Below are positions 1 through 64,000 of a stretch of DNA of 64,000 bases, in pieces. The position numbers and the translations under genes are program-made. A model generated the notes under the pieces. The model saw only the letters and a program-made list of their open reading frames with translations. It was not told the origin of the DNA and did not search any database. Within the stretch, counting starts at the first letter, position 1. Each line of letters starts with the position of its first letter. Source of the DNA: Archangium primigenium (GTDB lineage Bacteria; Myxococcota; Myxococcia; Myxococcales; Myxococcaceae); the NCBI RefSeq assembly GCF_016904885.1, contig NZ_JADWYI010000001.1, positions 6,324,001-6,388,000 of the forward strand, read 5' to 3'.

Positions 1-17730
<17,730 letters not shown>

Positions 17731-17753
17731 CACCACCCATCCCCGAGACCCCC

Positions 17754-18299
17754 ATGTCCGTCGAGACCCCGAACGCAGCACCCCCCGAGTCCAAGCCGCA
17801 CACCCCGGCCGAGCCCCCACCCGCGGCGCCCCTGTTCGGCACCGAGGAGGCGCGCCAGCGCACCGTGCGGGGCGAGGCCATCATCAAGCGCAACACGCTC
17901 TGGGCCCTGGGCGCGGGTGCCCTCATCTTCCCGTGGGTGGACTTCGCCGCCGCGGTCGCGGTCCAGCTCAAGATGCTCAAGGAGCTGTCGGACCTCTACG
18001 GGGTGAAGTTCACCCAGGACCTCGCGCGCAAGCTGGTGCTCTCGCTGCTGATGAGCTCGGGCGGCTCGCTGGTGGGCCTGTCGGCCGCGAGCGCGCTCAA
18101 GGCCATCCCCGTGGTGGGCTCGGTGCTGGGGCTGGCGACCTTCCCGCTGGCGGCGGCGGCGTTCACCAACGCGGTGGGCCGGGTGTTCCTCTTGCACTTC
18201 GAGACGGGCGGAACGCTGCTGGACTTCGATCCGAAGAAGGTCCAGGAGCACTTCATCCGCGAGTACGAGCGGGCCAAGGCCACCTTGGAGCGGCGCTGA
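17754..18299 (+). CDS. DUF697-type membrane protein, copy 1 (MSVET family)
   Basis: 181 residues. I start at the ATG 23 bases after the NRPS stop because this gives the MSVET N-terminus shared by three paralogues downstream. A Pro/Ala-rich stretch (to about residue 27) precedes a core with hydrophobic segments at about 46-68 and 95-140, then a charged helical tail. The core (RNTLWALGAGALIFPWVDF, QLKMLKELSDLYGVKF, TGGTLLDFDPKK) resembles the DUF697/YcjF family of membrane proteins, whose biochemical role is not settled. A 48-base segment (17964-18011) appears identical to 22669-22716 in copy 3, so duplication was recent or conversion is ongoing. The gene sits between the NRPS and its likely exporter and is probably cotranscribed. 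The membrane role is inferred from hydrophobicity; the link to the peptide is inferred from position. Confidence 0.85.
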   Translation: MSVETPNAAPPESKPHTPAEPPPAAPLFGTEEARQRTVRGEAIIKRNTLWALGAGALIFPWVDFAAAVAVQLKMLKELSDLYGVKFTQDLARKLVLSLLMSSGGSLVGLSAASALKAIPVVGSVLGLATFPLAAAAFTNAVGRVFLLHFETGGTLLDFDPKKVQEHFIREYERAKATLERR

Positions 18300-18315
18300 A
18301 GGGCCGGTCCATTCA

Positions 18316-18344
18316 TTGACGAAAACAGGGCCGCACGCTTACGT
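18316..18344 (+). promoter_or_regulatory. Possible promoter for the ABC exporter
   Basis: TTGACG at 18316-18321 is followed after 17 bases by TTACGT at 18339-18344. The -35 fits the sigma-70 consensus well and the -10 poorly. It lies about 40 bases upstream of the exporter start. Confidence 0.3.
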
Positions 18345-18383
18345 GGGGCCGAAGCGCGTTGCGTGGAGAGAGGCAGTGGTTTC

Positions 18384-20057
18384 ATGGCGATGACCATCAT
18401 CGAGTTGCTGTCCAAGGAGGCGGGCGCGGAGCGGCGCAATCTGTTCATCGCCGCGAGCCTGTCGGGCCTCGCCAATGCCTTCGTCATCGCGCTCGTCAAC
18501 ACCGTGGCGCGCAGCATTCCCAACGTGCGGATGCACTCGTTCGTGCTCTTCGCGCTCTCGGTCGTGCTGTACGTGGTGACCTCGCGCTACACGTTCCATC
18601 GCACCACGAACCTGGTCGAGTCGGCGCTGCACCACATCAAGATCCGCATCGTGGACAAGATCCGGCGCATGGACTTGCAGGGCTTCGAGCGGGTGGGCAC
18701 CTCGGAGATCTACGATCGCATCACCGAGAACGTCACGGTCATCTCCACCTCCGCGGGCATGATCGCCGCCACGCTCCAGTCCATCTGCGTGCTGGTGTTC
18801 GCCGCGCTCTACCTGGCGTGGCTGTCCATTCCGGCGCTGATGCTCATCTGCCTGCTGCTGGGCAGCGGCCTGATGCTCTTCCGCTCCAACCAGGATCAGG
18901 TGGAGAACGGCCTGATGCGGCTGAGCCACATCCGGCTCGCCTTCTTCGATCAGCTCACGGACCTGCTGCGGGGCTTCAAGGAGACGCGCTTCAATGCCCG
19001 GCGCAGCCAGGAGCTGCGCGAGGACGTGCTGCGCACCTCGGAGCGCCTGCGCGACAGCACCACGCGCACGAACCATCTGTTCGACGACAACCTCATCTTC
19101 TCCAACACCCTGCTCTTCGCGCTGCTGGCGGCCATCGTGTTCGTGCTCCCCCAGCAGTTGGAGCTCAAGAGCGTGCAGGTCACCCAGATCATCGCGGCGC
19201 TGATGCTCTCGTGGAACTCGGTGGCCATCGCCGTCAACTGCTACCCCGCCTACGTGCGCTCCAACCACGCGCTGATGGCGCTCGAGGCCCTGGAGCAGAA
19301 GCTGGAGTCGGGCATCGATCCGCTCGCCAAGGACGCGCTCGCCTCCGACCCCTGGAAGGGGCGCTTCTCGCGCATCGAGATCTCCCGGCTCGAGTACAAC
19401 TACACCCCCACGGCGGATGGCGCGAGCTTCCACATCGGCCCGGTGGACCTGACGATCCAGGCGGGCGAGGTGGTGTTCATCGTGGGCGGCAACGGCAGCG
19501 GCAAGTCCACCTTCCTCAAGGCCTTCACGGGGCTCTACCCCGCCAGCGCCGGCAGCATCCGCGTGGACGGCATCCGCGTGGACACGCACACCATCGCGGC
19601 CTACCGCGAGCTCATCTGCACCATCTTCACGGACTTCCACCTGTTCTCCCGGCTCTATGGCCTGCTGGACGTGCAGCCCGAGGCCGTCCAGGCGCTGATC
19701 GCGCAGATGCAGTTGGAGGAGCAGACGTCCTTCTCCCAGCAGCGCTTCACCCGGCGGGAGCTGTCCACGGGCCAGCGCAAGCGCCTGGCGATGATCGTGG
19801 CCCTGCTGGAGGACCGCCCGCTCTACATCTTCGACGAGTGGGCCGCGGATCAGGACCCCACGTTCCGGCACTTCTTCTACAACGAGCTGCTGCCGATGCT
19901 GCGCGCGCGCGGCAAGGCGGTGGTGGCCGTGAGCCACGATGACCGGTACTTCTCCTGTGCCGACCGCGTGGTGACCATGGAGTACGGCCAGGTGCGCTCC
20001 ATCGAACAACACAAGGCCGTCGCGCCGCCGCCCCCCTCCCCCGAGAAGATCTCCTGA
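18384..20057 (+). CDS. Cyclic peptide-type ABC exporter (fused permease and ATPase)
   Basis: 557 residues. The ATG at 18384 is preferred over an upstream in-frame GTG (18363) because GGAGAGAGG lies 10 bases before it. The N-terminal half is a membrane domain (hydrophobic segments starting IAASLSGLANAFVIALVNTV). The C-terminal half is an ABC ATPase with Walker A GGNGSGKST (about 368-376), signature LSTGQRKRL and Walker B PLYIFDEWAADQDP. The architecture and the opening MTIIELL match the cyclic-peptide/siderophore exporter family that includes PvdE and SyrD. Its place just behind the NRPS makes the NRPS product the obvious substrate; this is inference. As a half-transporter it would be expected to dimerise. 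Confidence 0.9.
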   Translation: MAMTIIELLSKEAGAERRNLFIAASLSGLANAFVIALVNTVARSIPNVRMHSFVLFALSVVLYVVTSRYTFHRTTNLVESALHHIKIRIVDKIRRMDLQGFERVGTSEIYDRITENVTVISTSAGMIAATLQSICVLVFAALYLAWLSIPALMLICLLLGSGLMLFRSNQDQVENGLMRLSHIRLAFFDQLTDLLRGFKETRFNARRSQELREDVLRTSERLRDSTTRTNHLFDDNLIFSNTLLFALLAAIVFVLPQQLELKSVQVTQIIAALMLSWNSVAIAVNCYPAYVRSNHALMALEALEQKLESGIDPLAKDALASDPWKGRFSRIEISRLEYNYTPTADGASFHIGPVDLTIQAGEVVFIVGGNGSGKSTFLKAFTGLYPASAGSIRVDGIRVDTHTIAAYRELICTIFTDFHLFSRLYGLLDVQPEAVQALIAQMQLEEQTSFSQQRFTRRELSTGQRKRLAMIVALLEDRPLYIFDEWAADQDPTFRHFFYNELLPMLRARGKAVVAVSHDDRYFSCADRVVTMEYGQVRSIEQHKAVAPPPPSPEKIS

Positions 20058-20101
20058 GAGACGCTTCCCCTTCGAGACCCGCGCCACACGAAAGGCAGCA
20101 C

Positions 20102-20716
20102 ATGTCGGTCGAAACCATCCAGTTCGAGACAGCGCCCCAGGCCCCCGCCGCCGAGGCCAAGGACACCGCGGCGCCCCCCGCCGGGACGCCTGAACCCGCC
20201 GCGGAGGCGGCGACGCCCCAAATTGACACGCGCGAGCGGCTGCGGCAGGCGGAGACCATCGTCTACCGCAACACCTTCTGGGCCATGGGCGCGGGCGCCA
20301 TCGGCGTGCCCGTGGCGGACCTCGTGGCCGCGTCCGCCGTGCACCTCAAGCAGTTGCGCGAGCTGGCGACCCTGTACGGCGTGGACTTCAAGGACGGGCT
20401 CGCCCGGAAGCTCGTGGGCGCGATGCTCATGAGCCTGGGCGGTGTGGGCGTGGGCGCCCTGGCCACCTCGCTCCTCAAGCTCATCCCCGGCATCGGCACG
20501 GGCCTGGGCATGCTGTCCTTGCCCATGGCGCTCGCCTCGTCCACGCATGCCATCGGCCAGGTGTTCATCATGCACTTCGAGGCGGGCGGCACCCTGCTCG
20601 ACTTCGATCCCCTGAAGATGCAGGCGTACTTCCAGAGCGAGTTCGACAAGGCCCAGCAGCACGTCTCGGAGCTCAAGCGCAAGGTGGCCTCGCGCGGTGA
20701 GCCCAAGGCGACCTGA
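20102..20716 (+). CDS. DUF697-type membrane protein, copy 2 (MSVET family)
   Basis: 204 residues, starting MSVETIQFET. A Pro/Ala-rich N-terminal stretch of about 40 residues precedes the same core as the other copies: RNTFWAMGAGAIGVPVADL, then LYGVDF, a hydrophobic GVGVGALATSLLKLIPG region, and AGGTLLDFDPLKMQ. The C-terminal tail is charged and probably helical. It is the most diverged copy (HLKQLRELATLYG instead of QLKMLKELSDLYG). It lies 44 bases after the exporter gene and 24 bases before a small membrane-protein gene, so all are probably one transcript. Function is unknown; DUF697 membership is by recognisable sequence pattern, not by a search. Confidence 0.85.
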   Translation: MSVETIQFETAPQAPAAEAKDTAAPPAGTPEPAAEAATPQIDTRERLRQAETIVYRNTFWAMGAGAIGVPVADLVAASAVHLKQLRELATLYGVDFKDGLARKLVGAMLMSLGGVGVGALATSLLKLIPGIGTGLGMLSLPMALASSTHAIGQVFIMHFEAGGTLLDFDPLKMQAYFQSEFDKAQQHVSELKRKVASRGEPKAT

Positions 20717-20740
20717 TTTCCTCCCGAGAGATTCAACCCC

Positions 20741-20974
20741 ATGGACTTGACTCCCGTCCTCGTCGTCCTCCTGCCAGTGCTGCTCGTGTTCTCCGTGGGG
20801 CTGGTGGGCGGCACGCGCAGGCTCGGCTTCTGGCTCTCCGTGTTGCTGGCGGTGGTGTTGACGCCGATTGGCGGCGTGCTGGTGGCGGTGTTGTCGGGAC
20901 CCAAGCGCATCAAGCCCAAGAAGAAGAAGCGGTCGGCTCCCCCCCCCGAGGCTGACACGTCCCGGTCGGCGTGA
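20741..20974 (+). CDS. Small two-helix membrane protein
   Basis: 77 residues: two hydrophobic helices (about 4-24 and 28-52) and a very basic end (IKPKKKKRSAPPP). No family is recognised. A GAGAGATTC sequence precedes the ATG. The stop codon overlaps a possible GTG (20971) of the next frame, but the next gene more likely starts at ATG 20995. Position inside the DUF697/SPFH group suggests it is part of that membrane module. Confidence 0.7.
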   Translation: MDLTPVLVVLLPVLLVFSVGLVGGTRRLGFWLSVLLAVVLTPIGGVLVAVLSGPKRIKPKKKKRSAPPPEADTSRSA

Positions 20975-20994
20975 GTTCCCAGGAGAAGGCATCC

Positions 20995-22218
20995 ATGTTC
21001 CGCAGCAAGAACTCCCCCGACCCCGAGCCGCCGCCGACCTTCCGTGAGCAGCTCGCGGCGGCCTTCCTCCAGTTGCGCTTCGTCGTGTACCTGGTGCTCG
21101 TCTTCTGCCTCATCCTGCTGGGCTTTGTCTGGCAGCGCGTCTTCATCACCGTGCCCGCCGGCCACAACGCCGTCATGTACCGCTTCCTCGCGGGCGGCAC
21201 CGTCACGGACCGGGTGTGGGGGGAAGGCCTGCACGTCATCCCCCCGTGGGATCGGCTCACGCTCTACGACACGCGGCTGCAGCAGCGCACCCTGAACTTC
21301 AACGTGCTCAGCGAGGAGGGCCTCCAGCTCGGCGTGAAGGTGTCCATCCGCTTCCGGCCCCAGCTGGAGATGCTGGGCTTCCTGCAGCGCGACATCGGCA
21401 AGGAGTACTTCGACAAGCTCGTGCTGCCGGAGATCCAGGCCCATACGCGCCGCACCTTCGGCAACCGGCCCGCGCACGAAATCTACTCCAGCGCCAAGGA
21501 CGTCCTGCAGGAGCTGGGGCGCCTGCCCGTGCTCGGCCGCGTCGAGGACCTGGGAGTGGACCCCAACGCCATGCCCTACGTGGTGGTGCAGGAGCTCAAG
21601 CTCATGGACATCTCCCTGCCGGACATGGTCGCCGGCGCCATCGCGGACAAGTACCGGCAGGAGCAGCTCATGCTCGAGTACCGCTACAAGCTCGAGCGCG
21701 AGGAGAAGGAGGCCGAGCGCAAGCGGACCGAGGCCGCCGGCATCCGCGACTACAACGAGATCGTCGGCAAGCTGTCGCCCGAGGTGCTCCGGCTCAAGAG
21801 CATCGAGGCCACGCTGGAGCTGTCGCGCTCGCCCAACTCCAAGGTGGTGCTGCTCGGCGGCGGGCAGCAGGGCCAGGCGCCCTCGCTCATCATGAACCTG
21901 GAGGGGCCACCGCCCGCGGCCGTGGCCTCGCCCGCGGCGGCCACCACCCCGCCGCCGCGTCCCCCGCCCGGCGACACCGGCGGCGCCTCGACGGGCAAGA
22001 CGACGCCCGCCGTCGAGGAGAAGCCGCTCCCCACGAACGGCACGCGCCCCGCGACGCCGTCGCCCACGGCGGGGACGGTCACGCCCACGCGCATCGAGCC
22101 GCCCGCCGAGTCCCGGACCGCTCCCACGGACGGCACTCGAGCGAAGCCAGCCTTTGGCGCCCCGGCCGTCCAGCGTGACACCCGCGCCGAGGCGCCCCCC
22201 GTGCCGCCCGAGCGATGA
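20995..22218 (+). CDS. SPFH/prohibitin-like membrane protein
   Basis: 407 residues. The ATG at 20995 is chosen because AGGAG (20981-20985) lies 9 bases upstream; an in-frame GTG at 20971 is the alternative. One membrane helix (about 30-50) is followed by an SPFH/Band-7 domain (from VPAGHNAVMYRF through IRFRPQLEMLGFLQRD to about 230). A charged coiled-coil stretch (LEREEKEAERKRTEAAGI) and a Pro/Ala/Thr-rich disordered tail of about 100 residues follow. Proteins of this family form large membrane-associated assemblies that organise membrane domains or chaperone proteases. Flanked by DUF697 genes, it may scaffold them; this is inferred from context. Confidence 0.85.
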   Translation: MFRSKNSPDPEPPPTFREQLAAAFLQLRFVVYLVLVFCLILLGFVWQRVFITVPAGHNAVMYRFLAGGTVTDRVWGEGLHVIPPWDRLTLYDTRLQQRTLNFNVLSEEGLQLGVKVSIRFRPQLEMLGFLQRDIGKEYFDKLVLPEIQAHTRRTFGNRPAHEIYSSAKDVLQELGRLPVLGRVEDLGVDPNAMPYVVVQELKLMDISLPDMVAGAIADKYRQEQLMLEYRYKLEREEKEAERKRTEAAGIRDYNEIVGKLSPEVLRLKSIEATLELSRSPNSKVVLLGGGQQGQAPSLIMNLEGPPPAAVASPAAATTPPPRPPPGDTGGASTGKTTPAVEEKPLPTNGTRPATPSPTAGTVTPTRIEPPAESRTAPTDGTRAKPAFGAPAVQRDTRAEAPPVPPER

Positions 22219-22237
22219 AGAACATTCGACAAATGGT

Positions 22238-22253
22238 TGGCCCTTCGGGGCCA
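22238..22253 (+). terminator. UUCG tetraloop hairpin after the SPFH gene
   Basis: TGGCCC, loop TTCG, then GGGCCA, 20 bases after the SPFH stop. The stem is short but the UUCG loop is unusually stable. There is no T-run, so it may be an mRNA-stabilising or processing element. The remainder of the 171-base gap (22219-22389) shows no gene. Confidence 0.45.
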
Positions 22254-22389
22254 GATGGGACTTTCCGTGACACGCCAAGGGATGTGGAGACGGCGGAACC
22301 TCACGGGATGGCAGCAGGGAGTGACGTACCCGGAGTGAAGCCGAGCATTCCCGTCGTACCGCAAGCAAACCCACGCAGGAGGCAGCCGC

Positions 22390-23061
22390 ATGTCCGTCGA
22401 GACGCACAAGGTGGAGACGCCGACGCAGTCCCCCACGCCTGAGGTGAAGACGAAGAAGGAGCTGAAGCAGGAGGCCAAGGCCGCCAAGGCGGCGGCCAAG
22501 GAGGCGGCGAAGAACCAGCCCCCGGCACCCCAGCCCGTGCTGGGCTCGGCGGAGTCGCGCGAGCGGCTCAAGCAGGCCGAGGCCGTCGTTCGCCGCAACA
22601 CGCTGTGGGCGGTGGGCGCCGGCGCGCTCATCTTCCCCGTGGTGGACGTGGTGGCCGCCTCGGCGGTGCAGCTCAAGATGCTCAAGGAGCTGTCGGACCT
22701 CTACGGGGTGAAGTTCTCCGAGGGCATCGCCAAGAAGATCGTGAGCTCGCTGCTGATGAGCCTGGGCGGCCTGGCCGTGGGCGTGGGCGCCGCCAGCCTC
22801 ATCAAGCTCATTCCGGGCGTGGGCTCGGCGCTGGGCGTGCTGACGTTCCCGCTGGCCGTGGCGGCGTTCACCAACGCGCTGGGCCGGGTGTTCCTCATGC
22901 ACTTCGAGTCGGGCGGCACGCTGCTCGACTTCGATCCGAAGAAGATGCAGGAGCACTTCAAGGCCGAGTTCGAGAAGGCCCGGGTGACCGTGGAGCAGCT
23001 GCGCAAGGAAGCGCCCCAGGCCGCCGAGCCGGCGGCTCGGACCGAATACAAGGCGACGTGA
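22390..23061 (+). CDS. DUF697-type membrane protein, copy 3 (MSVET family)
   Basis: 223 residues, starting MSVETHKVET, with an Ala/Lys-rich region at about 19-48 that probably forms a charged helix. The core is RNTLWAVGAGALIFPVVDVV, QLKMLKELSDLYGVKFSE, a glycine-rich hydrophobic region ending LIKLIPGVGSALG, and SGGTLLDFDPKKMQEHFK. It shares a 48-base stretch of apparently identical DNA with copy 1. GCAGGAGGC lies upstream of the ATG. A 171-base gap with a hairpin separates it from the SPFH gene, so it could have its own promoter. Confidence 0.85.
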   Translation: MSVETHKVETPTQSPTPEVKTKKELKQEAKAAKAAAKEAAKNQPPAPQPVLGSAESRERLKQAEAVVRRNTLWAVGAGALIFPVVDVVAASAVQLKMLKELSDLYGVKFSEGIAKKIVSSLLMSLGGLAVGVGAASLIKLIPGVGSALGVLTFPLAVAAFTNALGRVFLMHFESGGTLLDFDPKKMQEHFKAEFEKARVTVEQLRKEAPQAAEPAARTEYKAT

Positions 23062-23109
23062 GCCGCGCGCTCACCCGCCTCCGCGTGAACCCAGACAGGA
23101 GTCCGAGGC

Positions 23110-23739
23110 ATGTCCGTCGAGACCTTTGAAGTAGAGACCTCCACGCGGCCCCCCGCGTCCGAGGAGAAGACGCCAGAAGCCGTCCCCTCGGCGCAAGCCC
23201 TGCCGGTGACGCCCCTGATGGGCTCACCGGAGGCCCGGGAGCGGCTCTACGCGGCGGAAGCCATCATCCGCAACAACACGCTGTGGTCCGCGGGCGCTGG
23301 CACCTTCGTCATCGTCTTTCCGTACATGGACGTGGTGGCGGCGGCGGCCGTGCAGATCAAGATGCTCAAGAACCTCTCGGACCTCTACGAGGTGAAGTTC
23401 TCCGAGGGGCTGGCGGCCAAGGTGGTGAGCGCCATCGTGATGGGCATGGGCGGCGCGCTCGCGGGTGATGCGGTGATGCGCATCGTCAACTTCATCCCGG
23501 GGGTGGGCCGGGCCCTCAGCGCGGTGTCCGCTCCGCTCATGGCGGCGGCGTTCACCCATGCGCTGGGCCAGGTGTACGTCGTGCACCTGGAGTCCGGAGG
23601 CTCGCTGCTGGACTTCGATCCCAAGCAGATGCAGGGACGCTTCAAGGAGCAGTACGAGAAGTCCATGCAGACGGTGAAGGAGCTGCGCAAGGAGGTCATC
23701 GATTCGGCCACCCAGCGCTTCCGCTCCCCGCCGGCCTGA
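23110..23739 (+). CDS. DUF697-type membrane protein, copy 4 (MSVET family)
   Basis: 209 residues, starting MSVETFEVET, with a short Pro/Ala-rich region and then the DUF697-like core (NNTLWSAGAGTFVIVFPYMD, IKMLKNLSDLYEVKFSEG, IVNFIPGVGRALS, SGGSLLDFDPKQMQGRFK). ACAGGAGTC lies upstream of the ATG, 48 bases after copy 3, so the two are probably cotranscribed. It is the last gene of the plus-strand locus and is followed by two hairpins before the convergent gene. Function unknown. Confidence 0.85.
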   Translation: MSVETFEVETSTRPPASEEKTPEAVPSAQALPVTPLMGSPEARERLYAAEAIIRNNTLWSAGAGTFVIVFPYMDVVAAAAVQIKMLKNLSDLYEVKFSEGLAAKVVSAIVMGMGGALAGDAVMRIVNFIPGVGRALSAVSAPLMAAAFTHALGQVYVVHLESGGSLLDFDPKQMQGRFKEQYEKSMQTVKELRKEVIDSATQRFRSPPA

Positions 23740-23784
23740 GTTCCGGTCCAGGCCGGAACGGAGGGACGCCTCGGGGCGTCTCTC
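23740..23784. terminator. Paired hairpins between convergent genes
   Basis: Hairpin 1 has GTTCCGG at 23740-23746 pairing with CCGGAAC at 23753-23759. Hairpin 2 has a 10-base stem (23761-23770 with 23775-23784, one G-T pair) around a TCGG loop and overlaps the stop codon of the minus-strand gene. Together they probably end transcription from both sides. Confidence 0.65.
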
Positions 23785-25327
23785 AGTTCCGGCCCACGGC
23801 CGCCTTCCAGATGTCCACCATGTCCGCCAGGGGTTGTCCCGTGAGCCGGGGCGGCTCGGTCACTTCCAACACGGGCTGGACGCCGTGGCGGCGCAGGCTC
23901 AGGAACAGGTTGCCGTCCACGTCGTAGTCGAGCAGTGACAGGTCCGTGGCGGGACGGAAGCCGTGCAGGATGGCCTTCTGCTGCTGCTCCTTGCCGCGCA
24001 GGAAGGCCAGCCAGCGGCGCGCCGCGTCGCGCTGGACCTCGAGCTCCGGGCCCTGGGACTCGGGCCAGAGCAGGTAGGCCGGGTGCTCGTTGACGAAGGT
24101 GGGCTCGGGGTAATTGATGCGCACGTCGGGCCGGGCGCCCGGGTAGCGGTCGATGCGCTGGAGCAAGGGCAGCGCCAGGTGCTCGAAGGTCACCACGCCA
24201 TCGAACTCCAACGGGCCCTCGTCGAGCATCCGCTTGGTGGCCAGCTCCGTGGAGCGCGGGAAGTTGGGCATGCCCGCCTGGCACCGCTGGAGCCAGCGCT
24301 GCAACTGCGGCTTCTTCGCGTCGAGGCCCTGGGCGAAGGCCTCGCGCAACTGCTCGTTGCCCAGCACCACGGTCTCCTGAGGCCCCGCGTCCTCCGCCTC
24401 GGTGCCTGCGTCCGCCTCGGTGCCCGCGTCGGCGGACGAGGCCGGGGCGGAGCGGCGCTGGCGGGGCGGCAGTGCGTAGTCGTAGGCCAGCAGGTAGAGC
24501 ACCTCGAAGCCCGAGGTCGAGTACGTGGGCGAGGTGTGCTGGATCTTCACGCGATCCCACCGCACCAGCTCCTCGCGCGAGGGCAAGGGCCGCTCTCCGG
24601 CGGCGGGACGGGGCAGCCGCGCGGCGTTCTGATCATACCAATCCGCCCACCGGCCCGGGACCTGGTCCTGGAGCAGGGACGCCGAGGGATCCACGTCGCG
24701 CGGCACCAGGGCACAGAGCGAGGACATCCACGAGCCCTCGCGGCTGGTCTGCGCGGACAGGAGCGCCTGGAACATCCGCAGCCGGTCGTACCAGACGAGC
24801 ACCACCAGGGGCGTGCGCACCAGGGCCGTCCGCGTGGAGGGCTCGAGCAGGGTCTCCTCCCGGCCGCGCGTCTTCCAGCGCGCCAACAGGTAGTCCACGT
24901 TGAGGTCATCCGTGGGGGCCCAGACGAGCGGTCGCTGGTTGCCGGAGAGCAGCGCATCCGCGGACTCCAGCCCGCCCATGGCCGTGAGCTTCACCTGGAT
25001 GTTGGGGCAGAGCCGGGCGAAGTCGTCCACGGCCGCCTCGATCCACGCCCGCTTCTCCTCGCTGTAGAGCATGGAGAAGGCGGTGGGACGGCCATTGGGC
25101 GTGGGAGGTCCACACACGTCCTCGCGCATGGCGTTGACGGTCCCCACGTCCGCCATGTGCGTGGCGGGTGCGGGGACGGCGCGGGCGGCATGTCCCCAGA
25201 ACCAGTGGTAGAGCCACCCGGCGACCACGGCCAGGATGAGCAGGAAGGACAGGACGGACCGCGGCCCGAGTCCCAGCTCGGTCCAGGACAGGGGCTTCGG
25301 GTCGTTGCCGTTCGAAGGGGTAGCCAT
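23783..25327 (-). CDS. Membrane-anchored solute-binding-like protein
   Basis: 514 residues from the ATG at 25327 (MATPSNGND); an in-frame ATG at 25375 is a less likely start. A single N-terminal membrane helix (about 25-45, SVLSFLLILAVVAGWLYHWFWG) would anchor it with the rest in the periplasm. The following region (AFSMLYSEEKRAWIEAAVDDF, IQVKLTAMGG, PLVWAPTDDLNVDYL, TPLVVLVWYDRLRM) resembles extracellular solute-binding proteins of ABC importers, but no permease or ATPase gene is adjacent. A low-complexity Asp/Ala/Gly/Thr/Glu insert sits near residue 300. It is divergent from the MFS gene with 60 bases between the starts. Ligand unknown. Confidence 0.8.
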   Translation of the reverse strand: MATPSNGNDPKPLSWTELGLGPRSVLSFLLILAVVAGWLYHWFWGHAARAVPAPATHMADVGTVNAMREDVCGPPTPNGRPTAFSMLYSEEKRAWIEAAVDDFARLCPNIQVKLTAMGGLESADALLSGNQRPLVWAPTDDLNVDYLLARWKTRGREETLLEPSTRTALVRTPLVVLVWYDRLRMFQALLSAQTSREGSWMSSLCALVPRDVDPSASLLQDQVPGRWADWYDQNAARLPRPAAGERPLPSREELVRWDRVKIQHTSPTYSTSGFEVLYLLAYDYALPPRQRRSAPASSADAGTEADAGTEAEDAGPQETVVLGNEQLREAFAQGLDAKKPQLQRWLQRCQAGMPNFPRSTELATKRMLDEGPLEFDGVVTFEHLALPLLQRIDRYPGARPDVRINYPEPTFVNEHPAYLLWPESQGPELEVQRDAARRWLAFLRGKEQQQKAILHGFRPATDLSLLDYDVDGNLFLSLRRHGVQPVLEVTEPPRLTGQPLADMVDIWKAAVGRN

Positions 25328-25387
25328 GCAGCGGCCGATGATGCCGCCGCAATGCCTTTCTCGCAATGAATCCATGGGTGTGACTTC

Positions 25388-26761
25388 ATGGAGTGCACGA
25401 TGCAGCCCTCGACTTCCACGCCGTCCTCCCCTCGCATTCCGCTCGGCGCCTGGTACGGCCTCACGACGCTCATCCTCGCGTCGATCTGCGGCAACTCGGT
25501 GATGCAAGTGATGGCGTTGTTGACCGAGCCCATCAAACAGGAGCTGTCGCTGTCCGACACGGAGATTGGCGCGCTGCGGGGCCTGGGCGCGACCCTGGTG
25601 GTCGCCCTCGCCGCCTATCCCATCGGCTGGCTCGCCGACCGTGTGGACCGTCGGCGCATCTTCGCGGTGTGCATCTTCATCTGGTGCGCGGCGACCGCCG
25701 CGTCCGGGCTGGCGCGCGACTACGAGATGTTGTTCGTCTTCGCGATGGGCATCTCGGTGGGCGAGGCCGTGCTCGGTCCCGTCACCTACTCGCTCATCCC
25801 GGACCTGTTCCCACCGGCGCGTCGCATGCTGGCCAACTCCATCTTCTTCGTCTCGCAGTTGCTCGGCTACGCGGTGGGGCTGGCGCTCGGAGGCCTGCTG
25901 ATTGGCGCGGTGGAGCGCTCGCACGCCGCGCTGCCGGAGGCGCTGGCCTCGCTCACGACGTGGCGCATCGTGTTCATCCTGGTGGCCCTGCCGGGAATCG
26001 TGCTCATCCCGATGATGCTCGCCATTCCCCTGCGCGAGGCGGCGCGGGGGGGCGCCCCGGGCGGGACGGCCCCCGCGGCGGTCCGGGACGGGCTGCTCGA
26101 GTACTGCCGTGCGAACGCGCGGACGCTGCTGTCGATGTTCGCCGGCTTCGGTGCGATTGGCGCGGCCAACTTCACCGTCTTCGGGTGGATCGCGGTCGTG
26201 ATCGTCCGGCTGTTCAACGTGACCCCCGCCGAGGTGGGCGTCACCCTGGGCCAGGTCTTCGCGGTGGGCAGCGTGCTCGGCGTGACCGCGGCCAACCTGC
26301 TCGCCAAACGCATCGCGCGGCGCGATGTCGACGCCGCGCCGGTGCGGGTCGCCCAGTTGGGGGCGCTCGCCGCGTTGGGCTTCTCGCTGCTCTACCTGTT
26401 CGCCACGACGCCCACGCAGTTCTACGTCATCGCGACCTTGCAGATCGCCGCGTCGTTCGGCGGGCTCGCCCTGTCGCCCACCGTCAACCAGGGCATCGCG
26501 CCCGCGCGGGTCCGGGCCCGGCTGATGGCCCTGGGCGGCATGTTCTACGTGGGCTTTGGCGCGCTCAGTCCACTGGTGGTCGGAATCGTCTCCGATGCGC
26601 TCGGGCCCGAGCCCCGCAACCTGCTGACCGCCATGATGCTCGTCGCGGTGCCGGGCTTCGTCGGAGGTGCGCTGCTGCTGCGCTTCGGCGAGGGCACGCT
26701 GCGCCAGACCATGGAGACGGTGCGCGCCGATGACGCCGTGTTCACGGCCCCCGCGGGGTAG
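25388..26761 (+). CDS. MFS transporter (spinster-like)
   Basis: 457 residues with about 12 hydrophobic segments. The MFS motif between helices 2 and 3 is visible as GWLADRVDRRRI, and the early ALLTEPIKQELSLSDTEIG resembles spinster-type carriers. The ATG at 25388 is used; ATG 25400 is also possible. The gene is divergent from the solute-binding-like gene and precedes the TonB receptor by 87 bases. The substrate cannot be told from sequence; organic anions, lipids or small metabolites are all carried by relatives. Confidence 0.88.
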   Translation: MECTMQPSTSTPSSPRIPLGAWYGLTTLILASICGNSVMQVMALLTEPIKQELSLSDTEIGALRGLGATLVVALAAYPIGWLADRVDRRRIFAVCIFIWCAATAASGLARDYEMLFVFAMGISVGEAVLGPVTYSLIPDLFPPARRMLANSIFFVSQLLGYAVGLALGGLLIGAVERSHAALPEALASLTTWRIVFILVALPGIVLIPMMLAIPLREAARGGAPGGTAPAAVRDGLLEYCRANARTLLSMFAGFGAIGAANFTVFGWIAVVIVRLFNVTPAEVGVTLGQVFAVGSVLGVTAANLLAKRIARRDVDAAPVRVAQLGALAALGFSLLYLFATTPTQFYVIATLQIAASFGGLALSPTVNQGIAPARVRARLMALGGMFYVGFGALSPLVVGIVSDALGPEPRNLLTAMMLVAVPGFVGGALLLRFGEGTLRQTMETVRADDAVFTAPAG

Positions 26762-26773
26762 ACACGGGAGTCG

Positions 26774-26801
26774 TGGACAATTGGGCGGGCTCGGCTATTT
26801 T
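26774..26801 (+). promoter_or_regulatory. Probable promoter of the TonB-dependent receptor
   Basis: TGGACA (26774-26779, five of six consensus bases), 16-base spacer, TATTTT (26796-26801). It ends 47 bases before the ATG at 26849 and lies in the only gap upstream of that gene. Confidence 0.5.
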
Positions 26802-26848
26802 CGCCGACGTTCAGGGTTCCAGCACACCCAGCGCGAGGGGGTTGCACC

Positions 26849-29800
26849 ATGCAAGTGAAACGGATGCTCCGGGCAACCGGAGTGGTCGCGGTTCTGTCCG
26901 CCGCAACGGTGGCCCACGCCGACAGCGTGATTCTCGGCACGGTCATCGACGCCGAGACGCGCCAGCCGGCCCCCGACGTGCTCGTCACGGCCACCTCGCC
27001 CAACCTGCAAGGCGAGCAGGTGGTGGTGACGGACACGCAGGGCCAGTACCGCATTCCGCAGCTGCCGCCGGGCGTGTACACGCTGCGCTTCGACAAGGAG
27101 TCGTTCCGTCCGTTCGCGCGGCCGGAGATCCAGCTGCGCCTGGATCGCACCATCCGCGTCAACGTGCAGCTCCTGCCCGAGAGCGCCCGGGAGAGCATCG
27201 AGATCGACGTGGTGGCGCGTCCGCCCACGGTGGACGTGGGCTCGACGAGCACGGGCCTCAACGTCGATCAGGACTTCATCAAGCGCATCGCGGTGAACCG
27301 GCCGGGCGGCAAGTCGGGCGCGGCCCGCTCCTTCGAGAGCCTGGCGGAGCTGGCGCCGGGCGCGCAGAACGACATGTACGGCGTGTCCCTCAACGGCGCG
27401 ACGTCGCCGGAGAACGGGTACGTGGTGGACGGCCTGTCCAACAACGACCCGGCCTTCGGCGTCAACGCGAGCCCCTTGAGCGTGGAGTTCGTGCAGGACG
27501 TGAACGTCATCACCGGCGGCTACATGCCGGAGTACGGCCGCTCGACGGGCGGCGTGCTCAACGCGGTGACGAAGTCCGGCTCCAACGAGTTCCACGGCTC
27601 GGTGTACGGCACCGTGACGCCGGGCGCCCTCGAGGGCACGCGCGCCCAGGTGGTCAGCGCCTCGTCGGTGCTCGCGGGCCGCAACGCGCTCAACCTCCTG
27701 GGGGACGTGGGCGTGACCCTCGGCGGTCCCATCCTCCACGACAAGCTGTGGTTCTTCGCGGGCGTGGCGCCCAACTACAACCGCTACACGCACACGCGCT
27801 CGGTCAACGCCTACCAGACGGAGATCGATCCGGCCTCGGGGACGCTCCGGGTGAAGACGGACGAGCGCGGCTTCAACCTGTTCACGGAGATCCCCGGCTC
27901 GCGGCGCGACATCGGGGCGACGGGGCAGAGCCTGCAGTACATCGGCAAGCTGACGTACCTGCTCAACGCCAACCACAACCTCTCGTTGTCGGTGACGGGC
28001 ACGCCCTCCACGTCGGGAGGCAACGGCACCATCGCCATCAGCCCCCTGACGGGCCAGTTGCTGTCGCTGCTGCCCGGCAACCCCGACGCGGAGATCTTCT
28101 ACACGCGGGCCACGTCGAGCACGACGTCCACCGCGCTGCGCTACTCGGGCGCCTTCGACGACAAGAAGCTGCTCGTGGACGCCAACCTGGGCTGGTTCCA
28201 CCAGACGTCGGCCATCCTGCCGTCGGACGGCTCGGCGGTGGGCTCCACCACGGGCCTGGCGGGTCTGGCCACGGTCGTCTACAGCGCCCCGCGGCCCATC
28301 TTCTTCTACGAGCCCGACCTGGCCGCGGCGCGTGACCTGTGCACCCGCAACGGGGACACCACGGGCCTGCTGACGTGTCCGGTGTACTCGTACTACGCGG
28401 GCGGCCCGGGCTACCTCAACGACGCGAAGCTGGACCGCGTCCAGGCCAACGCCAAGGCCACCTACCTGCTCAAGGCGCTGGGCACCCACGTGCTCAAGGC
28501 GGGCGCGGACGTGGAGCTGCTGCGCTACAACAACCGCAAGGCCTACTCCGGCTCCGTGTTCCTGCTCGAGGCCACCAACGGCGCCAACTGGGTGGACATC
28601 CGCCGCTTCGGCTACCAGTCGGGACCGGACACGGCCATCAGCCTGCCCTTCCTGAACTCCACCACCACGAGCAACACGGCCGGTGGCTTCCTGCAGGACA
28701 GCTGGACCATCGCCCAGCGCGTGACGCTCAACGTGGGCCTGCGCTACGACGCCCAGTGGCTCTACGGTGGGGATGGCAACCTGGCCTTCTCGCTGCCCAA
28801 CCAGATCTCCCCCCGGCTGGGCCTGGTCGTGGACCCGCTGGCCAACGGCCGCATGAAGGTCTACGCCAACTTCGCGCGCTACTACCAGCAGGTGCCCATC
28901 AACCTGCTGGATCGCGCCTTCCCGCCCGAGCCGCGCTACGTGGCCAAGCACTCCTCGGGCGTGGGCCGGTGTGATCCCGCCACCATCCCCACGCGGGAAG
29001 GACAGGCCACGTGCCTGGCCGACTCCAACCTGGAGCTGTTCAACGGCACGTTCGGCCCCGGCTACATCGATCCGAGCTTCCTGCACTTCGGCGGCAAGGC
29101 GGACCGGGTGCCGGTGGACCCGAGCATCAAGCCCCAGTCCTCGGACGAGGTGCTGGTGGGCGCCGAGTACGAGCTGCTCGCCAACATCCGCGCCGGCGCG
29201 CTCTACACCCACCGCTACATGAACTCGATCATCGAGGACATGAGCCGGGACGGCGGCAACTCGCGCTTCATGGGCAACCCCGGCGAGGGCTTCGCCCAGG
29301 AGTTCCCCCGGGCCACGCGCAACTACGACGCGGTGACGGTGTTCCTCAACCGCACCTTCACCGACGGCTGGCTGGCGCAGGCGAGCTACACGTGGTCGCG
29401 GCTGACCGGCAACTACTCGGGCCTGTTCCGTCCGGAGACCTTCCAGCTGGATCCCAACTTCAGCTCGGACTTCGACCTGCTGTCGTTGACGGAGAACCGC
29501 TCGGGCCTGCTGCCCTTCGACCGCACGCACGCCATCAAGCTGTTCGGCGCCAAGGAGTTCATGTTCAGCCGGGACCTGGGCGCGAGCCTGGGCCTGTCGT
29601 ACCGCGGCAACTCCGGCGTGCCCATCAACTACCTCGGGGGCCACCCCATCTACGGGCTCAACGAGGCGTTCATCCTGGAGCGGGGCAGCGCGGGCCGCAC
29701 GCCGTGGGTGAACAACATCGACGGCAACCTCGGGGTGAACTACCGCCTAAACAAGACGCAGATGCTGTCGCTCAGCGTGGACGTGTTCAACCTGTTCAAC

Positions 29801-30034
29801 TTCCAGCAGGTGGCCACGGTGGACGAGGCCTATACCTTCCGCAGCGTGCTTCCCGTCGCGGGCGGCAAGCCGGCCGGAGGCACGCTCACCCCCGGGCAGG
29901 TCACCGCCTACGACCCGGCCACGGGCCTGCCCTCGGGCACGCTGTCCGAGGCGGACGTGAACAAGAACTTCAAGCAGCCCACCGCGTACCAGCCTCCCCG
30001 GCAGATCCGCCTGGGCCTCAAGTACACCTTCTAG
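26849..30034 (+). CDS. Oar-like TonB-dependent outer-membrane receptor
   Basis: 1,061 residues. Signal peptide (about 1-24, cleavage after AHA), then a carboxypeptidase-regulatory-like beta-sandwich (about 27-115, GTVIDAETRQPAPDVLVTA, GQYRIPQLPPGVYTL), a plug domain (about 120-240, NGATSPENGYVVDGLSNND), and a long beta-barrel ending in the outer-membrane signature with terminal Phe (LKYTF). The layout matches the Oar/TonB-receptor class common in myxobacteria, where Oar is needed for development and PopC secretion in Myxococcus. The cargo here is unknown. A lipoprotein gene follows 26 bases after its stop and may be a partner. GAGGGGGTTGC precedes the start. Confidence 0.9.
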   Translation: MQVKRMLRATGVVAVLSAATVAHADSVILGTVIDAETRQPAPDVLVTATSPNLQGEQVVVTDTQGQYRIPQLPPGVYTLRFDKESFRPFARPEIQLRLDRTIRVNVQLLPESARESIEIDVVARPPTVDVGSTSTGLNVDQDFIKRIAVNRPGGKSGAARSFESLAELAPGAQNDMYGVSLNGATSPENGYVVDGLSNNDPAFGVNASPLSVEFVQDVNVITGGYMPEYGRSTGGVLNAVTKSGSNEFHGSVYGTVTPGALEGTRAQVVSASSVLAGRNALNLLGDVGVTLGGPILHDKLWFFAGVAPNYNRYTHTRSVNAYQTEIDPASGTLRVKTDERGFNLFTEIPGSRRDIGATGQSLQYIGKLTYLLNANHNLSLSVTGTPSTSGGNGTIAISPLTGQLLSLLPGNPDAEIFYTRATSSTTSTALRYSGAFDDKKLLVDANLGWFHQTSAILPSDGSAVGSTTGLAGLATVVYSAPRPIFFYEPDLAAARDLCTRNGDTTGLLTCPVYSYYAGGPGYLNDAKLDRVQANAKATYLLKALGTHVLKAGADVELLRYNNRKAYSGSVFLLEATNGANWVDIRRFGYQSGPDTAISLPFLNSTTTSNTAGGFLQDSWTIAQRVTLNVGLRYDAQWLYGGDGNLAFSLPNQISPRLGLVVDPLANGRMKVYANFARYYQQVPINLLDRAFPPEPRYVAKHSSGVGRCDPATIPTREGQATCLADSNLELFNGTFGPGYIDPSFLHFGGKADRVPVDPSIKPQSSDEVLVGAEYELLANIRAGALYTHRYMNSIIEDMSRDGGNSRFMGNPGEGFAQEFPRATRNYDAVTVFLNRTFTDGWLAQASYTWSRLTGNYSGLFRPETFQLDPNFSSDFDLLSLTENRSGLLPFDRTHAIKLFGAKEFMFSRDLGASLGLSYRGNSGVPINYLGGHPIYGLNEAFILERGSAGRTPWVNNIDGNLGVNYRLNKTQMLSLSVDVFNLFNFQQVATVDEAYTFRSVLPVAGGKPAGGTLTPGQVTAYDPATGLPSGTLSEADVNKNFKQPTAYQPPRQIRLGLKYTF

Positions 30035-30060
30035 TCCCCTGGACGATTGGAGCCATGCAC

Positions 30061-30825
30061 ATGCGTAGCGTGACCGCGATGATGCTGGGGGGCACGGCGG
30101 GCCTCCTGATGGGCTGCTCCGAGCAGCCCTCTCCCGGGTGCCAGGTGCAGGACGGGCCCTGGCATGTCGTCTACCTCCTGAAGAACCCGGCCCAGGCCGG
30201 CAGCTCGTGCGGAGGCCTCACCAGCGACACCTTCGGGGTGTACAAGTTCCTGGTTCCCGCGAGCGAGGATCCCCGCACGCCGTCGAGCATGGCGCTCAGG
30301 CCCCAGGCGGCGGTCTCGCTGGCGACCTACGTCGACGCCGCGGGGGTGCGGCAGCCCCGGGTGGACCTGACGCCCCCGGCGGACCCCACGAGCCCCACGG
30401 ATCCCACCGGGGCGCTCCAGGCCTCGCGGGGGGCCACGGCCCTGTCCACGTCGTTCCCCAACGAGCCCGATGCCCAGGACGTGTGTCGGGTGCCGTCGTT
30501 CAGCCGCATCTCCCTGGCGGCGCGGGCGGTGACGGACGGCAGCGGCGCCGCCCTGCCCGCCCAGACGGTCGACTACCAGTTCAGCGACGTGTACCTCTAC
30601 TCCTCGCCGTCGGCGCCGGGCGTGCTGTTCCGCGGCGCGCTCGTGTTCGGCGATGGCGCCTGCACGGCCGAGTACCAGGTGCTGGGGCTGTCCCCCGCCG
30701 TGCCCTGCACGACGGACGCGCAGTGCCGCGACCCCGCCACGGGCATCAACCCGGAAGTCGACGCGGTGTGCCTCCAGGGTGGGTGCGCGCCCAACCCCCA
30801 GACGCTCACGCTGTTCGACGAGTAG
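30061..30825 (+). CDS. Lipoprotein of unknown function downstream of the receptor
   Basis: 254 residues from ATG 30061, preferred over ATG 30055 because GGAG at 30049-30052 is 8 bases from it. A short signal peptide ends in a lipobox (LLMGC, Cys about 19). The mature part has many cysteines, including a pair near the end (QCRDPATG, CLQGGCAP) of the kind seen in myxobacterial secreted proteins, and a Pro/Asp/Thr-rich stretch near 110. No family recognised. Proximity to the TonB receptor suggests a surface partner. Confidence 0.75.
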   Translation: MRSVTAMMLGGTAGLLMGCSEQPSPGCQVQDGPWHVVYLLKNPAQAGSSCGGLTSDTFGVYKFLVPASEDPRTPSSMALRPQAAVSLATYVDAAGVRQPRVDLTPPADPTSPTDPTGALQASRGATALSTSFPNEPDAQDVCRVPSFSRISLAARAVTDGSGAALPAQTVDYQFSDVYLYSSPSAPGVLFRGALVFGDGACTAEYQVLGLSPAVPCTTDAQCRDPATGINPEVDAVCLQGGCAPNPQTLTLFDE

Positions 30826-30832
30826 CGCGCGG

Positions 30833-30861
30833 GGCGCTCCGCTCGCGGTGAGCGGAGCGCC
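30833..30861. terminator. Hairpin between convergent lipoprotein and asnS genes
   Basis: Perfect 11-base stem (30833-30843 with 30851-30861) and 7-base loop, directly after the lipoprotein stop and before the asnS stop. Likely a bidirectional terminator. Confidence 0.65.
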
Positions 30862-30867
30862 ACCGGC

Positions 30868-32268
<1,401 letters not shown>

Positions 32269-32310
32269 GACGCGCCCTGCCTTCCTCGTACGAGTCCGCG
32301 AAGAAGGCGG

Positions 32311-32340
32311 GAGTTAGCCGCTCCCCCGGCCCGAGGACAA
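32311..32340 (-). promoter_or_regulatory. Possible asnS promoter
   Basis: On the minus strand TTGTCC (32335-32340), an 18-base spacer and TAACTC (32311-32316), about 43 bases upstream of the asnS start. Confidence 0.3.
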
Positions 32341-32404
32341 GCCCCATGACGCGGGAGGTGTCGTCCCCCAGGGGGTCCGGAACGTGCTAATCCGGCGGCC
32401 CTCC

Positions 32405-33916
32405 ATGCGTTCCCTCTTCCAGCGCAAGCAGATCTCCGATCCCGCCGAGGGGTCCCCCGCCGGGGGGCTCAAGCGGGTCATGGGCACCAGTGACCTCGTC
32501 CTGCTCTCCATCGGAGCGGTCATCGGGGCCGGAATCTTCTCCACGCTGGGCACGGCGGCCGCCGGCGAGGTGCTCCCCACCGGCGAGGTGGTGCGCTATG
32601 GCGCCGGCCCCGCCCTGGTGCTGTCCTTCCTCCTGCTCGGCGCGGTGTGTGCCCTGGCGGCGCTGTGCTACGCGGAGCTGGCCTCCATGATTCCCCAGGC
32701 GGGCAGCGCGTACGCCTACTCCTACGCGACGCTCGGGGAGCTCATCGCGTGGATCATCGGGTGGGACCTCATCCTGGAGTACGCCGTGGGCAACGTGGCG
32801 GTGGCCATCGCCTGGTCCGGGTACTTCAACTCGCTGCTGTCCCCCTTCGTGCAGCTGCCCGGCTGGCTCACGCACGGCTACTACAACGTGCACGCGAGCT
32901 CGGATCCCGCCCTCCGCGCCCTCCTGGACACCGCCCCGCGCCTGGCGGGCATCCCCGTGCTGCTCAACCTGCCCGCCTTCTTCATCGTGATGATCATCAC
33001 CGGGCTGCTCGTGGTGGGCGTCAAGGAGAGCACCCGCGTCAACAACGCCATGGTGGTGGTGAAGCTCCTGGTGCTCGCGCTGTTCGTGGGCGTGGGCGCC
33101 GCGCACATCCGCCCGGAGAACTACACGCCCTTCGCGCCCAACGGCTTCACCGGCATCCACCAGGCGGCGGCCATCGTGTTCTTCGCCTACATCGGCTTCG
33201 ACGCCATCTCCACGGCGGCCGAGGAGACGAAGGACCCGCAGCGCACCATGCCCCGGGGCATCCTGCTGGGGCTGGGCATCTGCACGCTCATCTACGTCAT
33301 CGTGGGCGCGGTGGCCACGGGCCTCATCCCCTACCAGCAGTTGCAGGCGGCCGACCCGCTGGCGCGGGCGTTCGACGTGGCGGGGCTGACCCAGTTCAGC
33401 TGGATCATCGCCCTGGGCGCGGTGGTGTCCATGTCCGCGGTGCTGCTCGTGTTCCAGTACGGCCAGCCGCGCATCTTCTACGCCATGGCGCGCGACGGGC
33501 TCTTGCCGCCCTGGGCCGCCCGCATCCACCCGCGCTTCCGCACGCCCCACGTCACCACGATGATCACGGGCGTGCTCGTGGCGCTCGGCGCGCTGGTGGC
33601 GGATGACGCGGCCACCTACGACTTGACGAACATCGGCACCCTGTCCGCCTTCATGATGGTGTGTCTGGGGGTGCCGGTGCTGCGGCTCAAGGATCCGCAC
33701 CGCCCCAGGCCCTTCCGGGTGCCCTTCGTGTGGCCGGTGTCCATCGGCGGCGCCCTGGCCTGCCTCTTCGTGATGAAGGGCCTGCCCGTGCACGCGTGGG
33801 AGCGCTTCGGCATCTGGCTCGCCATCGGGCTCGTCATCTACTTCGCCTATGGCTACCGCCACTCGGTGCTGCGACGCGGCGCGGCACCGGTGGACCTGGG
33901 CGGCCCCCACGGCTGA
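32405..33916 (+). CDS. APC-family amino acid permease
   Basis: 503 residues from ATG 32405 (MRSLFQRK); an in-frame GTG at 32384 is possible but lacks a better ribosome site. About 12 hydrophobic helices; the first has the amino-acid/polyamine permease signature GAVIGAGIF, and SAYAYSYATLGELIAWIIGW and FFAYIGFDAISTAAEE are typical of the cationic amino acid transporter (CAT/YfnA-like) branch. It should import amino acids across the inner membrane; the specific substrate cannot be read. Confidence 0.9.
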   Translation: MRSLFQRKQISDPAEGSPAGGLKRVMGTSDLVLLSIGAVIGAGIFSTLGTAAAGEVLPTGEVVRYGAGPALVLSFLLLGAVCALAALCYAELASMIPQAGSAYAYSYATLGELIAWIIGWDLILEYAVGNVAVAIAWSGYFNSLLSPFVQLPGWLTHGYYNVHASSDPALRALLDTAPRLAGIPVLLNLPAFFIVMIITGLLVVGVKESTRVNNAMVVVKLLVLALFVGVGAAHIRPENYTPFAPNGFTGIHQAAAIVFFAYIGFDAISTAAEETKDPQRTMPRGILLGLGICTLIYVIVGAVATGLIPYQQLQAADPLARAFDVAGLTQFSWIIALGAVVSMSAVLLVFQYGQPRIFYAMARDGLLPPWAARIHPRFRTPHVTTMITGVLVALGALVADDAATYDLTNIGTLSAFMMVCLGVPVLRLKDPHRPRPFRVPFVWPVSIGGALACLFVMKGLPVHAWERFGIWLAIGLVIYFAYGYRHSVLRRGAAPVDLGGPHG

Positions 33917-33918
33917 GT

Positions 33919-33942
33919 CCGGAGGGCCCGGGAGGCCCCCGG
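33919..33942. terminator. Hairpin between convergent genes
   Basis: CCGG/CCGG and GGGCC/GGCCC arms (one bulged A) around a CGGGA loop, filling the 27 bases between the permease stop and the cNMP-binding gene stop. Confidence 0.5.
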
Positions 33943-33943
33943 C

Positions 33944-35023
33944 TCAGGAGCCCGTGGCCTCGTCCGGCAGCGGCGGCAGGAGGTTGGCGTTGCGCAGCAG
34001 GCGCTCGTGGCCCATCTGCACCAGGGCCTCGCGCACGGCGGGCTGCGCGAGCAGGTGCCGCTCGCAGTTGTCGTGCGACAGCCGCAAGAGCAGGCAGGGC
34101 GTGTCCGAGCGCACCGTGGCGGTGGCGTGCAGGCCGAACATGAGGGCGATCTCCCCGAACATGTCGCCCTCGCCCAGGGTGCGCACCAGCCGCTCGCCCT
34201 GGTCGGGGTCGCGGTGCAGCACCTGGCACTGCCCCTGGAGCAGCAGGTAGAGCGCGTCGGCGGGCTGCCCCTGCTCCAGCAGGGTGGCGCCCGCGGGCCG
34301 GGCCCGCAGCTCGAAGTCGTGCGAGAGCACCTCGCGCTGCTCGAGCGTCAACAGCCGGAAGAGCGGGTTGCTGCGCAGCACGATGTCGAGCAGCCGCTCG
34401 CGGTGGAACTCGCGCAGCACGGCCTCCACCGAGGGGTGCCGCTGGACGATGCGCGCCAGGCGCTCGCGCGTGAGCTCCAGCACCGCCGTGCTCTCGAAGG
34501 CGCGCACCGTCGCCATGCGCGGCACGTGCGACAAGAGCGACATCTCGCCGAAGAAGTCCCCCTCCTCCAGCACGGCCACCGTGCGCCGCCGCCCCGTCTT
34601 GAGCGTGCGCATCACCTCCACGCGGCCCTCCACGATGGCGAAGAGCGAGTCGCCCGGGGCGCCCTCCTCCACGATCGTCTCGCCCGCCTCGAAGTCGCGC
34701 AGCTCCAGGGACTCGAGCATCGTCTCCAGCTCGCCGTGGCCCAGGCTCGCGAACAGCGAGGCCCCCGGAGAGGGCCGGGGGTCCATGGACACGGGCCGGG
34801 GCACGGCGGGGCCCACGGGCGCGTGGGGGTCGAGCTTGCGCGCGTCGAGCTCCGACAGCAGCCGCCGGGAGGGCTCGTGGCCCGGCTCGAGGCGCAGGAG
34901 GATCTTGCACAGGGCGATGGCGCGCAGGGACCAGCCCTGCTGCACCCAGCGCCTCGCCAACTTCGCGTAGTCCGAGAGCTCCTCGTCGGGCGAATCGGGA
35001 CGCGCATCATGCGGAGTGGACAT
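33944..35023 (-). CDS. Protein with two cyclic-nucleotide-binding domains
   Basis: 359 residues; the ATG at 35023 has GAGGAAAA upstream. The first 60 residues look TPR-like (YAKLARRWVQQGWSLRAIAL, LRLEPGHEPSRRLL). Two Crp-type cyclic-nucleotide-binding folds follow, at about 88-205 (GDSLFAIVEGRVEV, GDFFGEMSLLSHVPRMATV) and 215-335 (ADALYLLLQGQCQVL, GDMFGEIALMFGLHATATV). There is no HTH domain, so it is not a Crp-type transcription factor by itself; a sensor or scaffold role is likelier. Each fold has the GE of the phosphate-binding cassette; whether they bind cAMP or cGMP is not clear. A Crp-like palindrome lies upstream. Confidence 0.87.
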   Translation of the reverse strand: MSTPHDARPDSPDEELSDYAKLARRWVQQGWSLRAIALCKILLRLEPGHEPSRRLLSELDARKLDPHAPVGPAVPRPVSMDPRPSPGASLFASLGHGELETMLESLELRDFEAGETIVEEGAPGDSLFAIVEGRVEVMRTLKTGRRRTVAVLEEGDFFGEMSLLSHVPRMATVRAFESTAVLELTRERLARIVQRHPSVEAVLREFHRERLLDIVLRSNPLFRLLTLEQREVLSHDFELRARPAGATLLEQGQPADALYLLLQGQCQVLHRDPDQGERLVRTLGEGDMFGEIALMFGLHATATVRSDTPCLLLRLSHDNCERHLLAQPAVREALVQMGHERLLRNANLLPPLPDEATGS

Positions 35024-35121
35024 GGTTTCGTTTTCCTCGGGCAGGCCTCGTCCCCATGAAACCCGGGGCGCCCGGGGCCTGTCCATCACCCCGCGCCGCG
35101 CGCGTGGACGCGACCACGGGG

Positions 35122-35139
35122 TTGTGTGAATGCACACAA
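35122..35139. promoter_or_regulatory. Perfect palindrome resembling a Crp-type operator
   Basis: TTGTGTG, AATG, CACACAA: a perfect 7-4-7 inverted repeat containing TGTGT-N6-ACACA, close to the Crp consensus TGTGA-N6-TCACA. It lies 98 bases upstream of the cyclic-nucleotide-binding gene (minus strand) and 45 bases after the CinA-like stop. The rest of the 161-base gap shows no gene. Confidence 0.45.
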
Positions 35140-35184
35140 GTGCAGCCAGGAAATCGGCGCTTCGAGAGGAAAACCCGGCGCCAG

Positions 35185-35919
35185 CTACTCGGTACGCAAG
35201 AGCGCGCCCTCGGGCAGACCCCGCTGGAGCCGGCCGACCGCGTCCTCCACCGCGGCGGGGTCCACGCTCTCCACCGTCACCTTCACCGCGTAGTCCAGCG
35301 AGGCGTCGAACATGGGGTAGGAGCCAATGGCCACGTGGGGCATGTCCAGCGCCACGCGGTCCAGGACGCCCGCGATCGCGCCCTCACCCACGCCCAGGTA
35401 GAGCATGCGCACATGCACGGGCGTGCCGCTCAGGCGCCCGAGCACCGTGTCCAGCTGGCTCCGGAAGAGCTGGGGCACCCCGGGCAGCAGGAACACCTCC
35501 TCCACGGTGAGCACGGGAAACCAGTGCCCCGGCTGCGGCACGAGCACCGCGCCCTCGGGCGCATCCGCCAGCCGCATCACCTCCGGGTGGAGCCGCCCCG
35601 AACCGCGCTGGTTGAGCAGCTCCACCATCTCCGGCAGCCGCACCACCCCGCGCCCCATGGCGAGCGCCACCGCGCGCACCGTCACGTCGTCGTGCGTGGG
35701 ACCGATGCCGCCGCTGGTGAAGACGTAGCGGGCGCGCAGCCGCGCCCGGGCCACCGCCTCGACGATCAGGTCCACCTCGTCGGGAACGATCTCCAGCGAG
35801 CGCAGGGGGATGCCCACCTCGCGCAGCCGCTGGATGAGGTAGGGACCATTGGCGTCCACCACCTTGGCCGTGAGGACCTCGTTGCCGATGATGACCGCCG
35901 CCGCGCCCATGGGCTCCAT
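35185..35919 (-). CDS. CinA-like molybdopterin-binding domain protein
   Basis: 244 residues from ATG 35919; ATG 35910 has a GGAG close by and is an alternative. It is a single MoCF/CinA N-terminal-type domain (AAVIIGNEVLTAKVVDANGPYL, TSGGIGPTHDDVTV about 75-87, VLVPQPGHWFPVLTVEEVFLLPG in part). The C-terminal nicotinamide-nucleotide amidase half of full-length CinA is absent. The family includes competence-associated and nucleotide-pyrophosphatase enzymes; substrate unknown. It starts 11 bases after the tmk stop and is the third gene of a three-gene operon. Confidence 0.85.
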   Translation of the reverse strand: MEPMGAAAVIIGNEVLTAKVVDANGPYLIQRLREVGIPLRSLEIVPDEVDLIVEAVARARLRARYVFTSGGIGPTHDDVTVRAVALAMGRGVVRLPEMVELLNQRGSGRLHPEVMRLADAPEGAVLVPQPGHWFPVLTVEEVFLLPGVPQLFRSQLDTVLGRLSGTPVHVRMLYLGVGEGAIAGVLDRVALDMPHVAIGSYPMFDASLDYAVKVTVESVDPAAVEDAVGRLQRGLPEGALLRTE

Positions 35920-35930
35920 GGGCGGGCAGT

Positions 35931-36608
35931 CTAGCGCACCGGCGCCTCGCGGCCGGGCTTTTGTCCGAGCAGCTTGCGCACCCGCACGAGGCACGCCTCG
36001 GTCACCGCCTCCACGGGCGCGTCGCCGTCGATGCGCACCACGTGCTCGCGCTTGCCGCGCAGCTTGATGGCCGCCGCGTACTGCCGGGAGATGCGCCGCT
36101 GCTTCTCCTCGGCGTCGAACAGCTCTTCCGGACCGCCGCGGGCCGCGCGTCGCCGGGCCGCCACCTCGATGGAGACCTCCACGAAGAGCGTCAGGTCCGC
36201 GGGCACCGCGTGGCTGTTGATCGTCTCCACCCACTCCATGGGCAGGGACGCGCCCTGGTAGGCGAGCGACGAGAGCACCGACCTGTCACTGAGCACCACC
36301 TGGCCCGCCTCGAGCGCGGGCAGCACCCGGGCCCGGAGGTGATCCGTCCGGTCCGCCGCGTACAGGAGCGCCAGTGTCTCCTGCGCGAGGGGACCCGCCC
36401 CGCCTGGCAGCACCAGCCGACCGGTGAGGGCCTGCCGGATGAGCACGCCCACGGGCCCGTCCGAGGGCTCGCGGGTGGTGAGCACGGCGTGGCCCTCGGC
36501 GCGCAGCACCGTCGCCAGGCGCTCCACCTGGGTGGTGGTGCCCGCGCCATCCAGGCCTTCCAGGACGATGAGCCGCCCGCGAGGCGGGGGCTTCGCGGCG
36601 GGGCTCAC
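35931..36608 (-). CDS. tmk: Thymidylate kinase
   Basis: 225 residues from a GTG at 36608 whose GTGA overlaps the stop of the upstream gene, pointing to translational coupling. P-loop GLDGAGTTTQ (18-27), the Asp-Arg motif LSDRSVLSS and the C-terminal lid region (RISRQYAAAIK) mark a dTMP kinase, which makes dTDP for DNA synthesis. The fourth P-loop position has TTT instead of the usual KST/KTT, so the P-loop lysine is replaced by Thr. That variant also occurs in some annotated Tmk proteins, but activity should not be assumed. It is the middle gene of the operon. Confidence 0.9.
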   Translation of the reverse strand: MSPAAKPPPRGRLIVLEGLDGAGTTTQVERLATVLRAEGHAVLTTREPSDGPVGVLIRQALTGRLVLPGGAGPLAQETLALLYAADRTDHLRARVLPALEAGQVVLSDRSVLSSLAYQGASLPMEWVETINSHAVPADLTLFVEVSIEVAARRRAARGGPEELFDAEEKQRRISRQYAAAIKLRGKREHVVRIDGDAPVEAVTEACLVRVRKLLGQKPGREAPVR

Positions 36609-36940
36609 CGGGGCAGCGCCGCCGGCGCGTCCAGACCCAGGCGGCGGCGCAGCTCCAGCAGGGTCGCGTAGCGCACCAGCTCGTCGGCCAGCACCGTGCG
36701 GCCCTTGCTCAGGCGCAGCAAGCCGTAGACGGCGAGCCCCACGGAGGCCACGAGGCCCAGCCACGCCAGGTAGGGCGTCCGGGTCGAGTCCCAGAAGAGC
36801 TTGGCCGTCGCGCCACCCAGAATGAGGGCGACGACGAAGGACAGGCCCGACTGGGCGAAGAGCAAGGTGCTCTGGCGGGTGGACAGCGCCTCCTGGAGGC
36901 GCTCGAGCTGCTCACGGGGGTTCTGCGTATCGGCGTTCAC
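36605..36940 (-). CDS. Small two-helix membrane protein upstream of tmk
   Basis: 111 residues. An N-terminal amphipathic stretch (REQLERLQEALSTRQSTLL) precedes two hydrophobic helices (about 32-48 and 58-75) and a charged end. No family recognised. Its stop overlaps the GTG start of tmk by four bases, so the two are translated together. Confidence 0.75.
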   Translation of the reverse strand: MNADTQNPREQLERLQEALSTRQSTLLFAQSGLSFVVALILGGATAKLFWDSTRTPYLAWLGLVASVGLAVYGLLRLSKGRTVLADELVRYATLLELRRRLGLDAPAALPR

Positions 36941-37045
36941 GGGGCGGCGACCCTAGCGGAACACCAGGGCCCCGTCGAGTCGGCCGCTCCCCTCGTGACG
37001 ACGGGCTCGTTGCGAGGGCGGGCCGGGACGGTGTAGGGCGCGGGG

Positions 37046-38125
37046 ATGGAATCCACGCACTGGCGTTCGGAGAGCAACGAGCCCGCGCCCACGAAAGTCT
37101 CCCCGGTCGATGACCGCCTCACGGCCGACACGGCCCTGCGGCGGGTGCGGCGCGGCGAGTCCCTGCTCTACACGGGCGACTTCCACAACGCGAAGCAGCT
37201 CGTGGGCGCCATGGCCCGCCGGCTCCCCCCTCCCGCGTCGGCGCGCACGCCCCTGGACGCCTTCCGCGCCGAGCGCCGGGCCCGTCAGTTGGAGCACGAG
37301 ACCCTCTCGCGCATCCTCGTGGCGCTCGACCGCGACTACCGCCTGGCGCTCAAGCGCGCCCCCGACGTGGCCGAGGCCTGCCGCCAGGTGTGGGGCGAGC
37401 CCGAGGCGGAGCAGACGCTCGTGTCCCTCAAGACGCTCACCGGCATGCTCAGCGCCGCGGAGTGGCGCCGCAAGGGCCTGGACGTGCCGGGGCTTACGGG
37501 CAAGCTCCACCCGCACTACGGCGTCTACCTGCCCACGCGCACCGACTACGTGGAGCTGTTGCTCTCCGTCTCCGACGTGAAGGGCCAGCAGGTGTTCGAC
37601 GTGGGCACCGGCACCGGCGTGCTGTCCTTCCTCCTGCTCCAGCGCGGCGCGGCGGCGGCCATGGCCACGGACTGTGACGCGCGCGCCGTGGCCTGCGCCC
37701 GGGAGAACGCCGAGCGGCTGGGCCTGGCCAAGCGCTTCCAGGTGCTGGAGACGGACCTGTTCCCGCCGGGCAAAGCGGACCTCATCGTCAGCAACCCGCC
37801 GTGGATCCCCGAGCCGCCCAAGAACCGGGTGGACCGCGCCGTGTTCGACGAGGACAACCGCTTCCTGCTCGGATTCCTGGACGGGCTCGCGGCCCACCTC
37901 AACCCCGGAGGCCAGGGCCTGCTCGTGCTCTCGGACCTGGCGGTGCTGCTCGGGCTGCGCGCCCCGGACTGGCTGGAGGCGCAGTTCGCCCAGCGGGGCC
38001 TCGCGGTGAAGTGGAAGCGCTCGGCGCCCGCGCGCCACGGCAAGGCCAAGGACAAGAGCGACCCGCTCCACGCCGCCCGCTCCAAGGAGATCACCAGCCT
38101 CTACGCGCTCGTTCCCGTCGCGTAG
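37046..38125 (+). CDS. HemK/PrmC-like SAM-dependent methyltransferase
   Basis: 359 residues. The N-terminal part (about 1-170) is helical and of no recognised family. The C-terminal part is a class I SAM methyltransferase with motif I FDVGTGTGVLS (about 190-200), an acidic residue at ATDCDARA, and the catalytic-type NPPW (SNPPWIPEP, about 250). NPPW at this position is typical of N-methylation of a planar amide or amine (HemK, ribosomal-protein or rRNA enzymes). The target cannot be given. It stands alone, 105 bases from its divergent neighbour. Confidence 0.82.
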   Translation: MESTHWRSESNEPAPTKVSPVDDRLTADTALRRVRRGESLLYTGDFHNAKQLVGAMARRLPPPASARTPLDAFRAERRARQLEHETLSRILVALDRDYRLALKRAPDVAEACRQVWGEPEAEQTLVSLKTLTGMLSAAEWRRKGLDVPGLTGKLHPHYGVYLPTRTDYVELLLSVSDVKGQQVFDVGTGTGVLSFLLLQRGAAAAMATDCDARAVACARENAERLGLAKRFQVLETDLFPPGKADLIVSNPPWIPEPPKNRVDRAVFDEDNRFLLGFLDGLAAHLNPGGQGLLVLSDLAVLLGLRAPDWLEAQFAQRGLAVKWKRSAPARHGKAKDKSDPLHAARSKEITSLYALVPVA

Positions 38126-38143
38126 GGCCCAGGCGCGCGGGGC

Positions 38144-39472
38144 TCAGAGGTCCGCGAGCGCCTCGCGCACGGCGTCGAGGTTCGCCGGCAGGTCCACGGG
38201 CGGGTTGGCCAGGCGGCTCGTCACGTCCGCCAGCGCGCCCTTGTGGTAGCCCACCTTGAAGTCCGGGAACTTGAGCCCGTGCGCCGTGGACACCACCGCC
38301 ACCTTCGAGCCCCGGGCGATGACGCCCTGGGCCACGAGCTTCTCCAGCGCCGCGAGCGCCACGCCCGTGTGCGGACAGGTGAAGGTGCCCTCGCGGTCGG
38401 CCCGCGCCGCGGCGTTGGCCAGCTCGGACTCGGTCGCGTCCTCCACCACGCCCTCGAAGGCCTTGAGGATGCGCACCGCGCGCCGGAAGGACACGGGGTT
38501 GCCAATCTGGATGGCCGAGGCCAGCGTGCGCTGGGCCTGCATGGGCTCGAGCTCCGCGAAGCCGCCCCGGAAGGAGCGCAGGAGCGGGTTGGCGCGCTCG
38601 GCCTGCGCCACGGCGATGCGCGGCCGCTTGGAGATGACGCCCAGGGCGTGCATCAGCTCGAAGCCCTTGCCCAGCGCGCTCGCGTTGCCCAGGTTGCCGC
38701 CGGGAATCACCACCCAGTCCGGCGGCTCCCAGTCCAGGTCCTGGCACAGCTCGATGGCCACCACCTTCTGGCCCTCGATGCGCAGCGAGTTCATGGAGTT
38801 GGCCAGGTACAGGCCCGCGTCCTGGGTGACCTGCTGCACGAGCTTCATGCACCCGTCGAAGTCCGTGTCGAGCGACAGCACCCGCGCGCCGTTGGCCACC
38901 GGCTGCACGAGCTGCGACAGGGACACCTTGTCCTTGGGCAGGAACACCACCGAGGGGATGCCCGCCGCGGCGCAGTACGCCGACAGCGCCGCCGAGGTGT
39001 CCCCCGTGGACGCGCACGCCACCGCGCGGATGGGCACGCCCCGGGCGCGCATGTGCTTCACCGCGGACACGAGCACCGTCATGCCCCAGTCCTTGAAGCT
39101 GCCCGTGGGCGAGACGCCACACTCCTTCAGGTCCAGGCTCGCCAGGCCCAGCTCCTCGGCCATGCGCGGCAGGGGCTTGAGCGGCACCCGGCCCTCGCCG
39201 AGCGAGACGATGTCCCGGGCGGGCAGCTGCGGGTACACCCACTCGTGCTTGCCCCAGACGCCCGAGGCGTGGGGCAGCCGCGAGGCGCCGAAGCGCTGGC
39301 CGAAGCGGCGCTTCCACTCCTCGGCGGGCACCGTCTTGAGGGCCGCCACGTCGTGCGCCACCTCCAGCAGGCCCTGGCACTGGGGACAGCGGTAGAGGAT
39401 CTCCAGCAGCGAGGCGCGGAAACCACATCCCTCGCTGCAGGCGTACGCGGCTTGAAAGTCAGAGGTGCTCAT
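38144..39472 (-). CDS. thrC: Threonine synthase
   Basis: 442 residues, PLP-dependent beta-family fold. Converts O-phosphohomoserine to threonine. The N-terminus has paired cysteines (CSEGCGF, CPQCQG) as in the archaeal/actinobacterial-type enzyme. SPTGSFKDWGM (about 121-131) carries the PLP lysine, and ACASTGDTSAALSAY follows. The glycine-rich phosphate loop is GGNLGNASA (about 258-266). It starts 3 bases after the stop of the zinc-ribbon gene, so it is cotranscribed with it and probably with pcm. Confidence 0.93.
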   Translation of the reverse strand: MSTSDFQAAYACSEGCGFRASLLEILYRCPQCQGLLEVAHDVAALKTVPAEEWKRRFGQRFGASRLPHASGVWGKHEWVYPQLPARDIVSLGEGRVPLKPLPRMAEELGLASLDLKECGVSPTGSFKDWGMTVLVSAVKHMRARGVPIRAVACASTGDTSAALSAYCAAAGIPSVVFLPKDKVSLSQLVQPVANGARVLSLDTDFDGCMKLVQQVTQDAGLYLANSMNSLRIEGQKVVAIELCQDLDWEPPDWVVIPGGNLGNASALGKGFELMHALGVISKRPRIAVAQAERANPLLRSFRGGFAELEPMQAQRTLASAIQIGNPVSFRRAVRILKAFEGVVEDATESELANAAARADREGTFTCPHTGVALAALEKLVAQGVIARGSKVAVVSTAHGLKFPDFKVGYHKGALADVTSRLANPPVDLPANLDAVREALADL

Positions 39473-39475
39473 GGG

Positions 39476-40042
39476 TTACCCGGCCGCCGGAACCGGCGTG
39501 CCGCAGGACACGCAGGCCCGGCCCGCGCGCGCATTGGTGTGGCACTTGCTGCACTTGGTCCACTCGCCCGAGGGGACCAGGGCCTCGCCCTTGGCCTGCG
39601 CGGGGGGCGGCGTGCGCATCTTGATGAGGCGCATGCCACAGCGGTCGCAGACGAGGCCCGACTCCTGCGGCGTGCGGCAGTAGCGGCAGATGGCGGGACC
39701 CGTGGGCGCCGCCGTGCGATGGCCGTCCGCCTGCGCCCGTCCCGTGTCCATGTCATCCACGGGCGAGGACACGATGTTGCCCACCGGTGCCGAGCGTCCC
39801 GTGTCCAGGTCCGACACCGGCTGCACGGCCACGGCGCCCACGGCCTGCTGGCGCGTGAGCTCCAGGTCCGCGATGGCGGAGACGGCCACCGGCGCCCGGC
39901 CTCCCGCCACATGGGTCGTCTCCATGTCCGGCATGGGCGCCACGGCGACGGCGACCGGCGCGGCGGCGACGAGCTTCTTGCCGCAGACATCGCACTCGGT
40001 GCCCTGCGCCTGCTGGTGCTCACAGATGGGACAGATGATCAT
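39476..40042 (-). CDS. Triple zinc-ribbon protein with a four-repeat linker
   Basis: 188 residues from MIICPIC. Three double-CxxC zinc ribbons: C4/C7/C17/C20, then CRYC...CDRC near 119-134, then CSKC...CVSC near 163-178. Between the first and second are four repeats about 19-20 residues apart, with D-[LM]-[DE]-x at positions 39, 59, 78 and 97 (PDMETTH, ADLELTR, SDLDTGR, DDMDTGR). No catalytic domain. Such proteins are usually protein-protein or RNA adaptors; the linker threonines could be kinase targets, which is speculation. Tightly linked to thrC (3 bases) and pcm (34 bases). Confidence 0.8.
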   Translation of the reverse strand: MIICPICEHQQAQGTECDVCGKKLVAAAPVAVAVAPMPDMETTHVAGGRAPVAVSAIADLELTRQQAVGAVAVQPVSDLDTGRSAPVGNIVSSPVDDMDTGRAQADGHRTAAPTGPAICRYCRTPQESGLVCDRCGMRLIKMRTPPPAQAKGEALVPSGEWTKCSKCHTNARAGRACVSCGTPVPAAG

Positions 40043-40076
40043 GCGTCGGGAGGTTAGCGGCCCCGCCCTTCCCAAT

Positions 40077-40718
40077 TCAATGCGGCAGAATGGCCGGGGC
40101 CCCCGCCGTCATGGGCACGAAGCGCACCGCCAGCAGCTTCTCCACCTGGGGCGCCGCGTCCCCCGGGGGCCGGATGACGCGGATCAGCTCCTGGTTGCCC
40201 TCCTGGGGACCCACCGGCACGAGCAACCGTCCGCCCGGCCGCAGCTGTTGGTAGAGCGCGGGGGGCAGGTGCTCGGGGGCCGCCGTGCCGAGGATGGCGT
40301 CGAAGGGCGCCTCCTCCGGCCAGCCCAGGGTGCCGTCCCCGACCCGGAAGTGGAGGGTGCCCAGGCCCAGGCGCTCCAGACGCTCGCGCGCCTGACGGGC
40401 CAGCGCCGGGCGCACCTCCACGGTGAAGACCTCCGCGCCCAGACGCGCGAGCACCGCCGCCTGGTAGCCCGAGCCGGTGCCGATCTCCAGCACCCGTTCG
40501 CCCGGCTGGGGGGCCAGGACCTGGGTCATGTAGGCCACGATGTAGGGCTGGCTGATGGTCTGCCCCTCGCCGATGGGCAGGGGCGCGTCGAGGAAGGCCG
40601 AGCCCCGGACCGACTCGGGCACGAAGTCGGCCCGGCGCAGGCCGCTCATGGCCTCCAGGACACGGGTGTCGACGATGCCATTTCGCCGCAGGCCCTCCAC
40701 GAGTTCCCGGTCGCTCAT
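40077..40718 (-). CDS. pcm: Protein-L-isoaspartate O-methyltransferase
   Basis: 213 residues, usual size. It methylates isoaspartyl residues of damaged proteins using SAM and so starts repair. The substrate-side motif IGEGQTISQPYIVAYM (about 48-63) and SAM motif VLEIGTGSGYQAAVLA (about 76-91) are intact. It heads a probable operon with the zinc-ribbon protein and thrC. Confidence 0.93.
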   Translation of the reverse strand: MSDRELVEGLRRNGIVDTRVLEAMSGLRRADFVPESVRGSAFLDAPLPIGEGQTISQPYIVAYMTQVLAPQPGERVLEIGTGSGYQAAVLARLGAEVFTVEVRPALARQARERLERLGLGTLHFRVGDGTLGWPEEAPFDAILGTAAPEHLPPALYQQLRPGGRLLVPVGPQEGNQELIRVIRPPGDAAPQVEKLLAVRFVPMTAGAPAILPH

Positions 40719-40828
40719 GGTGCGAACCTAACCCGCCGCGCCGTGACCCGCAGCCCCCGACACGCGAGCCCCTTGCCCCCGCGCCGCCGGCATGGTGGGA
40801 AGAGCGGGTTTTCGACGAGGAGACGTCC

Positions 40829-41188
40829 ATGGACACCGACACCGACGAACTGCTCCACCTCGCCTTCGCCCAATCCCCGGCCAACCTGGCCAATTCGGCC
40901 ATCACCCGCATGCGCGCCGAGGTGGGCGGCGATGGCCTCGCCACCAGCTACGAGGTCCTCCTGCCCGACGGCAACGTGCGCGCCTGGCTGCTCGACACCC
41001 TGCTGCCCCGGCTGGTGGACTACCTCGAGTCCATGGGCGCGAAGCTGCCCGGGTGCGGCGGCGTCTTCCTGTCCGTCTTCCACGGCGACACGCTCCACTT
41101 CCTCCACGCCCGGGACGTCATCGCCCTGCTGTCGCGCTGGAGCGGCCTGTCCACCGACGAGCTCAAGCGGCGCTACGGCCCGCGCTAA
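40829..41188 (+). CDS. Conserved-looking hypothetical protein, 119 residues
   Basis: 119 residues, soluble, with an acidic N-terminus (MDTDTDELLHLAFAQ) and alternating hydrophobic helices. GAGGAG lies 6 bases before the ATG. No family recognised. It precedes the AlaX-type gene by 24 bases and is probably cotranscribed with it. Confidence 0.7.
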   Translation: MDTDTDELLHLAFAQSPANLANSAITRMRAEVGGDGLATSYEVLLPDGNVRAWLLDTLLPRLVDYLESMGAKLPGCGGVFLSVFHGDTLHFLHARDVIALLSRWSGLSTDELKRRYGPR

Positions 41189-41212
41189 CCCCCTTCCCTG
41201 TCCCCCGACGCC

Positions 41213-42421
41213 ATGACGACCGCCACCGAGCGCCTCTACTACGCCGATCCCTTCCTCACGCACTTCACTGGACATGTCGTCGCGCACGGCACCTGGAATG
41301 GTCAGCCGTCCGTGGTGCTCGACCGCACCGCCTTCTACCCGGAGGCCGGCGGACAGATGGCCGACCGGGGCGTCCTCGGAGGCCGGGCCGTGCGGGACGT
41401 GCAGGTGGATGATGCGGGGGTGGTCCACCACCTGCTGGAGCCCGCTGGGGACGCGCCCCTGCCCGCTCCGGGCACCGCGCTCACCGGGGACATCGAGCCC
41501 GTGCGCCGCCGCATCCACATGGCGCTGCACACCGGGCAGCACATGCTGTCCTGCGCGCTGGTGAACGTGGCCCAGGCCCACACCGTGTCCTCGCGCCTGG
41601 GCGAGACGGTGTGCACGATCGACGTGGACCTGGACGTGCTCGACGAGCGGCTCGTCGCCGAGGCCGAGGCCCAGGTCAACGCCCTCATCGACGCGGACGT
41701 GCCCATCCGTTCCTTCTTCCCCACGCCCGAGGAGCTCGCCACCCTGCCCCTGCGCCGCGCCCCCAAGGTCACCGACAACATCCGCGTGGTGCAGATCACC
41801 GGCTATGACGTGTCCCCCTGCGGCGGCACGCACTGCACGCGCTCGGGTCAGGTGGGGCTCGTGCGGGTGCTCGGCGTGGAGCGCTACAAGGGCAAGGGCC
41901 GCGTCTTCTTCTCCGCGGGGGGCCGGGCCCGAAGCGAGCTGTGGCAGGAGGCCGCCACGCTGCGCGCGCTCGCCCGGGGCTTCTCGTGCGCGCCGCTCGA
42001 GGTGCCCACGTCCGTGGACAAGCTGCGGCGCGATCTCACCGAGGCGCGCGAGGCGCTGGGCGCCGCCCGGGCGAAGCTCGCCGAGGCCACCGCCGCCGAG
42101 CTCGCCGGACAACTGGAGCGCTCGCCCGAGCAGCGCGTGGTGGCGGTGCTGGAGGGTGCCGGGCCCGAGGAGCTGCGCGCGGTGGCCGCGCGACTGACGA
42201 ACCGGCCGGGCGCCGTGGTGCTGCTCGCGGGCCGCTCGCCCGAGGGCCTCGCCGTCCTTTTGTCGCGGGGCGCGGGCGCGACGTTCGGGTGTGGTGCCTT
42301 CCTCAAGCGCGCGGCCGAGGCCGTGGGCGGACGCGGCGGCGGCCGGCCCGAGCACGCCGAGGGCCGGCTTCCGCCCCAGACGGACTGGCCCGCGCTGGTG
42401 GCCTCCCTGCTGGGCACCTGA
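41213..42421 (+). CDS. AlaX-type alanyl-tRNA editing protein (long form)
   Basis: 402 residues. Hydrolyses Ser or Gly wrongly attached to tRNA-Ala. The N-terminal part matches the beta-barrel and editing domain of AlaRS (YPEAGGQMADRG, about 40-52). The zinc and catalytic residues HTGQH (H106, H110) and CGGTH (C203, H207) are all present. The C-terminal part resembles DHHA1 (GGGRPEHAEG), so this is the AlaX-L arrangement. There is no aminoacylation domain. Confidence 0.9.
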   Translation: MTTATERLYYADPFLTHFTGHVVAHGTWNGQPSVVLDRTAFYPEAGGQMADRGVLGGRAVRDVQVDDAGVVHHLLEPAGDAPLPAPGTALTGDIEPVRRRIHMALHTGQHMLSCALVNVAQAHTVSSRLGETVCTIDVDLDVLDERLVAEAEAQVNALIDADVPIRSFFPTPEELATLPLRRAPKVTDNIRVVQITGYDVSPCGGTHCTRSGQVGLVRVLGVERYKGKGRVFFSAGGRARSELWQEAATLRALARGFSCAPLEVPTSVDKLRRDLTEAREALGAARAKLAEATAAELAGQLERSPEQRVVAVLEGAGPEELRAVAARLTNRPGAVVLLAGRSPEGLAVLLSRGAGATFGCGAFLKRAAEAVGGRGGGRPEHAEGRLPPQTDWPALVASLLGT

Positions 42422-42552
42422 AAACCGGGGATGTGGGGCGTCGAACGCTGGCGTTACCGGCCCACGAGAATCAGGGCCGGGCCCGTTCACTTCCTGGCGC
42501 CCATCCTCTGGGACGACGGCGGGGGCGGGGCCGACCTGTCACGCTCCGGTGC

Positions 42553-45366
42553 ATGATTCCCCTGACGCAAGCGCACGGCGCCGTGCCCCCCCGGCTCGAG
42601 CAGTTTCTCGAGGCGGTCTCGGACGGCGTGCTCACCCTCGACGCGGAGGATCGGACGCTGTACGTCAACGCGGGCGCCGAGCGCCTCCTCGGCGTGGAGC
42701 GGGCCCGACTGCTGGGCCACGTGCTCTGGGACCAGGTGCCCGCGCTGGCGCACACCGCCTGGGGCCAGGCGTGTCGGCAGGCGCTCGGGCAGCGCGCGGC
42801 CACCACCCGGGAGGAGTTCTTCCCCGCGCTGGGCGCCTGGGTGGAGATCCGGGTGTTTCCCTCCGGCGAGGGCCGGATGCTCCTCCTGCGCGACGTGACG
42901 CCACTCACCCAGGTGGCCTCGGAGTCCGCGAGCCTGCACGCGCTGGTGGCCAGCGCCCCCGCGGTGGCCTTCGTGACGCGCGGCCCCCGGCACGTCTTCG
43001 TGCTCTCCAACGAGCGCCACCGGCGACTGCACGGGGGCCGGGAGCTGGTGGGCCACGCCGCGAGCGAGCTGGCCGGGGTGCCTCGGGGCCTCCTGGAGGT
43101 GCTCGACCGGGTGTACGCCACGGGTCAGGCGCTGGAATTGGAACAGGTGCCGCTCACGGTGGAGACGCCGGGCGGCCCCCGCGAGGAGCGGGTCTTCCAC
43201 CTCACCTGCCAACCCCTGCCGGGGGCCGGGGGCCGGGTGGACGGCGTGACGGTGTTCGCCTTCGACGTGACGGAGGTGGTGCGCGGGCGCTGGCGCGCCG
43301 AGCGGCTGGCGGAGGAGCTGAGCCTGAGCGAGGTGCGCTTCCGCTCGCTCGTGGTGGCCACCTCCACGCTGCTCTGGACGACGGACGCCGCGGGGTGCTT
43401 CCGCGAGGACTCGCCCACCTGGTGTGCCTTCACCGGGCAGCGCTACGAGGACTGGCGCGATGGCTCGGGGTGGTGGGAGGCCATCCACCCAGAGGATCGC
43501 GCGCGCACCACGGCGGCCTGGCGGCGCGCCTTCTCCACCCGAGGGCTCTTCGAGGCGGAGTACCGGCTCCAGCGCGCCGATGGCACCTACACGCCGGTGG
43601 TGTCCCGCGGCGTGCCGGTGCTGGAGCTGGACGGCTCCGTGCGCGAGTGGGTGGGCTCCATCACCGACATCACCGCCCAGCGCCGCGCGCGCCAGACCCT
43701 GGAGCTGCTCAGCGAGGCGAGCACCGCGCTGTCCTCCACCTGGGAGCTGCACCGCGCCCTGGAGAGCCTCACGCGCTGTCTGGTGCCGCGGCTGGCCGAG
43801 GCCTGTGGCGTCTACCTGCGGCGCGAGGATGGCACGGGCGAGCGCGTGGCCTTCACGGACGTGGAGCCCCTGCGCGTCGCGCGGCTGCGCCAGGTGGAGC
43901 CCCCGGGCGAGGTGCCCCCCACCGTGCGTCAGGTGCTGGCCCACGGCCGCGGCGAGTGCGTCGCCGCGCTCGGCGAGGAGGCCCTCGCCGCCGAGCCCGA
44001 TGCCGCCCGGCGCGAGGCGCGGCGGATCCTCCTGGGCCGACGGGGGCTCGTGGTGCCCATCACCGTCAAGGGCCAGGTGCGCGGCGCCCTGCTGCTGCTC
44101 GCGGGCGAGGGCTACCCGCCCTACGACGGCGACGACCTGCGGCTGGCCGAGGAGCTGGCCCACCGCGCCGCCATCACCCTGGAGCACGTGCGCCTCTTCG
44201 AGCTGGCGCGCCAGGAGCGCGACCGGGCCGAGGAGGCCAACCGCGCCAAGGACGCGTTCCTCGCCACCGTCAGCCACGAGCTGCGCACGCCGCTCACCGC
44301 CATCCTCGGCTGGACGAACATCCTGCGCACCACGCCCCTGTCCCCGGAGAAGCAGGGCCGCGCCCTGGAGACGGTGGAGCGCAGCGCCCGGGCCCAGGCG
44401 CAGATCGTGGAGGACCTGCTGGACATCTCGCGCATCGTGGCCGGCCGGATGCGCCTGGAGGGCAAGCCGGTGGAGCTCGCCCTGGTGGTGGAGGCGGTGC
44501 TGGAGGGGGTGCGTCCGGCGGCGGCCGCGCGCGACATCCGGCTGGAGGCCCAGTTGGATCCGGGCCGCGTGCTCGGAGACGCCCAGCGGCTGCAGCAGGT
44601 GGCGTGGAACCTGCTCACCAACGCCATCAAGTTCACGCCCCCGGGCGGCCGGGTCTGGGTGCGGCTCGCGCGCACCGCGTCCCAGATGGAGCTGGAGGTG
44701 CGGGACTCGGGCCAGGGCATCCCCGCCGCGTTCCTCTCGCACGTCTTCCAGCGCTTCCAGCAGGCCGATGGCAGCACCACCCGGCGTCACGGCGGGCTCG
44801 GCCTGGGCCTGTCCATCGTGCGCCACCTGGTGGAGTTGCAGGGCGGCACCGTCCACGCCCACAGCGAGGGCGAGGGCCTGGGCGCGTGCTTCTCCGTGCG
44901 GCTGCCCCTGCTCACCCCCCGCATGCCGTCCCGGCCGCGGCTCGCGGCGGTGTCCGGCCCCCGTCCCGAGCAGCCCCCCGACCTGTCCGGCGTGCGCGTC
45001 CTGGTGGTGGACGACGAGCACGACGCGCGGGAGATCCTCCGCACCCTGCTGGAGGAGAGCCGCGCGCACGTGGTGACCGCCGCCAGCTCCGCCGAGGCGC
45101 TGGAGTTGCTCGCGCGCGCCCCACCAGATCTGCTCGTCTCGGACATCGGCATGCCGGAGGAGGACGGCTACAGCTTCATCCGCCGCGTGCGCGCGCTGCC
45201 CCCCGAGCGCGGAGGCCAGGTGCCCGCCGCCGCCCTCACCGCCTACACCCGTCCCGAGGACCAGGCCCACGCCCTGGGCGCCGGCTTCCAGGTCCACGTG
45301 CCCAAGCCCATCGATCCCACCCAGCTCATGAAAACCCTGGCATCCATGCTCGCCGCCACGGGATGA
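42553..45366 (+). CDS. Hybrid sensor histidine kinase with PAS, GAF and receiver domains
   Basis: 937 residues, no membrane helix, so probably cytoplasmic. Order: PAS (about 15-115), second PAS-like (about 120-235), PAS with PAC (about 255-375), GAF (about 385-550), HisKA (phospho-His575 in ATVSHELRTPL), HATPase (NLLTNAIKF, DSGQGIPA, GLGLGLSIV), then a C-terminal receiver with phospho-acceptor Asp864 (LLVSDIGMPEEDGY) and the conserved KP (VPKPIDP). The ATG at 42553 lacks a strong ribosome site. No separate response regulator gene is next to it. The 131-base upstream gap (42422-42552) shows nothing further. Confidence 0.9.
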   Translation: MIPLTQAHGAVPPRLEQFLEAVSDGVLTLDAEDRTLYVNAGAERLLGVERARLLGHVLWDQVPALAHTAWGQACRQALGQRAATTREEFFPALGAWVEIRVFPSGEGRMLLLRDVTPLTQVASESASLHALVASAPAVAFVTRGPRHVFVLSNERHRRLHGGRELVGHAASELAGVPRGLLEVLDRVYATGQALELEQVPLTVETPGGPREERVFHLTCQPLPGAGGRVDGVTVFAFDVTEVVRGRWRAERLAEELSLSEVRFRSLVVATSTLLWTTDAAGCFREDSPTWCAFTGQRYEDWRDGSGWWEAIHPEDRARTTAAWRRAFSTRGLFEAEYRLQRADGTYTPVVSRGVPVLELDGSVREWVGSITDITAQRRARQTLELLSEASTALSSTWELHRALESLTRCLVPRLAEACGVYLRREDGTGERVAFTDVEPLRVARLRQVEPPGEVPPTVRQVLAHGRGECVAALGEEALAAEPDAARREARRILLGRRGLVVPITVKGQVRGALLLLAGEGYPPYDGDDLRLAEELAHRAAITLEHVRLFELARQERDRAEEANRAKDAFLATVSHELRTPLTAILGWTNILRTTPLSPEKQGRALETVERSARAQAQIVEDLLDISRIVAGRMRLEGKPVELALVVEAVLEGVRPAAAARDIRLEAQLDPGRVLGDAQRLQQVAWNLLTNAIKFTPPGGRVWVRLARTASQMELEVRDSGQGIPAAFLSHVFQRFQQADGSTTRRHGGLGLGLSIVRHLVELQGGTVHAHSEGEGLGACFSVRLPLLTPRMPSRPRLAAVSGPRPEQPPDLSGVRVLVVDDEHDAREILRTLLEESRAHVVTAASSAEALELLARAPPDLLVSDIGMPEEDGYSFIRRVRALPPERGGQVPAAALTAYTRPEDQAHALGAGFQVHVPKPIDPTQLMKTLASMLAATG

Positions 45367-45444
45367 CAGGAATTGCGGTTTTCCCTCGGGAGGACGCTCC
45401 TCCGGGGGAGGACCCGCTGGGTATTCGACGGGTTTTCAGTTGTG

Positions 45445-45450
45445 TATAGT
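45445..45450 (+). promoter_or_regulatory. Possible -10 element of the protease/lipoprotein operon
   Basis: TATAGT at 45445-45450; the best -35 is TTCGAC at 45424, with a short 15-base spacer. It would leave a leader of about 157 bases before the protease. The 247-base gap (45367-45613) also has a small hairpin at 45389-45403 just after the kinase stop (GGAGGA/TCCTCC) and no gene I can support. Confidence 0.3.
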
Positions 45451-45613
45451 CACCGGACTTCGCGCAGGCGGAATGTCCGGAACCCAGCAGCCCAGGAGGT
45501 TTCGAGGACGTTCGCGTGGCGCGGAGGACCCCGTGGTTCCCGGCCCTGGCGCTCGTCGATGGAAGCCAGCCCGCCGGCAGTCTTCCTCGACGCAGTCCGC
45601 TGGAGTGTCTCCC

Positions 45614-48600
45614 ATGTCCAAGCTGTGGCCTCGTTGGCCCCTGCTCCTCGCCTCGTTCCTGACGGCGGGACCAGTCCTCGCGGCGGGCGAAAAACTCGCC
45701 CCCGTGTCCCGTAACGCGCTCGACCAGTTGCGCGCCCGCGAGAGCGCGCGCGTCGCCACGTCGCTCTCCTCCCTGCGCACGCTCAAGAGCGCGCTCGGAC
45801 TCAACGAGCGCGACGACTTCCGGCTGACCGGCGCGCAGACGGACGCCTTCGGCCTCACGCACGCCCACTTCCAGCAGCTGCACCAGGGCGTGCCGGTGTG
45901 GGGCTCCATGGCCATCACCCACCTGGATCCCTCCGGCAAGAGCCTGCCGGTGACGGGGGAGTCGGTGCGTCCGGGCGTCCGCCTGTCCACGTCGCCCAAG
46001 CTGGACATGGCCAGCGCGATGTCGCTCGCCCAGGTGGAGCTGTCGCCCAACGGGCTGATGGGCGCCGAGCCCACGGCCGAGCTCGTCATCTATCCGGAGA
46101 CCCGGCGGGTCAACGGGGAGCCGGGCAAGGAGCTGTCCAAGCTCAACGCGGTGGACTTCACCGAGGAGGTGGTGGGCTACCGGCTCGCCTGGCACGTGCA
46201 CACCGAGCTGGACAACCCCAAGGACGGGGTGGCCCACACGGACTTCCTGCTGGACGCCAACACGGGCGTGGTGCTCAAGCGCTGGAACTCGCTGCAGACC
46301 GAGGCGGCGGTGGGCCGGGGCCTGTCGCAGTACAGCGGCGAGGTGCAGCTCGACACCTTCAAGAACGCGGCGGGCCTCTACGAGCTGCGCGACACGACGC
46401 GCACGGCCGGCGAGGGCCTGCGCACCTACGACGTGAACCACGCCGAGTTGCAGAACGGCGCTCCGGCCGTGCTCGTGCTCTACACGGACACGGACAACGT
46501 CTGGGGTGACGGGCAGAACTACATCGCGGGCGGCTCCACCACCAACGCCAACGGCCAGACGGCGGCGGTGGACGCGCACTTCGGCCTGCAGGCCACGTGG
46601 GACTACTACCAGAAGATCCACGGGCGCTTCGGCATCGACGGCATGGGCACGCCCACCTACAACCGGGTGCACGTCGGCAACCTGTACAACAACGCCTTCT
46701 GGAGCAACGCCTGCTTCTGCATGAGCTACGGCGACGGCTCCTTCCCGGCGGCCGGGGGCTTCAAGTCCCTGGAGGCCCTGGACGTGACGGGCCACGAGCT
46801 GAGCCACGGCGTCATGTCGCAGACGGCGCAGCTCATCTACGCGGGGGAGTCCGGCGGCCTCAACGAGTCCAACTCGGACATCTTCGGCGCCATGACGGAG
46901 TTCTGGGTGCGCAACGGCCGGGGCGCCACCATTGGCAACACCGGCGGCAACTGGCTCATCGGCGAGGACCTCAACGTCAAGCCGCTGCGGGTCATGTACA
47001 AGCCGAGCCTGGACGGCATCAGCCCGGACGCCTGGTCCGCGAGCCTGGAGGCCGTCGACGTCCACTACAGCAGTGGCCCGATGAACCGCGCCTTCTACTT
47101 CCTGTCCGCGGGCGCGCAGTCCACGGCCACGACGAACGACTACTCCAGCCCCTACCTGCCCGGCGGCATGACGGGCATCGGCAACGACAAGGCGGCGGCC
47201 ATCTGGTACCGCGCCATCACCGTGTACCTGGTGCCCTCGAGCAACTACGTGGCGGCGCGCACCGCGTCGCTGCAGTCGGCCGCGGACCTCTTCGGCGCGA
47301 AGTCGGCCGAGTACACCGCGGTGGTGAACGCCTTCAGCGCCATCAACGTGGGCTACACGGCCAGCGGCTATGACGACCGCACGGCGCCCACGGTGAGCGC
47401 GAGCGTGTCGGGCAGCGCGCCCTTCCTGCAGCTCAACGCCGTCGCCTCGGACAACGTGGGCGTGGCGCGCGTGGAGTTCCTGGTGGACGGCGCGCTGGTG
47501 GGCACCGACGTGAGCCTGCCCTTCCAGACGACGCTGGACGTGACGCCGCTGAACAACGGCGCGCACAAGCTGGTGGCGCGCGCCTTCGACACGGCGGGCA
47601 ACAAGACCGACTCGGCGCCCGTCACCTTCAACGTGGCCAACAGCTTCACCCAGCTGCTGAGCGACCCGGGCTTCGAGCAGGGCGGCGTGGGCTGGGAGGC
47701 CAACCCCCGCGGCAACATCAACTTCCCCGTCTCCGGCGCGCGCTCGGGCCAGGGCTACGTGTGGCTCAACGGCTACGGCACGACCTCCGACGACAACCTG
47801 TACCAGGACGTCACCATCCCGGCGGGCGCCACCAAGGCCTCGCTGACCTTCTACCTCAACATCACCACCGCCGAGACGAGCACCACCGCGACCAACGACA
47901 CGCTCACGCTGCAGGCGCGTGACACCTCGAACACGGTGCTCGCCACGCTGGCCACCTGGTCCAACCTCAACCCCACGCTCGGCTGGGTGCAGCGCAGCGT
48001 GGACGTGACGGCCTACGCGGGCCAGACGGTGCGCATCTACCTGCGCGGCCAGGAGAACAACTCGCTGGCCACCAACTTCAAGCTGGATGACTTCCAGCTG
48101 CGCGTCATCACCGCCGCGGACACCGAGGCCCCCCTGATCAAGGGCTCGGTCACCACCAACGCCGCGGGCAGCGTGGTGGGCTTGCTCGCGGACGTGTCGG
48201 ACAACGGCTTCGTCGGCGCGGTGGAGTTCCTCGTGGACGGCACCTCCGTGGGCACGGCGCCCACGTCGTTCGCCCGGCTCGTCACGGCGGCCTCCCTGGG
48301 CAACGGCACGCACTCGCTGGTGGTCCGCGCCACGGACGCGGCGGGCAACGTGGGCCAGTCCGCCCCCGTGTCCTTCTTCGTGGACGCGAGCCGCAGCCAG
48401 GTCGTCATCAACCCGAGCTTCGAGCTGAGCACCGGCTGGACCTCCACCACGACGCTCTCCGGCTCGGCGGGCATCCTCAACAGCGCCTCGTTCGCCCACT
48501 CCGGCTCGCGCTTCTTCATCGTCTACACGAACGTGGGCCCCAACCAGTCCACCGTGCGCCAGCAGATCACCATCCCCGCCACGGCCCAGTCCGCCATCTA

Positions 48601-49849
48601 CAGCTTCTGGATGCGCATCTACGACGGTGCCTTCATGGACGGCAAGGTGCACCACACCTACACCGCCAAGGTGCGCAGCTCGGCGGGCGTGGACCTGCAG
48701 ACGCTCAAGACGTTCTCCAACCTGGATCAGACGGGCGTCCAGTACTTCGAGCACCGCTTCGACCTGAGTGCCTACAAGGGCCAGACCATCCAGCTCTTCT
48801 TCGATGCGAACCTGCTCGAGCCCGCGCTGGTGCCCGGTGGCGTGACGCAGTGGTTCCTGGATGACGTGACGCTCTACACCACCACCACGCCCGACACGCA
48901 GCCGCCCGCGCTCACCGCGAGCGTCAACGGCACCTACGGCACGGTGAAGCTCAACGCCAGCGTGAGCGACAACGTGTGGACGCAGAAGCTCGAGTTCCTC
49001 GTGGACGACGTCCTGGTGGACACGAAGACCAACCCCAGTGGCAGCTACACGGTGCCGTACAACACCTCCGCGCTCGCCAACGGCCCGCACCGCCTGACGG
49101 TCAAGGGCACGGACACCGCGGGCAACGTGAGCACGGCGACGGTGGACTTCGACACCTTCAACTCCACCGTGGTGGACAACGCGGCGCCCACGGTCAGCGC
49201 GAACGTGGAGGGCGTGTACGAGTCGACGGTGTTCACCGCCAGCGCCAGCGACGACACGGGCGTCACCCACGTGGAGTTCTACGTGGACGGCGTGTTCCAG
49301 GGCCGCGTGCAGCAGGCCCCCTACCGGCTGCCCTTCAGCACCCTGCCCCTGTCCCCCGGGGAGCACTCGCTGATGGCGGTGGCGTATGACGCCTACGGCC
49401 ACTCCACCTCGGCCACCAAGACGTTCCGGCGCGAGGGCGTGGCCATCACCCCGGCCCAGGTGGTCATGGCGGTGAACAGCACGTTCGCCTTCAGCTCGGA
49501 CGCCCCCAGCGGCATGGAGGCGACGCTGCAGTGGAGCGTCAAGGAAGGCCGCGTGTGCGGCACGGTCTCCGGCACGGGCGTCTACACGTCGCCCGCCAGC
49601 CGCGGCGTGTGCCACGTGCAGGTGGCCCTCAAGTCGGATGCCCGCGCCAGCTCCACGGCCACCGCGCGCATCTACTCCGCGGACCTCAACGGGGATGGCC
49701 GCGTGGACGGCGAGGACCTGGGCCGGCTCGCCCAGGCCCACGGCTCCACCCCCGGTGGCGTGAACTACAGCGAGGACGCCGACTTCGATGCGAGCGGCGC
49801 CGTGAACGACGCCGACATCACCCTCTTCGTCAGCCAGTTCGGACGGTAA
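45614..49849 (+). CDS. Secreted thermolysin-family (M4) metalloprotease with Ig-like repeats and a C-terminal dockerin
   Basis: 1,411 residues. Signal peptide (1-24, ASFLTAGPVLAAG). FTP/PepSY propeptide (about 70-220). Zn protease domain (about 260-600) with HELSH (His394, His398), Glu418 in GGLNES (24 residues after His394, as in thermolysin) and the active His484 in HYSSGPMN. All catalytic residues are present. The C-terminal 800 residues carry Ig-like repeats with the VEFLVDG signature and two carbohydrate-binding-like beta-sandwich segments. The end (about 1355-1411) is a dockerin with two calcium loops, DLNGDGRVDGEDL at 1357 and DADFDASGAVNDAD at 1388. The lipoprotein gene starts 3 bases after the stop. 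Likely a secreted proteinase for predation or nutrition, anchored through its dockerin. Confidence 0.92.
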   Translation: MSKLWPRWPLLLASFLTAGPVLAAGEKLAPVSRNALDQLRARESARVATSLSSLRTLKSALGLNERDDFRLTGAQTDAFGLTHAHFQQLHQGVPVWGSMAITHLDPSGKSLPVTGESVRPGVRLSTSPKLDMASAMSLAQVELSPNGLMGAEPTAELVIYPETRRVNGEPGKELSKLNAVDFTEEVVGYRLAWHVHTELDNPKDGVAHTDFLLDANTGVVLKRWNSLQTEAAVGRGLSQYSGEVQLDTFKNAAGLYELRDTTRTAGEGLRTYDVNHAELQNGAPAVLVLYTDTDNVWGDGQNYIAGGSTTNANGQTAAVDAHFGLQATWDYYQKIHGRFGIDGMGTPTYNRVHVGNLYNNAFWSNACFCMSYGDGSFPAAGGFKSLEALDVTGHELSHGVMSQTAQLIYAGESGGLNESNSDIFGAMTEFWVRNGRGATIGNTGGNWLIGEDLNVKPLRVMYKPSLDGISPDAWSASLEAVDVHYSSGPMNRAFYFLSAGAQSTATTNDYSSPYLPGGMTGIGNDKAAAIWYRAITVYLVPSSNYVAARTASLQSAADLFGAKSAEYTAVVNAFSAINVGYTASGYDDRTAPTVSASVSGSAPFLQLNAVASDNVGVARVEFLVDGALVGTDVSLPFQTTLDVTPLNNGAHKLVARAFDTAGNKTDSAPVTFNVANSFTQLLSDPGFEQGGVGWEANPRGNINFPVSGARSGQGYVWLNGYGTTSDDNLYQDVTIPAGATKASLTFYLNITTAETSTTATNDTLTLQARDTSNTVLATLATWSNLNPTLGWVQRSVDVTAYAGQTVRIYLRGQENNSLATNFKLDDFQLRVITAADTEAPLIKGSVTTNAAGSVVGLLADVSDNGFVGAVEFLVDGTSVGTAPTSFARLVTAASLGNGTHSLVVRATDAAGNVGQSAPVSFFVDASRSQVVINPSFELSTGWTSTTTLSGSAGILNSASFAHSGSRFFIVYTNVGPNQSTVRQQITIPATAQSAIYSFWMRIYDGAFMDGKVHHTYTAKVRSSAGVDLQTLKTFSNLDQTGVQYFEHRFDLSAYKGQTIQLFFDANLLEPALVPGGVTQWFLDDVTLYTTTTPDTQPPALTASVNGTYGTVKLNASVSDNVWTQKLEFLVDDVLVDTKTNPSGSYTVPYNTSALANGPHRLTVKGTDTAGNVSTATVDFDTFNSTVVDNAAPTVSANVEGVYESTVFTASASDDTGVTHVEFYVDGVFQGRVQQAPYRLPFSTLPLSPGEHSLMAVAYDAYGHSTSATKTFRREGVAITPAQVVMAVNSTFAFSSDAPSGMEATLQWSVKEGRVCGTVSGTGVYTSPASRGVCHVQVALKSDARASSTATARIYSADLNGDGRVDGEDLGRLAQAHGSTPGGVNYSEDADFDASGAVNDADITLFVSQFGR

Positions 49850-49852
49850 CCC

Positions 49853-52621
49853 ATGAAAACGTTGACCAAGCTCATTGCTCCCCTGCTGCTCGGCGTGCTC
49901 GCCGCGTGCGGCAACGAGCCCACGCCTGGGTCGGGTCCGGTGACGGTCTCGCCCAAGTCCATCACCGTGAAGGCCGGCGACTCCGCCACCCTCACCGCGT
50001 CCGTGGAAGGCACCCAGGAGCCGAAGATCCTCTGGAGTGTGGAGGGTGAAGGCTCGGGCACCATCACCAGCGCGGGCGTCTACACGGCGCCCCCGCAGGC
50101 GGGCTCGTACACGGTGGTGGCCACCAACGCGCTGGACGCCACCAAGAAGGACACCGCCGCGGTCACCGTCACCGCGGCCGTGGTCATCACCCTCACCCCC
50201 ACCTCGCCCTCGGTCTCCACCGCGGGCAGCCTCGCCTTCAGCGCGGAGGTGACGGGCGCGAGCGACACGTCGGTCACCTGGTCGGTCAAGGAAGGCGCCA
50301 CCGGGGGCAGCATCACCGCCGCGGGCGTGTACACCGCGCCGGACCAGGCGGGCACCTACACCGTGGTGGCCACGAGCGTGGCGGATCCCAGCCGCTCGGC
50401 GTCCACGCAGGTGCGGGTCGAGGCGCCGGGCATCACCGTGACGCCCAACGGCTCCACGGTGGACCAGGGCGCGGTGGTGCAGTTCGCCTCCACCGTCACC
50501 GGCGTGTCCAACACCAGCGTGACGTGGAGCGTGACGGGCGGCGGCACCATCACCGCCTCGGGCATCTACACCGCCCCCGCCCAGGAGGGCACCATCACCG
50601 TCATCGCCACCAGCGTGGCGGATCCGACGAAGAAGGGCAGCGCCACGCTCACCGTGCGCCCGGTGCAGGTGAGCATCACCCCGCCCTCGCAGACCATCGC
50701 CGAGTCGGGCACGGCGGCCTTCTACGCCACCGTGACGGGCACCACCGCGAGCACCGCGGTGACCTGGAGCGTCGAGGGCGGCTCGGCCAACGGCACCATC
50801 TCCGCCTCCGGCCTGTACACGGCGCCCGCCAAGGCGGGCACGTACACGGTGGTGGCCACCAGCGTGGCCAACCCCGCCAAGAAGGCCACCGCCCAGGTGA
50901 CCGTGGGCGCGGTGTCGGTGACCATCAGCCCCGAGTCGGTGACGCTCACCCCGGGCACCACCGCCACCTTCCGCCTGACGGTGACGGGCTCCTCCAACAC
51001 GGCGGCGCTCTGGAGCGTGGTGGGCGGTGACGACAACGGCACCATCACCTCCGCGGGTGTCTACACGGCGCCCGCCCGCGCGGGCACCTACACGGTGGTG
51101 GGCGCCCTCGCGTCCCACCCCGACAAGAAGGCCCAGGCCACCGTCACGGTGACGTCCACCACGGCGGTGTCGGTGAGCATCACCCCGGGCTCGGCCACGA
51201 TCGCCACCGGCGGCAGCGCCACCTTCAGCGCGCAGGTGACGGGGGCCAGCGACACGTCGGTCACCTGGTCGGTGCGCGAGGGCGCCACGGCGGGCAGCAT
51301 CAGCGCCGAGGGCGTGTACACCGCGCCCGCGCAGCCCGGCCTCTACACCGTGGTGGCCACCAGCGTGTCCAACCCGGGCGCCTCGGCCACCGCCCAGGTG
51401 CGGGTCGAGGCCCCGGGCGTCACCGTGACGCCCAACGGCGCCACGGTGGACCAGGGCGCGGTGGTGGAGTTCTCCGCCAACGTCACCGGCACGTCCAACA
51501 CCAGCGTGACGTGGAGCGTGACGGGCGGCGGCACCATCACCGCCTCGGGCATCTACACCGCTCCGGCCCAGGAGGGCACGGTCACCATCACCGCCACCAG
51601 CGTGGCCTACCCGGCGCAGAAGGGCAGCGCCACGCTCACCGTGCGTCCGGTGCAGGTGACGCTCACCCCGGCCTCGCAGACCATCTCCGAGTCGGGCACG
51701 GCGGCCTTCTACGCCACCGTGACGGGCACCACCGCGAGCACCGCGGTGACCTGGAGTGTCGAGGGCGGCGCCAGCAACGGCACCATCTCCGCCTCGGGCG
51801 TCTACACGGCGCCGGCCCAGGCGGGCACGTACACGGTGGTGGCCACCAGCGTGGCCAACCCCGACAAGAAGGCCACCGGGCAGGTGACGGTGCAGGCGGT
51901 GAGCGTGGCCATCACCCCCACCTGGGTGACGCTCGCCCAGGGCGCCACCACCACCTTCACGGCGAGCGTGACGGGCACCTCCAACCAGGCGGTGCTCTGG
52001 AGCGTGGAGGGCGGTGACGGCAACGGCACCATCACCTCCTCGGGCATCTACACGGCCCCCACCCGTCCGGGCACCTTCACCGTGGTGGCCGCCAGCGCCG
52101 CCGTCCCGAGCAAGACGGCCACCGCCACCGTCACGGTCCCCGTGGCGAGCGGCGGCGACTACACCAACCCCACCGGCACGGGCTGGCGGCTGGTGAAGAA
52201 CACGTCGGCCTCCTCGGGCACCCACCTGGTGCTGGATCTGGTGGGCCCCACCGGCCAGTCCGGCCGGGGCGTGGACCTGACGCTGACGCTCAACCCGGCG
52301 CAGGCGACGTGGGCCAAGGTGTCCGGCTCCGACATGGAGTGGGTCACCAACCGCCTGTTCGAGCTGGGCGCCGCGCCGCGGCTGATCAAGGGCGCCGCCC
52401 AGGGTGGCCGGCTGGACGTGGGCGTGTTCCAGAAGGGCACGAGCGTCCCGGCGACGCCGTACTCCGGCGCGCTCCTCTCCGTGGCGGTGGACGTGAAGGT
52501 CGATGCGTCCATCCCCGCGGGCACGCGCATCCCCCTGACCGTCCTCAAGGCGCACGCCCTGCCCGCGACGGGCTCGCTGGCGCCCATTGACGTGGCGGTG
52601 GGCACGATCATCACCCAGTAG
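49853..52621 (+). CDS. Lipoprotein with nine Ig-like repeats and a cohesin-like C-terminal domain
   Basis: 922 residues. Signal peptide with lipobox (LLLGVLAACG, Cys about 20). Nine bacterial Ig-like repeats of about 80 residues (consensus WSV...GTI...GVYTAP...AGTYTVVATS) form a stalk (about 28-768). The last 150 residues are different: VDLTLTLNPAQATWAKV, GALLSVAVDVKV, PAGTRIPLTVLKA and VAVGTIIT follow the beta-strand order of a cohesin domain. This is pattern matching by eye; no search was run. Because the neighbouring protease ends in a dockerin, a lipid-anchored stalk holding the protease is plausible. GGACGG lies 6 bases before the ATG inside the end of the protease gene. Confidence 0.85.
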   Translation: MKTLTKLIAPLLLGVLAACGNEPTPGSGPVTVSPKSITVKAGDSATLTASVEGTQEPKILWSVEGEGSGTITSAGVYTAPPQAGSYTVVATNALDATKKDTAAVTVTAAVVITLTPTSPSVSTAGSLAFSAEVTGASDTSVTWSVKEGATGGSITAAGVYTAPDQAGTYTVVATSVADPSRSASTQVRVEAPGITVTPNGSTVDQGAVVQFASTVTGVSNTSVTWSVTGGGTITASGIYTAPAQEGTITVIATSVADPTKKGSATLTVRPVQVSITPPSQTIAESGTAAFYATVTGTTASTAVTWSVEGGSANGTISASGLYTAPAKAGTYTVVATSVANPAKKATAQVTVGAVSVTISPESVTLTPGTTATFRLTVTGSSNTAALWSVVGGDDNGTITSAGVYTAPARAGTYTVVGALASHPDKKAQATVTVTSTTAVSVSITPGSATIATGGSATFSAQVTGASDTSVTWSVREGATAGSISAEGVYTAPAQPGLYTVVATSVSNPGASATAQVRVEAPGVTVTPNGATVDQGAVVEFSANVTGTSNTSVTWSVTGGGTITASGIYTAPAQEGTVTITATSVAYPAQKGSATLTVRPVQVTLTPASQTISESGTAAFYATVTGTTASTAVTWSVEGGASNGTISASGVYTAPAQAGTYTVVATSVANPDKKATGQVTVQAVSVAITPTWVTLAQGATTTFTASVTGTSNQAVLWSVEGGDGNGTITSSGIYTAPTRPGTFTVVAASAAVPSKTATATVTVPVASGGDYTNPTGTGWRLVKNTSASSGTHLVLDLVGPTGQSGRGVDLTLTLNPAQATWAKVSGSDMEWVTNRLFELGAAPRLIKGAAQGGRLDVGVFQKGTSVPATPYSGALLSVAVDVKVDASIPAGTRIPLTVLKAHALPATGSLAPIDVAVGTIITQ
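50181..51167 (+). repeat. 987-bp block, Ig repeats 2-5 (first copy)
   Basis: Repeats 2-5 of the lipoprotein stalk match repeats 6-9 at a constant offset of 987 bases (329 codons). Stretches such as 50510-50574 appear identical to 51497-51561. Confidence 0.85.
51168..52154 (+). repeat. 987-bp block, Ig repeats 6-9 (second copy)
   Basis: Partner of 50181-51167. Similarity is in order and in frame, so the stalk grew by an in-frame tandem duplication of a four-repeat block. Confidence 0.85.
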
Positions 52622-52641
52622 GCGGACGCACCGGGTGGTAG

Positions 52642-52677
52642 CGACGGCGGCCTTCCCCTCGGGGGAGGCCGCCGTCG
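52642..52677. terminator. Strong terminator hairpin between lipoprotein and recG
   Basis: About 16-base stem (one G-T pair) closed by a CTCG loop, between two converging genes, followed on the plus strand by a GTTTG stretch. Confidence 0.75.
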
Positions 52678-52704
52678 TGCGTTTGGGGGGGCGAAGCGGG
52701 AGAC

Positions 52705-55380
52705 TCAGCCCACGCGCGCCAGGGCGAGCCGGCCTTCCCAGCGCTCCTCGAGCGCCTTGACCAGGCCCTGGTGCGCGGTGGCCTCCAGGCGGGGATCCGC
52801 GGCGAGGATGCGCCGGGCCTCCTGCTGGGCCAGGGAGATGAGGTCGCCGTCCCGCGCGAGGTTGGCCACGGCCAGTTCCGGCAGGCCGCTCTGGCGCGTG
52901 CCGAGGAACTCACCGGGGCCGCGGATCTCCAGGTCCTTCTCCGCGATGACGAAGCCGTCGCTGCTGTGCTCCATCACCCCCAGCCGCTCCGAGGACTCCA
53001 TGGAGGAGCGCGCCAGGTTGGCCACGAGGTAGCAGTAGCTCACCGCCGCGCCCCGGCCCACACGGCCGCGCAGCTGGTGCAGCTGCGACAGGCCGAAGCG
53101 CTCGGCGGACTCGATGGCCATCACCGAGGCGTTGGGCACGTCCACGCCCACCTCCACCACCGTGGTGCACACGAGGATCTGGACACGGCCGGCGCGGAAC
53201 TCCCCCATCACCGCGTCCTTCTCCTCGGCCTTCATCCGGCCGTGCAGCAGGCCCACCGCGACGCCGGGGAACACCTCGCGCAGCTTGTCCACCCCGCGCG
53301 TGGCGTCCTCCAGGTCCAGCTTCTCCGACTCCTCCACGAGCGGGTACACCACGTAGGCCTGATGGCCCTTGGCCACCTCGCCGGCGATGGCCTCGTAGAC
53401 GCGCGCGCGCTGCTTGTCGTTGAAGACGCGCGTCTTGATGGGCGTGCGCCCCGGGGGCAGCTCGTCGATGATGGACACGTCCAGGTCCCCGTAGAGCGTC
53501 ATGGCCAGGGTGCGGGGAATGGGCGTGGCCGTCATCACCAGCACGTCCGGGGACACGCCCTTGCTCATGAGCGTGTGCCGTTGCAGCACGCCGAAGCGGT
53601 GCTGCTCGTCGATCACCACGAAGCCGAGCTTGTGGAAGGCCACGCCCTCCTGGATGAGCGCGTGCGTGCCCACGGCCAGGTGGATGTCCCCCCGGCCCAC
53701 GGCGTCGCGCACCTCGCGCTTCTTCTTGGCGGGGCCCGAGGCGCTCACCAGGCCGACCTTGTAGCCCAGGGGCTCGAGCAGCTTGCGGAAGGTGCGCTCG
53801 TGCTGCTCGGCGAGGATCTCCGTGGGGGCCATGACGGCCACCTGGTAGCCGTCCTGCAGCGCCAGGAGCGCGGCCACCGCGGCCACCGCCGTCTTGCCCG
53901 AGCCCACGTCGCCCTGCACCAGCCGGTTCATCGGCTCGTCATGGCCCATGTCCTGGGCAATCTCCCCGATGACGCGCTTCTGCGCGCCCGTGAGCTCGAA
54001 GGGCAGCGCGGCCCGGGCCTTGTCCTGGCGCGGCGCCGACACGTCGAAGCGGATGCCCTGCTCGCGCTTGACGTCCTGGCGCTTGAGCCCCATGCCGAGC
54101 TGCAGGAAGAACAGCTCGTCGAAGGCGAGCCGCCGGTGCGCGGGGCTCAGGTGCTTGTCGAGCAGCTCCGGCTCGGCGTCGCCCGCGGGGAAGTGGATGG
54201 CGCGCAGGGCCGCGGGCAGCGTCATCAACTGGAGCCGCGTGCGCAGGGACTCGGGCAGCGGCTCCTCCAGGTGGTCCGCGTAGGACTCGCTCACCACCGA
54301 GGCCAGCTCGCGGAACGAGCGCTGATCGCCCCGCTCGAAGCCCGGGTACACCGGGACGATGCGGTTGAAGTGCACCGAGGCGCCCTCGATGTCGTCCGCG
54401 GACTCGATCTCCGGGTGGGACATCTCCCGGCCGGACAGGGACGCGCGCACCTCGCCGGACAGCACCAGCTTCTTGCCCACGGGGAAGCGCGCCTTGAGCC
54501 AGGGGCCGGCGTTGAAGTACGTGGCGGCGATGCTCCCGGAGCGGTCGGCCACCACGGCGCGGAACATGCGCTTGCCGGTGCGGCCGGGCACGAAGTCGGC
54601 CACCTTCACCTCGCCCACCGTGACGCCCCGCTCGCCCGGCACCAGCTCGGAGATGGTGTGCAGCCGGCGTCGGTCCTCGTAGCAGCGCGGCAGCAGGAAG
54701 AGGATGTCCCCCACGCGCCGCAGGCCCTTCTTGTTGAGCGCCGCGAGCAGCCGGGGCCCGAGCCGCTTGCCCATCGTCTTGAGGGGAATGGACAGCGGGC
54801 CCGAGCGCGGCGCGATGGACAGGAGCTTCGCCTCGGCGCGCGACTCCTCCTGGCCCTTGACCACGCGCTTCTTCTTGCGCCGGGCGGGAGCGGCGTCCTC
54901 GCCCGGGGGCGCCGGAGCCGGGGGCGCCGGACGTGGCGGGGCCGCCCGGACGGGCGCGGCACGGGGCGCGGCGGGGGCCGTCGGGGCGGGCGCGGGGCGC
55001 GGCGCGGCGGGCCGCAGGGGCTCGGAGGAGCGCCACGCGGGCACGAGCGGGGGGGATGCCGCGGGGGCCGGGGCCGGGCGGGACGTGGGCGACGGCGCCG
55101 TGGAGGCCACCTGGGCGAGCTCCTCGGGCAGGGGCACCCCACTCAGCCGCAGGCCGGCCACCACGCCTCGGAGCGCCGCCTTGCGCCGCTCCACGGTGGC
55201 ATCGTCCACATGCGGCAGCGCCGCGCGCAGGTGCTTGAGCGCCTCCGCGTTCACCCCGGTCGCACCGGCCAGGGTGCGCTCCAACAGGCCGCGCAGATCC
55301 TTCACGGTGGAGAGGTGGGCGAAGTCGCCCCGGCAGGCGTAGCGCAGGGGTCCCACGAGACTGGCGAGCGGATGGTTCAC
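52705..55380 (-). CDS. recG: ATP-dependent DNA helicase RecG
   Basis: 891 residues, about 200 longer than the E. coli protein. Residues 1-85 form a folded-looking N-terminal part, 90-180 a Pro/Ala-rich linker, and the family match begins near 190 (LSIPLKTMGKRLGPRLL). The wedge/OB domain (LLPRCYEDRRRLHTISELVPG in part), Walker A (GDVGSGKTAVAAV, about 490-502), DEQH box (VIDEQHRFGVLQ) and C-terminal helicase motifs (QLRGRVGRG) are intact. It remodels stalled replication forks and Holliday junctions. It lies downstream of greA on the same strand with paired hairpins between. Confidence 0.95.
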   Translation of the reverse strand: MNHPLASLVGPLRYACRGDFAHLSTVKDLRGLLERTLAGATGVNAEALKHLRAALPHVDDATVERRKAALRGVVAGLRLSGVPLPEELAQVASTAPSPTSRPAPAPAASPPLVPAWRSSEPLRPAAPRPAPAPTAPAAPRAAPVRAAPPRPAPPAPAPPGEDAAPARRKKKRVVKGQEESRAEAKLLSIAPRSGPLSIPLKTMGKRLGPRLLAALNKKGLRRVGDILFLLPRCYEDRRRLHTISELVPGERGVTVGEVKVADFVPGRTGKRMFRAVVADRSGSIAATYFNAGPWLKARFPVGKKLVLSGEVRASLSGREMSHPEIESADDIEGASVHFNRIVPVYPGFERGDQRSFRELASVVSESYADHLEEPLPESLRTRLQLMTLPAALRAIHFPAGDAEPELLDKHLSPAHRRLAFDELFFLQLGMGLKRQDVKREQGIRFDVSAPRQDKARAALPFELTGAQKRVIGEIAQDMGHDEPMNRLVQGDVGSGKTAVAAVAALLALQDGYQVAVMAPTEILAEQHERTFRKLLEPLGYKVGLVSASGPAKKKREVRDAVGRGDIHLAVGTHALIQEGVAFHKLGFVVIDEQHRFGVLQRHTLMSKGVSPDVLVMTATPIPRTLAMTLYGDLDVSIIDELPPGRTPIKTRVFNDKQRARVYEAIAGEVAKGHQAYVVYPLVEESEKLDLEDATRGVDKLREVFPGVAVGLLHGRMKAEEKDAVMGEFRAGRVQILVCTTVVEVGVDVPNASVMAIESAERFGLSQLHQLRGRVGRGAAVSYCYLVANLARSSMESSERLGVMEHSSDGFVIAEKDLEIRGPGEFLGTRQSGLPELAVANLARDGDLISLAQQEARRILAADPRLEATAHQGLVKALEERWEGRLALARVG

Positions 55381-55409
55381 GGTCGGGTCCAGGCGTTCAT
55401 CCTAAAGAG

Positions 55410-55468
55410 CCGCTCCCCTGCCGCCCACTCAAACGACACAGGGGAGCGGGCGTGAGCGCGCTCCCCTG
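55410..55468. terminator. Three-arm hairpin region downstream of greA
   Basis: CGCTCCCCTG occurs at 55411-55420 and 55459-55468, with its reverse complement at 55439-55448. The middle arm can pair with either neighbour (loops 18 and 10 bases), giving mutually exclusive hairpins between greA and recG. Most likely a greA terminator. Confidence 0.55.
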
Positions 55469-55492
55469 CTCGACGGCTCGTCGTCCGGGGTC

Positions 55493-56002
55493 TCAGCCCT
55501 CGGACGCGCCCTCGTCGGGGTCCTCGAAGCGGATGTCCTGCACGTCGTACTCGCGCTCGCCGCCCGGGCTGCGCACCGTCACGGTGTCGCCCTTCTTCTT
55601 GCCGATGAGGGCGCTGGCCACCGGCGACGTCACGGCGATCCACCGCTTCTTGAGATCGGCCTCCAGCTCGCCCACCAGCCGGTAGGTGACCGTCTTGTCG
55701 GTCTCCAGGTCCAGCAGCTCCACCGTGGCCCCGAAGACGACCTTGTCACCGCCCAGCTTGGCCGTGTCGATCACCTCGGCGCGGGCGATCCAGTCGTTGA
55801 GGTTCAGGATGCGTCCCTCGATGTGGGACTGCTTCTCCTTGGCCGCGTGGTACTCGGCGTTCTCGCGCAGATCGCCGTGGGCCCGCGCCACCTCGATCTC
55901 CCGGGAGATCTTGCCGCGCTCCACGGACTGGAGGTGCTTGAGCTCGTCCTTGAGCTTCCGCAACCCCGAGGGCGTCATCGGAATGTTCCCGCTGCCGCTC
56001 AT
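55493..56002 (-). CDS. greA: Transcription elongation factor GreA
   Basis: 169 residues from the ATG at 56002, with AAAGGAG 6 bases upstream. An N-terminal coiled-coil (about 10-85; the acidic tip residues lie in ARAHGDLRENAEYHAAKE) is followed by the FKBP-like C-terminal domain (VTSPVASALIGKKKGDTV). It restarts backtracked RNA polymerase by stimulating transcript cleavage. Size and motifs are standard. Confidence 0.94.
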   Translation of the reverse strand: MSGSGNIPMTPSGLRKLKDELKHLQSVERGKISREIEVARAHGDLRENAEYHAAKEKQSHIEGRILNLNDWIARAEVIDTAKLGGDKVVFGATVELLDLETDKTVTYRLVGELEADLKKRWIAVTSPVASALIGKKKGDTVTVRSPGGEREYDVQDIRFEDPDEGASEG

Positions 56003-56096
56003 CACAACTCCTTTACTGCTCTCGCAAAGAGGTGAACGTCCAGGCGCCAGGCCCGCCCCTCCTCCTTTGGGGCCGGCGACCCGGGCCGAAAGGGCA

Positions 56097-56125
56097 ACTG
56101 TAGGAAGGAGCTTGTGCCCGGTCAA
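56097..56125 (-). promoter_or_regulatory. Sigma-70-type promoter of greA
   Basis: On the minus strand TTGACC (56120-56125), a 17-base spacer and TACAGT (56097-56102), about 95 bases upstream of greA. Spacing is ideal and both boxes are near consensus. Confidence 0.6.
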
Positions 56126-56171
56126 CGAAAGCCGCCCAGCCTCCGGCACATCTCTGTCATGCTGACGCGCC

Positions 56172-56678
56172 GTGCTGTCCATCCAGGAACTGCGCGCGCT
56201 TGGCGCGTCACTGACCCCCGGGGCGTTTCGGCGTCAACTCGGCCCCTTCGTGCTCGTGCAGCGCCCGCCGGGTCGGCCCGCGTCCGCGGTGCTCGAGCCC
56301 ACGCGCGTGGCCTCCGCGGACGCCATCGAGAAGGGCATGCTGACGCTGCTCTTCGAGTTCGAGGACCTGCTCGTCACCACGCTGCCGCCCCTGGCGCGCG
56401 CGGAGGAGCTGGGGGTGGGTCGGCTGCCCGACTGCGACGTGTTCATCGACGACGCGTCGGTGTCCAAGCGCCACGCGGTGCTGCGCTGGAGCGACACGCC
56501 CGCGCGCTGCACGGTGCGCGACCTGGGCTCCACCAACGGCACCTTCCTCAACGCCCACTCGCTGGCCACGCGTGAGGCGGTGCTCAAGGACGGGGACATC
56601 CTGAGCTTTGGCAACGTGCAGTTCTGGTTCCTGATGACGGACACGCTGCACGCGCGGCTGCGCTCGCCCCGGCGCTAG
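56172..56678 (+). CDS. FHA-domain protein
   Basis: 168 residues, likely GTG start at 56172. The FHA fold occupies about 75-155, with the phospho-threonine-binding signature residues in VGRLPDCDVFIDD, SVSKRHAVLRW and DLGSTNGTFLN. It should bind phosphothreonine peptides, as in Ser/Thr-kinase signalling, which is abundant in myxobacteria. No kinase is adjacent. The 169-base gap before it contains the greA promoter. Confidence 0.85.
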   Translation: MLSIQELRALGASLTPGAFRRQLGPFVLVQRPPGRPASAVLEPTRVASADAIEKGMLTLLFEFEDLLVTTLPPLARAEELGVGRLPDCDVFIDDASVSKRHAVLRWSDTPARCTVRDLGSTNGTFLNAHSLATREAVLKDGDILSFGNVQFWFLMTDTLHARLRSPRR

Positions 56679-56682
56679 AGGC

Positions 56683-57186
56683 TCAGGGCAGCGTGCCCGC
56701 GGCGGGGTTCTTGCGCGCGGCGGAGAAGGCGCCCTGGAGCGCGTCCACCGAGCCGCCCATCTCCCCCGCGTACTGCACGGCGTGGATGGTGTAGAGGTTG
56801 AGCACGTCCTCCAGGCGGCGGAACACCTGCTGGAGGCTCACGTTGGCGCGCGACTCGAGCGCGCAGTGCGCCTCGCGCTCGCGCAGCCGCGACAGCCACT
56901 GGGTGCGGAAGTCCATCCAGCGCTTGTCCACCGAGCGCGCCTGCTCGGAGGCCCGCACCAGCTTCTCGCGCTCGGACTCCAGCTCCGTCCACAGGGCGCT
57001 GGCCGCGTCCAGGCACTCGCGGTAGCTGAGCACGGGCTCCACCACGGGCTGCCGGGGCGGCGACATCGCCACCACCGAGCGCGTCACGCCGACGATGATC
57101 GCCATGCAGAAGGCGACCACGACGGTCATGTAGAGCGCGTAGGAAGCGATACGGAAGGGACGGTAGCGGGGATCGGGAGCGGACAC
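56683..57186 (-). CDS. Membrane-anchored hypothetical protein
   Basis: 167 residues: one N-terminal membrane helix (about 16-40, ALYMTVVVAFCMAIIVGV), then a long helical, Arg/Glu-rich region (ESEREKLVRASEQARSVDKR) likely to form a coiled coil. No family recognised. It converges on the FHA gene with only 4 bases between the stops. Confidence 0.75.
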   Translation of the reverse strand: MSAPDPRYRPFRIASYALYMTVVVAFCMAIIVGVTRSVVAMSPPRQPVVEPVLSYRECLDAASALWTELESEREKLVRASEQARSVDKRWMDFRTQWLSRLREREAHCALESRANVSLQQVFRRLEDVLNLYTIHAVQYAGEMGGSVDALQGAFSAARKNPAAGTLP

Positions 57187-57238
57187 GCGGGCCGTGTCTT
57201 AGTCACCCCCGAGACCCCTGGCAACAGGCGCGCGCCGG

Positions 57239-57264
57239 GCGAGGCCTCCCGGAGGAGGCCTCGC
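57239..57264 (-). terminator. Hairpin after the TPR-like gene
   Basis: Perfect 11-base stem GCGAGGCCTCC/GGAGGCCTCGC with a CGGA loop, 6 bases downstream of the TPR-like gene stop on the minus strand. No T-run follows. Confidence 0.55.
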
Positions 57265-57270
57265 GGACAT

Positions 57271-58296
57271 TCACTGGGCCGGAGCGGGCGCGGGCACCGG
57301 CACCGGGACCAGCGCGGGCTTGGGGGCGGCGGGGGCCGCGGCGGCCTCGGTGGCCCCGGAGCGCTGCCGGCGCACCGACGACTGGCGGCTGCGCATGGCC
57401 GGGGCGAACTCGCTGTTCGGGTAGGTGTTGAGCGCCTCCTGCACCGTGGACAGCGCCTTGTCCAGCTGGTTGGTCTCCTGGTACGACTGGGAGAGCAGCA
57501 GCATGGCGTAGTCGCGCGTCTTGGACTTGCGGTCCCCCTCGACGAAGCGCGCCAGCAGCGGCACCGCCTGCTCGTGCTTGCGCTCGTTGTTGTAGGCCAC
57601 GCCCAGGAAGAAGGAGGCATCCAGCAACTGCTCGGGGGGCGGGTTCATCGCCACGAAGCGCGAGATCTCCTCGATGGTCGTCTTCATCTCGTTGCGCCGG
57701 AAGGCCGCCTTGCCGCGCTCGAAGGCCGAGTCGCCGATCTCCCGGCGCAGCGCCGCCGCCTTGTCGTTGAGGGCCGCGCGCTCCAGGGGCGTCAGGCGCG
57801 AGGTGTCCAGCTTGACGAGCTCGTCCACGCCCTTGAGCCGCTCGTCCCCGGGCAGGTTCGTCATGAGCCGGTAGACCTCGTTGGCCGAGCGCTGGGAGGT
57901 CTGCACCGCGGTCTGGTCCGCGCGCTGCTTCTCCAGCTGGCCGGACAGCTCCGCCACGGTCTTCTCCAGGCGCTCGCGCTCGGCCGTCGTGTTGGAGCTG
58001 CGCGCGGAGCCCACGAGCACCGCCCCACCGATGCACAGCGCCGCGAAGAGCACGTACGCCACGCCCGAGGAGATCCACTGCCGCTTCTGGAGATCCTCGT
58101 GACGCTTGCCAATCGCCTTCACCTCCGCGTGGAGGTTCTTGAGCAGATTGTCCGTCTTGATCACGAGGTTGCGCGCCTCGATGACCTCCTTGCGGATCTC
58201 ACTCAGTTCCTTGGAGTCGTGATCGGACTTCATGTCGCCAGCAGCCATGGACATCTTCCTGTTGGGCCCGGTGGTGCTCTCGGCCTCTTCGCGCAT
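57271..58296 (-). CDS. Membrane-anchored coiled-coil and TPR-like protein
   Basis: 341 residues from ATG 58296; ATG 58248 with AGGAAG upstream is an alternative start. Residues 25-70 are a coiled coil (KELSEIRKEVIEARNLVIK). A membrane helix lies at about 75-96 (SSGVAYVLFAALCIGGAVLVG). A second coiled-coil is at 105-130 and TPR-like helices at about 190-300 (AFERGKAAFRRNEMKTTIEE, LLLSQSYQETNQLDKALSTV). The end is Pro/Ala/Val-rich. Likely a periplasmic assembly scaffold. The 149-base gap upstream (58297-58445) shows no gene. Confidence 0.78.
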   Translation of the reverse strand: MREEAESTTGPNRKMSMAAGDMKSDHDSKELSEIRKEVIEARNLVIKTDNLLKNLHAEVKAIGKRHEDLQKRQWISSGVAYVLFAALCIGGAVLVGSARSSNTTAERERLEKTVAELSGQLEKQRADQTAVQTSQRSANEVYRLMTNLPGDERLKGVDELVKLDTSRLTPLERAALNDKAAALRREIGDSAFERGKAAFRRNEMKTTIEEISRFVAMNPPPEQLLDASFFLGVAYNNERKHEQAVPLLARFVEGDRKSKTRDYAMLLLSQSYQETNQLDKALSTVQEALNTYPNSEFAPAMRSRQSSVRRQRSGATEAAAAPAAPKPALVPVPVPAPAPAQ

Positions 58297-58445
58297 CGTT
58301 AAGGGCTCCCTCGGGCGGCCTTGACGACCCCCGGTCGTGTGACATCGGCCGGACCAACAGGCCGTGCACCCCGGTGAATTTCCATCGCCCCTCCGGGGGA
58401 GCCCGGGGACCAGGGGGACGAGCGCCTGTCGAGGGCGCCTTTACA

Positions 58446-59147
58446 CTACAAGGGACGGAATGGCCGAGAGGGATCCGGCGGGAACGAGTACGTCAGCCCC
58501 AGGGCGAACCAGTTGCCCCCCGCGTTGTAGGACGCCAGACCCTTGTTCTTCTCCGCGTAGGGGCTCTGCCCCCGGGCGAACGCCAGCCGGTATTCCGTGG
58601 TGAAGCCCCAGCGGGGCGTCAGGCGGAAGGTCGCCCCCACGGTGCCCACCCAGGGCTGCTGGATGAGCTCCTTCTGGCCCACGTCCTTGCCGTCGGCCTG
58701 GGAGAACACGAGCGAGGGGCCGCTCTGGATGCCGATGAAGGGCACCACCCCCTGGGGGGTGAGGACGTCCAGCAGGGTCTGGAAGCGCACGCCCACGAGC
58801 GCGCCATAGGTGTAGTTGGTGAGCGTCGGGGCGTTGGTCAGCTGGAGCCGCTCGCCGGTGGCGAACAGATCGATCCCCAGCTCCAGGTACTCCATGATGG
58901 CGTAGCCGAACGAGCCCGCGAAGAAGGGCCCGCCCGGGGACGAGCGCGCGCAGTTCTGGGCACAGGCGTAGGCGGGCAGCGCGTAGAAGCTGTTGTAGAA
59001 GGTGTTGTTGGACGTCAGCCGCCAGCCGGCCTGGACGGAGATGCGCCCCACGCCCTCCAGGGGGACCGAGCCGGAGTCATCCTCCTCCTGGGCGGACGCC
59101 ACCGGAGCGGCCAGCAAGAGGGCCAACAGGGCGAGACGGCGCGACAT
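58446..59147 (-). CDS. Outer-membrane beta-barrel protein
   Basis: 233 residues. Signal peptide (1-19, LALLALLLAAPVASA). Alternating aromatic/hydrophobic strands (FFAGSFGYAIMEYLELGIDL, YTYGALVGVRFQTLL, GWGF-like turns) look like a small OmpA/OmpW-type barrel, though the C-terminal end is FRPL, not a classic terminal Phe. Ligand unknown. AAGGAA lies 9 bases upstream. A 51-residue ORF ends 3 bases before this start. Confidence 0.78.
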   Translation of the reverse strand: MSRRLALLALLLAAPVASAQEEDDSGSVPLEGVGRISVQAGWRLTSNNTFYNSFYALPAYACAQNCARSSPGGPFFAGSFGYAIMEYLELGIDLFATGERLQLTNAPTLTNYTYGALVGVRFQTLLDVLTPQGVVPFIGIQSGPSLVFSQADGKDVGQKELIQQPWVGTVGATFRLTPRWGFTTEYRLAFARGQSPYAEKNKGLASYNAGGNWFALGLTYSFPPDPSRPFRPL

Positions 59148-59150
59148 CGT

Positions 59151-59306
59151 TCAGGATTCCTTCAGGCGCAAGGCGACTTCGAGGAACGTGGTGCGGCGGC
59201 GCGACAGGGCGGCGAGCAGGCACCACACCACGCCCCGCGAGCCGAACTCCCGACGGATGAGGCCCAGGTGATCCAGCACGTCCCTCAGGGTGATGACACC
59301 GAGCAT
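59151..59306 (-). CDS. Small ORF, 51 residues, upstream of the outer-membrane protein gene
   Basis: 51 residues (MLGVITLRDVLDHLGLIRRE...). Third positions are mostly G or C as in the neighbours, and GTGAGGAG lies 8 bases upstream. Its stop is 3 bases before the outer-membrane protein start, so the two are probably translated in tandem. One hydrophobic stretch is present (GVVWCLLAALS). No family recognised; coding status is likely but unproven. Confidence 0.55.
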   Translation of the reverse strand: MLGVITLRDVLDHLGLIRREFGSRGVVWCLLAALSRRRTTFLEVALRLKES

Positions 59307-59386
59307 CCCGCGTCTCCTCACGCCCCGGTGCTACAGGGGCGTGGCACACCGTAGCAGCGGGATCCCGAGCGTCAACTTTCCGACCG

Positions 59387-61243
59387 TCAGAGCCGCGTCC
59401 CCACGGGCCGGAGCGCGCGCCGCTCCAGCTCCAGGAGCGGCACCTCCAGCACCACCACCACCCCATGCAGGCACGGCGCGTGGAAGTCCGCCGCGTCCAG
59501 CTCCCCCAGGAGCGCCCGGAGCTTGCCCCCGGACAGCTGTCCCTCGGCGTGGCGCGCGGCATGACAGGCCAGCACCCGCAGGGGCTCGGCGAGCGCCACG
59601 GCATCCAGCGCCGAGCCCGGCGGCGGCAGCGCGCGCGCCAGGGCCTCGAGCAGCGCCTTGGCCTCCGCGCCCACCAGGGCCGGGGGCACGGCCTTGAGCG
59701 CGAGCGTGGTGCCCCCAAAGGGCTCCACCTCCAGCCCGAGCCGGGCGAGCGCCTCCTGCCCCTCCACCAGCGCGCGGGCCTGGGACACCGTCAGCTCCAC
59801 GGTGGCGCCAAACAGCGTGGGCACGGGGGGCTCCTCGCGCTTGAGCGCCTTGAGGAAGTCCACGAGCCGCGCCCGCTCCAGCGCCGCGTGCGCGTCCAGC
59901 ACCACCAGCGTGCCGCCGGGGCCCTCGCACACGTGGAAGCGCTCGCCGAGCAGCCCCAGGGGCTTGAGCGCGCCGAAGTAGCCCGGGGGCGGGGCCTCGT
60001 TGAGCTGGGGCTGGGCCTGGCCGAAGGCGGGCGCGCGTCCGGGCAGGGCCACCGCCGGATCCTGGGAGGCGAAGAGCGACTCGGTCGAGCGCGGCGGGAG
60101 CGCGGCGTCCTGGGTGCCGGGCAGCGTGGGCAGCGGCGCGCCCCAGGCGGCGTCCTGGGCCCGGGTGAGGAAGCGCTCCACCGCCATGGCGTAGTGCGCG
60201 GCCTGCCGGGGCTGCTCCGCCGCGCCCTCCGCCGTCGGCGGCCCGAGCCAGGGCGCCGCCCGGAGCGCCCGGGAGATGGCCGCGTTGAGCGTGTCCCCCA
60301 CCCCCTTGGCGTCCGCGAAGCGCACCTCCTGCTTCTGCGGATGCACGTTCACGTCCACCGCCCGGGGGTCCATGTCGATGAACAGCACCACCACCGGCTG
60401 GCGCCCCGCGGCGAGGAACTCCTGGAAGGCGCGCTGGATGGCGCTGTTGAGCCCCCGGTCGCGGATGTAGCGGCGGTTGACGAAGGTGTAGATGCCCCGG
60501 GCGTTGGGCAGCGTGTACTCGGGCGAGGCGATGTAGCCCGTGACGTTCACCCCCAGGCGCCGCTCCTCCACCGCCACCAGGTGCGGGTGCACCCCGGGCC
60601 CCAGCGCCGCGGCGATGCGCTCGCGCGGGTCCGCCCCCGCCGAGGGGCTGGTGAAGAGCGCCTGGCCCCCGTGCTCCACGAAGAACGCCACGTCCGGGTG
60701 CGCGAGCGCCAGCCGGATGACGGCCTCCTCGGCGTGCTGCAGCTCCGTGGACTCGCGCCGCATGAACTTGCGCCGCGCCGGGGTGTTGTAGAACAGGTCC
60801 TCCACCTGGATGACCGTGCCCACCCGCGGCGGCGCCTCCTCCACCAGCGGCTCGCCGCCCCCCTCCACCAGGATGCGCGTGCCCACGTAGGACTCGCGCT
60901 CGGCCGTGGTGAGCGTGAAGCGCGACACGGAGGCGATGGCCGGCAGCGCCTCGCCCCGGAAGCCCTTGGTATTCAAGGTGAAGAGGTCGTCCAGCTCGCG
61001 CAGCTTGCTCGTGGCGTGGCGCTCCAGGCACAGCCGCGCGTCCTCGGGGTTCATCCCCTGTCCGTCATCCGAGACGGTGATGCGCCCGAGGCCCCCCCGC
61101 TCCAGGGACACCCGGATGGTGCGCGAGCCCGCGTCGATGGAGTTCTCCACCAACTCCTTCACGACCGAGGCGGGGCGCTCCACCACCTCGCCCGCGGCGA
61201 TCTTGTTGATGAGGACGTCACTGAGCCGGGCGATACGTGCCAT
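59387..61243 (-). CDS. mutL: DNA mismatch repair protein MutL
   Basis: 618 residues. The GHKL ATPase domain has ENSIDAG, DDGQGM and GFRGEAL (all intact), followed by the transducer domain (GIYTFVNRRYIRD). A Pro/Ala-rich linker lies at about 340-410. The C-terminal domain aligns with the endonuclease-type MutL of B. subtilis, but the metal-binding motifs are altered: DQHA reads DAHA (450-453), and CPHGRP reads CLHGVV (591-596). It couples mismatch recognition by MutS to downstream repair. Nuclease activity may be lost or changed. Confidence 0.95.
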   Translation of the reverse strand: MARIARLSDVLINKIAAGEVVERPASVVKELVENSIDAGSRTIRVSLERGGLGRITVSDDGQGMNPEDARLCLERHATSKLRELDDLFTLNTKGFRGEALPAIASVSRFTLTTAERESYVGTRILVEGGGEPLVEEAPPRVGTVIQVEDLFYNTPARRKFMRRESTELQHAEEAVIRLALAHPDVAFFVEHGGQALFTSPSAGADPRERIAAALGPGVHPHLVAVEERRLGVNVTGYIASPEYTLPNARGIYTFVNRRYIRDRGLNSAIQRAFQEFLAAGRQPVVVLFIDMDPRAVDVNVHPQKQEVRFADAKGVGDTLNAAISRALRAAPWLGPPTAEGAAEQPRQAAHYAMAVERFLTRAQDAAWGAPLPTLPGTQDAALPPRSTESLFASQDPAVALPGRAPAFGQAQPQLNEAPPPGYFGALKPLGLLGERFHVCEGPGGTLVVLDAHAALERARLVDFLKALKREEPPVPTLFGATVELTVSQARALVEGQEALARLGLEVEPFGGTTLALKAVPPALVGAEAKALLEALARALPPPGSALDAVALAEPLRVLACHAARHAEGQLSGGKLRALLGELDAADFHAPCLHGVVVVLEVPLLELERRALRPVGTRL

Positions 61244-61302
61244 GGGAGGTCATATCCTGCGCGGGACCCGGCACGTTGGCCAGTAAACCCGACGCATCGC
61301 GG

Positions 61303-61332
61303 CTGACAAGCGCCGGGCGGATGCGCTATCAC
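61303..61332 (+). promoter_or_regulatory. Possible promoter of the epimerase gene
   Basis: CTGACA (61303-61308), 18-base spacer, TATCAC (61327-61332). Transcription would begin close to the ATG at 61345, giving a very short leader. It overlaps an upstream in-frame ATG (61321), which argues against that start. Confidence 0.3.
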
Positions 61333-61344
61333 GCCCACTCCCCT

Positions 61345-62307
61345 ATGGAAGCCACTCAAGCGAGCAAGGGCGGCCTGCGCGTCGCGGTGACGGGGGCGGC
61401 CGGCGAGCTGGGCCAGCTGCTGCTGCCGCTGCTGGAGCAGGACGCGGACGTGGAGAGCATCCTGGTGCTGGACGTGGCCAAGCCCGCCGGCGACAAGGTG
61501 GAGTTCCACCGCGTGGACCTCACGCGCCACGACGCCGAGGGCGAGCTGAGCGAGGCGCTCGCCGAGCACCCCGTGGACGTCTTCTACCACCTGGCCTTCC
61601 TCCACGGCCCCGTGCGCGACGGCTCGCTCGCCCACGAGCTGGAGGTCATCGGCACCATGCACGTGCTGAGCGCTGTCGGCCGCGCCCGGGTGCCCCGCCT
61701 CATCGTGCCCTCGCTCACCGCGCTCTATGGCGCGCGCGGCGAGCACCCCGCCCTGCTCTCCGAGGAGACGCCGCTCGCGGGCTGCCCCGGCAGCCGCTAC
61801 ATCTCCGACAAGGTCGAGGTGGAGCGGCAGGTGCGCGCCTTTCGCGAGCGCCACCCGGAGACGCGCGTCATCGTCCTGCGCTTCGCGCCCCTGTTCGGCC
61901 CGCGCATGGACAACCCCGCCACGCGCCTGCTGGCCTTTGGCGTGGTGCCCACCCTGTTCGGCTACGATCCGCTCTGGCAGGCCCTGCACGAGGAGGACGC
62001 CGCGCGCGCCCTCATCCAGGCCCTGAGCGCCAACGCCGAGGGCGAGTTCAACATCGTCGGCCGGGGCGTGCTGCCCCTCTCCGCGCTCATCCGCCAGGCC
62101 GGCGGCCAGCCCCTGCCCCTGCCGGGCCCCCTGCTCCGGGCCGCGCTCCAGACGATGATCACCTTGGGAGGGCCGGGCTTCCCCGTGGCCCTGCTCGACT
62201 ACATGCACTACGGCTGGGTGGCCAACGGCGAGCGCGCGGAAGAAGAGCTCGGCTTCATTCCCATGTTCCACGCCCGGGATGCCGTGGCGGCGATGCGGAG
62301 GAGTTGA
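61345..62307 (+). CDS. NAD-dependent epimerase/dehydratase family protein
   Basis: 320 residues from ATG 61345. Rossmann fold with the glycine motif VAVTGAAGELG (about 12-22); the YxxxK-type catalytic pair is read in SRYISDKVE (Y about 152, K about 156). Extended short-chain dehydrogenase, nucleotide-sugar epimerase-like. Substrate unknown. Its stop is 2 bases before the next start, so the two are cotranscribed. Confidence 0.87.
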   Translation: MEATQASKGGLRVAVTGAAGELGQLLLPLLEQDADVESILVLDVAKPAGDKVEFHRVDLTRHDAEGELSEALAEHPVDVFYHLAFLHGPVRDGSLAHELEVIGTMHVLSAVGRARVPRLIVPSLTALYGARGEHPALLSEETPLAGCPGSRYISDKVEVERQVRAFRERHPETRVIVLRFAPLFGPRMDNPATRLLAFGVVPTLFGYDPLWQALHEEDAARALIQALSANAEGEFNIVGRGVLPLSALIRQAGGQPLPLPGPLLRAALQTMITLGGPGFPVALLDYMHYGWVANGERAEEELGFIPMFHARDAVAAMRRS

Positions 62308-62309
62308 TC

Positions 62310-63860
62310 ATGGCCAAGGGTGTGCTCGGAAATGATCCCTTCCAGCGAGGCGCCGCCGCCCGCTCCCCGGAGTCCGCGACCGACAAGGCCTCGGGGAAAG
62401 CCCCGGTGAAGAAGAAGGACGCCGGCAAGAAGGCCGCCCCACCCCCGGCCCGGTCCGAGCCCCCCGCGAAGAAGACGCCCCCGAAGGCCGCCGCTCCGAA
62501 GCCCGAGCCGAAGGCCAGGGCCGCGCCCCCGAAGCCCGAGCCGAAGACCAAGGCCGCCGCGAAGTCCGCGAAGCCCCCCCCGCGCGACCGGAAGTCCACG
62601 CCGCCGCCGCCCGCCGCGGTGCTCGCCGCGAGCGCCGAGATGGGCATTCCCGCCCCGGCCGCCGAGCCCGTCGTCACGCCCGTCCCGGCGCCCCAGGCGG
62701 GAGAAGCCCCCGCCCCCGTCGTCGAGTCCCCCGCCGCCGAGGCCGTGGCGGTCGCCGAGGCCGTGGCGGAACAGGCCTCCCTGCTGGAAGAGGCCACCCA
62801 GGCCGGCGTGGCGGACGAGGCCCTGCGGGAGCTCGAGGAGACGTTGGGCGAGCCCATCGCCGTCCCGGGGAGCGTGGACGTGCCGGGCTTCGAGGCGCCG
62901 CCCGAGCCCACGCCCACGCACAGCGCCTCGGACATCTTCTTCACCTCGGACTCGCCCGGGGCCGAGCCCGCGCGCGTGGGGGACCAGATGTCGGGCCTCC
63001 TGTCGCTCGCGCGGGACGTGGCGTTCCAGACCTTCACGAGCGAGCGGCTGAGCCGCACGGTGGGCTCGGCGCGAGGCTTGGTGGGCGCGACGCTCACGAG
63101 CCTGGGCCTGGGCACGGGCAGCACCGCCGTGGACGAGTACGGCAAGGACGCCACGCTGGCCAACGTGCTGCGGCCGGTGCTGGACTTCCTCTACGAGCGC
63201 TACTGGCGGGTGTCGGTCCAGGGCGCGAGCCACGTGCCCGCGGGCCCGGTGCTGCTGGTGGCCAACCACTCGGGGGCGCTGCCCTTCGACGGGCCCATGC
63301 TCCAGCAGGCGCTCTCGCGCGAGCGGCCGGACCTCCAGGAGGCGCGCTGGCTCGCCGAGGACCAGGTGTTCCACGCGCCCATGATGGGCACGCTGATGAA
63401 CCGGCTGGGCGCGGTGCGGGCCTGCCCGGAGAACGCGCTGCGGCTGCTCGACGAATTGCGCCCGGTCATCGTCTTCCCCGAGGGCAGCCAGGGCATGGGC
63501 AAGCCCTTCGCCCAGCGCTACCAGCTCAAGCGCTTTGGCCGAGGCGGCTTCGTGAAGCTCGCCCTGCGCACGGGGGCGCCCATCGTGCCGGTGGCCATCG
63601 TCGGCGCCGAGGAGACGACACCGCTACTGGGCCGCATCCCGGCGGGCTTCCTGGGCCTGCCCTACCTGCCGGTGACGTCGCCGCCCCTGCCCGTGCGCTG
63701 GATGCTGCGCTTCGGCGAGCCCATCGGCATGGGCGAGTTGCCCCCCGAGGCCGCCGAAGACATGTCCCAGGTGCAGCGGCTCACCGAGCGCACCCGCGAG
63801 TCCATCCAGGGCATGCTCCAGGCCCTGCTCAAGGAGCGCCGCTCCGTCTTCGCGGGGTAA
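62310..63860 (+). CDS. PlsC-like acyltransferase with a histone-H1-like N-terminal tail
   Basis: 516 residues; GGAGGAG lies 6 bases before the ATG. Residues 25-105 are Lys/Pro/Ala-rich (KKKDAGKKAAPPPARSEPP), resembling histone-H1 or AlgP-type tails, and an acidic/Ala-rich stretch follows (to about 205). The glycerolipid acyltransferase domain is about 290-510. NHSGALPFD (His320) is a stretched form of the usual H-x4-D motif; FPEGSQG and VPVAIVGAEET follow. It probably acylates lysophosphatidate or a related lipid at the inner membrane. Confidence 0.88.
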   Translation: MAKGVLGNDPFQRGAAARSPESATDKASGKAPVKKKDAGKKAAPPPARSEPPAKKTPPKAAAPKPEPKARAAPPKPEPKTKAAAKSAKPPPRDRKSTPPPPAAVLAASAEMGIPAPAAEPVVTPVPAPQAGEAPAPVVESPAAEAVAVAEAVAEQASLLEEATQAGVADEALRELEETLGEPIAVPGSVDVPGFEAPPEPTPTHSASDIFFTSDSPGAEPARVGDQMSGLLSLARDVAFQTFTSERLSRTVGSARGLVGATLTSLGLGTGSTAVDEYGKDATLANVLRPVLDFLYERYWRVSVQGASHVPAGPVLLVANHSGALPFDGPMLQQALSRERPDLQEARWLAEDQVFHAPMMGTLMNRLGAVRACPENALRLLDELRPVIVFPEGSQGMGKPFAQRYQLKRFGRGGFVKLALRTGAPIVPVAIVGAEETTPLLGRIPAGFLGLPYLPVTSPPLPVRWMLRFGEPIGMGELPPEAAEDMSQVQRLTERTRESIQGMLQALLKERRSVFAG

Positions 63861-63959
63861 CACCCCTCCAGGCTCGAGTTGTACCCGAACCCGGATGGCC
63901 AGTTCGCGGCTCAATCCCGCCGACCCCCTCGCCCCTCGGAACGGACCCGCAGATGAGAA

Positions 63960-63991
63960 AAGGGCCCGGAATCGAGCGATTCCGGGCCCTT
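63960..63991. terminator. Strong perfect hairpin near the window end
   Basis: 15-base perfect inverted repeat (63960-63974 with 63977-63991; two-base centre AG), preceded by AAA and followed by TCG. A likely terminator for the acyltransferase operon, about 100 bases after its stop; the 63861-63959 stretch shows no gene. It may also serve a convergent gene beyond the edge. Confidence 0.65.
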
Positions 63992-64000
63992 CGTCCTTCT

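What the first reader, a model, noticed from the sequence alone, without database searches (positions are those of the whole stretch)
45614..52621. Putative dockerin-cohesin pair: protease tethered to a lipid-anchored Ig stalk
The secreted M4 protease ends in a dockerin with two calcium loops. The lipoprotein starting 3 bases later ends in a domain whose strand pattern is cohesin-like, on nine Ig repeats with a lipobox. Together they look like a minimal cell-surface anchoring system for a protease, outside classical cellulosomes. The dockerin is clear; the cohesin call is by eye and is the weak point.
Basis: partly seen in the sequence, partly recalled or inferred. Interest (0 to 1): 0.75.

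Follow-up and report, generated by a model that had tools for sequence, protein, structure and literature searches.

The report
Myxobacterial protease with private cohesin–dockerin anchor
Two adjacent genes of a myxobacterium encode a secreted protein-cutting enzyme that ends in a calcium-binding "plug" (dockerin) and a lipid-anchored stalk that ends in a "socket" of the cohesin type, so the enzyme is probably docked onto the cell envelope; the same plug-and-socket gene pair recurs with other cargo proteins across the phylum.

Summary
A secreted M4 (thermolysin-type) protease ending in a dockerin (45614-49849) is followed 3 bp later by a lipoprotein with nine Ig repeats and a C-terminal all-beta domain (49853-52621). 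The weak point, the cohesin call, is now supported by three lines. (1) Foldseek with a low-confidence AlphaFold model (pLDDT 49) returns only cohesins in its 29 best PDB matches. (2) Profile comparison links the domain to Pfam-recognised cohesins through bridging Myxococcota sequences; the direct link is not significant. (3) Searched independently in 96 Myxococcaceae genomes, the domain and the dockerin co-occur in 31 genomes and are absent together in 62; 43 of 44 dockerins have the domain encoded just downstream on the same strand. Cargo changes (M4 peptidase, BNR/sortilin-type propeller; in other lineages M1 peptidase) and stalk length ranges from about 90 to 1900 residues, while dockerin and cohesin-like domain stay together. 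Best reading: private one-to-one dockerin-cohesin couples that hold a secreted protein on an outer-membrane lipoprotein. Binding, calcium dependence and surface exposure are untested; the complex prediction was uninformative. New variant of a known kind: a cohesin subfamily that Pfam and NCBIfam do not recognise, in a non-cellulosomal protease-tethering role.

The parts
45614..49849 (+). Secreted M4 metalloprotease with C-terminal dockerin (1411 aa)
   Evidence: ORF (translated); Pfam Peptidase_M4 / M4_C / FTP / Big_7 / Dockerin_1; start codon agrees with orthologues that begin MSKPWPRWPLLL
45614..45685 (+). Sec signal peptide, residues 1-24, without cysteine (not a lipoprotein)
   Evidence: sequence MSKLWPRWPLLLASFLTAGPVLAA; cleavage point is inference
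45812..45958 (+). FTP propeptide motif
   Evidence: Pfam PF07504, 7e-13
46313..47350 (+). Thermolysin-type catalytic domain, HELSH ... ESNSD zinc site intact
   Evidence: Pfam PF01447 and PF02868; PDB thermolysin 4e-40
49676..49846 (+). Dockerin, residues 1355-1411
   Evidence: Pfam PF00404; profile hits solved dockerins
49682..49717 (+). Calcium loop 1 of the dockerin: DLNGDGRVDGED
   Evidence: sequence; conserved in all 15 close relatives aligned
49781..49816 (+). Calcium loop 2 of the dockerin: DFDASGAVNDAD
   Evidence: sequence; partly degenerate (NLDGAGSVNDND) in the Myxococcus/Corallococcus clade
49853..52621 (+). Lipoprotein with Ig stalk and C-terminal cohesin-like domain (922 aa)
   Evidence: ORF; Pfam I-set / Ig_3 / Big_2
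49898..49909 (+). Lipobox LAAC, lipid-bearing Cys19; mature N-terminus C-GNEPTP
   Evidence: sequence
49940..52150 (+). Nine Ig-like (Big_2 type) repeats: the stalk
   Evidence: nine repeat starts; Pfam
52151..52618 (+). Cohesin-like C-terminal domain (P0001, residues 767-922)
   Evidence: Foldseek / VIA matches to cohesins; profile bridge; genomic coupling

Best explanation
A private, one-to-one dockerin-cohesin couple encoded by a two-gene operon. The M4 protease is exported without a lipid anchor of its own, matures by loss of its propeptide, and its C-terminal dockerin, folded around calcium, binds the cohesin-like domain at the tip of the lipoprotein encoded 3 bp downstream. The lipoprotein is held in the outer membrane by its lipidated cysteine, and the Ig repeats hold the protease away from the membrane. 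The result is a secreted protease kept on the producing cell (or its vesicles) instead of diffusing away. Shown: gene order, domains, a cohesin-like predicted fold (low-confidence model), conserved pairing of exactly these two modules. Inferred: the binding itself, its calcium dependence, outer-membrane and outward location, and the benefit (keeping digestion products of prey or matrix protein near the cell).
For: Fold: the 29 best PDB matches of 350,542 chains are cohesins, best E=1.2e-3, prob 1.00; VIA-align Z 8.7 for cohesin 6kgc, and the best 19 entries are all cohesins. Homology by a bridge: 8 cohesins vs bridging Myxococcota cohesins, HHalign 92%, E=6.6e-7; bridge vs this family 71%, E=3.6e-5 over 111 columns, score 35.4 against 11.4 +/- 2.0 (max 17.2) in 60 column shuffles. 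Coupling: 43 of 44 dockerins in 96 genomes have the domain downstream on the same strand, gaps 331-5811 bp; 31 genomes have both, 62 neither; copy numbers match (4/4, 3/3, 3/3, 3/3, 2/2). Divergent members (about 25% identity) keep the pair, with a BNR/sortilin-type propeller instead of the protease. In another family of the phylum a Pfam-recognised cohesin lipoprotein (30 bits) lies next to two M1 peptidases with dockerins. The own genome has 11 M4 proteases, but only one clear dockerin and only one cohesin-like domain. The mature lipoprotein has neither Lys+2 (inner membrane) nor Ala+7 (matrix), the signals found in M. xanthus (PMC3222651). Neighbouring genes are 3-6 bp apart or overlap by 4 bp (ATGA) in most loci.
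Against: The AlphaFold model is weak (pLDDT 49), and Z of 7-8 can be reached by unrelated beta-sandwiches (note; gamma-hemolysin 7.3, SpaD pilin 7.1). No member of the family matches Pfam Cohesin, and the direct profile comparison with classical cohesins is not significant (3%; HMMER at the level of shuffles). Co-inheritance of adjacent genes is expected without binding. Complex prediction was uninformative. The second calcium loop is degenerate in one clade, and the dockerin-like tails of G051 inspected are very divergent. Outward orientation of the lipoprotein is not known.
Confidence: 0.8

Rival explanations
1. The lipoprotein is a partner that binds the protease, but as a chaperone or inhibitor (protecting the cell), and the dockerin is only the contact point; tethering is secondary.
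For: Strict operon pairing fits any dedicated partner protein; proteases often come with dedicated inhibitors (general knowledge).
Against: The same module pair occurs with BNR/sortilin-type propellers and, in other lineages, with M1 peptidases, and the stalk varies from about 90 to 1900 residues, which fits an anchor with a variable spacer better than an inhibitor of one active site.
Confidence: 0.07
2. The two modules do not bind each other: the dockerin is a calcium-stabilised C-terminal cap and the C-terminal lipoprotein domain is another beta-sandwich (for example an adhesin or carbohydrate-binding domain); they are neighbours because both serve the same task.
For: No significant direct sequence match to cohesins; low model confidence; collagen-binding and pilin domains follow at Z about 7.
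Against: All 29 best PDB matches are cohesins; bridge to Pfam cohesins; a dockerin is the one module always found beside this domain while the cargo changes.
Confidence: 0.06
3. A cohesin-dockerin pair that acts between cells or between proteins of different loci (adhesion or matrix assembly) and not as a private anchor for its neighbour.
For: Cohesin/dockerin proteins are proposed as adhesins in ANME archaea and their sulfate-reducing partners (PMC9012536, PMC10553843).
Against: Most genomes, this one included, have one dockerin and one cohesin-like domain, adjacent in one operon; where there are 2-4 pairs each dockerin still has its own neighbour. Between-cell binding of the same pair is not excluded.
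Confidence: 0.07

Closest known systems
Cohesin-dockerin pairs of clostridial cellulosomes (types I-III)
   Same: Calcium-loop dockerin at the C-terminus of an enzyme; a beta-sandwich cohesin on a non-catalytic anchor protein
   Different: No multi-cohesin scaffoldin, no cellulases at this locus; one cohesin for one dockerin in one operon; a cohesin subfamily that Pfam does not recognise; Gram-negative lipoprotein anchor; protease or propeller cargo
Non-cellulosomal cohesin/dockerin modules (Peer et al. 2009, known here only by its citation in PMC9012536; ANME and SRB proteins in PMC9012536 and PMC10553843; Clostridium perfringens glycoside hydrolases, PDB 2jh2, 2vo8, 2w1n, 2o4e; Archaeoglobus 2xdh)
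   Same: Same module pair outside cellulosomes; single cohesins; C. perfringens cohesins are among the closest structural matches
   Different: Here a strictly conserved adjacent gene pair with peptidase or propeller cargo and an Ig-stalk lipoprotein, patchily through a family of predatory soil bacteria
FibA of Myxococcus xanthus
   Same: M4 metalloprotease kept in the extracellular matrix / cell surface
   Different: FibA carries its own lipid anchor (lipoprotein with Ala+7, PMC3222651); here the protease has none and would borrow the anchor of its neighbour through dockerin-cohesin binding
Cohesin lipoproteins next to dockerin-tailed proteins in other Myxococcota (L115, L177)
   Same: Short lipoprotein with cohesin, directly beside dockerin-tailed proteins (M1 peptidases in L115)
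   Different: Cohesin recognised by Pfam in L115; TIG domain there instead of Ig repeats; M1 instead of M4 peptidase

Membership tests
Dockerin (type I, PF00404) | Duplicated 12-residue calcium loop plus helix, about 60 residues, usually at a terminus | tested here: met
   Loops DLNGDGRVDGED and DFDASGAVNDAD; Pfam 26.5 bits over the cut-off (20.9, just under it); profile to 2y3n_B 4e-10
Dockerin (type I, PF00404) | Calcium-dependent binding to a cohesin | not testable with these tools
   needs protein
Cohesin (PF00963) | Match to the curated family model | tested here: not met
   0 of 39 family members match Cohesin; no Cohesin match at E<=10 in the own genome
Cohesin (superfamily level) | Cohesin-type beta-sandwich fold | tested here: met
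   29 best Foldseek matches are cohesins; VIA Z 8.7, 126 residues, 3.6 A; caveat: model pLDDT 49
Cohesin (superfamily level) | Sequence homology to established cohesins | tested here: inconclusive
   Direct comparison not significant; significant through bridging sequences L115/L171/L154
Cohesin (superfamily level) | Binds a dockerin | not testable with these tools
   only indirect: conserved genomic pairing; fusion model uninformative
Cellulosome | Scaffoldin with several cohesins and a carbohydrate-binding module that assembles many dockerin enzymes | tested here: not met
   One cohesin-like domain and one clear dockerin in the genome
Peptidase M4 (thermolysin) | HExxH ... E zinc site in the M4 catalytic and C-terminal domains, propeptide | tested here: met
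   HELSH and GGLNESNSD in sequence; Pfam and PDB thermolysin matches
Outer-membrane lipoprotein | Lipobox and no inner-membrane retention signal (M. xanthus: Lys+2) or matrix signal (Ala+7) | tested here: met
   LAAC, then GNEPTP; rule from PMC3222651; location itself not measured

The most novel reading that the evidence does not exclude
Myxococcota use a general plug-in anchoring scheme: an uncharacterised cohesin subfamily at the tip of lipoproteins with stalks of evolvable length, each married to one dockerin on whatever secreted cargo (M4 or M1 peptidase, BNR/sortilin-type propeller) its neighbouring gene encodes, with pairs kept orthogonal when a genome has up to four of them.
Probability: 0.6. 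Interest if true: 0.72.

Novelty: new variant of a known kind. Interest (0 to 1): 0.63.

Why it matters
Cohesin-dockerin binding is among the strongest and best-engineered modular protein contacts, known mostly from cellulose-degrading anaerobes. Here is a set of adjacent, one-to-one pairs in predatory soil bacteria, with proteases and propellers as cargo and a cohesin subfamily that the curated libraries miss. It offers a testable answer to how some myxobacterial hydrolases stay with the cell, a natural set of paralogous pairs for studying how binding specificity diverges, and possible new orthogonal pairs for protein engineering. Literature searches for cohesin/dockerin found no description of such pairs in myxobacteria in the open-access library; absence there is not proof.

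Tried and rejected
Pfam, NCBIfam and PDB sequence searches with the C-terminal domain: nothing. Direct HHalign or HMMER against classical cohesins: not significant. Single-chain model of dockerin plus lipoprotein, made by reading the TAA between the genes as a residue (possible because the two frames agree): pLDDT 44, pTM 0.19, no information on the interface. Viral fold library: no significant match. Second dockerin-like hit of the own genome (L002): DVNGDGVPD repeats of the FG-GAP/VCBS look, not a dockerin. Mirror-tree correlation of the two modules r=0.93, set aside as evidence because adjacent genes share history. Apparent exceptions to pairing: G082 (contig starts inside the cohesin gene), G051 (dockerin tails are there but divergent), G095 (a 181-aa lipoprotein lies upstream instead).

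Full report
Observation. The window lies in a Myxococcaceae genome of 9.49 Mb (G000; nearest named relatives are Pyxidicoccus, Myxococcus, Corallococcus and Citreicoccus). The first encodes a 1411-aa protein with a Sec signal peptide without cysteine, an FTP propeptide, an intact M4 (thermolysin) catalytic region, four Big_7 repeats and a C-terminal dockerin. The second starts three bases after the TAA stop and encodes a 922-aa lipoprotein with nine Ig-like repeats and a 156-residue C-terminal domain that no library recognises. The dockerin is sound: both calcium loops are present, the Pfam model passes its cut-off in the genome search (it is two bits short), and a profile built from relatives finds solved dockerins first (2y3n_B, 4e-10).

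Is the last domain a cohesin? Sequence alone does not say so: no member of the family (39 sequences, down to about 20% identity) matches Pfam Cohesin, and direct profile comparison with classical cohesins gives 3%. Two things do. First, an AlphaFold model made from nine relatives, although of low confidence (pLDDT 49), retrieves cohesins as all of its 29 best matches among 350,542 PDB chains (best E 1.2e-3, probability 1.00), and a second aligner gives Z 8.7 over 126 residues to the cohesin CaCohA2 (6kgc), with cohesins in the best 19 places. Second, there is a sequence bridge: lipoproteins of other Myxococcota (L115, L171, L154), of which L115 passes the Pfam Cohesin cut-off at 30 bits, compare with classical cohesins at 92% (E 6.6e-7) and with this family at 71% (E 3.6e-5, 111 columns in register); 60 column-shuffled controls scored at most 17 against 35.

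Coupling. The domain profile and the dockerin profile were run separately, and both results were compared over the same 96 Myxococcaceae genomes. Thirty-one genomes have both, 62 neither, two only the domain, one only the dockerin (Fisher p about 1e-21, not corrected for common descent). Copy numbers agree genome by genome (four and four in G063, three and three in G053, G068 and G001). Of 44 dockerins, 43 have the cohesin-like domain encoded downstream on the same strand, 331 to 5811 bp away. The exceptions dissolve on inspection: G082 is cut by a contig end, G051 has divergent dockerin-like tails beside its domains, and G095 has a small lipoprotein with a cohesin-like pattern (by eye) just upstream of an M1 peptidase with a dockerin. 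More distant members from related families show the same order.

What is constant and what changes. In one subfamily, that of the window, the cargo is an M4 protease. In a second, with 20-30% identity in the cohesin-like domain, it is a BNR/sortilin-Vps10-type propeller, and the two genes often overlap by four bases. In G105, from another family of the phylum, a lipoprotein with TIG and Pfam Cohesin lies beside two M1 peptidases with dockerins, and in G165 the cohesin lipoprotein starts 30 bp downstream of a dockerin-tailed protein; a second G105 cohesin lipoprotein (L176) has no dockerin match nearby, so the rule is not absolute outside the family studied. The stalk between lipid and cohesin-like domain varies from about 90 residues (L044) to about 1900 (L049, L126). 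Only the dockerin and the cohesin-like domain are always there, which is what one expects if they are the two halves of a joint.

Mechanism. Shown by sequence: signal peptide without lipobox on the protease, lipobox on the partner, dockerin and cohesin-like domain at the two C-termini, one compact gene pair. Inferred: the protease is exported, its dockerin folds with calcium and docks on the tip of the stalk. By the rules worked out in M. xanthus (Lys+2 inner membrane, Ala+7 matrix, neither for outer membrane; PMC3222651) the lipoprotein (C-GNEPTP) goes to the outer membrane; whether it faces outward is unknown. The genome holds eleven M4 proteases and only this one coincides with a dockerin, so tethering is a special arrangement. 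The comparison with FibA is instructive: that M4 protease of M. xanthus is itself a lipoprotein, whereas here the anchor is a separate subunit.

Asymmetry of the dockerin. The two loops differ at the positions that commonly contact cohesin (GE in loop 1, DA/DN/DS in loop 2), and loop 2 is degenerate in the Myxococcus/Corallococcus clade (NLDGAGSVNDND). By analogy with classical dockerins (my own knowledge) this speaks for one binding mode through one repeat rather than the dual mode of cellulosomal dockerins; this is inference.

Known or new. Non-cellulosomal cohesins and dockerins are known across life, and adjacent cohesin/dockerin domains are mentioned for ANME archaea and their partners (PMC9012536, PMC10553843). 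I found no paper on such pairs in myxobacteria. I therefore file it as a new variant of a known kind: the contact is the known one, while the cohesin subfamily, the one-to-one gene pairing, the exchange of cargo and the lipoprotein stalk of variable length are, as far as the tools show, undescribed.

Limits. The fold evidence rests on a low-confidence model. Genomic coupling does not prove binding. The fusion model was uninformative. Surface exposure and calcium dependence are untested.

Noticed in passing
L054, L055, L057, L059, L122-L131 (other Myxococcaceae and relatives): A second, larger subfamily of the same module pair: BNR/sortilin-Vps10-type propeller protein with dockerin tail, overlapping by 4 bp (ATGA) in many loci a lipoprotein with a long repeat stalk and the cohesin-like tip; up to three such copies per genome besides the M4 pair.
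   Followed up: partly
L115 (G105:C70): Lipoprotein with TIG and Pfam Cohesin followed by two M1 peptidases, each with a C-terminal dockerin: a Pfam-recognised version of the same arrangement with one cohesin for two cargo proteins.
   Followed up: partly
L052, L053 (G051): Tandem arrays of alternating M4 proteases with degenerate dockerin-like tails and short cohesin-like lipoproteins.
   Followed up: partly
L176 (G105:C37): A second cohesin lipoprotein of the bridge group with no dockerin match in the 14.5 kb fetched around it: an exception to pairing outside the family studied.
   Followed up: no
window 41213-45366 and 52705-55380: Upstream PAS-type hybrid sensor kinase with receiver domain and downstream convergent RecG; the kinase neighbour is shared with L041-L043, L050 and L051 and RecG with L050 and L051 only; neither is seen in the Myxococcus/Corallococcus-type loci, so the pair sits at different chromosomal places.
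   Followed up: partly
window 172-17730: A 5852-aa open reading frame, by its length probably a modular megasynthase; not examined.
   Followed up: no
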